This document shows, in pieces, positions 1 through 64,000 of a stretch of 64,000 nt of DNA. Below the pieces are notes generated by a model. It saw only the letters and a list, made by a program, of their open reading frames with translations. It searched no databases and had not been told where the DNA came from. Both the position numbers and the translations under genes were made by a program. Location of the stretch: assembly GCF_018143015.1 (NCBI RefSeq), contig NC_054754.1, positions 24,628,894-24,692,893 of the forward strand, written 5' to 3'. The stretch's first letter is position 1, and the number at the start of each line of letters is the position of its first letter. The stretch is from Lytechinus variegatus (Eukaryota; Echinodermata; Echinoidea; Temnopleuroida; Toxopneustidae).

Positions 1-194
1 ATAGTGCTTTCCAATGCTTTTCGAAATATTTGCATTTCTTGCCATATAATATTTCTCAAGTTAACTGTTCATATTTTTTGGGAAAATCAATATGTTTTTT
101 TCTCATATCGTATTTCTTGTTTGTTCGTCTGTTTACTCTGGTTGAACTTCAATTTCGAATAAAATGTTTTCTTTTTAACCTCTTTTACATTCAG

Positions 195-320
195 GCTTCT
201 TGGATTCCTGACGATTCTATTAGAAGCCCCGTTTTGCTGCCAGTTCCTTGACATCACAGACAAAGTCAGCAAATGGAGCGAAAACAGAGCTCCTTGGCAG
301 AAGGCTCTCTTCTATCTCTT
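195..320 (+). CDS. CACFD1: Flower (CACFD1-type) calcium channel homologue, internal exon
   Basis: Internal coding exon bounded by a TTCAG acceptor and a GTAAGT donor. It completes a codon begun upstream and leaves two bases for the next exon. Its 41 whole codons start LLGFLTILLEAPFCCQFLDI and end APWQKALFYL. The LLEAPFCCQFL stretch is the hallmark second membrane segment of Flower proteins, including the glutamate that the family literature links to ion selectivity. PWQKA followed by a hydrophobic run leads into the third segment. Flower is a small multi-pass protein of synaptic and secretory vesicles and plasma membrane, tied to calcium-dependent endocytosis and cell competition. The N-terminal exons lie before the window, so this entry is partial. 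The family call is strong from motif order; function in this organism is inferred. Confidence 0.9.
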
Positions 321-361
321 GTAAGTATTGAACAAAATCAACCTTTTACAGTCAACTTTAA

Positions 362-929
362 AGGGGTGATCCAGGCTGAAAGTATTTATAGCTTAATAAA
401 TAGAGTAGAATTCACTGAGCAAAATGCCGAAAATTTCGTCAAAATCGGACAACAAATAGCAAAGTTATTGAATTTTAAAGTTTATCAATATTTTGTAAAA
501 ACAGTCTGTATGAATATTCATTAGGTGGACTGATGATGTCACGTCTCCACTTGTTCTTTTGTTATATGAGATTAGGTTTATTCAAATTTTTTCCTCCAAG
601 AACTAGAAAAATTTGATTGACAACTGATTTAGTGCATTAGATATTTATTGCTGCAACTTATTTCATTATAAGGGAGACATATTATTCACACAAGTGTGAA
701 ATAATGGAAAAATATGATTTTATGTAATAACATAAAAAAACGGAAAGTGGAGATGTGACATCATCAGCTCGCCTAATGAATATTCATGACGACTGTTTTC
801 ACAAAATATTGCTTAACTTTAAACTTCAATAACTTCATTATTTCTTATCCGATTTTGATGAAATTTTCGGCGTTTTGCTCAGTGAATTCTACTTTGTGTA
901 TTAAAATATTTTCAGCCTGGACCACCCTT
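362..929. mobile_element. TTAA fold-back MITE, family A, copy 1
   Basis: The 568-bp element lies in the Flower intron, 41 bp after the exon end. Its ends are inverted: AGGGGTGATCCAGGCTGAAA on the left matches the reverse complement of the right end with few changes. TTAA lies at both sides (358-361 and 930-933). The arms extend well past the termini, so the whole element can fold on itself. It carries no coding frame. A second copy lies at 25163-25741. Confidence 0.85.
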
Positions 930-1336
930 TTAATGCCCAGAGTTGAAGTAATTAGCCCTGTAACATAAAACTTAGAGATTGATTATTGGGCTTATATGTA
1001 TGATTGATTGCATTGAGTATTTGAGAACATCAGCCCCCATATCAATCACTATGCATTGCTTTTATGTTACAGAGCCTAGGCCCTGCAGCTTAAATGATTA
1101 CAATCAATCTTAAATCAGAGCAAACCATTAAAAACTTTGGAAAACCATGTACAAACAGTTCCAACCGATCGATTGTATCTTTTATAATGCAGGGCCCGGG
1201 TTTGTTCTACATCGAACAGATGACTCTGGTCCCAAATATACTTTCATTTGAATTTGATTTGATTCCATCGCAAAAGATTGGTCTCTTGAGAGAATGATAT
1301 GTGTTGTCAGTATTTACTACTTTACTATAACACAAC

Positions 1337-1425
1337 CTGGTATTGTGGCGTGCACCTGTAATCCAAAGCTACATCATGTATGTGGTGAAGTTATGAATTG
1401 ATGCAGAGGTTTGAGCTGCTGGGAG
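1337..1425 (+). repeat. 7SL-like SINE head
   Basis: The stretch GTGGCGTGCACCTGTAATCC followed by AAGCTAC resembles the 5' domain of SRP (7SL) RNA, where a GTGGCGCGTGCCTGTAGTCC-type run is followed by CAGCTAC. It continues with GATGCAGAGGTTTGAGC, similar in position to the internal promoter B-box of such RNAs. A related piece at 40085-40225 has GCAGAGGTTCGAGCCC and shares a further tail (a CAGACGTAAAT motif also seen near 1979-1989 here). This is a dispersed pol III-type repeat; the 7SL origin is inferred from about 25 matching bases only. Confidence 0.45.
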
Positions 1426-1619
1426 CAATTCATAAAAGGAGTTGGAGCACATTTTATCCAAAAACTTATATCTATCCAACAGTTACTATAGTAACAGTGT
1501 TTCTCAGCTAATCAAAATAAAGGAAATTTGTCAGTTCTGACAACTTGTCAGACAAAGAATGTTGATGGAATGCTCCTTGGTTACATCTTTCAGGAGGTGA
1601 TGTTGAAAGTCTGTCGGGA

Positions 1620-1706
1620 GGCAGCGTAGCTCAGTCGGTTAGAGCGCATGTTTCGGATACGATGGTAGATCTCAACGTGAGGGGGGTCGAGTCCCGCTCA
1701 TGCCGA
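1620..1706 (+). repeat. tRNA-like sequence in a probable SINE
   Basis: A tRNA-like head with GGCAGCGTAGCTCAGTCGGT, then TAGAGC. The D-arm pairs perfectly (GCTC with GAGC) and carries an A box, and GGGTCGAGTCCC gives a T-arm with a B box. The anticodon region is long and does not fold as a normal tRNA, and the acceptor stem pairs only at its end. It is followed by an A-rich run and unrelated sequence. This is better read as a tRNA-derived SINE or relic than a working tRNA. Confidence 0.55.
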
Positions 1707-2179
1707 AACGCGTATAACAAAAAAAAATCTGATGCTATAGCGTTGTGTGTTAGCATCCCTCACCACTGTGTTCAGTGCAAATGTTGGTCCCTTGTATAGG
1801 AGAAACACAACCTATGCACATTAAAACCAATACACTATTTGTCAAAGAGTAGGGTGTTCACCCGGTGTATTGCACCTGCCAGTCCCGGCAAAATTCAGGT
1901 CAAGTCAATCTTGACCTTCATATGCCATCATAATCAAAATAATGATTGTGGGCATTAACATAAAGACAAGTCTGTCCAGACGTAAATTATCTGATTGATA
2001 AATGTCTGTAAAAACTCAATTATAGTTTATCCCTAATTTGTTATCTTGGTGTTTTTCTAAATGTTCTAATTACTCGTTCAACCTTGTTTTATCCCTTTGT
2101 GCCACAAATAGTTTACTAGATGACTTATGATACATGGTGTGTTTATTCATTTATTCTTTATGTATTTTGATCCCACCAG

Positions 2180-2287
2180 GTTACCTATTGTGCCGTTCTT
2201 CTTCTGCGTTGGAGTGAGTCAAATTTTTGCCTGCCTTGTAATCATGGCAACTGGCGTCCTCTATGGACTGGTGTTCATTGGAAAGAA
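2180..2287 (+). CDS. CACFD1: Flower homologue, exon with the last membrane segments
   Basis: Exon after a CCACCAG acceptor, ending at a GTAAGT donor, in the same phase as the previous exon (one base completes a leucine codon, two bases are left over). It reads LPIVPFFFCVGVSQIFACLV and on through ATGVLYGLVFIGK. The order 'PIVPFF... ATGVLYGL... GKK' is the characteristic C-terminal membrane half of Flower/CACFD1. Nearly the whole exon is hydrophobic, fitting two closely spaced or re-entrant membrane segments. Intron length to the previous exon is about 1.86 kb and holds a TTAA fold-back element, a 7SL-like piece and a tRNA-like SINE piece. Confidence 0.92.
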
Positions 2288-2391
2288 GTAAGTTTGTTAA
2301 AGTCTCTTTATCCCTTGTAACTCCCATATCTAGGGGGAAAAAAGCATTTTGGGAGAGGGGGGGGGGGGGGGCGTTGCTAAATGATTCTGGT

Positions 2392-2625
2392 AGGAAATGT
2401 GTAATTGCTGAGAAGTGGACAAAATAAGCATGGCATTCCAGTTAGCCTTGGAGGTGTCGAGGTCTTTTTTCTAGCAATGATAGTGCGCTGCCCCACATGT
2501 GCTTTTCTGTGTCGTTGATCTTCTGTGTTATTTTTTTTCTGCTTAGATTTTATGATTTCATTTAGTTAAGTTGATGTAAACACTTTGTAGAGTTTTCCAT
2601 GAAATCATTGATTGCTGCAATTACA
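2392..2625. repeat. Diverged dispersed repeat (family of 27968-28330)
   Basis: The segment follows the same order of short matches as the clearer copy at 27968-28330: GTGTAATTGCTGAGAA, then a cytosine-rich CCCCACATGTGC run, then TGTTGATCTTC-like and GATTTCA blocks. It is degraded and lies in the last intron of the Flower homologue. Confidence 0.45.
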
Positions 2626-2686
2626 TTCCTCAAGCTTTGAGCTGAGTTACCCATAATATTTAACATTCTTATTTTTTTTTCTTCAG

Positions 2687-2795
2687 GGGTGATGCTGTTA
2701 AGAATGCCCATAGAGCCCAGCAGCAAGGAGGAGACATGGCATTATCAGACCCTCCATCCCAGGATCAATACGGGAAGAGAGAACTCATCCCTTGA
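2687..2795 (+). CDS. CACFD1: Flower homologue, terminal coding exon
   Basis: Terminal coding exon after a polypyrimidine tract and CTTCAG acceptor. The first base completes the second lysine of the GKKGDA motif. It reads GDAVKNAHRAQQQGGDMALS and ends KRELIP before a TGA. GKKGDA followed by an A-R-x-Q-Q-Q cytoplasmic tail is typical of Flower, whose tail is short and poorly conserved past this point. The three exons here give about 113 residues, roughly the C-terminal two thirds of a family member. Splice phases match across all three exons, so the gene looks intact. Confidence 0.92.
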
Positions 2796-4460
2796 ATTGA
2801 CATTGAGGGCGCCAGACTTATCAACCGACAGTGGTACATTCCACCCTCCAATACACAGCCTCAAATCGCGTCTGGGTAGCATTTCATGAAACAAATGAGT
2901 CAGTGATTTTGCTCTGACATCTGTTATAAGCTACTGATATCCTTGCATCTGATTGGCTTGGAATGAATAAGTCAATGAAAATCATTGATTGTTTGTTTTA
3001 TGAAACACACCCCTGGATCATTCTGCTGTTATCATTCCACTTTTTTTCTGCTGCTCAGGTCTATTAAAATCCATAAAAATGTGTATTTTAAAATCCAGAG
3101 TATTTTACTTACATTGACATGCCCGAAGAACCCATTCCAATTTTCCTTTAGCTTGCACATCATCCATGATTTTTGTATACATGTTTTTTATTGTTTTATC
3201 TTCTTGAGTCATAAGCTACAGTTTTCCCACATTGGATGCAAGCAATCTCTGCACAAGCCCATTGTGGACCGGCTTGAACATCCAAAAATGTCAGCACACA
3301 CTCATCTTACGACAATCGTGCATAGTATTTTGGCCTCTGTTTACCTCAAGACATTTGTACAAGAAAATTAAGAAATATGACAGTTGACAATCTAATCTCT
3401 ATTCATAGTTGAATATAATATGTTAGGGTTTGGAAATAAGTGCTATTCAATAGCATTAAAGTATTTTAGTTGTTGGGAACATGCAAATTCTTGATTTCTA
3501 ATTGTCATTTGATTTTTTTCTTCCAGTTCCTGACAAAATGGTGGAATACAGGATTCAAGTTTATTAGTAAGATGCCATTAGAAATTGGAGAGATTTTTTT
3601 TCGTCTTGGCACCACTCAGTGTGATAAAATCCTGTAATATTTTTGGCTTTTCAAGAGTTGAGATGTAGGAAAGTTTGCAGATTCTAGTGAATTTTAATTA
3701 TTGAATTTTGTAACATCTTTGTATTCAGACTATTGGTAACTGAAGACTTGTGCAATATGCTAATGCTCACTGTAATATTGAGTAACTTTTAAATCACTGC
3801 ACTGAGTTGGATAAATATATTTGATTGTGCATCTGTATGATTTGCACATTGATCTGAGCTTTTATTCAACATTTAAAATGCCCAATTATTTCATTTTATT
3901 TATTCATCATTTCTAATTTTTGTAATGCATCATTGTTTATTTATTATCTTCCTTTTAATTAGATTGTTTGTTATGTTGATTTTCTGAAAGTAAATGGATA
4001 GATTCTTTGTTGCCAATATGCATAGGATGAAAAAAAAATGAACTTCATATGTTATAAGGCAATTTAACAATTTAGTAATTTTCAACAAGTCACCAGTTTT
4101 GATAATTACCAGAAAACCAGATTCACCTATAGAAAATACTAGTATATGTCTACTTCCTTCTGTGTTCTCCCCATTAGGTAGTTCTGTGTATCCTTTGCAT
4201 TAGAAACAAAAATAAGTGCAAGACCTCAGTCTTGTAATACAACAACTCAAGTTAAGGAGTGCTCGGAGCTATATGTTTCCCAAAGTGATGCAAATGCAGT
4301 TATTTTGAACAGTATATTAATTATATGAGGCATTAATTCCCGCTCTGAATGGATTTATGACTACATGTAAATCCCATCTTTGAAAAATATTTATATTCAC
4401 AAAAATAAGTGAAATAATCAGCAGTGTGAATAATAAAGCTGCTGTCTTTTATCTAATTGT
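2796..4460 (+). other. CACFD1: Probable 3' UTR of the Flower homologue
   Basis: No coding frame is supported after the TGA. The stretch is AT-rich and mostly free of the fold-back repeats seen elsewhere, as expected for transcribed 3' sequence. An AATAAA signal lies at 4432-4437, just before a palindromic repeat begins near 4493. The transcript end is inferred from that signal only; earlier use of other AT-rich signals is possible. Confidence 0.45.
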
Positions 4461-4492
4461 ATCCCCAAATTGGGCACATTTTGATTAATCAT

Positions 4493-4645
4493 TATATAAT
4501 ATTGACTGGCCTTGAGGGAGATACCAAATATATTTCCCAAACTAGTCTCATATTGCCCCGAGTCGAAGACGAGGGCAATATGGGTCTAGTGAGGGAAATA
4601 TTTTTGGTATCTCCCGAAAGTAACGCCAGTCAATATTATTACTTG
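4493..4645. repeat. Palindromic (fold-back) repeat
   Basis: ATAATATTGACTGGC at 4496-4510 is exactly inverted as GCCAGTCAATATTAT at 4625-4639. The inner arms also pair (GGGAGATACCAAATAT with its inverse, and CATATTGCCC with GGGCAATATG). The region can form a hairpin of about 65 bp per arm with a short loop. No coding content. Confidence 0.8.
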
Positions 4646-4659
4646 AGACCTTTCGTTTT

Positions 4660-5700
4660 CTGTGACGTGCCATGTGGACGTACGAGATTAAGGAATTTTG
4701 GGAGCACTGCGCATGCGCGAAGTAATCTGTGACAAGCCTTCTCGTCCACTGACCAAATCTGTGACTCGTATTTGAGGGTTTTGACGTTCGGTGTCATAGT
4801 GCTCGAACGAGCGCTAGTTCGTACATGATGACGTCATCCCAGCTTGGCAAAAATGAATGAAGCCGCATCAACACTCGAGTTTCGTTGATTCAGCAGGGCT
4901 GGTAAACTGCAAATTACTGCTTGTTACCAGCTTTTCCATTACATTTAGCGTGTCCTGTTTTCAGACACTACATATATCCGATAGGTAATTGATGTTTTAT
5001 TTCCAAACAACCGTGTTTTTCGGCTTTTTGCGCAAGAGTGCAAATGTTGCACCCACAGTCGCCCCACTGGTTCGTAGCGTGATGCTACGCCTGATTCTCC
5101 GGCCAAGCATCGGCCCACGGCCCGCTCGCTATCACGCTGGTATATGCTGTGGCGTGGTACGGGTACGTCGACTTAAATCGAAACTGTTTTCATCAATGTA
5201 CGAACGTGATACTGAACGAGCGGTGTCACCACTTGCGGTGAACTAGGAATACGTTGCAGTCGCAGACAATCGAAATCTCTCTACTATTACCTGTTACCTC
5301 TTTCTGGTACATTAAATTAACATATTGATAGATTATATAACTAAATTGTTGGACTTACCTTGGTCAAGCCTCTAAAGTCAATTCTGCACTTTACCATTAT
5401 GACGTACTTACAAGCGCTTGGATCCAGCATTGTCTTTATTATGACGTATATTGTTGGTGCGCGGATCCTTATGAAGCGTATCTCTTTTATTTATAGCATC
5501 CAAAAATGCGCTGGGGATTGATGAGCTCGGAATACGGATATTATGGACCGCTAATTATTGTACATAGGTGCAGTAGGAAAATTACTCTTTTCGGGGAGGA
5601 GGGGTGTACGAATATTATGGTCACTCGTCATTCAGCTGATCGCTCACCTAGCCATTGTGACGTAGTTTATGTTGAGTTAATCAGTTAGACAGACAAAATA
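4660..5700. other. Locally GC-richer sequence without supported gene
   Basis: Base composition rises between about 4670 and 5250 relative to its AT-rich surroundings. Open frames here are short, and none shows a recognisable domain or exon-like splice context. It may be an old repeat or an unrecognised promoter or exon region. I see no element ends. Confidence 0.3.
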
Positions 5701-8238
5701 CATGTTTATATCATGTCTCCAAAATGCCTCATTCAGGTAATAATCGTCCATATTGACAGTGTGGAATACCCTGGATTTTTTTCAAGGGTAATGTCATGAT
5801 TTAAACCACCTGTAAGGAAGTTGGCTGTAGTTAGAAGAATGATTTATTTGAAAAAGTACATGTGATTTTACCCCCATTGAACCACCAAGTTCAAACCTTC
5901 TTTTCTCTGTATTCTCTGAAGCTCTTTGTTCTTCTAAATTCAACTATGTTCTTGGGCGGGTTATCAATTTTAACAAGTTATATATCATCTTTAAGTTTAG
6001 GCCTGAAAATGAAATTGTTTGTGGTAACGGAGGGGCGGGCAAGGGGGAATGGGTCAGTCATTTTTTTCAGTCGAGATTGAGTGCACACTAGATATATAGT
6101 GCATTTAAATGTAGGCAAAGCAAGGAATATTTGGGTCGGTCAGCATATTTTTTTGGGGGAGGGGGGGTCAAATTTGAGTAAAGAAAAGAAAAGTCGGCAG
6201 GTTTGGTTAGGGTCAGTCTGGTTATGGTACACTTTTTTATGTCCATTTCAAGCTCAATGAAATTCTCAAAATTAATTTTGGCTACTTATGGTTAGTTTTG
6301 AGATGGCAGTTCACATTATGGCACTGATATTACATGTGTTTCATTTGACTCGGTCCAGAGCATAGTGCGATGTTCCAGCAAGTTCACATACAACTTTATG
6401 TATGAAAATGCTTGTACAATATGATACCTGGCACAATGATGTCCAGACTCTGTAATTGTTGCACTTGTACATATATTCACTTATTAATATGTTGCTAGCA
6501 ACAAGGTAAAAATCTTGATACGAGGAAACACAAATGCTAAATACTATTGTATCATTAGATGCCAGGCACGTTTCTGTACAGACTTATTTTGTAATACTTG
6601 CTTGTTTAGCATGTTAGCAACAAGTTGCTGTTACTCCAGTACAAAAGACTCTTCTATGGTGTACTACAAACTGATGTATACCATGGCTGTATTACTTATG
6701 TGCATGCCATCTGTAGCAGGTGGTATGCAACATTGCCCAACCCAGTACATGAAAAATACAGTTGCGCGACTTGCTGCAGAAAAAAATGGCATGATTTAAT
6801 TGTTCCTTATCAATTGAGCATATTGTATGCAACAATTTGTCCGGTATCAATGTGTGGAAACACTGTTGTACTAAATGTTGCTCAGTGCAAATTGTTTGAA
6901 ATCATGATATGTCAGAGTCAGTATTAAAATGGAACTGTGTCTATTAGTGGGAAATTGTATAAATACATATTTTTAACAGTTGTTTGTTGTGTTTGAAGAT
7001 GTGCAATCCGCTATGTTAGAAAATCAATGGTTAATTTCAAAATCGCCTCTTTACGTCATATATTATACAAAGTGTATTTTGTGAGAGATATATATTTACT
7101 TGTATACCTGTGTGCCAGTAATGCAGAATGCAAACAAAATTTTATTCCATTCCGCACTTAATTTCCTCAATTATAAAACATAATTTGCTGCAATATACAT
7201 GTACATGTAAGGTCAGTAAATTCCTTTTGCATGGCAACTATTATTTAAACTATAGTGTTGCTTTTCTAGAATTCAAAATTTAACTTGAAGATTAAATTCA
7301 ACATTGTTCCAATGATTACAGTTTAATTTTAGATTTGAAACTGGCTAGAATAGTTGCTGTAGGCTTCTTGAATATAATGTTTCTGTGTTTATGCCAAAAT
7401 TGGTCTTTGGATTGATTTGCTGTACTAGATTTTATAAGTCCAAATGTTTTGTAGAAAAGAGTGGTTGACCAACATGTAATTAGAGTATACAGTATCTTAG
7501 TATTCATATTTATAAATATATCATATTATATCTGTCTTGTATTTTAGCTTGTATGTTTCATATAAATAGCATGGATGTATTGTGATAGTGATTTTTGTTA
7601 TATTTTTATCATATGTGAGAGGTGTATCTTTGCTGCAGGCTACCCTACTTGCTTTATAATGAATCTGTATCAGATATGTTGTAGAGGATAATGTTGATTG
7701 TAGAGTCTAGTAGAAGAGTTATTGCAATCGTCTCTCTACAGTTGTAATTTGATCAGACAATGGTGACTATATTATGTTAAAGCTGGCTATTTTTTATTCA
7801 GTGATTTTATTGCTTTGTCACAGAAAAATGTGGCTAACAAGCCTAGACTTGACAGATGGAGAGCAATCTGTAGTCCCAAAATTTTGGACCAATGATGAGC
7901 ATCATACAAGCCAGTTTGGTGTACTAATCTAGTTTGCTTTTAATCAACACTTCATTAGCCATTATTCCAGTTTCAATTTTTCAAAGAACCTTTAATTCAA
8001 ACCACGATTGTGTCTAATCAATTTTTCATCAGCCATAAGAGCAGATGTCTTTCAAAACGTAAACATGAAGTGTAGAAAAAAAAATTTTGGAAGACAATAT
8101 GGCAGTTTATTACTAACTTATTGCTTGGAAAAAAGACCCTACATGTGTGTCTGTAATGCCATGGTTATTTACTCATTTCTCAGCGATTACAGATTTTCAT
8201 CAGAATCATTTGGCACATATATAATGCATACAGACACT
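5700..8238. other. AT-rich intergenic sequence
   Basis: No gene, strong palindrome or tandem array is visible. A segment around 8100-8238 resembles, in degraded form, the repeat at 8239-8632 (matching 'CATTTCTCAGCGATTACAGA' and a 'ACAGACACTTA' end). Otherwise nothing is recognised. Confidence 0.4.
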
Positions 8239-8632
8239 TAAAGCTAAATTACAGTAGTTGCAGTAAAACACTGATTTCGTGAGAAAGTCTGTAAAACCAA
8301 GGTTAAGTATTACTATATCATTGTCGATCTAGTACAGTTACATAAACTGAACTTTGTGAAATCATTAAATCTAAGCTGAAAAACAATCACACTGAAGATC
8401 GCCAACACAGATAGGCACACGTGGGACAGTGTATATTATATTGCTGGAATAAAGACCCGACGGAAGTGCCCGAATCCGCGCTTATTTTGCTTATTTCTCA
8501 GCAATTACACAATTTCTTCCAGAATCCTTCAGCACATATTTTTTATTCATGTAAACAGACACTTGGGTGGTCATTATATTGGATTCTGTAAAAAGTCATT
8601 TTGAGACCGTTACCAGAAGTGGCAGTTACCTT
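8239..8632 (-). mobile_element. MITE-like repeat, family B, copy 1
   Basis: Roughly 390 bp, in inverse orientation to 27968-28330. Shared blocks include GTTACATAAACTGAACTTTG, CACACTGAAGATC, CACGTGGGACAGTGTA and ACAGACACTTGGGTGGTCAT. The ends are weakly inverted to each other (TTAAAG...TACAGTAGTTGC on one side, GGCAGTTACC on the other). No coding frame. Confidence 0.7.
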
Positions 8633-8955
8633 TATATGGTCATTTTACACCTGGCATTTATCTATAATCAAAAAATTTGTGCCGTGCACATAAATTACAT
8701 CCATGCTTGCAACATTTATTCGTTTGCACACCTAGAAGGATTTTGTTTTGAAAGGTTAATGTTCTTGAAATATATATTCATCAAGAGAAAATTAATTTCC
8801 TATCAACATGAATATAGAATTTGAAAAATTGTTGTATATGTATAATTATAGCTTTCAGTTTATACGGCCAAGGCGTTATTGTTGAACAAGTGATTTTTAT
8901 TTTTATGTGCATTATGTAATTGTGATGTGCGATCATTGTAATTAAATTACATGTG

Positions 8956-9385
8956 AAGGCCACCGCACACCTTACGATTGGTCTGCGGCCCGATATTGGA
9001 GTAAAACGTAGTAGAATTTGATGCTAATATTGAAACATGGAATATCTTACTGTGTAATGTTCTAAATCATTGTTTTCGAATACCAATATTCAAATCTGTG
9101 TCTATGTTATAAGCCTTATTAGTATAAAATCAAATTCAATATCTAGTCATAATGACATAGCAATTGTACGATTGGCTACGATTTTAATCTGATTTGGCCT
9201 TTTCTCCAAAATGAAAGCTTGCAATCATCCAAAATTGTGATCATATTACTTACATGTAGTGTTCTTTCAATTAATATGGGCCTCAAGAAAAAAGACACTT
9301 TTCATTCATATTGTCAGAAAATGAACAAAATGAGATTTGTTCCAAATTCAGATCATGGACCAGTCGTAAGGTGTGCGGTGGCCTT
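8956..9385. mobile_element. MITE with about 28-bp terminal inverted repeats
   Basis: The left end AAGGCCACCGCACACCTTAC is inverted at the right end as GTAAGGTGTGCGGTGGCCTT, and the match continues inward for about 28 bp with one difference. The 430-bp interior is AT-rich and noncoding. The sharp termini fit a non-autonomous DNA transposon; superfamily not determined. Confidence 0.85.
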
Positions 9386-9604
9386 AAACAAAAATGCAAT
9401 TACTTTTTGTCAGAATCTTGCTGAGTACATTGTAGATACACCTGTACCTTTATAAGAACTGAGGCCCATAGCAGAGAGATTTGCAATCAATCACAATTCC
9501 TAACATCAAGCACAACTTGACTTTCAACCATTGAAATGCCTCTATAAGGGACTTGCGATTGATTTTTCTGTTTGGTTGGGTTTAAATGCAATTCTTCCTG
9601 CAAT

Positions 9605-9789
9605 GGGCCCCTCGGGGTCATTTCATAAAGGTGTTCATAAGTTAAGGGGACTTAAAGATTAGAACGTCTGATCCTATTTTGTGGTAAATGATATTCATCA
9701 TTAAATGCTCGTTGATTATTTAGCGCATAAGAAAGGTTCACCAGTCGCTCTTAACTTATGAACAGCATTATGAAACGGCTCCCTGGGCT
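9605..9789. mobile_element. Small fold-back MITE
   Basis: TTCATAAAGGTGTTCATAAG near the left is inverted as CTTATGAACAGCATTATGAA near the right. The outer ends carry GGGCCCC and GGCTCCCTGGGC, part of a 'gaaacgggcccc'-like terminus that recurs in this window (13487, 31785, 37095, 38810). Confidence 0.7.
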
Positions 9790-9940
9790 GTTTTGAGCAA
9801 ATGAAAGGGCGGGGCAATTTTATAGCAAAGAGAGTGGCTTGAGAGCGATGAATATATAGGATTAAACAAAATGACATGTATGTATTGTGAAAGGAATAAA
9901 CAAGAAGTTTAATAATATTTTTGAGAGGAAGACAGGATAG

Positions 9941-10161
9941 TTGGGTCATCTGGAGCACTTCTGTGATCGTGGAGAGCAAAGGTCAGTTTCTTGACAGGTT
10001 TATGTTCTTTTGGCTATAAATTACAAAAATTAGCAGGTATATTCCAGAGTGGATAAAATTCAGGAGAGCCAAATTTCAAAATGGCCGCATCAAGGAACAC
10101 AAAACTGTTGAGAAACGGACCTTCATTCTCCACTGTCACGGAAGTGCTCCAGATGACCCAA
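9941..10161. mobile_element. Short MITE with 26-bp inverted ends
   Basis: TTGGGTCATCTGGAGCACTT on the left is inverted exactly at the right end (AAGTGCTCCAGATGACCCAA). The match extends to 26 bp with one difference. Length is about 221 bp. No coding frame. Confidence 0.82.
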
Positions 10162-10439
10162 TGAAAGAGTGACACTAGCGGGGGGGGGGGGGGGATCATG
10201 TTTATCTACAACCAACCTTTCTACTAACCATTTGACTTATTGATATTTACCCCATTTACCATTTGTCAAATTTTCAGTTAGCCTATACCCATCTAATATC
10301 CACTTGGTGTGTCTACATGGTTATATGAACTGTTAATGAACTAAATTTTAGTTTGCACAGTTACAAAAACTGGATAGATGAACTGTTTATGAACCAAATT
10401 TTTATTTGAAAAGTAAATATAAATAAGTAGGGAAAGTGG

Positions 10440-10900
10440 AAATTAGACCAACTGGGAATTAGACCAAATGAGAATGAGACTAAGAATTAGTACTCAAGAA
10501 GAGTGTTAAGGAGAAAAGAGATAATTAATCTGTGAGAAATGAAGGATTGGAAAAAAGGAGAAGGAATAGAAGAGAGAAGAGCCTCAAAGGAAAGGGAGAA
10601 GTAAAGAGAGAATAAAAAGAGTGGAAGAGGAAAAGATAAGGGGTGTAAAAAAGGAAAACAGAGGAGCAGTCTAAAAGGGGAGAAGGGGAAAAGTACAGAG
10701 AGAATAAATAGAGAGAGTCAGGAGTTAGAAGAGGAAAGAAAAGGGGTATAGAAATGGGAAATAGAGGAGTCTGAAAGGTGAGTCAGAAGAGAAGGGTATT
10801 AAGAGAAAATGGAAAGAGAGAAGATAGAGAGGGGGTGAAAGAGGAAAAATATAAGTGGTGTAGAAAGAGAGGCATCTCACATGGGAGGTAAAAGAAGAAG
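10440..10900. repeat. Purine-rich (GA-type) low-complexity tract
   Basis: Almost continuous A/G on the + strand with AGAGAG, GGAAAAG and AAGAGG motifs. Open frames on either strand here are composition artefacts. Confidence 0.8.
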
Positions 10901-10914
10901 GTAAAACAATAGAG

Positions 10915-11919
10915 CAGGATTTCTCAAACCTTTTCTTTGAAGGGCCAGATGAGACTCCAAGTAAACCTGTAAGGGGAAGGGTGAAGTGGATACTTAGAAA
11001 AAAAATTGCGTGAAGCGCAAAGACCCTCGCGGTCGTAGATGCTCTCTTGTGCAATCTGGCCTTATTTGGGGAGCATTTAATCCAACAAATTTATTTATAA
11101 GTTTCATATGGAATGCAGGCGAAATTAGAAAAGATTTCAAAATACAGCAAGAGTCAACATTCATGATAACAAAATTGTAGTACTTTGTTAAACATGTTAA
11201 AAAGAATCTAGATTGTACCTGTACATACTTGGTATTGGGGAGACAGATAATGTCTTGAAGTATCAATATTTTTTGTAGTCAAGGTAGATTGAATAATAGA
11301 GCATGTCTCTTGTAGACTCTAAGAAGGATGTCAGTCTTCTAGTCACTTTCAATATGGGAAACATGACAGTCTGTCAGCAAACAAATTGCTTGAACCTTTG
11401 CACAAAAGGTGTAATTGCCAGACCAAGGCACTGGTGTAAATATTCACTGGTCAGGCAGGGGCAGCGGAAGCGGGGGGGGGGGGGGGGGGGGGGCTGAAGC
11501 CCTCCTTTTTTTTCCCAAAACCATGTAACGTAATGACCATATGATTGTGATTTTTTGCATGGCCAGCCGCCCCCCCCCCCAACTTTGAAAACCGTTCCGC
11601 ACTTCCCTGTCAAGGTATGAGTTAGTTCTTTAAAATGTTCATTGTGGAAAATGCACTTTCACACCTGTATGTAGATCCAAACATGGTGAGAACAGCACTG
11701 GTCATCTAATAAGAAAGTAGACAGAACAGACTCCACTAAACTTTGTTTAAAAGTCAAATTGATTTGACTGCCATTACTACATGGATACACAATATATAAT
11801 CATATTGAGCTATGTTTCATATTGTGACTTAAAAGTGATTAAAAAATTATAGCAGAGTCTCGCGGGCCAGATTGAGAAGCTCCTTAGGCCTGATCCGGCC
11901 CGCAGTTTGAGAACCCCTG
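10915..11919. mobile_element. Non-autonomous hAT-type element
   Basis: Starts CAGGATTTCTCAAACC and ends GTTTGAGAACCCCTG, the inverted CAGGGGTTCTCAAAC terminus seen in many hAT elements. It is flanked by a near-perfect 8-bp duplication, CAATAGAG (10907-10914) and CAATAAAG (11920-11927), the length typical of hAT. The 1005-bp interior has no transposase frame. A smaller element at about 11456-11611 is nested inside it. Confidence 0.8.
11456..11611. mobile_element. MITE nested in the hAT-type element
   Basis: CAGGGGCAGCGGAAGCGG on the left is matched by the inverse of CCGTTCCGCACTTCCCTG on the right, with a few differences. Long G and C runs sit just inside each end. The flanks TCAGG and TCAAGG may be a diverged target duplication. 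Confidence 0.6.
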
Positions 11920-12100
11920 CAATAAAGGGAATAGAATGAAAGAGAGAAGGGGTGGTGGAAGAAGAAAAGAAATGGGGGAGTGGCATGTATAGGTGTATCT
12001 TTTCCATTTTTGGTGGCCATGACTAGGGGGAGGGGCTTCCAAAAACAAATAGAAGCATTGTCAATAGGTCATGGAATGAATCAAGAATAATACAAGAATA

Positions 12101-12124
12101 ATATACATATATATATATATATAT
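12101..12124. repeat. AT dinucleotide microsatellite
   Basis: Short TA/AT run. It separates the hAT-bearing region from the Penelope-like tail candidate near 12360. Confidence 0.8.
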
Positions 12125-12359
12125 TTCTCTACATCTGTGTTTCAGGCGATTTTGTTGTCTTCTTTTGTTGTTCGTAATGTGCCTTAACGCCCTCTTCCTT
12201 CGTCTTTACTTCTATATGTGTATAATGACGGAATAAACCCATTCAGACTTCGCCATTTCTTTCGTAGGATGTAGGCATATACATAAATCTTAGCGCGTTG
12301 TTTTTTACGCTTTGCGTTTAGCGCACTGCGTTTCTTGGTGTTGTTGACTAATAAATTCA

Positions 12360-12395
12360 TCATTTCCTGATGAAGCCCTATGGGAGAAAATTTGA
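12360..12395 (+). repeat. Hammerhead-like core, possible Penelope-like retroelement tail
   Basis: CTGATGA (12367-12373) is followed by a short GCCC/GGG stem with a TAT loop, and then GAAA (12386-12389). This is the order of the hammerhead ribozyme core that many Penelope-like retroelements carry. Stem I and the cleavage site are not convincing, and no coding region of such an element is visible nearby, so this is a tentative relic. Confidence 0.3.
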
Positions 12396-12560
12396 TCAAC
12401 TTTTCTATCTACGGTTGTTTTATTAACATTGTATTTTGCTTTATATATACACTACTCATTGTTCATTAACTGATCTGCACCAAGAAGACAAAGAATCAAT
12501 AAAAAGATTGGAAATTTGCCTGCCTGTTAATTGAACTCGGTCTCATCTAACTGCTGGCCC

Positions 12561-12632
12561 GCCTCCGTGGTCAAGTGGTTAAGGCATTGGCATTGAGAAC
12601 CAGGGACCTGGGTTCAATTCCCGGCAGAGGCA
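12561..12632 (+). tRNA. tRNA-like gene or pseudogene
   Basis: A 72-base unit that folds as a cloverleaf. The acceptor GCCTCCG pairs with CAGAGGC at six of seven positions. D-arm is GTC/GGC, the T-arm CTGGG/CCCGG has loop TTCAATT, and the A and B boxes look intact. The anticodon stem has a mismatch and a wobble pair, and the anticodon is unclear (TGA in one register, GAG in another). Both would imply a long variable arm, which is absent. A tRNA pseudogene or SINE head is more likely than a functional tRNA. Confidence 0.5.
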
Positions 12633-12699
12633 TATTTTCAACCTTTGATCCAGAATGAATGACTGCTCTGAGGGACCTTGAGTGAAGCTACGCATCTAT

Positions 12700-15600
12700 T
12701 ATTCTCTCATTTTCATTGTTGTTTTAGGTTTTTCAGGGCCCAAGGTAAAACAGAATTTAAAATAAATTATAAGACTTCAATGCACCACACCTGAAAATAC
12801 TCAACATTGGAATATGTACAGTGTTTTTATTTTACCTGGAAAATCTATGCTACATTGCATTATTGAATTACAATGTGGGTGAAATAATGATCACTTCTAT
12901 TAATAGTGATCATACATATTTAAAAAGTTATCTAGGATTCTAAAAAATTATTCCTCATCAAAATATACCACCATATTGAGTTGTAATTTTCATTCCTGAA
13001 ACTGCCCCAAACAATAATCAACCATTGCATCAAAAGTAATTAAATCTATAAAAAAAATCCCCAATATCACTCCTCTAAAACACAGCACACAATCAATTCA
13101 AGTCTAATAAACTCCTCTCTAATTTCATGGCACGAATAGCAACAAGAGAACAGATAAATCAATATAGCAAAGCAATAGTATGACATTAGTTTAGAACGGA
13201 TAATACACAAAAACAACAAGAAATATCAAACAATTATGTAATTTTTGGAGTGTTATTTAAAGACAGAGATGAATTTTGGAGTTGACGTTAAAAGCTTCAA
13301 CAACTGTATACAAAAATATGAAAAGATTTTTTTTCTCACAAAACCAGATGTAGACACCAAGAAAAGCATAAAACAATGTACAAGTAGCACTCTACGAATT
13401 TGATATTATATCATCTGTTTTGAGTCAAAAGGGCACTCATGCCTCTAATTTCATTTGGAGTTGATGTCCTTTTAACTCTGATCATGACCCTGTTTCACAA
13501 AACCTGGTATGATAAAGTTATAAGAGTATTTTATTGGGTGAGAGGAATTTTACATGTAATCTTCACATTGAAAAAAGTTTTATGAAACAGGGCCCCAAAA
13601 TATATAGCATAAAAATACAATTAAAAAAAAATAATCATGGCAATTACTATAAGAATGTTCCAATCAATGACTAACTTCATAAAATATTGATGCAAGTGAT
13701 TTCGAATAATGTGTGCATGGCAAGTAATGCCCCACCCCCTTACGAATAAAAGTACACAAGATTTCTAAGATTTCAATTAATCTGCTTTCACTCCTGCAAT
13801 TGGCAATGTTATTTATTCATTGTTTTTTTTATATTATTCATAAGACATAGATTGAAAAAAACTAAATATGGATATAATACAAGTAAAAACTAAAAAACAA
13901 ATATAAGATTTCATTTAAACAGGTACATGTACCAATTTACATTTTCAAAAGGGATTTCACTGTTTTCATTAAATTGCCAGCTTAGAGCGTGCAATGGTTT
14001 CGCTTTCATATGGAAACAACTTTCATTTAAGAATGGCACAGCATACATGTACTGTACTGGAAAGAAAATCATTGGTTTTTGCAGTACATTAAAAAAATAT
14101 GTTTTAATTATATCTGATGTGTAATTGCTAGCATTCAACATGTTTTTATGAGTATTATACTATTTTTTTAGTTTTACGTATAAATACATTTCTAAATAGG
14201 TCCTTGAGACTTGCAAAATGACAAACATTGCAGTAAAATGTGCCTTTAAAATAAATAGATATATTAACAATCCAAGCTCATTGTTTAACCTGTTTTAGGT
14301 CAGAAGCTCTCTTCTTCACAAAAAAAAAATCAAAATCAATATCTATGATACCATCACTGAGCAAGACCAGCTTGTACAAAAAATAATCACAGCATTATAA
14401 ATGAAAGAAGTGTGTCTCTAACACAGCCCATAAATATTTGTTTCTTAAAATCTACAGAAATTCACCCATGAAAATGTACAAAACAATCCAGCAAAAAATG
14501 TACAAACTGTTAAAAAAATATCTAAAGTAATGGCTAAAATCAAGATATTCATTTCTAGAAATAGAGGGGTTTTCAAAAAGTAAGGAAGGGATTTTGAACA
14601 ATTACTTCCTGAAAAGAAATAAGTATATTAGAATTTTCCACTACAACAAGACAAATACATATAACCTGTGTTGGAATACATCAAGAATAAAAATGCAAAT
14701 AGGCAATGATGATTAAGTTGTGTCATACAGCAAGCAAAAATCACTCCAATGTGTATCACTGAATATAAAAATTGTATTCCCTAAATAAGAGCAAAAGCAA
14801 AGAGAGTGTCCTTTTGTTTTCTTTTATATATATATATATTACATACATGTATCACTCACTTTGGAAAGCCAAAACATCGCATGATCTTGTAAAATAGTTC
14901 ATACAAGAACTTGACTCAGACAAAAAAGGGAGAGCGGTTGGTTTTATTGTCTGTTAACAATCATTTCATTTCAAATTTGATAAATATACAAAAAAATAAT
15001 AAAAATACGCATTTTAAAATACCATTAGCATGAATGTTAAACAAAGATTAAGAAATAATTGTTGTGATATGTTATTAACTGTTATTCTTTGCTGGAGCAG
15101 CCTTCTTACAGCAACTTAAAAAATACTCTATTAATCAAAATTATGAATAAATAACCACCATCAGTTCAAACACTGCAAAGAATCAATTTTGCTGACAAAA
15201 ATTGACATATGTGTATTACACTAAAATATTTGTCTAACACAGTTTTGTATAGTTTGAAACATACTAATTTTGCAAGTGAATATAAACAAAGCATCAATTC
15301 CAAGAGATAGATCTGTACCTGGTTTACATAATAGATGACTTTTACCATGTATGACACATGGACAAAATTGTAACTTGAAAAGTGAATAAGAACTGCCCCC
15401 TAGACCTTTTTTGTGGATACTATGTCTTAAAAATACCTCATTAATGAGTGAATCGTAATTCTTATTGATAGTTTTCTTAATAGCACTATGGGAACATGTA
15501 AGAATAAAACACAATACAAAAGTATTCTGAACTCTGTTATTGTGATCTTCATGAATATTGTTTTTCTTTGACAATATTTAAAAACATTAAAAACAATTTC

Positions 15601-15815
15601 TTTAAAACGACTGATAATAATACTAAACACAGCATTCAGTATGCGCCATCTATCCAGTAAACTATTCCGAGGCGCAGACGCCAATGTGAAATATACAGTG
15701 ATTTATATCAGAATCCAGAGAAGAATGAATTAAAGAATAGAGTATTTTATTGTTTTTTGTATTACATTACATTGTAAACAAGGTGCTGTGTCTCAACGAG
15801 AATTCATGTTAAATG
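12700..15815. other. AT-rich sequence with few repeats, no supported gene
   Basis: About 3 kb with long A/T runs and no strong palindromes except the small element at 13487-13596. Its relative freedom from repeats would fit a long UTR of a minus-strand gene whose coding part is hidden in the adjoining gap, but no splice-bounded coding exon is visible. Minus-strand frames at 15221-15684 show no recognisable domain. Confidence 0.35.
13487..13596. mobile_element. Very short fold-back MITE
   Basis: GACCCTGTTTCACAAAAC at the left is inverted at the right as GTTTTATGAAACAGGGCCCC with small differences. About 110 bp, noncoding. It shares the 'gaaacrggscccc' terminus found several times in the window. 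Confidence 0.65.
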
Positions 15816-15816
15816 G

Positions 15817-16316
15817 NNNNNNNNNNNNNNNNNNNNNNNNNNNNNNNNNNNNNNNNNNNNNNNNNNNNNNNNNNNNNNNNNNNNNNNNNNNNNNNNNNNN
15901 NNNNNNNNNNNNNNNNNNNNNNNNNNNNNNNNNNNNNNNNNNNNNNNNNNNNNNNNNNNNNNNNNNNNNNNNNNNNNNNNNNNNNNNNNNNNNNNNNNNN
16001 NNNNNNNNNNNNNNNNNNNNNNNNNNNNNNNNNNNNNNNNNNNNNNNNNNNNNNNNNNNNNNNNNNNNNNNNNNNNNNNNNNNNNNNNNNNNNNNNNNNN
16101 NNNNNNNNNNNNNNNNNNNNNNNNNNNNNNNNNNNNNNNNNNNNNNNNNNNNNNNNNNNNNNNNNNNNNNNNNNNNNNNNNNNNNNNNNNNNNNNNNNNN
16201 NNNNNNNNNNNNNNNNNNNNNNNNNNNNNNNNNNNNNNNNNNNNNNNNNNNNNNNNNNNNNNNNNNNNNNNNNNNNNNNNNNNNNNNNNNNNNNNNNNNN
16301 NNNNNNNNNNNNNNNN
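15817..16316. other. Assembly gap (N run)
   Basis: About 500 consecutive N. The round length suggests a gap of estimated or default size. Any frames crossing it are artefacts. Confidence 0.99.
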
Positions 16317-16611
16317 TGCCAGGCCAGGGGGATTGGTCTTTTGTGCACACCTAAAATGGTAATGAATTATACAGGCTGATATTTAGGCCTAGATTTTGAT
16401 AAATGGTGTAAAATTCATACTCAGACTGACTCAGAGCAAAATGCATGTTGAAATTGGAAACTTCATTGGATGACAAATTTTATATAATTATTGACTGTCT
16501 GTCTGAGACTGAGTCAGTGATTGACGTGATTTTATTTTTAGATTATTAAAAACAGCTTTAGCTTGGGCACCCACACGCATTGCGAGGTTAGTATTAATAC
16601 TGGTAAATTAA

Positions 16612-17535
16612 ACCATTGAACCATGTTTGGCAGTGGATTTCGAATTGACAGTTAATGAGTTAGTGGGTCGCGCATGCTGGCTTGCTGCGGATCCCACTTC
16701 TGCAAGTGATGTCCACGTCCATAAGGCATTAAACACACCACTTCTAAGTAATGGCTTGGTTTTTCTGTGCGCTGTGGCATGTCAGGGGCGGATCCAGCTT
16801 TTATAAAGGGGGGTTGGGGTGGTATGTGAGGGAGCGTAGCGACCGAGTCCAAGCGAGCGGAGCAAGCGAGGGTGTTTGGGGGGGTGTCCCCCCTCCCACG
16901 TAGGGAAAATTTTTGAAAATCTGTGTGTGAAAATGGCGTTTCCTTGCATCTAAAACACCACTATTTTTGATATAGAGGTCGTTGCCAAATTAACCCCCAT
17001 GAAAATTTGTAAAATTAAGTTGCAATCCCCCATTTTTTTTTTTTTAATGGGGGGATTTTTGTTTGGGGATGAGAATCAGCAACCCTGGCCTAGATTGTCA
17101 CTTCCGCGGTGGCCCGTGTCCTCAAAAAAGCTGATGGGGGGCAAAAAGGACTATGTGACATTTGTTCGCCCAACCCTCCCCCCAAATAAATAATAATAAT
17201 AAATTAAATGAATACTACATAGAAATAGAATAAAATAAAATTACAAGTTTTTTAAAAAAGATAAGATTAAAAAAAAATGGTCCCCAGATTTTTTTTTTTT
17301 TTTTGGGGGGGTTGCAACCCCCCTCTAGATCTGTTTCTGCATGTAATGAACCCTTGACTATGAGTTGGGCTTGTCCGTAGACTCTAATGTTAGAGTCGAG
17401 GCCTATCTCGGCTCGGGCCCAAAGATGCGCCACCGCGCACAGAAAAATCATGTGGTATGGACACCAGAAGTAAGAATGAGATCCCATGCGCGACCCACTG
17501 ACTTAGATATCCACTGCCAAAACGGTTCATGGTAC
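16612..17535. mobile_element. Fold-back element with internal insertions
   Basis: The left arm has GGCAGTGGAT and GTGGGTCGCGCATG, and the right arm has the inverse blocks CATGCGCGACCCAC and ATCCACTGCC. Also, ATTGAACCATG is matched by a CATGAACC-type inverse at the far end. Inside lie a CAGGGGCGGATCCAG-type repeat terminus (16784) and G-rich runs. It appears to be an old inverted element broken up by younger insertions. Confidence 0.65.
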
Positions 17536-17912
17536 AGGGTATAGGGCAAGTCCAAGAAAAGGTCACCCTAGAAGGTAAAATTTTATCTCCAATTTAAGAA
17601 GTTATCTTTGGAGGGGTAAGAAAGCCTATCGCCTGTTGTGGTAGCCTAAGTATGTTTGGCCTAGGTCCTAGCCCCACTCATTACTAGTACAAGTTTAGTT
17701 ACTTCGAGCGATGTTTGTGCCGGCTCCACTTCACCACCACTACTATACGCTCCATCTGGCTGAACATCGTGTCCGTTAAGTCGATCTGATATTCCGAGTG
17801 ACAAAGGTGGGATTTTATGGGGAAATATAAAACTCATGGAACATCACGATCTTTAAAAACAAAACTAATATAGGAGGGGGTCCAGTGTCCGGACATGTTA
17901 TCTTTTGGTTAC

Positions 17913-18375
17913 ACTTCGTAATTCAGAAGGTTCGTAATTCCAAAACACGTGAATTCATTATTGCCTGAACCACAATGTTCGTTAAATCGAAAAAGGGTTC
18001 GTTAATCCGAACATTTGTGGCGTAATTCCGAAGGTTCGTTAATCCGAAAAGGAATAATGAGTGATAATTCCGAAGGTTCGTTAGTCCGAAAACGAAATGA
18101 GGTTCGTTAATCCGAAAACGAAATGAGGTTCGTTAATCCGAAAAAACTAAATGAACAACGAACCTCATTTTTTTTCGGACTAACGAACCTTCGGAATTAT
18201 GACTCTCATTATTCCTTTTCGGATTAACGAACCTTTGGAACAACGAACGTCATTTCAATTTTTGGATTGTCGGACCTTCGGAACAACGAACCTTATTTCG
18301 CTTTCAGATTAACGAACCTCCGGAATATCCAAACCTTCGGAATAACGAAGCTTCGGAATTATGAATGTAAACAAT
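17913..18375. repeat. Giant hairpin of short GGTTCGTTAATCCGAA-type palindromes
   Basis: The left half repeats GGTTCGTTAATCCGAA-like units, and the right half carries TTCGGATTAACGAACC-like units in mirror order about a centre near 18150. Each unit is itself nearly palindromic (TTCG...CGAA). Outer ends are TTACACTTCGTAATTC and GAATTATGAATGTAA. The structure can fold as one long hairpin or as many small cruciforms. Noncoding. Confidence 0.85.
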
Positions 18376-18918
18376 CTTTTTGAAGCCTTCCTTTTTGTCT
18401 TTGGATTACACTAAAAATATGAATTCAATACTTGTTATCATCTTCTATTTTGTTCTTTATATTTCCCAACATTTTGTACTAAAATTTGATGAAACTTCGC
18501 TTCTAACTTTTTTCAAATGACTTTCTAACATTGATCGTGTGGACACACAACCTGTACGGACACACAACAACTGAGTGACCTGAAACTCAGGCAGGACGTT
18601 TAGCAATACTTGATTAACCTTATGCCCAAATTTCATGAACTAGGTTTCTAAGTTTTCATTTAAAAAACACAACCTTTTGTTAAGATTTGGTGTTGATGCC
18701 GCCACCGTCAGAAAAACAGCGCCTATAATATAATTTTACTCTCCTATGCAGGTGAAACAAAACGGAAGGAAAGAAGGGAAAACACAAATTTTGTGCATTT
18801 TCATGTATTTATTTTCAATAGTCTCGGCAGTGCAGCCGTCCTTGCATGGTAACTATTATATAAAGATTATCCAGCAGCTTGCAAAGGAAAGTCAGTTTCA
18901 AAGTAATTTCTTCAGTGC

Positions 18919-19157
18919 ACAGATGAGGCGAGGGGGTCTTCGGGCGCTTGCCCCCTCTCCTCTCCTACAAAAATAAATTATGACCAAGAAAGTAGAAAAG
19001 AAAATGGTGAAATAATATTTTTTTCTGAATATTATGCTTTCATTGGATATTTATAAAGTTAAATATTTTTATTTTTTTTTGCTCGCTCACAAAAAAAAGA
19101 TCTGCCCAATTATTCATATCTAGCCCCTTCAAAACTTTGGCTCACTTCGCCACTGAT
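18919..19157. mobile_element. MITE-like repeat, family C (fragment)
   Basis: Shares order and wording with 24093-24352: a G-rich head ending in CCCCCTC, then ATTATGACCAAG, CTGAATATTATG, TTGGATATTT, TTGCTCGCT and GATCTGCC. Ends in TTCGCCACTG, the inverse of the CAGTGGC terminus. Confidence 0.65.
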
Positions 19158-19289
19158 TTGTTTCATCACACTTCTATGCAAATACTTACGCCTATAGAAT
19201 AGAATACATTATATCCTACATAGAGTAAATCATGTATAGTACTATTGGTTCAAGTAGCATCATGTGACCGAATATATTTCAACTCTGAC

Positions 19290-19345
19290 GTCATACCTCG
19301 ATATATTTTTGGATACTAGTATATCGAGGTCTGACATCATTATTT
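19290..19345. repeat. Short palindrome
   Basis: CCTCGATATA and TATATCGAGG flank a short loop around ACTAGT; outer GACGTCAT and CTGACATCATT also roughly pair. Confidence 0.6.
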
Positions 19346-19553
19346 CACAAAACTGGATCTAGCTAAACTCTCAGGCACACCGGCCAGCGCGCTCTCTCTC
19401 CCGGCAAGTCCAGCGATGTGTCGGCACAGGCACTGATCTGCGTTCTGCTGAGCACGATGGCTCAGAGAAAAGTAGGTAATTCAACTCAAGTAACCGGACT
19501 TTGCAAGCTCATCACATAGATTTTGGTTATAAATTATAAAAAGTTGGATAAAA

Positions 19554-19735
19554 AACAAATATATCAGGCGTTTCATTCGAAAGCATAGTGGGAATTATTA
19601 ATCCTCGGTTGGACTGGCAAAACTACTATATTTCCCTCGGGGCTTCGCCCCTCAGGAAGTAATTGTCAGACCAACCTCGGATAAATAATTCAACTATACT
19701 TTCTCAAAGCCTGATATATTTGTTTACTATTTCTC
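19554..19735. repeat. Fold-back repeat
   Basis: AAACAAATATATCAGGC at the left is exactly inverted as GCCTGATATATTTGTTT at the right. The inner arms pair too: GGTTGGACTGGCAAAACTAC faces an inverse TAATTGTCAGACCAACC, and CTCGGGGC faces GCCCCTCAG. About 180 bp, noncoding. Confidence 0.8.
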
Positions 19736-20339
19736 ATAATTCCATATGGCTTTGTGTAATTATTTTGTGTCCAGAATTACTTCATTAATATGAAATTTTA
19801 TTCAGAATCACAAAAACTGCAAGCTCTCTTTTTCTCCTAATAATCAGAGACAAAATGAGCCCAAGATTTTGAGGGAGTCAGATGTGTCATATCAGGCAAA
19901 ATTCAATAGAAGTTGTGAGCGAGCAAGCTTTTCATTAAAAAAAATCACATTTTGTAGCTTGACATAAAAATATTCAGAAAATGTTATATTTCATTTTTCT
20001 TTCCCTTTTTTTTTTTGGGGGGGGGAGAGCATCCCAAGCCTCCCCCCATCTATGCACCTCTGTCTAGTGTCTATATTACTGTTATATTGTTATTTCAAGA
20101 CTAATTTTCATAGAAACGATTGGTTCAGAAAAAATATTAAACACATGCAGCCTTTCATGGAAAGTTCCCCCGGTTGTCCCGAAAAGGTGTGTTTTGTTTG
20201 ACTTTCCTCCTCAACCCACCCTTTCGAGAAAAGCTCTCGCGGCATATCTCAACGTCCGTATGACATATTTGTCCTGCCCACCAGAGGTGAAGGCGAGACT
20301 AAGGGATCCAAATGTCGTCTGTCCGTCCGTCACAAACCT

Positions 20340-21545
20340 GTAATGACACATAACTCCACAACCGTAAGTCGCTTTTAAACCAAACATGGATGGTAGATGG
20401 ACCTGGGTGACCTGCATGTTGAGCTGCAGTCAGAGGTCACATGGTAAGGTCAAAGGTCATTTTCAGGTCAACGTTAAAGTTTACATGCAACACTTTTATG
20501 ACACCTAACTCCACAACCGTAAGTCGCTTTTCAACCAAACTTGGATGGTAGATGGACTTGGGGGACCTGCATGTTATGCTGCAGTCTGAGGTCATATGGT
20601 AAGGTCAAAGGTCATTTTCAGGTCAACGTTACAGTTCACATGCAAGACTCTTATGACACCTAACTCCGCAACCGTAAGTCACTTTTCAACCAAACTTGGA
20701 TGTTGGATAGACTTGGGGGACGTGCATGTTATGCTGCAGTCAGAGGTCACATGGTAAGGTAAAATATCATTTACAGGTTAAAGTTTACATGCAAGACTCT
20801 TATGACACCTAACTCCGCAACCATAAGTCACTTTTCAATCAAACATGGATGGTCGATGGACTTGGGGGACCTGCATGTTATGCTACAGTCAGAGGTCACA
20901 TGGTAAGGTCGAAGGTCATTTTCAGGTCAACGTTAAAGTTTACATGCAGGACACCTAACTTCGCAAATGTAAGTCGCTTTTCAACCTAACATGGACAGTA
21001 GATGGACTTGGGGGACCTGCACATGTTACGCTGAAGTGGGAGGTCACATGATAAGTTCAAAGGTCATTTTCAGGTCAACGTCAAAGTTTACATGCAAGAC
21101 TCTCTTATGAAAACTAACTCCGCAACCGTAAGTCACTTTTCAACCAAACTTGGATGTTGGATAGACTTGGGGGACGTGCATGTTATGCTGCAGTCGGAGG
21201 TCACATGGAAAGGTCAAAGGTCATTTACAGGTTAAAGTTTACATGCAAGACTCTCTTATGACACCTAACTCCGCAACCGTAAGTCACTTTTCAACCAAAC
21301 TTGGAAGGTAGATGGACTTGGGGGACCTGCATGTTATGCTGCAGTCAGAGGTCACATGGAAAGGTCAAAGGTCATCTACAGGTTAAAGTTTACATGCAAG
21401 ACTCTCTTATGACACCTAACTCCGCAACCGTAAGTCACTTTTCAACCAAACTTGCAGACTTATGCTGCAGTCGGATGTCACATGGTAAGGTCAAAGGTCA
21501 TTTTCAGGTCAATATTAAAGTTTACGTGCAAGGCTGGTATGACAA
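20340..21545 (+). repeat. Tandem array, about 155-bp unit, with DR1-type nuclear receptor half-sites
   Basis: About eight diverged head-to-tail copies. Each begins near CCACAACCGTAAGTCGC, passes GGTAGATGGACTTGGGGGAC and GCAGTCAGAGGTCACATGG, and ends GTTTACATGCAAGACTC. Five copies carry a perfect AGGTCAAAGGTCA, at 20447-20459, 20602-20614, 21211-21223, 21362-21374 and 21488-21500; other copies have one or two changes. Two more AGGTCA half-sites recur in many units. AGGTCA-N1-AGGTCA is the consensus DR1 site for RXR, HNF4 and COUP-TF receptors. Binding is inferred, not shown. Confidence 0.85.
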
Positions 21546-22074
21546 GTGTTATTCCATCCCAGTAATTTCACAATGAAGTTTCGATATAATTCTTGCGTGC
21601 CCTCGCAAATCACAATATTTCTGGTTATTTTCATAAGTGGGCGAGACAAAAATTGCTTTTGCCTTGTTTTTTAGTCATGTTCAAAATGAATTAGTGATGA
21701 TTTCATTTTTCTCGGCATTTTAATCCCCAAGTCTGCATGGTTTAATTATGTTTGATGCATGTTTTGCCTTTAGTAGACAGCTGGCAGCCCTCTGTCTCGA
21801 GGAGTATTTTTATATCTTTTTCTGTATTTGGTGAGTGAAGCCAACGAAATTCAGCTGAACAACCAACATAAAGGCATGGTCACACCGCCGAGCGTTGTTG
21901 GAGCGGTAGGGAAAGAGGGTAGAATTTTTCTCTCAAAATGGGGGAAAAAATCGAAAACAAAAAAAACTAAAATCGAACTTGAAAATGGTAAACGGTAGCG
22001 AGCAGTGATGATTTTTTTTTCTCTCCGCTCCACGACCGCTCCAACAACGCTCGGCCGGATGCCTTTACACTTAA

Positions 22075-22665
22075 GGGGAATCCAGCCTTGGTCATAAAAT
22101 ATAGTGTTGGAAAGGAGAAAATTAGATAAAACAGAATGGTGAAAGTTTGAAAGAAATCGGACCAACAATAAGAAAGTTATGGCTGCTTTAAAATTGAAAT
22201 CCCTATGATTATGTAGATTTCAAAGTGGCAACTGGGTAAGTAAATTATGACAAGAGGCAAGGACAACTTTCCCATAGGCCATGTACTTAATTATCAGGGA
22301 TTTGTGTTTTTCTCCTAACTGCCCTTCCCCTGGGGCAGTAATCTAAATATAACCCTGGTAGTATATTGTTTTATGTCCTCATGTGAAAGAAAAATAAAAA
22401 TTTGAAGTAAAACATTTGAAAAAATGACATATTAGCCATTTTATGTATTGGAGTACATGGAAGAGTAGTCCTTGCCTTACATCACTGTGACATCACATAT
22501 GTGGCCAATTTGCAGTCTCGTGGATCTAGGGATTACCAATATTCACAACTTTAAAAAAATAACTTTCTTATTATTTGTCAGATAGTGTTCAAACTTTCAC
22601 CTATCAACTTGACTGATTTTTCTTATTCCCCTAAGAACAAGTTTTTATTTGGGTTGGATTCCCCT
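22075..22665. mobile_element. TTAA fold-back MITE, family D
   Basis: Flanked by TTAA at 22071-22074 and 22666-22669. The ends GGGGAATCCAGCC and GGTTGGATTCCCCT are inverted. Inner arms include GAAAGTTTGAAAGAAATCGG facing an inverse GTTCAAACTTTCACC, and AGAAAGTTATGG facing TAACTTTCTT. Noncoding. Confidence 0.8.
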
Positions 22666-22996
22666 TTAACAGAGATTGAAGCTTTTGTTCTAGTTTTGGC
22701 TCTGCTATTTTTTTGATTGGATGTATTTCCTGATTTATCACAATAATTGCAAGTTTTATCATGATTTAACTTTTTGAAAATTATGCTATTATGTGATTAA
22801 GGCTACATCTCTTGTACTTTCTACCGATAGTCTCAATATAACGTTATTAATGGATTATTTCTTGTAAAAAATCCTAAAGATAGGAACTAACTCTGTGGTT
22901 AGTAGATAAATATGACTCACTTGTCCAGGTGTTGATAAACGGGCCGCTGCTGAGTAGGCCTAGAGTTTTCTTAATTATATATAATTGATTTCATGA

Positions 22997-23230
<234 letters not shown>

Positions 23231-24092
23231 TAGATCTATATCATACGTGTTTTAAAGAAATATAATCTCTGTATTATCTATCTACCTTTGGTTTGACAGA
23301 ACAATGTTTTGAATATTCCATTCTCAGTAGCCAAAGAGAAATGAAAATTATCCTATTCGGGAGGGTCACCATGGACCTCGGCCTATACTGTGTACCAGGG
23401 GACTGTGTATTTTAAGTTAACGCTTACTAAATGATCAAACAAATTAAAAATTTGGTTTAGCCCTACATAATTAGCATGAGCTTCTTTGAAATTGCAAAGC
23501 TAAGGGTGTATTGCTGATTTTTCATAATTTATTAAAATTCATTTTTGATAAATTATTTTATGCATAAATAGAGAATTCTCTGCTGTACAGTTAAGTAAAT
23601 CTCTAAATAAGTTCCCAAGTTCTACAGTGCGTATGAAAAAATGGGATAGATTTGAAAAGTCTATAAAATTTTTGTTTCAAATTATGATCTCAATATTTTG
23701 TGTCAATACATGCTATGGAGTCTTATCCTTCAAATGCTATTAAAATAATTTTTGTTTCGTGCTTACGCAAACACAAATTTTTGTTTTGTCTGGGGTAAAA
23801 AAGGAAGCTTGCGCCAAAATGGCATAATATGATGGTCGGACTTCTTGCTATCAGCAGAATTCCTCTTAACCTTTTCATTATCTTTGCCATAATTTTCGAA
23901 TTATGCAGTCAAAATTCATTTCCAAATCTACTTATTTATTTGGATAGTTGTGGTGTTGTTCCTTTTAATATGTTCTCTTTTAGTTTTGAATATTCCTTAG
24001 GCAAGAACATTTTTTTAAACCAAATTATGGTAGAGCGTGTTTTTTTCGAATCCTTTCATTGTGTTCTGCAAAGGTAATGATGCCTTTGAACA

Positions 24093-24352
24093 GTGGCATA
24101 CTGAGGGGTGGGGGCTCGGGGTGCTCCCCCCCCCTCCCAATACAAAATTATGACCAAGGAAAAAAGTGGAAAGAAAAATAACAGAAAACATAGAAAGTGA
24201 AATATGATATTATTCTGAATATTATGTCAAAATCACAAAATTGGATATTTTAGTAAAAACTGGAAATTTTTGCTTGCTCGCTTCACAACTTTTTAATGCA
24301 TTTTACCTGATCTGCCATATCTTCCTCCTTCAAAATTGACTCAATACACCAT
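24093..24352. mobile_element. MITE-like repeat, family C
   Basis: Starts CAGTGGCATACTGAGGGG and ends near ACACCATTGCCATTG, imperfect inverted termini. Interior wording matches 18919-19157 (ATTATGACCAAG, CTGAATATTATG, TTGGATATTT, TTGCTCGCT). A further related start, CAGTGGCGTAATGAGCC, lies at 27598. Noncoding. Confidence 0.65.
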
Positions 24353-25162
24353 TGCCATTGAAAGACATGAATATTTTCTTGTTTGTCCTGTCAAGCACAT
24401 TAAACTTGGTGAAGGATTCAATGACCCCTTGAAAATAGGATTCATGTCTTTTATAGGTACCATTACATAAATTGTTTCACATAATTATTATCAAAGGTAC
24501 CATAACATAATTTGTTTCACATAATAAAAAGGATTTGAATGATTACAAATTCTCCCAATTAAAAATGCAAATCTTCTCACTTGGGTTGACAAGAAAGTCT
24601 CTTCTTACTTATGAAGGAAAATTCAAAGGTAAAAGAAGTTCAAATTAAAACCAATGTAATTCAGGTAAATGAATAAATTTATTAGTGAAATTTGACAGCA
24701 TTTTTCGAAAATTATGGCAAAGATAATGAATATATTATAAGTCTGCTGATTAGCCAAAAGTCTAAAAGTATAAAACGTCCCGTGTTCGCTCAAGCATGAA
24801 TTTATTTTTTAAATGCCATTTCAAAGATAAGATCTTAGAGCATCTATTAATATCAAAATATAGATATAATATTTTGAGACAAAGCAAAGATTTTATAATT
24901 TCAACCAATAAGTGCAAGAATAATGATGCATTTGTCATTTATGATTTAAAATAGAATTTCCATTGGATTAGATTTGTAAGAAAAATAATGTTTTTGAGCA
25001 ATTCTAGGTCCGACATGAACTCATACATTGTTGCATTACTGCGTATCCGGATGCCGCAAACTTGGTCCCTAAACTTCTGCGAGACTTGACCAACAAAAAA
25101 AATATGAGGACATGTTTCTAACTGTGGAATTATTGCAAAACATGTGGAGGGGGGCTTATTAA

Positions 25163-25741
25163 AGTGATGGTCCAGGCTGAAAATATTTATACATGTAGCT
25201 TAATAAATAGAGTAGAAGTCACTGAGCAAAATGCCGAAAATTTCATCAAAATCAGATGACAAATAATCAAGTTATTGAATTTGATAGTTTATAACAGTAG
25301 TTTGTGAAAACGGTCGTCATGAATATTCATTAGGTGGGCTGATGATGTCACATCTCAAATTGTTCTTTTGAATTTTATTATATGAAATTATGTTTATTAA
25401 ATTTTATCCTCCAAGAACTAGAAAAATTGGATTGACAACTGATTTAGTACATTAGATATTAATTGCTGAAACTTATTTCATCATAATGGAGACACATCAT
25501 TTACACATGTATGAAATAATGAAAAAATTATGATTTTATGAACCAAACAGAAAGTGGGGATGTGACATCATCCCACCTAATGAATATTCATGATATGACT
25601 ATTTTCTCAAAATATTGCTAAACTTTAAACTTCAATAACTTTATTATTTGTTATCCGATTTTGATGACATTTTCAGCATTTTGCTCAGTGGATTCTACTC
25701 TATGTATTAAGATATAAATATTTTCAGCCTGGACCATCCCT
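25163..25741. mobile_element. TTAA fold-back MITE, family A, copy 2
   Basis: 579 bp, ends AGTGATGGTCCAGGCTGAAA and the inverse TTTCAGCCTGGACCATCCCT, flanked by TTAA on both sides (25159-25162 and 25742-25745). It is the same family as 362-929, with long matching arms. The paralogous minus-strand arm near 33900-33920 reads through this point as an uninterrupted GCTTATTAAGC, which is the empty site. Confidence 0.9.
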
Positions 25742-25986
25742 TTAAGACCCCCCCTTCCTCCTTTGGGGCCAGATAGGGTTAATAAATCATCATGAATATT
25801 TAAACATGTTTATTTTGCTGCAAGTCCATTGAAAAGGATTCATTTCTAAACAAATATTATTCTAAATGTACTATTGAATATTAATTTGACAAATTTAAAG
25901 TCATTTTTTTCATTCTTGCATCTCGGTTTATTCAAGTTTTTCTTCTTTTTTAATGTTTTTTTTTTTTATTCACTCTTCTCGTACAG

Positions 25987-26127
25987 AATGCACACAAACC
26001 AGGGAAACCCTCGAAAGAAAGTCATTTAGATTCAGCAAGCAACCTCCCAGATACTGCAAAGACACCTGTACCAAAGTCTTCAGCACCTTCCCTGGGACTA
26101 CTACTCAATGCCAAAAATCTAAGAGGG
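25987..26127 (+). CDS. Candidate linker exon of the THAP gene
   Basis: It follows a pyrimidine-rich tract and TCGTACAG acceptor, and stops at a GTAAAG donor. It reads in phase 0 from the THAP exon as NAHKPGKPSKESHLDSASNL and PDTAKTPVPKSSAPSLGLLL, a polar serine/proline-rich linker typical after THAP domains. The exon is conserved in position and wording in the inverted arm (33498-33690, minus), though that copy has lost the frame. Coding status is inferred from phase agreement and conservation. Confidence 0.45.
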
Positions 26128-26446
26128 GTAAAGTGGAAGATAACAGCAACATATATCTAAATGGGGTATTGTACAGTATGATTGATCAACCAATGATACC
26201 AGTTGTATTCTGACATTTAAATCCATGTCCCTCTGACCAATGTTGTCAAATAAAAACCTTGCTTTGAGCATAACATCCTCAAGGTGGTCTGAAATTCTAT
26301 TAGAAGGTACATGTACTCTTCTGTGGAAGTTCATTTTATGCTTTGACTGCTAATCTATAAGTTTTATTATCAATATGCTAGTGTTCTGAAGTTGATGTGT
26401 TAATAATCAATTGTTTTAATGTTTTATTCTATTTAAAACATAATAG

Positions 26447-26781
26447 ATGGAGACCAGCAGCATGGCAGCAGGAGCTAATGTTGGTCGTGATGAGGCATAT
26501 ACCACCATCAACAATGCTGCAATTGCAGTCACCACCACCAAGTCTGCTTCTGTCACTGCCATCACCATTGCCACCGCCATTACCAAGACCACTCCTGACA
26601 CAAAGCCCCCAAGTCCTCAACTGACCAGATATTGCAGCTGGAGAAGGATATACCAGGAACTTCAAAGCCAGGGCTTGCCAGTCTCCTACAATAAGAAAAA
26701 TGCCATGGGCCCATCTAATGAACTAGTAGTAGAATATTTGGCCACAGTTGTAGAAATGCAGAGACTAACATACTGCCACAG
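26447..26781 (+). CDS. Candidate exon of the THAP gene or an unknown gene
   Basis: A 335-base open stretch between an AATAG acceptor and a GTAAAA donor, reading METSSMAAGANVGRDEAYTT at the start, a threonine/alanine-rich middle and YCSWRRIYQELQSQGLPVSY near the end. The composition is low-complexity (ACC/ATC-rich), so openness alone is weak evidence. It lies beyond the end of the inverted duplication. No known domain recognised. Phase 0 at its start agrees with the preceding candidate exon. Confidence 0.35.
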
Positions 26782-26872
26782 GTAAAAATCAATGTCAGAT
26801 ATGATGGATAGTCTTTGAAATATGGGTTGCAGAATGAATATCAGTAAAACCCATCATGATGTGCTATCTGAT

Positions 26873-27553
26873 TTAACCCTAAAAAGGCCGTGGGAGCCCA
26901 AAAATTTTCACGATAAATCCACAACGTGAAAGATTGTGCCGCGTCATTATAAAGCCTTTTTTAAAAAAAGTTTATGAGTGTCCCGGAATTCAGACAAAAT
27001 TTGTGACACCTGGGTACCCGGTTCTGCAATTATGCAACATTGTGCATTGTGTAAGTACACATGTCAGAATTGCACTAAAATGTGATTTCATGGACAAATC
27101 CAATGCAAAATCTGTTTCTAGCCAGAATTCATAATTGTATCGTACCGGTTAATGTTTATTTTTACTGATTAAAATCTATTAATTTCATTGTGCTTATGAT
27201 CAGAAAATTTTGTCAACAATATAAAAAAAGTAAAAAAAACAAAGAAATACTTAAGAAAGGAAAAAAATACATATGAAAGGTATGTGATATCAATTAATTT
27301 TTATGTGTCTGAACAAAAACTTCAAGGTCTGTGTTTATAGATTTCCAGCCAAATTCTAATTTCATGCATGATTTAGTAAAACATATAATTCTAAATAATT
27401 TTAGAATGATCAAATATACAATTTTTTCATCTGTGGCAGGCATTTTGCATTTCTTCACAATTGCGCAATTAACGGTCAATCTTGAGGGCCCCCACTCCCC
27501 TTCCGCCCATCTTTCCTGCCTCCAAAATACCCTGGCAGTCTTATTAGGGTTAG
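26873..27553. mobile_element. Element with TTAACCCTAAA termini, copy 1
   Basis: TTAACCCTAAAAAGGCC at the left faces an inverse GTCTTATTAGGGTTAG at the right. Shared internal blocks with the copies at 35670-36318 and 41080-41825 include a GATAAATCCAC run and TTTTACTGATTAAAATC. The interior differs by indels. Noncoding in what can be seen. Confidence 0.65.
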
Positions 27554-27597
27554 ATTAAGTCTACATTAAGCAAACATAAAATTCTTACAATTGAATT

Positions 27598-27840
27598 CAG
27601 TGGCGTAATGAGCCAAATATTTTGAGAGGGCTAAATATGGCGAATGGAACAAAAGTTCTCCAAAGAGAGCGAAGGGAGTGTGCAAAATTTTAGAACTTTT
27701 TAATACAGAAATCAAAATTTGGAAAGATTTTGACGTAATAATATCCAGTAAATACTCTCTATTTCACCCTTTCTCGTTCGCTTTCTTTCTTTTTCTCCTT
27801 TTCTTTCTTGGTCGTTAAACATTGGGGGGGGGGGGCAGTC
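27598..27840. mobile_element. Family C-like MITE start
   Basis: Begins CAGTGGCGTAATGAGCC and ends in a G-run followed by CAGTCAG. It resembles the outer parts of the family at 24093-24352. Right boundary uncertain. Confidence 0.45.
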
Positions 27841-27967
27841 AGACCGCAGGTCCCTATGCTAATGAGCAAAAAGTCCAGATACATCCAAATCATCTCGTGG
27901 CTGAATCCTTGCAAAATCTTGTGATTCATGAGATTTTCTTTCTCGAGTCTAAGAATTTACCTGTTTT

Positions 27968-28330
27968 AAAGAGAAATTCCAGTATTGGTAACGATCTCAA
28001 AATGACTTTTTACAGAATCTAATATAATGACCACCCAAGTGTCTGTTTGTATGAATAAAAAATATGTGCCAAAGGATTCTGGAAGAAATTGTGTAATTGC
28101 TGAGAAATAAGCAAAATAAGCTCATATTCCAGCAATAATAATACACTGTCCCACGTGTGCCTATCTGTGTTGGTGATCTTCAGTGTGAACATTTTTCAGC
28201 GTAGATTTCAAGATTTCACAAAGTTCAGTTTATGTAACTTTACCAAATCTAGATCCTCGATGATATACTGACAATTAAGCCAGACTTTCTCATGAAATCA
28301 GTGTTTACTGCAACTACTGGCATTTCTTTT
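27968..28330 (+). mobile_element. MITE-like repeat, family B, copy 2
   Basis: About 360 bp with inverted ends TAAAGAGAAATTCCAGTA and TACTGGCATTTCTTTTTAA. Interior blocks GACCACCCAAGTGTCTGT, TGTAATTGCTGAGAA and CCCACGTGTGCCTATCTGTG match the inverse of 8239-8632. Noncoding. Confidence 0.75.
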
Positions 28331-28479
28331 TAACCTCAAGTTAAATTAAATATTATTGCACTATCAGATAGAGTAAAAGTTACTCTTTCATATTGGTCAT
28401 TTATTTTGTATACAATATTTTGTTAAATAAGTAAATTTCTGGCCTGAAAGTGTGCCTCAAAACTTAATTTTCTTCTTCC

Positions 28480-28990
28480 ATTTTCTTTTGCACATTGTGC
28501 AAACTTTTTATTTTGAGCCTCAATGATATCCATATCACCATAAAGCTGAACTTCTTTTCTTTCTCACAATGCCACTCTTGATATGCGGCACCTTTTAATC
28601 GGGTCAAGATCACACTTTTCCCACTAAGGTACAATACGAGATTTCTGTAATTTTGTACTTGCATGAAATCCAGAGTTCTGATTGGCTGGATAAGGTTCAC
28701 AGAACAACAGGCACAGGGTATTTGAGGAGATTACCACATGGGAAGTGTGACCTTCCTACGAACCCTGGCACTGGAACCGTTGGAATTTGCCACTGGGTGG
28801 TCTATTTGACCAATCAGAATGCAGTATTCTTGTTTTCAAACTGCTTTATGTACTTGGCAAATGAAAAGTGTGATCTTGACCCGATTAAACCAATTCTTAT
28901 TTTGAAACCTATATCGTTTCAAAGCATACATATTCAGCTTTATCATGATATAAAAATCATTTGGGCTCAAACACAAATAAAGTGTGAAAA
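28480..28990. repeat. Fold-back repeat
   Basis: GGGTCAAGATCACACTTTTC near 28607 is exactly inverted as GAAAAGTGTGATCTTGACCC near 28863. Outer arms pair as well (GATATCCATATCACCATAAA-type block with a TTTATCATGATATAAAAATC-type inverse). About 510 bp in all; noncoding. Confidence 0.8.
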
Positions 28991-29658
28991 TAGCAACTTT
29001 TGTCTGGTGAAAATATTTATTTTATAGCATATTTTAGATCAAACTTTGAACCTATATTACAAAATCTTTGAATAAATCCAAACATATGACATGAAAGAAT
29101 GATTCTTCTTCTTTACAATGGTACCAAATTCATGAAATTCGATGCACAGTTAGAGCAGCAATGACCGAATGAAAAGGTGTTATGGTCCGCGTCAAGCTCA
29201 TTAAATATACAAAACATCTCAAGTCATGAATATCATTTGGATGAAAGAAGCCACTCTCTTGGGACCTGCAGTCTGACTGGGGGGCATGGCCCCCATCTAT
29301 ACATCAGTGATGGATTTAATACTTTTTGCATGTACGATGACGATGCTCGCTCTCTCACCCATCCTCACTATGTGTATATGTGTGTGCAAGATGAATTATG
29401 AGGAATAATTGCATGAAGTGACGTTTTTCAACCAGAGATTGATCCTTATATATTATTTACTATTGCATTTTTGTTCATCATATTGACCCATCTTGACCCC
29501 TTTACCCCCCCCCCTGACAAAAACCTAATAGTCAAATGAAGTTTCCTTTTCTTTTCTTTTGATATACATGTAATGTATTCATGTGAGAAAAAAAATTATA
29601 GTGCCAAACATTTTTTGAAAATTTTAATTTATTCCTTCAGGTGAGGTTTTGTCCACAG

Positions 29659-29757
29659 TTCCAGAAGGACACAAAATAGTATCAGAAAGTCATGCCAGAA
29701 TCAACAACTGAAGGGTTTGAAGAGCCAGATAAAGAGCCGAGAAATGTGATTTTAAAG
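29659..29757 (+). other. Weak exon candidate
   Basis: Bounded by a TCCACAG acceptor and an AAAG-GTAAGT donor. In the phase left by the candidate exon at 26447-26781 it is open for most of its length, reading SSRRTQNSIRKSCQNQQLKG, and then meets a TGA. It could be a terminal coding exon that is spliced in its 3' UTR, or chance. Low confidence. Confidence 0.2.
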
Positions 29758-30403
29758 GTAAGTTAAACTTATTTATAATTCTGATTCATTTTGGCATAGA
29801 AAGTAAGTCATAATAACAATTTGAATTATTTTTGTCTTCTTGATTTGCTCTTTGTCAGGAATCCAAATTTTAGAATTAAACTCTTAGTTTGAGGTGTTGA
29901 TGATTTTTTTTCAGCTGCAAAAGTAACAAACCAATATCAATCATTGGTCGATAATGTGACTTGCTTTCTCTTGCCAAATTGGTACATGTACATGTATATT
30001 CTGCATTTCTATAATGATTGACCCCACCACTAGCACATAAGATGCAACATGTCAAATAACTGTCAAACTCACTTCATCATGTATTTAATTATTAATATTT
30101 CATTAAAGGAGTAAAAGGACTCAGAAAGATTACCCGAAAAAGCTCACAGAATTTTTTTTACTGGTAGACCCTTTACATTCATTTGATGAATTGAGTTCAT
30201 GCAAAATCAACTGAATGTTATGAGTACAAAATCCTGTTAATACACCTTACTGTGAGGCTATTCTGGTAGGTCATCCCGGGAGTGCCTGAGGATCTTGTCC
30301 ATTTGGATAAATCTTGCAAAGTACCAAGAGGTGCCTCCACCCCCCCCCCCACTCTATTAAGGGTTAACAATGAAATTGAAATTAGGAATAAGTTTAGTAT
30401 CTT

Positions 30404-30910
30404 CCCGGGGGGGGGGGGGCACTCAGTATATAATGCATAGTGGGTATGTGCCGCGGAGGGGACCCCCATTTTCACACTCAAATTTCCGTTCCAAGGCATA
30501 GCATTTTTGCCTTGTTGATAAAAAGAACAAAGAAAGCCGCTCCAAGGCATAGCATTTTCTTCTTATCGAGAAAAAAGAAGAGGGAAATCCGCTCCAAGCT
30601 AGCATATTTTTCGTTACGCCGCTCCGATCGCATTGAACGAGTCGAATTTTGGTGAAAAGCGGCCGCAGAGCTCCCCCGGCGGAGGCCGCGCTAGCTGCAT
30701 CATGCACGCATGACCGTTCCGTGGGGATGCATACGCACTCACACGCTGGCGATCCGTTCCAAGGACCCCCGTTTTCACAAACATTTGTCGTTCCGAAGCC
30801 CGTTCCGAGGACCCTCCTTTTTACAATAAGCCCGCTCCAAGGCCCCCGTTTTTTGTCTCGCCCGCGGCACACCCCCACCACATTTTTGGTCGAGTGCCCC
30901 CCCCCCCGGG
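30404..30910. mobile_element. hAT-type MITE with internal periodicity, copy 1
   Basis: Ends CCCGGGGG...GGCACTC and GAGTGCCCCC...CCGGG are inverted. It is flanked by a perfect 8-bp duplication AGTATCTT (30396-30403 and 30911-30918). Eight bases is the hAT signature length. The 507-bp interior repeats a rough 30-bp phrase such as GTTCCGAGGACCCTCC and GTTCCAAGGACCCCC. Open frames on both strands come from the GC-rich repeats and show no domain. Confidence 0.88.
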
Positions 30911-30952
30911 AGTATCTTGCTCATATGCATTATAAATTAATTACTATTTCAG

Positions 30953-31385
30953 GTACTTCAATCACATGCACAGTAGGAGCAAAAACAGCAGCAAACACAC
31001 AGGAGATGTAACACTACATTGACCAACAGCAACAACTACAGCAGCATCAACAATTTCTGCAGGAGATGCAAAAACCACACTGGCAACCTCAACAACATCA
31101 AGGTGTCCAACAAGCACTCGGGAACGTTAACAGCAACCACAGCTTCAGCTGGAGTTTCAACAAACACATCAGAAAAAACCAACAGCAGCAAAAAAAACAC
31201 TTATGAATAATGAAATGAATCTAATTGAAACTCAAAAGCCAATGACGCAACATCTTTGACAAACTGAGACAATTATTCATTCTTTTACAGGATAAAGAAA
31301 TACTTTTTTAAAGTGTAAATTTGCAGGAACACAATGGATGTTCCTATGTATCTATTTAATGAAATAAATTTGACTTTAATAAATT
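30953..31385 (+). other. CAA-rich segment with polyadenylation signals
   Basis: After a TTTCAG, the + strand is CAA/CAG/ACA-rich to about 31200, giving glutamine-, asparagine- and threonine-rich frames. AATAAA follows at 31363-31368. It could be the terminal exon and 3' end of the THAP-associated transcript, but all three frames meet stops before or within it. Confidence 0.25.
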
Positions 31386-31539
31386 CAGTAAATTCAATTC
31401 AATAAATTTAGTGATTCAATAAATATCTACTTTTATTTGTCAATGAGTGAAAATACCTGTATTTCTATTTAGAATGACAAAAAGCAATTTATCAATTCAA
31501 TATCATCAAAAACTTTAGCAATATGGTTGTTAGGCCCTC

Positions 31540-31785
31540 CAAATTGTTGATATTTTGATGAAAAAGCCGTTTCTGCTGCAATATTTGACGCAACTCAAAT
31601 AGATCAAATATTGTCGCAGAAATTGTCATTTGCCCCTGAAAGTATCTGCGGCAAATATTTGACGCAGCTCAAATAGCTGCATCAAATATTGCCGCAGAAA
31701 TTGTCATTTGCCGCTGTTTTGAGATTTGCCGCAGAAAATGGGAGTTGCCGCTGCGGCAAATGTTTTATGAAACGGGCCCCAGGTC
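31540..31785. repeat. Short-period repeat with a GCCGCAGAAATTGTCATTTG motif
   Basis: The phrases GCAATATTTGACGCA, CAAATAGATCAAATATTG and GCAGAAATTGTCATTTGCC recur two or three times over about 240 bp, in part inverted, ending in a TTTATGAAACGGGCCCC terminus. Likely a MITE with internal duplication. Confidence 0.6.
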
Positions 31786-31789
31786 AATC

Positions 31790-33485
31790 AAAATATTTTC
31801 GAATTCGTGCTGGTGAGCAACACGTTCACTCCCAGCGATAGGGACTTGTTTAAAAATGGCATAGGAAATATGCATTTTCTAAGTATGGTAAACTCATAGT
31901 AGAATTTAGGTGTTGCAAGAATTAAATTGTGAATGAACTGTATTGGTAGGTAAGACATGCGTAGAGGATTATTTGTCTTTATCCATTTCTATTTTCCACA
32001 TTTTTCTTTTGTTTGACTTTATTTTCTAGGGGAAGCCCCACTCCCCCATTCCTGTGGATGCCAATTGGTTGGGGGCTTGGAATAGTGCAAGTTAAAAGGG
32101 TGAACCTGAACTTTATAGATATCAAGAGAGAAAGAATTGGAAAGTTAAAATGAATAAAAAGAAAGATGGAGAGAGTGAGAAAGATGGTGGACTTTCAAGG
32201 GGCATTAAAAAATCTCATATTAAAACATCATTTTTGTTTTTGTAATTATTCTATTTACCCAGGGTCAGTCAAAATATTAGCATCCACAGGAGGGTGGGAT
32301 CCTTCCCGCCTTAAAACTGAAATCTAAAGAAAAGTGTAGAAATGGATAAAAGACAAAGATCCTCTGCGCATGATTTACCAGCAAATGCAGCTCATTCAGA
32401 ATTTAACTCTTAGAGCACCTAAATTGTACTATAGGCCTACAATATGTGTTTACCATGCTTAGGAAACACATATTTCCTAAGCTATTTTAAAACGAGTCCT
32501 ACTGCTCGGAAGTGAACAAGTTGCTTCCTTACTCATATTCAAGAACGTTTTGACTAACCTCCTTTTTTAATTGGTTGCTTTGCTCCCTCACATACCCAAC
32601 AATTTGTTGTCCTCTACATTTCTTCTGCTTGGTCACTTCGCTCCCTCTTACATATTCCTCAAATCTCTTGGCCCCTGCATTTTCCTTCTGTCATTTTGCT
32701 CTCTCGCATATATCCCCCCACAAAATTCTGCTCTGTCGCATTCGCTCCCTCGCACATATCCCAAAATTGTTTTGCCCCACCCTGCATTTTTTTTCTGCTG
32801 ACAGCCATGTCCTGCCCAACCTCTCTCTCCAATACCTTGAAATGATGGGGGGGGGGGTAACTTTAGATATGAGAGTGACCGAACAATTGTAAATCAGTGA
32901 AATATTTGACTTTTCTTTTGATTAGTTAATATTTTCTGTGAGAGTGATTATTGCAAAGGATTATACCCCTTTCTGTACACAAAACATACCAGTATTTTGA
33001 GAAATAACAACAGAAAAAAGACCACATTCTTCCTGACTGTTCAAATCCTTAAAAAAATAAAATATGGTAATTTTTACTTTCTCAGGCATTCATCACAGGC
33101 TCCCCAATTCCTGTCTCTATTTCTCTATCACCCCCATTCTTAATTCATCTTTTTGTCTCTATCCAACAGCTCATTTATAACTGTGGCCTTGTTCTATCCT
33201 ACATGTATTCTATTCTTCTGTCAGCTTGCCGTCATTCCTACTTTTCACAAACTTTTTTCTCTTCTGACATTCAAATCAGAATGAATATACTGTAAGACAT
33301 CTTCAAATTCAATGAATTCATTTTTGTTACATGCCCAGTGATAAACGTTTTCATTGAGCTATTTTAAATAATCAGAATCCACACAGCGTAAATTTTTTGT
33401 TGTAAAGTTGTGCAAATCAATGTTTGTCCAAACTTAAAAGCAAGTAATGTATAAGGTAGGACTTCTGTGTGGTTTTCAGCCTCTT
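31790..33485. other. Intergenic sequence between duplication arms
   Basis: CT-rich and AT-rich sequence without a supported gene. Matching phrases at 31830-31990 and 32340-32520 (GCATAGGAAATATGCATTTTC against an inverse, and AGACAAAGATCCTCTGCGC against GTAGAGGATTATTTGTC) suggest a fold-back element of about 700 bp centred near 32150. Confidence 0.4.
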
Positions 33486-33497
33486 CTCCAAGTTTTA

Positions 33498-33690
33498 ATA
33501 CAGTCCATTATTGTTGTTGACTTCCACTTTACCCCTCTTGGACTTTCTGGTATTCAGTAGGAGTGGTCTTCGAGAAATTAAGGTGCTGAAGACTTTGGCA
33601 CTGGTGTCTTTGCAGTATCTGGGAGGTTGTTTGCTGAATCGAAAAGTCTTTTGGGAAATACCTTGGTTTGGGTGAATTCTGTAGGAGACG
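33498..33690 (-). pseudogene. Inverted copy of the THAP linker exon, degenerate
   Basis: On the minus strand this reads, after a CTCCTACAG acceptor, AATTCACCCAAACCAAGG and then a stretch nearly identical to the + copy (CAGCAAACAACCTCCCAGAT, ACTGCAAAGACACC). Indels relative to the + copy shift the frame early, so the encoded linker is lost. Confidence 0.6.
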
Positions 33691-34840
33691 AATTAATAAA
33701 AAAATAAGAAAAAAGAATATTGAACAAAAACAGATACAAGAATGAAAAGATAACTATTCAAAGATAATTTTTCAATCAAATATTCGATTATCCATGAAGA
33801 ACAATATTCGTTTAGAAATCAAACCTTTTGCAGTGACTTGCAACAAGATAATTTTTTTAAAAATATACATGATGATATAAAACCCTATCTAGCCCGGGGG
33901 GGGGGGGGCTTAATAAGCTCCCCTCCCCATCCACATTTTTCATGATAAGTCCACAATGAGAAATGAGGTACCATGATTACTTTTTGGTCAATTCTGCAGA
34001 GCTTTTGAGACACCCGGATATTCAGTTACGCAACATTTTATGAGTTTATGTCGGACCAAAAATTGCTCAAAAATATTATTTTGTATACACATTTAATCCA
34101 ATGGAAATTCTATTTTCAGTCATAATTGACAAATTTATCATTATTCTTGCACTTATTGGTTGAAAATAATCAAATCTTTGCTTTTTATAATCAGAATAGT
34201 GCCATGAACAGATCCCATTAAAAAAACTATAAAATACATAAGGCCCCAAAACAAAGAAATACATATGGAATTATAGAAACAATAAAATACATAAGATTAG
34301 AAATGTCATTTACCATTTATTTTTGAGCAACTTTGTTAGAAATCATAGAATTTCGGGAATTCTTTAGAGATTAACCTTTAAAACAAAGAATTCTCTATTA
34401 CGCATAAATTAGCATTACTAATTTATTAACAATAAATAATTTATTAACAATAAATTTTAATGAATTCTGTAACCTTTAGTTCCATGCTTGCAGATTACAT
34501 TGATGTTGATGTGTGCATTGGTTTTCGTTTTGATCAGAGGCAAGATCTGAAGAGGGGGACCAAAAAAGCCCACCTCCCCCTCCCTGGGCTATGCAATCTC
34601 AAAGTAGCCCAGGATTATGAGTTAAACCAAATTTTAAAAAATATATTTATTTAGTAGTTTACTGTAAATACACAGTATAGGCCCCGGTCCATGGTTATCC
34701 TCCTGATTAGGATAATTTTCATCTCTATTTTGCTACTGAAAATTGAATAATTAAAGCAATGTTCTATCAAAACAAAGGTAGATAAAACAGAATATATATT
34801 TCTTTAGAACGCATGTATGATATAGATCCACTGTACCTTC

Positions 34841-35059
34841 TGAAGACGAGGCGGGAAATCAAATATGGTTGGGACAGCATCCTGTTTAAGACGTATCGTC
34901 TGCCCAGGTCAAAGCAAGCATCTTCAAAATGATCAGAACAGAGTACAGAGCTCTTGGAGGAATTCAATGAAGCTCGCTTCATATTGACCATCCTTACTGT
35001 GTTACAGTTCCGGTCTTGGTACCGGTTCAGTCCAATGGCTGAATGGGAATCTGCAGCAA
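34841..35059 (-). pseudogene. Inverted copy of the THAP domain exon, degenerate
   Basis: Minus-strand translation gives VRMVNMKRASLNSSKSSVLC and [10 protein letters not shown], again the second half of a THAP domain. Here the NMKR core is closer to the family consensus than in the + copy. After ACFD a short deletion changes frame, so the RLRQDAVPT end is lost. A 12-base insertion sits before the core relative to the + copy. This is a broken paralogue. Confidence 0.65.
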
Positions 35060-35669
35060 ATGTAAACACATGTCATAGAATCAATTACACATAATTAAGA
35101 AAGTTTGACGTGTCCAAAGGAAACAGATGCCCCCGCAGAATTGTAGTACAAAATGTTTTTTTATTGTTTTATGATGCAATTTTCTGTAAATCAATTAAAC
35201 TATACACTAAATAAAATAAGATTTCAGTTCTTGATGTTTTAATAAGAGATTACCACAATTTTGTTTATGAATTTTGAACAGAAAAGTTGATATTTCCCCC
35301 CAATTACTAAATCATGGAAATTGAATGCCTACAAAAAAAAACACTTTATAAGTAATATGACATTTCATTCCTAATACATGATTATATACGTGTTGTCCCT
35401 AGGTGTCCTGAGTCTTGTCAATCGAGGGGGGGGGGGCGAGGAGAATTTGCACAATGGAAAAATTGATATACATTGGGTTTCAAAGCTTAATTTCATTTCG
35501 GGTAAATCAATATGCTTTATTTCATTTGAATCAATTATACCAATTTTAGGGCATAAAATACAAATTCAATTCAAACCTATAAATATAGCCCTTGAACTAC
35601 TTATTTTTTTAATTCAGGAATTCTGATCAAATGTATATTAAAAACAATCAGTAGGCCTATATAATGTTT

Positions 35670-36318
35670 TTAACCCTTATGAGACTGGGGGCTGATTTAC
35701 CCCCTTGTCATATTTTGCAATAAATCCACTGCACAATTTTTTTTACCGCATCACTCACAGACTTACAGCATCACTCACTTTTTCGAGTCTCGCGCAACTT
35801 TTGAGACCAAAATTGCGACCCCCTGGTATGTGCTTTCGAAATTACACAACATTTTGGAAGTGCATGCAGACCAAAAGTTGCTGGAAAAATGTGAATTTGC
35901 GTACAAATCTATGGAAATAGTGTTTTTAGCCATAATTCATAAATGTGCCATTATATTTCCTTTTACTGATTAAAATCAATTAATTTCAACTTTTTTACGG
36001 TCAAATATGGTCCCCGACTATTTCCATTGAAACAACAATAAACACATAAGAAAATAAGTGTGATGTTGAAATATATTGAGTCTGTGAACCAAAAGTGATC
36101 ATTTCAGGGGCATTATTTAGTTAATTAGAGCAAACTTTTGATTTTACGCGTAAATTAGCAATGAGATTTAGGCAAAATTTGATTATAGTTTTTTAGAATA
36201 TACCATGGGTAATGCGTTTGCCAATCATCGCTGTGATCCCATGATTGACTGCCCAGATCATAAAGCCCCCCCCCCCAGTCTTCTTAGGAAATGAAATAGC
36301 CCAGTCTATGTAGGTTAC
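35670..36318. mobile_element. Element with TTAACCC-type termini, copy 2
   Basis: TTAACCCTTATGAGACTGGG at the left faces GCCCAGTCTATGTAGGTTA at the right. Inner blocks (TTTTGAGACCAAAATTG, TTTTACTGATTAAAATCAAT, GAGCAAACTTTTGATTTTACGC) are inverse matches to 41080-41825. It is inserted in the right duplication arm and absent from the left. Confidence 0.7.
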
Positions 36319-37529
36319 TGGTAATGTTTTTTTTTTTACTTTTTCATTTTTCTTATGTACAGATTTTCAAATTTATTACTAATAGAAATTTTCAGCAATT
36401 TCTGAAAATAATGATACAGATACAAATTTTGGCAATGACTCACATTGAGTTGTACATGAAATCAAGTTTTTAAGCAATTCGGGATCTGATAATATGCACT
36501 TGTGTATATCATAACTGCGTAACCATGCATGCATTCCAAAAATAGTCTTGAATGTTGTGTGGCCCTGCCATGTTTACGAATTTATTGTAGATAAAAGTGA
36601 GCTAATCACATAGATTTGTTTGTTAAAATGATATTCTTAATATTGATTGCTGTGCAAGATTGAACAGGGAGAAGAGGAACATGACAAAGCAATCAAGAAA
36701 GAGTAAAGGGGGAAGAGAAAGAGGATTTATTTATAACACACAAGTAAAAAAAATGTGTTTTAAAACACACTGGTTAAAACGTGCCAACCCGGGCCCCAGT
36801 TAACGCGATCAGAAATCCATTCAATATGATTGAACTTAATATCATGCAGAAATCAATACGCATATAAATATAATCAAAAAAATAAATTTTGAACCAACTT
36901 GCATAATGAGCTGTGAACTTAGCCTGTATTTTGGTGACATCTACCTACACACCAAATTTTTTTAAATCCATTGAATGTTTTTCAAGTTATTGCGCGGAAA
37001 CCAAGGGGGGGGGGCTGACAGGGGCAACACTTAATGCCCCCTCCGGGCTTCATCTGCAGGGGCATAAAAACTCTAGGCCTACTCATCAGCAGGGGCCCGT
37101 TTCTCAACACCTGGACAAGTTAGTCCTATTTATCTACCAAACACAGAATTAGTTCCAAAATTACCCAAAAGGATTAACTAGAATCCATTAATATCATATT
37201 GATACTATTGGTGGAAAGTACATACCAGACGTAGCCTTAGTCACAAAATAGCAAATTTTCCAAAAGTTGCAAAAAATAGAGGCAAAATATGCTTAAAAAG
37301 TACTTAAACATGCAGACATGGGCATTAAATTTCTGAGGAAATGAAATTAACACTAATTCATATCATGATAAAAAAAATCACATGTAAGTGGACATTGAGA
37401 TATTTATCCCAAGATATAAAATTTGAATAGTTTACGTAAGTAAACCATAAGGCTTTCTTCCTAACATGATGGTTTCTAGTGTTGCTGTTGGATGTTTGTG
37501 GTCTATATCATGGTTGTTCCACTTTATAT

Positions 37530-37600
37530 GTTTGTCATTTTGCCTCCGACGAAGATTCTGCTAGGATCGAAAGCTTAGGCCCCTTTTGACTCTCTAATTT
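37530..37600 (+). repeat. Second hammerhead-like core
   Basis: CCGACGA (37546-37552), a GATTC/GGATC stem around TGCTA, then GAAA (37569-37572). It differs from the hammerhead CTGANGA core at one base. It may be a Penelope-like retroelement tail relic like that near 12367. Confidence 0.25.
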
Positions 37601-38050
37601 ACTCCATTGGCTCTTTTTTTTTTTAGATAAGCAGTTTTCAGCAGCTTCTTTTTGCCTTTAACATGATGATAATCAAACAGATTTTCAGGATTCCAAACAT
37701 CATCAAAAAATATATTATCATGGATTGTTAAACTCTTTAGATACCTAAACGCACAATTTTATGAATGCTATGCGTATATTAGAGGAAGAATTTATTAAAA
37801 TTTTGATAAGGGTCTGAAAACGAGTCCAATTATGGATGACCTGAAGTGGTAGAATCTTTGTCAATTCAATTATTTTACTACCTTAAATTAACACTTGTTA
37901 TAATTTCTGTGCATTACAATTACTATTGAATGATTTATCCCACTTGTTTGCTATATAATTCATTTTTCTTTAAATTATTACGTAATAAAATTTTCAAATT
38001 TCGAGGCTCATTTGAATGTCACAGTCTATCCACATGATATCACTACATAA

Positions 38051-38643
38051 AGGACAAGTCCACTCCAACAAAAACTTTATTTGAATAAAAAGAGAAAAAT
38101 TCAACAACCATAACACTGAAAATTTCATCAAAATTGCATGTAAAATAAGAAAGTTATGGCATTCTAAAGTTTCGCTTCATTTCACAAAACAGTTATGCAC
38201 ATCTCGGTCGATATGCAAATGAGAAACTGATGACATCACTCACTATTTCTTTTGTAATCTATTATATGAAATATGAATTATTTTTATTTCTCGTCATTGT
38301 CATGTGAAATGAAGTGTCATTCCTCCCTGAACACGTGGAATTACATTATTTTAACATTTTGTGCTTCAGGCAAGGAGGTCCTAATTGTCAAATTTGTAAA
38401 AAATGAAATATTGTATAATTCAAACAATAAAAAAACAAAAGAAATAGTGAGTGACATCATCGACTCTCTCATTTGAATGTAACTGGCTCGTTAATATAAC
38501 TATTTTGTTCAAAATAAGCGAAACTTTGAAATGTCATTAATTTATTATTTTACATCCGATTTTGATGAAATTTTCAGCATTGTGCTTGTCTGGTCTTTCT
38601 CCATTGATTCAAATCAACATTTTTTATGAGGTGGACTTGACCC
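38051..38643. mobile_element. TTAA fold-back MITE, family E, copy 1
   Basis: The left end GGACAAGTCCACTCC and right end GAGGTGGACTTGACCC are inverted, with TTAA at 38644-38647 and a weaker ATAA at the left. Long inner arms: CTGAAAATTTCATCAAAATT faces GATTTTGATGAAATTTTCAG. About 590 bp, noncoding. A truncated relative lies at 49447-49980. Confidence 0.82.
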
Positions 38644-38649
38644 TTAAGA

Positions 38650-38815
38650 AAGAAGTAAGTTATGACAGGTTTGGAGATGTCATAACTATTTGGTCAAGTT
38701 GTCCCCGATCTTGGCAAAGAGGGATTCGTGAAACAGTTCGCTAACAGGTAGCTAACTATTTCCAATTTAGTTAAGAAGTTAGAAGACTTAACGGTGTTGA
38801 GAAACGGGCCCCAGT
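38650..38815. repeat. Short repeat ending in a GAGAAACGGGCCCC terminus
   Basis: TAAGTTATGACAGG, GTTCGCTAACAGGTAGC and GAAGTTAGAAGACTTAACGG form partial inverted pairs. The right end shares the terminus seen at 9605, 13487, 31785 and 37095. Left boundary unclear. Confidence 0.4.
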
Positions 38816-39294
38816 CTACGCAAGCAGAACCAAACAGAATCAGTTTGCCACACTCAAATTCCCAATTTGCACTCGCATCAATTATTTAGTTACGTACCTA
38901 TCATTTTATGATCTAGTGCATAGAACAAATGACCATTTTTTTTAGGTCGGAATGTCAACAATTTTCAGCTCGTGCTTCGCATTCCCATTATTGAAATATG
39001 TACCATCCTCATGGTTAAACAGTCCTTAACAGGATCATGCTAGAACACTTATTAAAAATTATGTTCGTGCTTGGCATTCTCAGTAATTATCTAGAACACA
39101 CACATCTTGTTCAGGATCACAAACGGTGCCTAGAATGTTAAATTTTCAGGACAAAATACATCCTAAATACATATATAAAAGTTCCAAAAAAAGTAAGAAA
39201 AAAAATTGCTTGCCTTTGCACTTTTTATATAAGGCCTACGTGATTATTTCATATTGATGTTATTTTATAAGAAACCAACTCGCATATTTAATGA

Positions 39295-39475
39295 CCCAGT
39301 GTAGTGGTCCACCCGGATACCCCCAACCAGTAATTGGGAGGAGATACCTGCGGGTCACAGTTCTGTGTGCGCACCCTTGTAGGCGACCCAGATTGGCTGG
39401 CTCCTCCAATACGCCTTGGAATGTCTTTAACAGATATATGGCACTATATAAATGCTGTGCATCATCATCTACCAA
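39295..39475 (+). repeat. SINE fragment with a GCACTATATAAATG tail
   Basis: The tail GGCACTATATAAATGCTGTG followed by CATCATCATC is the kind of 3' end shared by many LINE-mobilised SINEs. The head is not recognisable as a tRNA. Confidence 0.5.
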
Positions 39476-39734
39476 CACACCCAAATTTTAAAAAATCTGA
39501 TGACTTTTGATAAGATATCGTGAGGAATCCAACTCGCATATTTAATGAGCTGTGATCTTTGACCAGCATATTCCGAATTCGAACTTAGCCTGTATTGGTA
39601 TCATCTACCTACACACCCAAATTTGTTCAAATAAGTAGAATATTTCATAACTCATAAAAAAGACATTATCATGCGGAAACTAAATTGCATATTTAATGTG
39701 TTTTGACCTGCCGACTCCAAATTCAAACTTGGCC

Positions 39735-40068
39735 TGTACTATCAGAGGGTCGTGTGTTCGAATCCCGCCATGGACTAGCGTCCTTTGGCAAGGGTTAATC
39801 CACTTTGCCACTCTCCACCAGGTGTTAAATGGGTACCTGGTAGGATGTGAAAGCCTATGTATAATGTAGTATGCCTAGCAATTGAGTCTTGGAACTCTTG
39901 TTGGAGTGCTCCCCAGGGAGTGGAGAAGGTGCATACATTGTACGCAGGCATACAAGGTTCTGATGACCGTGGTAATACTGAGTCTGGAAAGCGCTTAGTC
40001 TCTTAGAGACGTCGTTCCGATGCATTAAGCGCTATATAAATATGTGGAATATTATTATTATTATTACT
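39735..40068 (+). repeat. tRNA-derived SINE with LINE-like tail
   Basis: Contains a B box in GTGTTCGAATCCCGCC near the left. Then comes a body with TTGCCACTCTCCACCAGGTG and TTAAATGGGTACCTGGTAGG, and a tail AAGCGCTATATAAATATG followed by ATT repeats. B box, body, and a GCGCTATATAAAT-plus-trinucleotide end is the standard layout of CORE/V-type SINEs moved by L2/CR1-class LINEs. The A-box region is not clear. Confidence 0.7.
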
Positions 40069-40084
40069 ATGGTGTCATCCACTC

Positions 40085-40225
40085 CTATGGTGTCACCCAC
40101 TCCAAGCTGTGGGGAAGTTACACATTGATGCAGAGGTTCGAGCCCTGATCACGTCTTTCGGATTGTGACATTAAAGGTCGGTCCCAGACGTAAATAATCA
40201 AACCTGATTGATATACGTCTGTCAA
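40085..40225 (+). repeat. 7SL-like SINE fragment, second copy
   Basis: Shares GAAGTTACACATTGATGCAG and AGGTTCGAGCCC with 1381-1420, and a CAGACGTAAATAATC tail with 1979-1995. It is shorter because the intervening sequence of the first copy is absent. Confidence 0.45.
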
Positions 40226-41079
40226 AAACTCAAAATACACACACACACTCCTAGTACCAATGATTAATGTTAATGTTTGGACCTCATAGGCGACATTACC
40301 CAAAATATGGGTTGCCGGTTGGACAATGCTGTTCTGAATCTGATTTCAAACTCAAGACTTTGGTAAATGTACGCCTTAATACAAATTGGAGTTATGCGAT
40401 ATGACTTTCATTTGGTGGGAAGACATTTAATACTTTATAAAATTAGTTGAAATTAAAATGGATTATATTAATGCTCACTGTTGGTGAGCATTTCTACACG
40501 ATCCCCCTATTGAGATTTATAGTAAATATTTTGGAATTATATTAGTTATGCGACCCCTCCCTCATGATGATCACAGCATTATTTGTAATGGGGATATATT
40601 TCGTTCATATTCTTGTCTCTTCTTTCTCTTTTTAGCCTTTTTTTTGCTTGTTAAAACCTTTTCATTTTTTTTTGGGGGGGGGCTTGCCAAATTTTATGTG
40701 GGTCAAAATTACATTCATTTTTTTAGTGACAATCTTATTTTTCATTTGTCAAATTTTACGCAAGACAAAATTACCTTCGATCATAATTACAGTTAAAACC
40801 TTTTTTTAATTTTAATTTTTTTTTTGGGGGGTTGCCAAATATAACATGGACAAAATGACTTTCCCTTTTCTTATTTATTTTTTTGGGGGGAGCTTGCCGA
40901 ATATCACGCGAACGAAATGACTTTCATTTTTAGTGACCATCACTTTACGTGAGACAAAATGACCGTTTTTTTTTAAGTGAGAACCTTTTTTGGGAGTTGT
41001 CTAATTGTACTTGAGAAAATTCACCCCACCCCCCCCCTACTTTGGAAAATCTTGGATTTACCTCTAGTTTTAATCATGA

Positions 41080-41825
41080 TTAACCCTAAATAGACTGGGC
41101 TATTTCGATGCCTAAGAAGACTGGGGAGGGGGGCTGATTCAGCGCCCCCTTATGATCTCGGACGTCGATTGCGCGATCGCGACGAAAATTGGCACACATT
41201 ACCCATGGCATAATCTACCAAATTATCACATCAAATTATGCAAAAAATCTCATGTTTCATTAATTATGCTAATTTTTGCGTAAAATCATTAGTTTGCTCT
41301 AATTAATAAAATAATGCCCCTGAAATGCTAATTTTTGTTTCACCTACTCTAGATAGGCATCTGATCAAATTTATTTTAAAAAATTTCAACATCATGTTTA
41401 TTTTCTTATGTATTCTATTGTTTTCTAAATTTCTTATGTATTTCATTGTTTTTCGACTTTGTTTTTCATTGTTTTTTCAATGGAAATTGTCAGGGACTTT
41501 ATTTTGACCATGAAAAAGATAAAATAAATTGATTTTAAGCAGTAAAAGGAAAAATAATAATACATTTATGAATTTTGGCTAAAAACACTATTTGTATTGG
41601 ATTTGTACACAAATTCACGTTTTTGAGTAATTTTGGGTCTGCATGCACGAACGAAATGTTGCGTAATTTCGAAAGTGTGTACCCGGGGGTCACAATTTTG
41701 GTCTCAAAAGTTGTGCGAGACTTGAAAGTAAAAAGTCAGCGAGCAACGCGGTCAAAAAGATTTGCGCGGCGGATTTATCACGAAAAATGTCGAGGGGGGG
41801 GCTGATTCAGTCTTTTTAGGGTTAA
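41080..41825. mobile_element. Element with TTAACCCTAAA termini, copy 3
   Basis: TTAACCCTAAATAGACTG at the left faces AGTCTTTTTAGGGTTAA at the right, both followed inward by a GGGGGG-GCTGATTCAG block. The 745-bp interior contains GCATAATCTACCAAATTATC and GCAACGCGGTC but no domain. It is the cleanest of three copies. Confidence 0.78.
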
Positions 41826-42209
41826 GATCATGCGTATACCACGGCAGAGGCGTAAACCGCTGCAGGGGCATGCAGGCTGGCCCTTGATCCCTAGTGGATT
41901 TCACCGGAAAAAAAATCCAGATAAGAGAAAAGGAAAGAAAGAAAGAAAGAGAGAGGGGGGGGAGAAAGGGAAGACTGGGAAATAAACGAAAAGGTCCCCC
42001 CCAAAAAAAAGGAGGAAAAGAGAGAAGAAAAAGCGAAATCATTAAAGGGGTGTATATTATAACTTCATTTATAATTGTTTTTCCTTCTTTTATGGGGGGG
42101 GTCAAAAAAATAAAAACCTTAACGAAATGTTTTTCTATAATTACATTTAGGTCTACACTCGCGATTTAATAAAAAATAGTAGCCATCTATATACAAATGA
42201 TGCGTTAGA

Positions 42210-42786
42210 GTGGGTCAGTAGGAACTCTGTGTATGGTAGGGGGTCCTAAAGCTGCGCGGGTCCTAAAGCTACGCACCACTCATCGCGCATGCAGTTTTTA
42301 ATGACAAATGCGCACTTTGTGTGGAATTGTGACTGCAGAGTGACGAACGATTCCTATTCAATTTTTTATACAGAGGCTGCAGTAAATCTCTAAATGCAGA
42401 GAACACCACAACTGTTTTGAATTTTGAGCTATATTCTCTTTAATTTCATATTATCCTATAATAGTATGAACATATTTTAGAAATTGAGGCACAGGAAATT
42501 CTATTTTTCTGCATGATAAATCGAGTGCGTAGCTTTAGGACCCTTCTAACAATGGGCGGCGAATTCAAGAGGTGTTCGGAAAACACGGCGGGATTTTCGT
42601 ATTAGTGAGTTTTGTGATAATTTGTTCTTGCTTAATGATCTTTAGAATATTTGCCACAAGTTAGCGACAGATAATTTGTTCAAATATTAAAATTGGCATA
42701 GTTTCTATCGTTTGTAAACAAAGTGCGTAGCTTTAGGTCCCCCCATCATACAAGGTAACCACATGCACACAGTTCCACTGACCCAC
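42210..42786. mobile_element. Fold-back element with repeated GCGTAGCTTTAGGACC motif
   Basis: GTGGGTCAGTAGGAACT at the left end is inverted at the right as AGTTCCACTGACCCAC, and the pairing continues through GTCCTAAAGCTGCGC with GCGTAGCTTTAGG. The motif GTCCTAAAGCTACGC or its inverse occurs four times in 577 bp, at both ends and internally. Noncoding. Confidence 0.82.
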
Positions 42787-42859
42787 GAAAGAAACCCATG
42801 CATCATCTGTTTTATAGAATGGAATTTTTTTTTAATAAACCACAAAAATTAATGATTTA

Positions 42860-42975
42860 CTGGATGCATGATAATTTCATGCGTCGGGTAAATCTAATTT
42901 ACCGGACACATGATTTTTTTACCGGACGCATGATTTATTTACTGGACGCATGATTTATTTACCGGATCGATGCAT
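42860..42975 (+). repeat. About 21-bp tandem repeat
   Basis: Four or five diverged copies of ACCGGACGCATGATTTATTT. Confidence 0.8.
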
Positions 42976-44642
42976 GAAAATTCCAAAATCTAATGCAGAG
43001 CGCAGACACTTTGATAACCCTGGACAACATAAATATGGGCTTAACTGGATAATGTTGCCACAAAGATATTGTTATACCCAAAATGCCAGATACAGCTTTG
43101 CATTGACTATATCTTGAGCAGTTGAGGCAGCCTCCGACCTCCAATACATGTAGCTGTGTGTGTGTATGCGGGCCGCGCGGGGGCCAGCGCCTGCCTGGGC
43201 CTGCAGTGGATATTTCGCTGTGCACAGCCAGCCCAGGGCAGTATAGATCTAACGTTAGATCGTACATGTATGTCTGGACTTCTCAACTAACGAGTATGTG
43301 GGCAGTTTTAATCCCAATGACAATTACGGTACCGTATTTGTACTTACAGATCATTTTGCATCCTTTGATTCATTCTGCTTTGATCGAAATTCAAATTTTG
43401 ACGTAAACAAGCGACGGTAACAGTACATGCGCGATGACATCACAATGACCTTTTCGGACGATTGCTTGTTTACAGTGGATATCGTTGCGTTTTGATTATC
43501 GGGATATCGTTCATGCAGCCCAGTAAAATTTTTGCATTGCTCTCAACCAATCAGATTGCAGGGATTTTCTCATCCATTACAACTATAAAAAGTTTTAAAA
43601 TTGCTAAAGATCCAGAGATATCAAAACCCACCTGCTGATTTAGCACTGGGGTACACAAGCCAGGGTTATGCCCAGTGCATGCCCCCCGAATGTTCTACGT
43701 ACAACCAAGATATAAAAAAATGAAGGGAATTAAAGAAACCAAAATTAGGAAAAGTGTAAGGTAAGATATCTGTCTCAAATTTAGATTTGCACGAAAGGTT
43801 TTTTCTCGCTTGCTTCATTCGCTTGGAACATATAAAGCAACTTTATTCCCACGTGCCATATGTTTCGGCCTCTTTCTTTCTACTATTTCATTTTTTTTAC
43901 TCATCATGCTCCTGCCACACAGGGGTTTGCCCTAATGCATGAACAATCATTAAAAAATATCATTTTTCATGTGACTGGGAATTTTTTGCTCTACCCCTCC
44001 CCCCTCCTCGATCCCTGTATCGATTTGACTTGACATGGGCCTATACCTGATGTATTCTGCTTCAATATAAAATCATAACGGATAGAACGCCTTGAATACA
44101 GGCCAAACAGCCTAACGACACACACACACACACATTGCCGTGTCACGTGACAATCAGTATTAAACGAGGATGTGTACAACCCTATGGCGACAAGGCTAGT
44201 CGCAAAAGTTGAGCAAGTTCTGGACGAATAGGCTTCAATACCCCAAGAAAAGAAGTAGTATCTAGGGACTAATTAAAAATAGTTTTCTTAATGGAGTTCC
44301 ATGTTAAAATCTAGTAATTTAAGTCCAACTTTTAATTCGCGTGCACTCACTTTTTTAACACAGGAATTAATAGGCACGGTGCCTAGAGTGTCATCTACCA
44401 ACACACCTAAATTTAAAAAAAAAACAATCAAATATATTTCAATTTATTGCACTGAAACCAAGTGGGGGTGGGGGGGGAGGCAGGCAAATCAATGGACAGG
44501 TGGAACGCTTAATGCCCCCTCCGGACTTTGTCTGCGAGAGCATAATTACAGAGGAGCTGAATTTGAAGAGGGCCTGAATCAAGACTGAAACATCGCAATA
44601 CGTGTAAGTGGAGTAGGCTAGGGCACTCACACTAGTACGAGG

Positions 44643-45194
44643 CCGGGGGGGGGGGGCACTCAGTATATAATGCATAGTGGGTATGTGCCGCGGAGGGGAC
44701 CCCCATTTTTACACCCAAATTTCCGTTCCAAGCCAAGGCATAGCATTTTTGTCTTATTGAGAAAAAAACAAAGAAAGCTGCTCCAAGGCAAAGCATTTTG
44801 TTCTCATCTAGAAAAAAGAAGAAATTCGCTCCAAAGCTTCGCATATTTTTCGTTACGCCATTCCGGTCGCATTGATCTGCTGCAATTTTGGTGAAAAGCG
44901 GCCACAGAGCGCTGTCCGACCATCGTCTCTGAGCGAGCGCACCGGCAGAGGCTGCGCTAGCTGCATCACGGATGCCCGTTCCATAGCCTATAGGGATGCA
45001 TACGCACGTACTCACACGCTGGCGATCGATCCGTTCCAACTTCCAAGGACCCCCATTTCACAAAATTTTAGTTCCAAACCCCGTTCCGAGGACCCTCCTT
45101 TTTACAATACTCCCGCTCCAAGCCCAAGGCCCCGTTTTTGTCTCTCCTGCGGCACATCCCCACCACTTTTTTGTTCAAGTGCCCCGGCCCCGGG
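44643..45194. mobile_element. hAT-type MITE with internal periodicity, copy 2
   Basis: Same family as 30404-30910: G-run then GGCACTCAGTATATAATGC at one end, and a GTGCCCC run at the other. Flanks GTACGAGG (44635-44642) and GTATGAGG (45195-45202) match at seven of eight bases, a diverged 8-bp duplication. Interior repeats GTTCCGAGGACCCTCC-like phrases. Confidence 0.82.
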
Positions 45195-45283
45195 GTATGA
45201 GGTTAGTGAGGCTGGGTAAACTTGCGCCAAGTTGCGGCCAAGCCCGCCCAACATGCCCAAACTGTTGAATAAATTTGTTATTT

Positions 45284-45411
45284 CAAATTAAAAAAAAATA
45301 TATTTGTCATCTGATTTCAATGAAATTTTCAGCATTTTGCTCTGTATGAATTTTACATTATTTGCTAAGTTCTAGGCCAAAATATCTTCAGCCTGTATAA
45401 TTCCTCACCAT
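45284..45411. repeat. Half copy of a family A fold-back MITE
   Basis: Reads CTGATTTCAATGAAATTTTC, then AGCATTTTGCTCTG, and ends CTTCAGCCTGTATAATTCC, matching the right half of 25163-25741. The left half is missing. Confidence 0.6.
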
Positions 45412-45829
45412 TTTAGGTGTGCAGAAAAGACCAATCCCCCCCCCCTTTGTCTGACTACAGTACACAAACTTGAATACATGGGACTATAATTTTTACAGTA
45501 CACAGCTTCTTGCAAATGAAAGTAGCAGGTATGGCAACCACTACGATTTCCCATTTTGTTTTCAACGTAATTCAAACATAGCTGAACTTACGAATGCAAT
45601 GTCCGTCCACATTCTACTAATTAGAGAAGTTGTTTGCAGCTCTTGTTGGCATGAATAACCATGATAACGTGAAATCTAAGCTAAACAGGAAAGGTTCACC
45701 AACATGCCGACCTGTAAGTGTGACCGTCCGCGGGGCGGCGCCGGATATCGATCGATCGAAGATCGGCTTGAGCAAGGTGCAGCCAATCAGCGACGATCTC
45801 ATATACCCTGCCAGAAAGAGGAGACAGAA

Positions 45830-46500
45830 TTATTTTACATGGACGGAATTTTTTGTGATGTGACACAAAATCATTTCGTCGACAGAATTTTTTGTGATGT
45901 GACACAAAATCATTTCATCGACGGAATAGATATTCGCATCGCAACGAAATGAATTTTGAGGACGCAATTTTATTCCGTCTCGACGAAATTGATTATAAGT
46001 GTGACACAAAATAAATTTCGTATATGAAATCACACTGCATCATGACGAAATGAATTTCGTTGGAGTGAAACACAAATTTTCCTACAGAATTTTCCTTTGA
46101 ACACTTGGGGTGCCATTTCGTTAGATCAAAATTCATTTCGTGTGTACGAAATAAATTTTGTGGACGAAATTACATTTTGTCTCGACGAAAATTTATTTTG
46201 TGTGACAAGAATAATTTCGTATACGAAATAAAATTGCATCATGACGAAATCATTTTCATATGAACAAAAAAACTTTTGTGTACGGAATGGCGTGAATTGG
46301 ACGGAGTATGGCACGCCAAAAAAAGTTTGTGGACGCAATTACATTTCGTCTAGACGAAATTTTTTTCGTTGAGACAAAATTAATTTTGTGTGACACAAAA
46401 TAAATTTCGTGTACGAAAATAAAACAGCGTCATGACGAAAAGATTTTCGTCTGAATAAAAACACATTTTGTGTACGGAATTGCTTGAATTGCACAGAATA
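45830..46500. repeat. Array of ACGAAAT/ATTTCGT short palindromes
   Basis: Over 650 bp, ACGAAAT and its inverse ATTTCGT alternate with TGTGACACAAAAT, TCTCGACGAAAT and CATGACGAAAT phrases. Many neighbouring units pair as small hairpins, and the tract as a whole is mirror-like. The many short minus-strand frames are by-products. It resembles the structure at 17913-18375 in design but not in sequence. Confidence 0.8.
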
Positions 46501-46657
46501 TACTGGCGGACACTTGGCGCCCCATACTTGAGTGCGTCGAGACGACCGTACAGGTGGTGGTGGTGCAGTGGTGGCACGTTGGTACTGGGAAACTGAAGTA
46601 AGCATCCAATTTCAATTTCTTAAAAACCACCAAAACGCACAGTTTTCATTCATTTAA

Positions 46658-47240
46658 AGGAGAATGAAACAATTGGAACAAGATAGCTTGTGTGAAAACA
46701 GAAAAATCAAAGAAACAGATCAACGAAAGTTTGAGAAAAATCGGACAAATAATGTGAAAGTTATGAGCATTTGAATATTGCGATCACTAATGCTATGGAG
46801 ATAGCAAATTGGCAATGCGACAAAGATGTGTGATGTCACTTGTGAACAACTCTCCCCATTACTTTAGTATATATTTCACTAGAATTGCCTCTTTTATCAC
46901 ATCTATCCATAAATCATGTGTTCTGTCTACATGAGGGCATGTAATACATATTTTTAAAAAAAATACATCATGATAAAGAGTTTGTTTCATCATAAGAAAA
47001 AGCAAAAAGAGACATTTTGAGGGTATTTTACAGTCCACCAAAGGGAAAGTTGTTCATCAGTGACATCACACATCCTTCGCATTGCCAATGTGAGTATCTC
47101 CATAGCATTAGTGATTGCAATATTCAAATGCTTATGACTTTCTCACTATTTGTCCGATTTTTCTCAAACTTTCTTTATTCTTATTCTTTGATTTTTCTGT
47201 TTCTACACAAGCCTATTTATTCCAAAAGTTACATTCCCCT
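46658..47240. mobile_element. TTAA fold-back MITE, family F
   Basis: Flanked by TTAA at 46654-46657 and 47241-47244. Ends AGGAGAATG and CATTCCCCT are inverted. The inner arms AAAGTTTGAGAAAAATCGGA and TCCGATTTTTCTCAAACTTT are exactly inverse. About 583 bp, noncoding. Confidence 0.85.
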
Positions 47241-47419
47241 TTAATAAATAGTATGCTATCCCCCTGTCTGTCAACCTCTTCAGCGATGGTGCTGTGATGT
47301 ATACCGGGGCTCTATACTTCGGCCCAATGGCCCTGATCAAATTATCTGATGCAAAAACCGAGGCCCGTCTTCGAAAATGCGATAGCTCATCAATTCCTTT
47401 TTGACCACCACCCCCACCA

Positions 47420-48466
47420 CACCGGGCCCGACGCACCACCACATGCATTTTCGATCATTATCATTTTCATCATGATAATCGTTCTTGTCCTCATCGTATG
47501 CAGTCATAATGATTACCATCATCATCGTCGTCGTCGTCGTAGTTGTTCTCATCTTATGTAATTATCATCATTACAATCATTACCATCATCATCACCCGGG
47601 ATCATCGCCACCATCCTGTCCACCACTGACTTGCCACTTGGTTTATACAGTGATCATTTTGCTTATTTCCGTTTGATCACATCCTTCGTGGAATAATTCG
47701 CTTGACAACCAGTCGAACTCCAAACCCAAGTTCGGTCTAAGTCTATATTTTATCTTCTTTCAAGTAAGGCTTCTTAATGTCCACTTTTTCAAACACCAAT
47801 GAGTATATAGTATTTTGTCTTATTTCAGGTATTATAGGCCTAAGGCTTCTTCCAATCCCTTCCAATGTCCACATTTTCAAACAAAATTAGTATACATTTA
47901 TTATGAATAAGCGAATTATTTATGATTAACCAAATTTTCATTTGACAAAGTACAAAATAATAGGCCTAAGTAGATGAAGTGGAATGGGATCATGCGGGTA
48001 TTAGGCTTAGACCAAGCCTAGGATCAAACAGTAATGAGACCAAAACAAGATAGACCAAGTTTGCTTACGACGAGCCATGATATGTTTGGCAGTCTGTTAA
48101 TTGGACCACCTGCTTATATACCCAAATGGATATGTCATCATCATTACAAGTAACGTCAGTACCAGGAGCATCACCGCCGATTCCATCATCTTGAAAATTA
48201 ATATCAATCATTACCATAATTATAGCGCCATTATCATCAATATTATTTGATCAGTATCATTACATTATCCATCACCATCGTAGTCATTATAATCATAATA
48301 CTATAGATCAATTCACCACAATAATCATAGTATCACCATCATCATAATCATCGTCATTATAATTCATCATCACCGTCCTATTTATCGTCACCATCATCAC
48401 CACCTCCATGCATGTACCACCACCATCATCTGGCATTAAGATCATCTTCATCACCATCATCTTCAT

Positions 48467-48498
<32 letters not shown>

Positions 48499-49020
48499 GC
48501 ATCGTCGTCGTTATCATCATTACCATCATCGTCGTCGTCGTCATTATTACTCATATTCATCGTCACCATCACCACTATCATCAGCATCATCATCATCGTC
48601 GTCGTCACTAGCGTACCTAAGGGGGGCAGACTGCCCCCCCCCCTGACGAGTCACAACTGATCCCTGACGAGCCACAAGTGGCCTCCTCCTGTGAACTTGA
48701 AGAACTTTTTTTTTTGCTTGTCAATTATTTTTCTGGTACGAAATGTCCTTTATTCGCGGTTGAAGACCCTTTTTTGGCGGACGAAATTGCCCCCCCCCCT
48801 TGGAAAATCCTAGGTACGCTACTGGTCGTCGTCATTATTAATTCATCATATTCATCGTCACCACCAGTGTCCATTACCACCATCATCTGGCATCATCATC
48901 CTCATCCTCATCATCATCATCAAATTCATCGCCACCATCACCGCCATCATGGCATCATCATCATATCATCATCATCATTCATCGTCATCATCATTATCAA
49001 TAAAAACAGCAGCAACCTAT
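47420..49020 (+). repeat. ATC/CGT trinucleotide microsatellite complex
   Basis: Long irregular runs of ATC, CATCAC, CGTCGT and AGC triplets, most dense at 47450-47600, 48300-48605 and 48840-49000. They give histidine-, serine-, isoleucine- or methionine-rich frames in all six readings, with no gene support. Interrupted by a MITE at 48614-48829. Confidence 0.88.
48614..48829. mobile_element. hAT-like MITE inside the trinucleotide tract
   Basis: CACTAGCGTACCTAAGG at the left faces CCTAGGTACGCTACTG at the right. GTCGTCGT lies on both sides, which fits an 8-bp duplication, though the host tract is itself repetitive. C-rich and G-rich runs lie inside each end. Noncoding. Confidence 0.75.
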
Positions 49021-49446
49021 TTTCTCTTAATCACTGCAGTGATCACTGTTTGCACTGACAGGATTGGCACTAAGTCATTCATTGTAATACTAGTCAGAGG
49101 CGATCGTCAAATAATTACGATATCCAGCTCCTTAAGTGGGAGGATGGCAAAGACATTTCTTATTTTTGTCACTATACGATTTATTTTTGTTTTATTCTTA
49201 TTTAATTGTTGTAAATTCATCTTCTTTATAAGTATTACAATATCTATGTATGATGAGATATCGGTTTCCTTGGAGGGAAACCGAGAAACTGGAATTGGGA
49301 GTATATACCGTATATATATACCTGTATACTGTATGCTGTGAGGCGGAGCGGTGAACCGAGGGCAATAGGGCGTGAAGAGTGTGCGAAAACAGGCGATAAC
49401 TTCAGCTTGTCTGGACTCGATGAACGTAAACCAGCGGCGAGGACTG

Positions 49447-49980
49447 AGGATTGGGGGTTGATTTGAACATAAAGAAAAAAATCCAACAAGCGTAGCACTG
49501 AAAATTTCATCAAAATCGGATGAAAAAAAAGAAAGGAAATTTCACAAAACAGTTTTATGCACATGGTCAGTATGCAAATGAGACTGCATGATGACATCAT
49601 CCACTCACAATTTTTTTTGTATTTTATAACATGAAATATTCTAATTTTCTCCTCATTGTCAAGTGAAACAACGATTTATTCCTCCCTGTACATGTGGAAC
49701 TAGCATTGTTTGATACTATACGTTTCGGAATATGTTTCAGTTAAGTTGGTCCTTATATATATAAAATGAAATATTGTATAATTCAAACAATAAAAACAAT
49801 AGTGAGTGATAGACATCATCGACTGACTCATTTGCAAGCCATTGAGTTGTGCATATATCTGTTTTGTGAAAAATGAGCGAAACTTTAAATGCCATAGCTT
49901 TCTTATTTTATATGTTTTGATGAAATTTATCATGCTATATTTCTCTATTTATTCAAATCAACATGGGATGGACTTAACCT
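49447..49980. mobile_element. TTAA fold-back MITE, family E, left-truncated copy
   Basis: Right end GGGATGGACTTAACC meets TTAA at 49981. Inner blocks ACTGAAAATTTCATCAAAAT and ATGCAAATGAGACTGCATGA match 38051-38643. The left terminus is missing. Confidence 0.7.
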
Positions 49981-49999
49981 TTAAATACGCAATTTCTCA

Positions 50000-51100
50000 A
50001 ATTGAATTGTAAGGTCTCATGGATTCATGGAGTTATACAAAGAATGTCTCTTCTTTTCACTCCTATTCCCTTTCTTTTAATTATCCTTCTCCTCTTTTGC
50101 CCACTTCTAGGCCTATCACTATTGGAAAATAATAAGAACATTCGTACTGTCCTCACAGGGCCTCCCACTGGCACACAATACTGGGGGTAAAGTCCCCCCC
50201 CCCCCGACACAATTTTGATAATGATTCTTGGGGGGGTCAGAATTTTAATGGCGGCCTCGAATCTCTTCTTCCTCTACCTTTTTTTTTTTCCTCCCCCCTC
50301 CCACTTTTTTGGGTTGTCAACATTTCAGGCGGGAAAGTGATTCCGGCAATGCTGATGAGCATTTTTTTTCTTGTTCTTTGATTTGGTCATTATGATTTAT
50401 TTTGCTAGTCCTCACGAGGTTACTAAGTGGACCTACTGTTCTCATTATTTCTTAATATCATCGAAATATATCTTTGTTAAACAAATCTTTGTGTGGGAAT
50501 TGTGACGCCTCTTTTTATTCATCGTCGATGTTTCCATTTCTTCTTTCCTTTCTTTTTCTTCTTCTTTCTCATATTTTGTTTTATTTTCATTATTTTTTAT
50601 ACATTCATCTATTCTTGTTTTGCGTTCGTTCGTAAGTTTTTTCATTTGTTTTTCATGTCTCTACAAAGACTCAAATTTTTCTAATTTTATTCCGGAACTA
50701 CTTTCTTTCTAATACATATCTTCCATTCATCTCTTCCTTTCTTATTTTCAAACATTGATTCAACATTTTTTTCTTCAATTTGTTGATTTAGTATATTCAT
50801 TCACATATTCATGTTCAAAATGTCCATAAATACACAAATATTTTACTAACTACTTATTTAGTTCGCAAAGTATCTTTGCCTGTCTTTACAGTTCAGAAAT
50901 GTGACCTTCGGACTTTGATATATAGCTGCTATTCACATGACTCGAATGTTTCTCAATCATTTTTTCATGTTGTTATTGTTTTACATGTACATCCTCGTTA
51001 CAATCATGATGGATTGAATATCCATGATTGTAATCAAGGTTGACTATTCAATATCTTGAGGAATTATGAATTATGTGTGATTGAACAGTTAATAACCAAA
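50000..51100. other. T-rich sequence upstream of the TEKTL1 gene
   Basis: Pyrimidine-rich runs (TCTTTCCTTTC type) and AT-rich spacer; no gene or element ends recognised. GTTACAATCATGATGGATTG and its near inverse CATGATTGTAATC at about 50995-51045 form a small palindrome. Confidence 0.4.
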
Positions 51101-51109
51101 ACAGAGGTA

Positions 51110-51483
51110 ATTTAGGATTTGAGGGGCGGGGCGACAGTGCACCTGTTGCAAGAACTTGTCAGTACACCAATCACTATAGCGCTCTCAAAAAAGACTCCAG
51201 TGACGTTTTCTATTGACATCGGACACGCATAACCGGTTCGAGGGGATCCCATGACAACACAATCTAGCAACAGACGCCGGCTGCTATTGACCATCCCGTG
51301 TGTTCACGCAACCAAGCACTGTTATTGTTCTAGCGACCTATACACGCGGGAGAAGAACACCCACTCCCGCGACAACCCATCATCAGAAAAAAGAGAATAT
51401 CATCGTCAAACAGCTGGATATTTGGTGCATTTAAAGGAATATTTGTTAATGAAATGGAGGTGTAAATACACGCATTTTTCAAG
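51110..51483 (+). promoter_or_regulatory. TEKTL1: Probable promoter and 5' UTR of TEKTL1, with an overlapping upstream ORF
   Basis: This is the sequence just before the TEKTL1 start. It is less AT-rich than its surroundings and repeat-free. A 78-codon open frame starting at 51251 ends in a TGA at 51485-51487, overlapping the TEKTL1 ATG cluster. If the transcript starts upstream of 51251, this frame could affect initiation at TEKTL1. No TATA box is clear. Promoter status is inferred from position only. Confidence 0.4.
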
Positions 51484-51882
51484 ATGATGATGTCCACACG
51501 CACCCGTACCCAAATGCCCCTTGCCACGGCGACGGTCGGCCCACAGAGCTGGAGCGATGCTACGGTGAATGAGATTAAAATTTCGCAAGCGGCTGTGGAA
51601 AAAACAGACACGGGCCAAGAAGCCGGACGTTCTTTCGATGCCTTGCCATCCCTTCGAGATAATTGTGCTCAGCAAAGTAATACAGTCGTTCACCAGTATG
51701 TCAGGGAATGCAGAATATCACTTGTCAAACTCCGGGACAGTTTTCTTGAAACCAATGAAGAAGTCAAAAGTTTATTACGCGGGAAGGAGGCGCTGGAAAA
51801 GAAACTGGAACACATTCGAAAAGACATTGCACTCAATAAGATGAGCACAGAAATCAGAAGCACACGACCATCAAGAGAAAGG
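51484..51882 (+). CDS. TEKTL1: Tektin-like protein 1 (TEKTL1/CCDC105), exon 1
   Basis: First coding exon, 133 codons, starting MMMSTRTRTQMPLATATVGP and ending before a GTAATC donor in phase 0. The start is the first ATG after an in-frame TAA about 20 bases upstream. Two further methionines follow directly. The exon encodes a polar N-terminus, then an alpha-helical stretch (VNEIKISQAAVEKTD, later LVKLRDSFLETNEEVKSLLR, GKEALEKKLEHIRKDIALNK) with heptad-like spacing as in tektins. TEKTL1 is a tektin-fold protein found in the lumen of sperm doublet microtubules in mammals. The family call rests on the later exons and this coiled-coil pattern. Confidence 0.85.
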
Positions 51883-54079
51883 GTAATCTATTATAACTAG
51901 ATTTTAATTCGTCATGAGGACGAATTAGGTGGTCTGTCATGAATTTTCATTCAGTGTCGGCTAATGTTGTATGAAATGAATTACTTAGATATGATTGATA
52001 ATCTTGATCATACACATCATAGGACTAAATTTAGACCATTCCTATATGTGATTATTAATGTGGGGATGACAATCGTGATGAGTATAATGATGGTGGTTAT
52101 AATACAATACGTTAAATATGAAATGAAGTTTGGAGCACGTTAAACGCCTTAAAAACTCTTAAAATCGATTTTTACCAAAATTGACATTCTAAAATTGTGC
52201 AACGAAAGGCGCCTTAATCTTAATTTCCACAGCAGCTAATTTTTAATCAACAGTTTTATGTTTTTTTTGTGCAAAATCTTTTTAAAAACCCTTTGTACTG
52301 TTAGCACTTTTTTTCAAGATTTCAAGCAAGAATTTTTACAATTTTAGTGGGTATAAATTTCACAGAATACATGAAAATTCATAGGTGATACTTTTTAAAA
52401 CTAAAATATGTTTAAAACTTTTGTTCAAAATTTCTTCTAAATTTCTATCATTTTAATTAGAAATTTCTGAATCACAATGCTTCAGTTTCCCAGCATTCAC
52501 TTAAAAACTGATCAGCGATGTTTTCTATGAAAAAATGACGTAGAATTTTGTTGTAAAAGTTTGCAAAATTCTGAAAATTTCTAAAAATTTCACATTTTTA
52601 CCATCAAGAATTTTCAATATCCATTGATTAATTGAGTATGACTGAAATTTACTTGAAAATTCTTTCGTGATGATTTTTAGTGAAAAAAGGTAAGGTAAAA
52701 GATCAAAATACAAGCAATTTTCCCGCAAAATTAACGAATTTGCACAATTTTTAAAAATTTCATATAAGGTACCTGCAAATTTGTTATACATTATATTCAA
52801 TAGAAATGACCACAAAAAAAAAAAATCCGGGAATTTCCACAAAATGTCTGGAATAAAATTTTTCCACCAAATAGCGTTTCAATATTGTAGCGTTTACTCA
52901 GAAAATACATAAATGATGTTTTACAATGTTAAAATTACCTCTTAAAGAGTTCCGGAAAATATACAAAAAATGTCGTACATGAAAAAGTGCAAAACCAGTG
53001 GGCTTGAAACTTACAGGAAGACCGTAAAATTGATTAATAAAACATTTTCTCTAAAAAATTCTCAAAAATTAGGCCGAGAAAAATTTTGCAAAAACTTAAA
53101 CAGGTCACAAAACATTGATGCTGCGGTAGTAAGTGAAAATTATTCACACGTTATTTGTAGAGAATTGTTTTGACTACATCATATCAAAATTTGAGAGAAA
53201 ACTGAGCACTAATAAAAAAGATACGGTCAAATATCTATAAATACATTGACGTATATTGCGAAAATGTGTAATTTTCATTTTTAACGTAATTTTGTAGTAA
53301 TAACGCAGTCTCCAGATGAGATATTCACTATATCCAAGAGTGAGGAAAAATTGGGGGTCAACGGACTCCTTGAAGAGCTACAGTGAATTTTATATAGGCA
53401 TATTTTGGGCCACTTTTGACTTATTTTGCGAGTTTGCACGCGCGTGTAAGGCACATTTGAATTGACGCGCATTTGCGTATTATTGGTCGTAAGAGGCTGA
53501 ATGAGGTATCAAATTAATCAGAAGATCATGGACGATGGACAGACACAAAATAAATGACGACTCGAAGAGGCATAGCGATGGTAGGAGCAAGAACGCGCAC
53601 GCATACCTGTGCGCGCGCAAATTCTTGACATGCTCAAAATGGCCTGAAACGTACCCAAACTTGACCACGGTTGATTTGGAAAATTTTTAAAATTTGACGC
53701 GCGCGTACGTGCGCGTCGTGACCTTTGCATGACCTTTGTTGACATGTCCTGATGACTTGTCACCTGAACTTGATATGATGCAAATATGGATGATTTTTTA
53801 TGATTAGTTGCGATGATATGATCAATCATTTAATTTTACAAAATGGCGCCTAGATGACGTCATCATGATTTGATAACCTTGAAAAGTTTCGTTTCGCATG
53901 TCCATAATGATTGCCATACATGACATGAAAATCAAGAAAATTGACATGCCCGATATTGAGATAAAGTGGTTACTAGCTTTGGCAATAAAAATAAAGAAAA
54001 TTCTGACGAATATAATAGGTGATCTGTCATATTCATGACAGACCACCTAATAATAAAGGAAAAAAAAAAAAAAAAGAGA

Positions 54080-54150
54080 GTCAAGCGAGGTTTGAACCAC
54101 CGACCCTAGCGTTACCAGGCAGATGCGTTATCCAGTCGACCACGATCTTC
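54080..54150 (-). repeat. tRNA-Thr-like pol III unit, junction 1
   Basis: On the minus strand it carries a perfect A box (TGGTCGACTGG), a B box (GGTTCAAACC), and an anticodon loop CTGGTAA that would give GGT (Thr). The order CTGGTAA...GGGTCGG...GGTTCAAACC follows threonine tRNA. The anticodon and acceptor stems have mismatches, so it is tRNA-derived rather than a working tRNA. An A-run adjoins it on the + strand. Confidence 0.6.
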
Positions 54151-55244
54151 CGGACAGACAGGGAGCGCAAAACAGGAAACATATTGTCAATGTAAATTGT
54201 TGCAAGTACAAAAATGTCATGATGACAAACCTAGTACAAATTCCAGTTTTGAGAATAGTACAAGCTTTAAAATGAAACAATGGACATATTGTCTAAAGGG
54301 TACATTCTAAGGTAAAACATATTTAAAATTTGGCGAGAAAAGACCAATATTTACGTAATTAGAATCAATTTACATGAGTGTTGTGACATCATGAAACAGA
54401 AAACACTAATTTTTAGTTCCGACGCCATGTTGATGACGTCACGATGTTTTTAAGGGTCAAATGTGGCATAAAATCATATCTCCAATTCATACTCTATTCG
54501 AATAGGAAAAAAAAATTTGGGGTCAACGGACTCCTTGAAGAGCTACAGTGAATTTTATATAGGCATATTTTGGGCCACTTTTGACTTATTTTGCGAGTTT
54601 GCACGCGCGTGTAAGGCACATTTGAATTGACGCGCATTTGCGTATTATTGGTCGTAAGAGGCTGAATGAGGTATCAAATTAATCAGAAGATCATGGACGA
54701 TGGACAGACACAAAATAAATGACGACTCGAAGAGGCATAGCGATGGTAGGAGCAAGAACGCGCACGCATACCTGTGCGCGCGCAAATTCTTGACATGCTC
54801 AAAATGGCCTGAAACGTACCCAAACTTGACCACGGTTGATTTGGAAAATTTTTAAAATTTGACGCGCGCGTACGTGCGCGTCGTGACCTTTGCATGACCT
54901 TTGTTGACATGTCCTGATGACTTGTCACCTGAACTTGATATGATGCAAATATGGATGATTTTTTATGATTAGTTGCGATGATATGATCAATCATTTAATT
55001 TTACAAAATGGCGCCTAGATGACGTCATCATGATTTGATAACCTTGAAAAGTTTCGTTTCGCATGTCCATAATGATTGCCATACATGACATGAAAATCAA
55101 GAAAATTGACATGCCCGATATTGAGATAAAGTGGTTACTAGCTTTGGCAATAAAAATAAAGAAAATTCTGACGAATATAATAGGTGATCTGTCATATTCA
55201 TGACAGACCACCTAATAATAAAGGAAAAAAAAAAAAAAAAGAGA

Positions 55245-55315
55245 GTCAAGCGAGGTTTGAACCACCGACCCTAGCGTTACCAGGCAGATGCGTTATCCAG
55301 TCGACCACGATCTTC
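55245..55315 (-). repeat. tRNA-Thr-like pol III unit, junction 2
   Basis: Identical in wording to the unit at 54080-54150, one repeat period (1165 bp) further on. A and B boxes are intact. Confidence 0.6.
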
Positions 55316-56408
55316 CGGACAGACAGGGAGCGCAAAACAGGAAACATATTGTCAATGTAAATTGTTGCAAGTACAAAAATGTCATGATGACAAACCTAGT
55401 ACAAATTCCAGTTTTGAGAATAGTACAAGCTTTAAAATGAAACAATGGACATATTGTCTAAAGGGTACATTCTAAGGTAAAACATATTTAAAATTTGGCG
55501 AGAAAAGACCAATATTTACGTAATTAGAATCAATTTACATGAGTGTTGTGACATCATGAAACAGAAAACACTAATTTTTAGTTCCGACGCCATGTTGATG
55601 ACGTCACGATGTTTTTAAGGGTCAAATGTGGCATAAAATCATATCTCCAATTCATACTCTATTCGAATAGGAAAAAAAAATTTGGGGTCAACGGACTCCT
55701 TGAAGAGCTACAGTGAATTTTATATAGGCATATTTTGGGCCACTTTTGACTTATTTTGCGAGTTTGCACGCGCGTGTAAGGCACATTTGAATTGACGCGC
55801 ATTTGCGTATTATTGGTCGTAAGAGGCTGAATGAGGTATCAAATTAATCAGAAGATCATGGACGATGGACAGACACAAAATAAATGACGACTCGAAGAGG
55901 CATAGCGATGGTAGGAGCAAGAACGCGCACGCATACCTGTGCGCGCGCAAATTCTTGACATGCTCAAAATGGCCTGAAACGTACCCAAACTTGACCACGG
56001 TTGATTTGGAAAATTTTTAAAATTTGACGCGCGCGTACGTGCGCGTCGTGACCTTTGCATGACCTCTGTTGACATGTCCTGATGACTTGTCACCTGAACT
56101 TGATATGATGCAAATATGGATGATTTTTGATGATTAGTTGCGATGATATGATCAATCATTTAATTTTACAAAATGGCGCCTAGATGACGTCATCATGATT
56201 TGATAACCTTGAAAAGTTTCGTTTCGCATGTCCATAATGATTGCCATACATGACATGAAAATCAAGAAAATTGACATGCCCGATATTGAGATAAAGTGGT
56301 TACTAGCTTTGGCAATAAAAATAAAGAAAATTCTGACGAATATAATAGGTGATCTGTCATATTCATGACAGACCACCTAATAATAAAGGAAAAAAAAAAA
56401 AAAAGAGA

Positions 56409-56479
56409 GTCAAGCGAGGTTTGAACCACCGACCCTAGCGTTACCAGGCAGATGCGTTATCCAGTCGACCACGATCTTC
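56409..56479 (-). repeat. tRNA-Thr-like pol III unit, junction 3
   Basis: Third copy, 1164 bp after the second (the A-run before it is one base shorter). The fourth, partial unit ends before this point, so no fourth copy exists. Confidence 0.6.
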
Positions 56480-57545
56480 CGGACAGACAGGGAGCGCAAA
56501 ACAGGAAACATATTGTCAATGTAAATTGTTGCAAGTACAAAAATGTCATGATGACAAACCTAGTACAAATTCCAGTTTTGAGAATAGTACAAGCTTTAAA
56601 ATGAAACAATGGACATATTGTCTAAAGGGTACATTCTAAGGTAAAACATATTTAAAATTTGGCGAGAAAAGACCAATATTTACGTAATTAGAATCAATTT
56701 ACATGAGTGTTGTGACATCATGAAACAGAAAACACTAATTTTTAGTTCCGACGCCATGTTGATGACGTCACGATGTTTTTAAGGGTCAAATGTGGCATAA
56801 AATCATATCTCCAATTCATACTCTATTCGAATAGGAAAAAAAATTTGGGGTCAACGGACTCCTTGAAGAGCTACAGTGAATTTTATATAGGCATATTTTG
56901 GGCCACTTTTGACTTATTTTGCGAGTTTGCACGCGCGTGTAAGGCACATTTGAATTGACGCGCATTTGCGTATTATTGGTCGTAAGAGGCTGAATGAGGT
57001 ATCAAATTAATCAGAAGATCATGGACGATGGACAGACACAAAATAAATGACGACTCGAAGAGGCATAGCGATGGTAGGAGCAAGAACGCGCACGCATACC
57101 TGTGCGCGCGCAAATTCTTGACATGCTCAAAATGGCCTGAAACGTACCCAAACTTGACCACGGTTGATTTGGAAAATTTTTAAAATTTGACGCGCGCGTA
57201 CGTGCGCGTCGTGACCTTTGCATGACCTTTGTTGACATGTCCTGATGACTTGTCACCTGAACTTGATATGATGCAAATATGGATGATATTTTATGATTAG
57301 TTGCGATGATATGATCAATCATTTAATTTTACAAAATGGCGCCTAGATGACGTCATCATGATTTGATAACCTTGAAAAGTTTCGTTTCGCATGTCCATAA
57401 TGATTGCCATACATGACATGAAAATCAAGAAAATTGACATGCCCGATATTGAGATAAAGTGGTTACTAGCTTTGGCAATAAAAATAAAGAAAATTCTGAC
57501 GAATATAATAGGTGATCTGTCATATTCATGACAGACCACCTAATT

Positions 57546-58660
57546 AAGAACGTAGGCCTGTTGTTTTAAAAAAAACTCGGCCTAATAGAGGTCTAATGCT
57601 ACAGTCCCAAATACTAACCTTCCTTTTTTGTAACTACTGTACATCATAAGTAGAGACTCTAGTGCCAAGTTCGAGGCGAAATGAGTTCCAATATTTTTTG
57701 TTTCATCTGTAGAATAAATGTAGTCTATGTTGTCAAATCTCTCCCTGTTTTGATCTCCCACTCTTCGGAGGTTAGCGATAAGTTGCAGTCAATAAGGATT
57801 GATGACGTGTTGATCAGGTACTGGGATGTAATCTAATAAATAAATGATGTCGTCCAGACGTCTCAGTTAAAAACATCACATTTTACTGATTCGCTCTGTT
57901 TCAAGATGGTCCTAACTTCACTAAGCCTAATACTGATAGTAAATTTTGAAGTTACGTGTACTAATTATATGGGTTTTTAATTGTTGACAAAACTTTAAAT
58001 CTATTGACCTCTTAAAAATGTGGTCTTGTTCTTTAAGGACTTTGCATTTTATTTTGCAAGCAACGTTCATTTTATTTAGAAATAAATGTAAAAAGGTAGG
58101 CCAAGATCTAAGTCCTTATCACCCTCAGTTAATATATTTTCATTAGGCCTATTACACCCCCCCCCCCCCCACTTCAATATCTAAAAAAAATCCTTACTGT
58201 CTGCATGCTTATATTTTTGCAGAATAGAACTCTTTTATGTACAGTAATGCAAAATATTGACTTTGGCAATCCATGACAAGAAGGGGGGGGGGGGGGTTTG
58301 TAGCAATACGGCAGCATTTTACCTGACCTTAACCCAACCCAATTGCCTGAAATTCATAAAAATGTTGGTTTTTTAATGCCTTCTACCTGACATTTAAAAA
58401 CAAATCAGTTTTAAAAAATAAAGTAAAATATAAATTTGATATGGTTTTGTCTTTAGTGTTTTTTGATAAAAGCAAATAAAATAAATGTGCATAATCAAGT
58501 AGATAATTGATGCATGCTCTATACTTGTGTATTTCTCAAATCTTGATCAAACATTGCTTGAAAAGTTCTTGAAATTGGCAATGAATACATCCACTGGAGT
58601 ATTTCAAATATATGGAGACTTGTAAATATGATTTAACTGACACTGTGACAGATGTTATAA
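57546..58660. other. TEKTL1 intron 1, unique AT-rich sequence
   Basis: Intron sequence to the right of the tandem element. It has two homopolymer runs (C near 58160, G near 58290) and no gene or element ends that I can recognise. Confidence 0.5.
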
Positions 58661-58665
58661 GCTCA

Positions 58666-59128
58666 GAGGGGGCACTCACATATATTGGTGGTACGGGGAC
58701 GTGCCGCTTTGATGACCCCCTTTTTCAGACCCAATTTTCAGTTCTCTAGATACTCCGAATGACAAAAGTTCAGTTCAGAAGCCGCCCAGCCCTGCTCGCA
58801 AGACCCCCATTACGAGACATCTCAGTTCTCCAGCCCTACCAAAATTGTCCAGCGCAAGCACCGCATGCGAGAGATGCACATATGTCTTCGCAACTCCCTA
58901 CATAATACATGTAACTAGTAGCCGCTCTACGCATGGCGAGTGCATGCACAGCGCTATGGTGCAACGTATTTGCAGTGCCGCGATCCCATTCCGTAGACCC
59001 TGTTTTTCACACCGCTCGGTATATATTAAGTTCCCAAGACCCTGTATTTTACCCTTTTCGTCAGTTCCTTAGACCCCCATTTCAGAGTTTCGTGAGGCAC
59101 GCCCCCATCAAAAAATAATTTGAGTGCC
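58666..59128. mobile_element. hAT-type MITE with internal periodicity, copy 3
   Basis: Starts GGGGGCACTCACATATATTG and ends TTTGAGTGCCC, the same inverted terminus as 30404-30910. Flanks TAAGCTCA and TAAGCTAC agree at six of eight bases. The interior repeats phrases such as GTTCTCTAGA, CAGTTCC-TTAGACCCCC. It is more diverged than the other two copies, so it is probably an older or separate subfamily. It lies in TEKTL1 intron 1. Confidence 0.7.
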
Positions 59129-60062
59129 CTAAGCTACTGAGAATTCATGTATATGATTGCTTGGGAGCAAATTTGTCGGTGACTTTCACTGACAAACCTC
59201 TCTGTGAAATTGCTCCCAGATTTAAATTTGTCTAGACACTCAATAAATAGGTTGTAATCTGAACTCCCAGCTCACACACCCCATTTATGATGCATCATTA
59301 CAGGGAGGACTCTGTATCTGAACTTCTTACTGGACTTCTTCTTCAAATTACCTATTTTTCCTTAAATATTTTTTTGGGGGTAAAACTACCTTTGGTTACA
59401 TACTTGTAGTAATTGTATGCAAAAAGCTTGCCCATTGTTTGGACCCGAAGCGTGTAAGGAGAACTTTTCTTGGTGTACCAACTCCCTATTGTTTGTTTCG
59501 TTATAATGACTTCATGGGGTTTCTTTTTAAATAAACAAAGGAGTTGGCTTGCATTCTGTTACCCAAAGAAAAGCAAATAGACATGGGTCTTTGGCATGGC
59601 AACCTCTAAGTAACTTGTGTAGTTGCTAATTGGACATTTAGTGATTAGCATGGACAAGCCAGTAACAGTGAAAACATGTGCAGTAAAGGATGGTATATAA
59701 GTATATACTGTACTGATTACTTCTTTGTAAAAAGAATGTTTACAATTCTGTAGTTTCACACTAGTGCACATACATTTGTATGAACATCTGTATGAACATT
59801 TCCTTTTGCAATATGTCTTTTTTTCTTTTGAGAAGTTAACTTACCTGTCTTATTACTGATTTACATAAAGATGTCCGAAAACATGGATTTATCCACAGTA
59901 GATTACTAATTCTTGAGCAAAGACCACACAAAATGGCTTTGCATGTGTTTCCCCCTTAGCATATTTGTTATAAACTTTCTCCTTTCATAATATTTTTAAG
60001 AAAAAATCATTAATAAATATTTGTCTATTTTTTCCTTTTTTGTCTCAATTTAAATTTTATAG

Positions 60063-60167
60063 GGAAGAGATGGTGCAGATGACGTAGTGGAGAAAGAATT
60101 CCGACATCTCCATCAACTTAAAAAGGCTCTAGAATTGCAACTACGCTCAGTTCAGAAACAACTTCAG
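60063..60167 (+). CDS. TEKTL1: TEKTL1 exon 2
   Basis: 35 codons between a TTTATAG acceptor and a GTATGT donor, phase 0 at both ends. It reads GRDGADDVVEKEFRHLHQLK and on through KALELQLRSVQKQLQ, a continuous coiled-coil helix with regular leucines. It joins exon 1 across an 8.2-kb intron that carries the tandem element. Confidence 0.92.
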
Positions 60168-60461
60168 GTATGTGGTGTATCTTTAATAAATCATTTTTAT
60201 TCATTTGTAAATATATTTGTGAAACCCTTCTCTTCTGGAATCTTTTAGGGTTATTATTAATTTAGGAGTGGCATAGTTCAGAATTCTGAATTATTTAAGC
60301 TGATTTCATAGTTGGTTGAACAACTATTTGCATCTATTATTTTGCACTTAATCTCAGCCGTTGCAAATAGTTGTATTTGATTTAAAAGTTTGGAAATGTT
60401 TTTCTTAGCAAAATATTTGAAAACGATGTTTACATAGTGATATATATATATTTTCTTTCAG

Positions 60462-60920
60462 GTCCTAGATCAGTGCAGGAAGCGACTTAGCGCTGTCATC
60501 CAAGAAAGAAACAGGGTCCTAGACCTACTGTGCCATGCCGTCTCCTCCGTCAATGGGCGTGCTTCTCGCAACAGTGGACGCATCTCCCGTCAAGAGAAGA
60601 CCATGACCTTTGGTGGCAATGGCACAGGCTACACTCGTCAGATCAACCTGAATGTTTCGGAGTTGCTTGGTACTGGATCGTTGCCTCCTGATGGAGAGGA
60701 ACAAAATGGCTCCAACACACCCCCTCCAGATCCCCTAGGCCCGTTCACCCCAGAAGCAGCAGCTGCCATCGCTCAGGCCAGGGAAGCACGCCAGCGCTCA
60801 CAAGTCCTCCGCAAGGAAATCCGTGATGCCATTGAGAATACTCAGCAGTTGCAGCAGGCTGCACACAGAGCTGTTAATGATAGTCTTAATCAGAAGGTTG
60901 CTGAGACTGTCACACTGAAG
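60462..60920 (+). CDS. TEKTL1: TEKTL1 exon 3
   Basis: 153 codons after a TTTCAG acceptor, to a GTACAT donor, phase 0 at both ends. It begins VLDQCRKRLSAVIQERNRVL, continuing the helix. Then comes a loop rich in Gly, Asn and Pro (about residues 195-245 of the protein, with PPPDPLGPFTPEAAAAIAQA), and then a second helical run, RQRSQVLRKEIRDAIENTQQ and beyond. In tektins the helices are broken by such loops. The 'L-x-x-A-x-x-E-R-N-R' ending of the first helix resembles the tektin family. Confidence 0.93.
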
Positions 60921-61172
60921 GTACATTGGTTTATCATTCAATAAAATACTTACCTTGAATTCTTTTGTTTTATCAATGTTTGTCACACCGTCATATACTT
61001 TCAAGAGAATGAAATAAGAAACATTGATATGGGGTCGGGACAACTCGGACCTCGGGATATACTTTATTTCCAATCTTACATTAATGTCCTGCTTTGATCG
61101 TCATTATTGAAAGTACTACCTTGCCTATCCAAACTTTTGAACGTTCAACATTTTTTTTCTTTCCAATTTTAG

Positions 61173-61382
61173 CAACATCTGACTGTAGCAGCTGGTGAGA
61201 ACCGTCATTCCATCCACCGTGCCCAGCGTTGGTATGACTCTACAGAGAAGGCCTTAGGCTACACCATTGGACCTGAGATGCAGTCTGACTTGGAGACCAG
61301 GGAGAAACTAACCCGTCCTCTGGTCCGGGTATACCAGCGACACCCAGGCACCAACCTACCAGAAGCACAAGATATTATCAGG
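61173..61382 (+). CDS. TEKTL1: TEKTL1 exon 4, with the tektin signature-like loop
   Basis: 70 codons after a TTTTAG acceptor, to a GTAAGT donor, phase 0. It reads QHLTVAAGENRHSIHRAQRW, then a helix, then RPLVRVYQRHPGTNLPEAQD. This R-P-x-V loop corresponds to the conserved RPNVELCRD nonapeptide of canonical tektins and has the changed form found in the TEKTL1/CCDC105 branch. It is the main reason for the call over TEKT1-5. Confidence 0.93.
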
Positions 61383-61905
61383 GTAAGTACGTGTGATATG
61401 TCAATGGGTGATCTGATTCAAAGTGTGATATTGGAAGCTGGTTTCGGTATTTGGGTTAAAGCATGCACCAACCACAACTCCCAACATTGAATGAAGCTTG
61501 TGTTTGGATGGAGTTCACCTAGAGTTGCACTGTCAATAAAGTAAATGTTGTCATTAAAATCCAAAAATCAATGCGCTGTTCAGCAGTCTGACTTACAACT
61601 CTGACACAGACACCATACTTGAAATCAGCTTGTATGTAAAAGCTGATCTTTGTTCCAGTGCGACCATTGGTCCCATGGATAGAAAATTTGCCCATCCAGC
61701 CACATATTAACCTTTAATATCTCAACCTAACACTGGCCCCAATTCTTATCATCATATATCAACACCAAAACCTTTCAAAACACATTCCTAAATGTATGGT
61801 CTGTGAGAAACTTTATACAGAAGCATCCTCCTTGATCTACAAAACTCTAAGATAGGTTGCATTTGATATCAATTTGTTCCTTGCTTTTTTCTACCGATTC
61901 TTCAG

Positions 61906-62088
61906 GGTGCTGCCGGCCTAGACGAATCACTACTCAAGACAAGCCGTAATATCGGTCTCCTTCAAATGGCACAGGGTCGTCTCCAAGGCGATATTAGGCA
62001 CAAGCATGCCGGTGCCAGTGTCGACTCCTCGATCGTACGGATGCGACGTCGCCTCGCCAACCACAGATGGGTGATGGGAAGCGTTTGA
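61906..62088 (+). CDS. TEKTL1: TEKTL1 exon 5, terminal coding exon
   Basis: 60 codons plus TGA, after an ATTCTTCAG acceptor, phase 0. It reads GAAGLDESLLKTSRNIGLLQ and ends with RMRRRLANHRWVMGSV. The final helix and basic tail match the end of the tektin fold. The full five-exon protein is 451 residues, somewhat shorter than mammalian TEKTL1 (about 500) and close to tektin length. No frame damage is seen. Confidence 0.93.
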   Translation, partial: GAAGLDESLLKTSRNIGLLQMAQGRLQGDIRHKHAGASVDSSIVRMRRRLANHRWVMGSV

Positions 62089-63860
62089 TTGCCTCTTTTC
62101 TCGAGGTGTTGCCATTAGGCATGTTTGATTGCAGAAAAATGAAGGAAAAAAAGCAATATAGTCTACTCCATTCTTTTGAAAATAATGAAAAAAATACCTG
62201 ATGAAATATATTATCCCATTAGGTATTATGTTGATAAAGGGCTAGTTATTATAGTGCAAGGGTTGGCAAACAATGATTCTTATAGACCAATCAGACATCA
62301 GTTTATTCCTAATATTTTTTATGCATTTTATTTTTTATTTATTTACTTGTCACTTAGTATATGAATCTTAACCACCAGTCCAATCCAAATTGACATTTTC
62401 ATAATTTAACATTTATTGCATACTAAATTTCCAATTGCTGGGATTTTCAGTTTGAATAATGCAGACCTGTCTTATCTAATTATAAAATAATAAATCAATC
62501 CGATAAATAACAATTATTAAATGTAATAACAAGGTATGTAGTTGTGGTAATACAACCTCATTAATTGAATCATAGAATAAAAAATAAAGATATTTTGTGA
62601 ATAATTTGCATTAAAATGGAATGAACGTGTGATGGCTTAATCAGCTGGGAACTGTATATCTGCAATGCACCCAAGTTTTATTTGTTCACTCTAGTTCAAA
62701 ATATGCTGTGAATGGAATGGTATGAAGTGAGTATATGGGAATTTTATTGAATGGAAGGACAGGTTTCAAAATGGCAGCTCTTTGTAGATTGTCCCATCAT
62801 CTCTGTTGTCAGCTCATTCCAAATGTCTTCATTTATGGTAAAGTGGAGTTATCTTCTCGTCATGCTTACTTATACATCTGAAAATAATGAAAATATAAAT
62901 AATCATAGTGGGTTCTTTTACAGTTTTGACTTCTAAAATGCTGGAGCATACTCATAGACCAAGCACAGAAGAGGGATCACCTTGTTAATGTAAAGGAAGA
63001 GGCTTTAACTTGAAAGAATTTGGCATTATTTTAAAATAGGATACTCAAATTCCTATGTTTGCTTTATTTATAAGCTCCATGTACTTGCTTTTTTCTGTCT
63101 TGACACAAAATTGATGCTATATAAAGATTCTGAAGCTACATGCACTCATAAATCTAGAAGCTGTTTATGTTCACGATTTTAATGCAAATTCAAATTTACT
63201 GTAAATGGTGCATTCCATTTATGTCCAGCACAAAATGTTGCTGTTTTTTCAGCTAGCAGAGGCAGAGTTGTCAAGCAAATGATCATCAATTAACTAGTTA
63301 CACCCATGGGGAGAAAGCGAAAACATCACACGTACCTACATATGTATATCTTGTTTGATTATTAGGATAATTGCTATTTATCACTTTTTCATGCGATGAA
63401 TCATATTATTGCCAATGTAGTCTAGAAATGCATGTATTTTATTTTTGTGAGATTTGACCCGAAGGAGAAGGTGTGAGACGCAAAACCTTCAGATAAGTCA
63501 GGATTTAGTGCCTTGCAAAATTATTAGATGAGAAATGGTTCCGGACTAGGTCAGGATTGTTATCTGATTATATCGTAGAAAATATTATTGTACTGATTCT
63601 ACAGTAAATCTATTGTGTATAGCTGCCTTATATATTTGTAAATAATATGCACAATTGTACATCATCAATGCTGTTAATCAACGAGGTTTGTGCTAATTTT
63701 CTCTTCCGTCCAGTCTCTTTGCTTTCTTCAGAAGCTACGCTGTATTATAAATTCAGTAATAATTCTATGAAACAAATTTATATTCTATGCATGAGATGAA
63801 TTAATGAGTGCTTTCTCTATCTGTAACTATGCAATCGTACCAATAAATATACATATATCA
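62089..63860 (+). other. TEKTL1: Probable 3' UTR of TEKTL1
   Basis: AT-rich sequence without repeats or coding frames after the TGA. AATAAA lies at 63842-63847, and another signal-like AATAAA near 62582. Either could end the transcript; sea urchin 3' UTRs are often long. Confidence 0.45.
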
Positions 63861-64000
63861 AGTATTAAACATGAATTATGTAGATCAATTATCTATATTG
63901 ATTATGCATGTGGGGAGAGGGTATGGAGAATGTTATGTTCCAAACAAATTTGAAATATGGTATTTATGGAATATACTGTAATGTGAATTATCAGACCCAA

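Follow-up and report, generated by a model that had tools for sequence, protein, structure and literature searches.

A probable non-autonomous Helentron of Lytechinus variegatus with a tandemly repeated 5' terminus and a single 3' terminus

The HINE/DINE-1 elements described by Thomas et al. (2014, PMC4067079) have subterminal inverted repeats (subTIRs) and a 3' palindrome, insert at TT without target duplication, show variable boundary Ts, and lack coding capacity. Some copies contain tandem repeats, which the passages of that paper drawn on here describe as central. The subTIR of mite HINEs is palindromic and lies 2 to 4 and 38 to 60 nt from the ends (PMC4067079). Cg_HINE of Crassostrea gigas, as excerpted from PMC7492417, combines HINE ends with tandem arrays of fixed orientation and few to many units. 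Its monomers of 140 to 180 bp are located between left and right flanks, with the 5' subTIR in a flank, and the longest array holds 29 monomers. In plants, truncated Helitrons are already known to form many tandem arrays in which multiple 5' ends are followed by only one 3' end (Xiong, Dooner and Du 2016, as related in PMC12628747, PMC8268682, PMC5148889, and PMC5876387). In the model related in these four sources, the repeated 5' ends recombine with one another on a circular template. Bats and other animals are already reported to carry tandem and head-to-tail Helitrons, in a passage that gives neither the numbers of 5' and 3' ends nor Helentron ends (PMC5876387). FoHeli, a Helitron2 of Fusarium, has asymmetric inverted ends, a 5' hairpin, and joined ends that suggest a circle; the excerpted account of FoHeli1 and 2 gives a different target and describes no long array of 5' ends, and mentions three tandem copies in Metarhizium (PMC5148889). 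In the cited literature, as far as these excerpts extend, models in which rolling-circle replication forms tandem arrays and seeds satellites rest on arrays found in genomes, not on observed events.

The window analyzed here, a stretch of 64,000 nucleotides, contains a mobile DNA element on the minus strand that is very probably a non-autonomous Helentron (HINE). In element sense, its 5' end is at 57542 and its 3' end is at 51897, and its anatomy is 5'-(A'B')3-A'-L'-3'. The starting (5') end is thus present four times in tandem and the finishing (3') end once (n = 3 A'B' repeats), an arrangement shared with the plant Helitron arrays. The features are as follows.

51897..57542, minus strand: whole element, very probably a HINE, 5,646 bp (left end common to 20/20 other copies; empty site L044)
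51897..51900, minus strand: 3' terminal CTAG (copy comparison)
51906..51926, minus strand: 3' palindrome, 8-bp stem (9 with the outer A-T pair) and 5-nt loop, 9 nt from the 3' terminus
51926..51944, minus strand: 3' subterminal inverted repeat, 19 nt, 29 nt from the 3' terminus
51897..53342, minus strand: L', single 3' segment, with only short A/T-rich matches to B'
53343..54051, minus strand: A' unit 1, adjoining L', 5'-terminus hairpin ending at 54049
54052..54507, minus strand: B' unit 1
54508..55216, minus strand: A' unit 2, hairpin ending at 55214
55217..55672, minus strand: B' unit 2
55673..56381, minus strand: A' unit 3, hairpin ending at 56379
56382..56836, minus strand: B' unit 3
56837..57542, minus strand: A' unit 4, outermost, bearing the 5' terminus at the host junction
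57509..57542, minus strand: 5' terminus TAGGTGG... with palindromic subTIR, 15-bp arms (DNA fold)

A preliminary description of this DNA had placed the element at 51923-57545, bounded by perfect 22-bp inverted ends. The inverted pair is real and perfect over 22 nt (51923-51944 and 57524-57545), but it is not terminal. In all 20 other fetched copies, the element reaches past the left arm by 26 bases, as far as the CTAG at 51897, and the last three bases of the right arm vary among copies and are host DNA. Hence, only 19 nt of the pair are the element's own, and the right boundary is 57542. The pair is a subTIR, perfect over 19 nt, which is located directly at the 5' end and 29 nt short of the 3' terminus, distances that differ from those in mites; the palindromic nature is shared. 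As a DNA fold, the 3' palindrome reached -7.2 kcal/mol and was equaled by 0 of 200 shuffles. The hairpin of the 5' terminus reached -13.1 kcal/mol (z -6.95), and its first inner copy likewise folded at -13.1 kcal/mol; in both cases, none of 200 shuffles was as stable. The 869.6-Mb genome contains 584 occurrences of the 17-mer GGTGGTCTGTCATGAAT and none of its reversed control. No stop-to-stop frame longer than 117 aa lies wholly within the element. Five of its frames have 100 aa or more; two were scanned against Pfam, the other three being copies of one scanned frame, and no match was obtained at E values of up to 1. The element lacks protein coding capacity, as a HINE must.

Both flanks were T in 13 of the 13 copies from which both ends were recovered (L011 scored by its outer ends; L012, a duplicate of L009, excluded), which defines the insertion as T^T in element sense. 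Searching with joined flanks found five paralogous element-free sites. Four of them were clean, one for the window insertion itself (L044) and those for L009, L014, and L023, and each had one T fewer than the joined flanks. There was no target duplication beyond this one T, and none of the AATT type for which a check had been proposed. The fifth site (for L017) was noisy, at 88% alike. A canonical Helitron was rejected as well, since the element starts with TAGG and not with 5'-TC, and a T before the start and a T after the CTAG in 13/13 copies do not represent an A/T insertion. The first suggestion of a Helentron/DINE-like kind is borne out by the subTIR, the 5' palindrome, the 3' palindrome with CTAG, and the T^T insertion. 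The earlier remark that the combination could not be placed in a known family finds no support.

Tandem units of 1,165 bp had also been described, and they were recovered here with spacings of 1,165, 1,165, and 1,163 bp; the compared 300-nt stretches were 96 to 100% alike. The hairpin with 15-bp arms recurs at every unit as stated, ending at 54049, 55214, 56379, and 57542. Because the element reads on the minus strand, this repeated hairpin is the 5' terminus, so the polarity is the reverse of the one first assigned, in which it was the 3' end. Skipping of a 3' end during replication had been offered as an origin and does not explain the array, as the multiplied end is the 5' end. Neither do the junctions join an element end to a fresh start: read in element sense, the 456-bp segment B' lies just before every inner 5' terminus, and no junction within the window element contains a 3' terminus. 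Each unit holds the whole 5' terminus, in contrast to the central repeats described for HINE/DINE-1 and to the short monomers of Cg_HINE. It also differs from the plant unit, a truncated Helitron, in that the truncated element is accompanied by B', which is absent from single copies. Units of more than 1 kb with an added segment look like a new form among HINEs. A search of the literature on Helentron and Helitron arrays, echinoderms included and mostly confined to journals open without subscription, gave no report that we recognized as this family.

The number of units per element, which the preliminary description proposed to list, does vary among relatives, from 0 to at least 26 repeats in the genome. 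Among 21 copies, n was 0 in seven, 1 in one, 3 in two, 4 in three, and at least 6 in five; three were nested or interrupted. Outer 5' ends were exact at n = 0, 1, 3, and 4. The array at C1:2512626-2542432 has 27 hairpin arms, 26 exact junctions, and a single 3' end at 2544525, so that over C1:2512626-2544559 it resembles the plant arrays in the same way as the window element and the simple arrays. Plain arrays without element ends had been named as an outcome against the element model. Among the 3'-end matches listed (100 of 1,118 places), an exact 3' end was located approximately 1.3 to 1.4 kb past the array in 13 of 15 scored array loci, one of which (C5:43351689) has an irregular array start, and the listed matches assigned none to the other two (C16:29930666 and C8:31807567).

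B' is missing from all seven n = 0 copies and is almost limited to junctions. In element sense, it consists of approximately 370 bp, a tRNA-like stretch, and a T-run, followed by the next 5' terminus. A B' marker matched the genome exactly at 282 places and the junction at 308, which ties B' to the 5' terminus. A second B' marker gave 286 matches; it is absent from the array at C1:2513711 and partly represents another set of units, so it shows only a similar number. B' was rejected as an independently dispersed repeat because 77 of the first 78 listed B' markers, which run as far as C4:7879374, had an exact junction match. The exception, at C4:1590948 (L050), combines a truncated B' with a hairpin that has mutated; A' there adjoins only B' 18-246, which truncation explains equally well. 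B' was also rejected as a fragment of L', the two sharing only short matches. A host locus with an intact, unduplicated B' was not found. ARAGORN called no tRNA in B' at default settings; with the score relaxed, it gave a fold that resembled tRNA-Val but was poor. Rfam returned one match over 51850-54600, below its cut-off.

Movement of a HINE would presumably require the rolling-circle protein RepHel to be supplied in trans. RepHel genes are present in the genome, one of them with OTU domains, and RepHel elements lie on C4, C6, C8, C9, and C16. None was found that could be recognized by its ends as the autonomous partner of this family. The family ends (TAGGTGGTCTGTCATG and CTAG) were absent from the fetched RepHel flanks of C6, C16, C8, and one C4 piece, flanks that stop short of those elements' own ends. 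Regular-expression tests of the RepHel flanks gave nothing or 5-error resemblances only, one of them to the subTIR, in L043. In the RepHel pieces, the family 3' part gave a best short match of 14 nt (E 0.001, C16 piece), and the C4 and C6 RepHel copies are alike right to the edge of the C4 piece. Inspected by eye among the matches listed (100 of 1,118 places), neither the exact nor the CATGCG form of the 3' end occurred within 15 kb downstream of a RepHel gene.

We propose a founder event with about an even chance of being correct: transposition may have started at an upstream truncated 5' terminus and run through host DNA to the 3' end of a downstream copy. The host DNA run through would have become B', ending in its T-run, with the second copy just downstream. 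Direct A' repeats would then allow A'B' to multiply, either because the repeated 5' ends recombine on a rolling-circle template or through unequal exchange. A rolling-circle burst as the main route of multiplication is plausible, although we rate it somewhat short of even. Whether shorter daughters, including those with n = 0, can be released when transposition starts at any of the internal 5' termini is evenly poised. We consider it unlikely that internal 5' termini serve as working starts, giving a ladder of shorter daughters, and that in addition the array is re-founded from a single unit at each insertion, by rolling-circle amplification of that unit at or near transposition. If so, the element would be a mobile, self-amplifying satellite with units of more than 1 kb, tens of kilobases long and with one 3' end.

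The strongest alternative keeps the HINE identity and derives the arrays solely from ordinary unequal crossing-over after insertion, rolling-circle replication playing no part; its chance is only just under even. In its favor, units are more alike within arrays than between them (median difference of 0.14% versus 4.7% for A and 0.45% versus 2.0% for B). Of the inner sites in the long array sampled in L025, 38 are shared and 17 are singletons, as unequal exchange gives, and the divergent A unit in L016 and the doubled 46-bp hairpin in L024 point the same way. Eight simple, short arrays depart mildly from it: away from unit edges, their variable sites comprise 28 singleton and 5 shared, whereas a neutral equilibrium model expects 21.5 singletons of 33, a mild lean toward bursts. 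This count leaves out misaligned unit edges and 3-unit arrays, which are unable to show shared sites. Both were included in an earlier count of 41 singleton and 7 shared, and the clearly star-like pattern it suggested was rejected; the corrected count lowers the odds of a burst and of the self-amplifying satellite, and raises those of unequal exchange. The burst signal is weak, as 15 of the 28 singletons derive from L019 alone and the L025 pattern fits unequal exchange. Units also move between elements, since L016 and L024 are identical in the majority sequence of A and B despite an L' difference of 0.9%. Rolling-circle burst versus unequal exchange is testable here because a single genome holds many copies that resemble one another, in which n ranges from 0 to at least 26, together with exact ends and empty sites. 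The family could help test how rolling-circle transposons grow arrays. It also provides a non-autonomous Helentron with an extra segment bearing a tRNA-like stretch in each unit.

Nested insertion alone, that is, repeated insertion into the T-run before another copy's 5' end with later loss of internal 3' ends, is improbable. Nesting at B' does occur: in L010, an n = 3 element sits within the T-run of another array's B', which indicates that B' T-runs can be insertion targets, and L011 has a second L'. However, the eight simple arrays contain no L' piece between units at a 40-bp cut, nor did their junctions form, at that cut, a graded series in which part of L' was kept. Separate insertions would not all drop L' at one base.

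Still less probable is a cut-and-paste element, either a DNA transposon or a MITE, that has 22-bp terminal inverted repeats and an expanded internal satellite. The perfect complementarity of the 22-nt pair invites this reading, which is largely refuted by the extension of the left end to CTAG in 20/20 other fetched copies and by the four clean empty sites without duplication beyond one T; the host-derived, variable bases of the right arm and the different structure of the two ends also speak against it. Least probable of all is an assembly artefact in which one or two units were multiplied by the assembler, given that 3 inner sites are variable among the four A units of the window and that n varies by locus among copies with unlike flanks.

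The tandem repeats reported in the preliminary description were confirmed in the window (C15:24628894-24692893 of an 869.6-Mb genome), with unit spacings of 1,165, 1,165, and 1,163 bp. The same hairpin was found at four places along the element, a perfect 22-nt inverted pair is present, and the assignment to Helentron/DINE-like elements was right. The repeated end, originally taken for the 3' terminus, is actually the 5' end of an element on the minus strand, and the 22-bp ends are subterminal inverted repeats (subTIRs) rather than TIRs, the three right-hand bases of the right arm belonging to the host. Scoring 40 of 791 first-look candidates from the genome gave 46 match rows at approximately 40 loci, and the 20 best-matching loci besides the window's own were compared. 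ACTAGATTTTAATTCGTCATGAGGACG precedes the left arm of the pair in 20 of these 20 copies. In minus-strand sense, a host T precedes the start of the element, TAGGTGGTCTGTCATGAAT, which directly forms a hairpin with 15-bp arms. At the other end come the subTIR, then a small palindrome, then AAAAT, and finally CTAG, followed by a host T. The shared left extension together with this start and finish therefore places the element at 51897 to 57542. The host base was T on either side in all 13 copies for which the two ends were available, counting nested copy L011 by its outer ends and excluding L012 as a duplicate of L009. The 3'-end sequence had 1,118 genome matches at three or fewer mismatches. Its loop occurs as the variants CATGAG (77 exact genome matches) and CATGCG (64 exact), and sister subfamilies may therefore share this 3' end.

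In element sense, the order of segments is 5'-(A'B')n-A'-L'-3', where A' bears the 5' terminus, B' is a 456-bp segment between A' units, and the single L' segment contains the sole 3' end. Between B' and L', only short matches were detected. Across 21 copies (the window copy and the 20 fetched), n was 0 in seven (L009, L012, L013, L014, L015, L021, and L023), among which L009 and L012 share a flank and represent one duplicated insertion. It was 1 in L026, 3 in the window copy and L017, 4 in L019, L022, and L027, and at least 6 in L016, L018, L020, L024, and L025, the arrays of which exceed the 10-kb piece. Two further copies are nested (L010 and L011) and one is interrupted (L028). The array sampled by L025 (C1:2512626-2542432) contains 27 hairpin arms and 26 exact junctions, and a single 3' end follows at 2544525. 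Another long array spans 52 kb at C1:75916183-75968245 (to 75970578 with the 3' end included) and carries 43 exact B' markers, with one irregular step of 4 kb. Among the matches listed, it has one 3' end, at 75970544 (one mismatch or fewer); its junctions match neither exact pattern, and it is known from B' markers and the 3' end, not from hairpins. Among the matches listed, an exact 3' end lies approximately 1.3 to 1.4 kb past the array in 13 of 15 array loci. At the second junction of L024 (3791-3837, L-first reading), the 5' hairpin is doubled at a distance of 46 bp, which was observed at no other junction in the copies compared. In the last junction of L028, the 5' hairpin is followed by another hairpin-like sequence of lesser length, which may be a related 5' terminus from a different subfamily.

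A 22-mer from B' had 282 genome matches and the 5'-hairpin/B' junction pattern had 308, the reversed control yielding none in either case. These counts are not nested because the junction pattern takes a shorter piece of B'; 77 of the first 78 B' markers listed lie within an exact junction. B' holds a tRNA-like stretch, which is not a standard tRNA, and terminates in a T-run immediately ahead of the next 5' terminus. In L010, an element with n = 3 interrupts the T-run of a B' that belongs to another unit type (approximately 88% alike) and whose two halves flank the insert. Insertion of one copy into the B' T-run of another, recorded for L010 and C1:3759502-3776639, provides an empty site within the family. 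Most economically, B' would derive from host DNA caught between a truncated upstream 5' end and a full downstream copy; no donor locus for B' was found. At a further locus, L050, A' adjoins only positions 18 to 246 of B', an arrangement that can be read as truncation.

Empty sites were sought with 13 joined flanks as one query, and one joint-spanning place per flank was fetched and realigned. Joint-spanning paralogous places were found for 5 of the 13, namely L009, L014, L017, L023, and the window copy, whose match covers positions 1 to 134 of the 160 in the query. Four of the five empty places differ from the joined flanks at the joint only in lacking one T; that of L017 is 88% alike and noisy within an A-run. 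The empty paralogue of the window insertion lies on the same chromosome (C15:24111427, L044), with 439 of 469 aligned columns alike. A likely splice donor (GT at 51883) lies 14 bp upstream of the window copy (window 51883-51897). Frames on the two sides of the copy, 51466-51900 and 60441-60944, gave weak Tektin matches (E values of 1.6e-5 and 3.5e-6), both below the Pfam cut-off, and the copy likely sits in a tektin-like gene.

The window element has the ends of HINEs and the multi-5' organization of plant Helitron arrays. The cited parts of the literature describe HINE and DINE-1 ends with TT insertion, as well as Helentron proteins and DINE-1-like elements annotated as MITEs in the purple sea urchin (PMC4067079), and oyster HINEs with arrays of 140- to 180-bp monomers (PMC7492417). 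PMC12628747 and PMC8268682 ascribe to Xiong et al. 2016 both plant arrays that combine many 5' ends with only one 3' end and the recombination of repeated 5' ends with one another on a circular template; for Helraiser, circles and 3'-end read-through are reported (PMC4778049). Relative to these parts, it is new that HINE ends occur together with arrays of the plant multi-5' type and with a segment almost confined to the array. The family offers a clean system for the open question of array growth.

For comparison, only units with a length of 93% or more were retained (80 A, 60 B, and 22 L). Median divergence of A units was 0.14% within arrays versus 4.7% between them (means, 1.1% versus 4.0%), and that of B units was 0.45% versus 2.0% (means, 1.6% versus 4.7%). 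The nearest neighbor of the 72 A units in multi-unit arrays was strictly in the same array for 48, tied for 18, and elsewhere for 6; for the 58 corresponding B units, these values were 37, 12, and 9. Site counts omitted 15 columns at each unit edge and three-unit sets, and nested L010 and L011 were kept apart. Eight simple arrays (window, L017, L018, L019, L020, L022, L024, and L027) had 28 singleton and 5 shared variable sites, where neutral equilibrium expects 21.5 singletons of 33; L019 supplies 15 of the 28. All sites that vary in two of these eight arrays lie no more than 12 columns from a unit edge, where alignment is poor. L025 had 17 singleton and 38 shared sites, and L016 had 31 and 3, mostly from one odd unit. 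The majority sequences of A and of B are the same in L016 as in L024, with L' segments that differ by 0.9%. Judged from these sequence patterns, the evidence leans mildly toward short arrays having been founded from one unit and clearly toward the long L025 array having been shaped by exchange; it does not prove rolling-circle amplification.

As RepHel candidates for the autonomous source, 14 genome matches to PF14214 (Helitron_like_N) were obtained; in 11 the matched stretch is free of stops, and 8 belong to frames of 3,149 to 3,508 aa. A 698-aa query gave 23 matches, with identity from 100% down to approximately 32%. OTU domains are usual in Helentrons, and the candidate on C6 (L037, C6:44353800-44358800) bears two OTU stretches, DUF6570, and a Herpes_teg_N-like stretch ahead of the Rep domain. 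The ends of the element were not seen in any of the RepHel-candidate flanks fetched.

Elsewhere in the window, the following gene was recorded:

12561-12632, tRNA-Ser gene, anticodon TGA

A run of 500 N, either a gap in the assembly or sequence that was withheld, occupies 15817-16316, and a 155-bp unit is repeated in tandem (7.3 copies) at 20343-21454. The stretches 30218-30920 and 44632-45219 resemble each other in translated frames and are perhaps copies of another mobile element.
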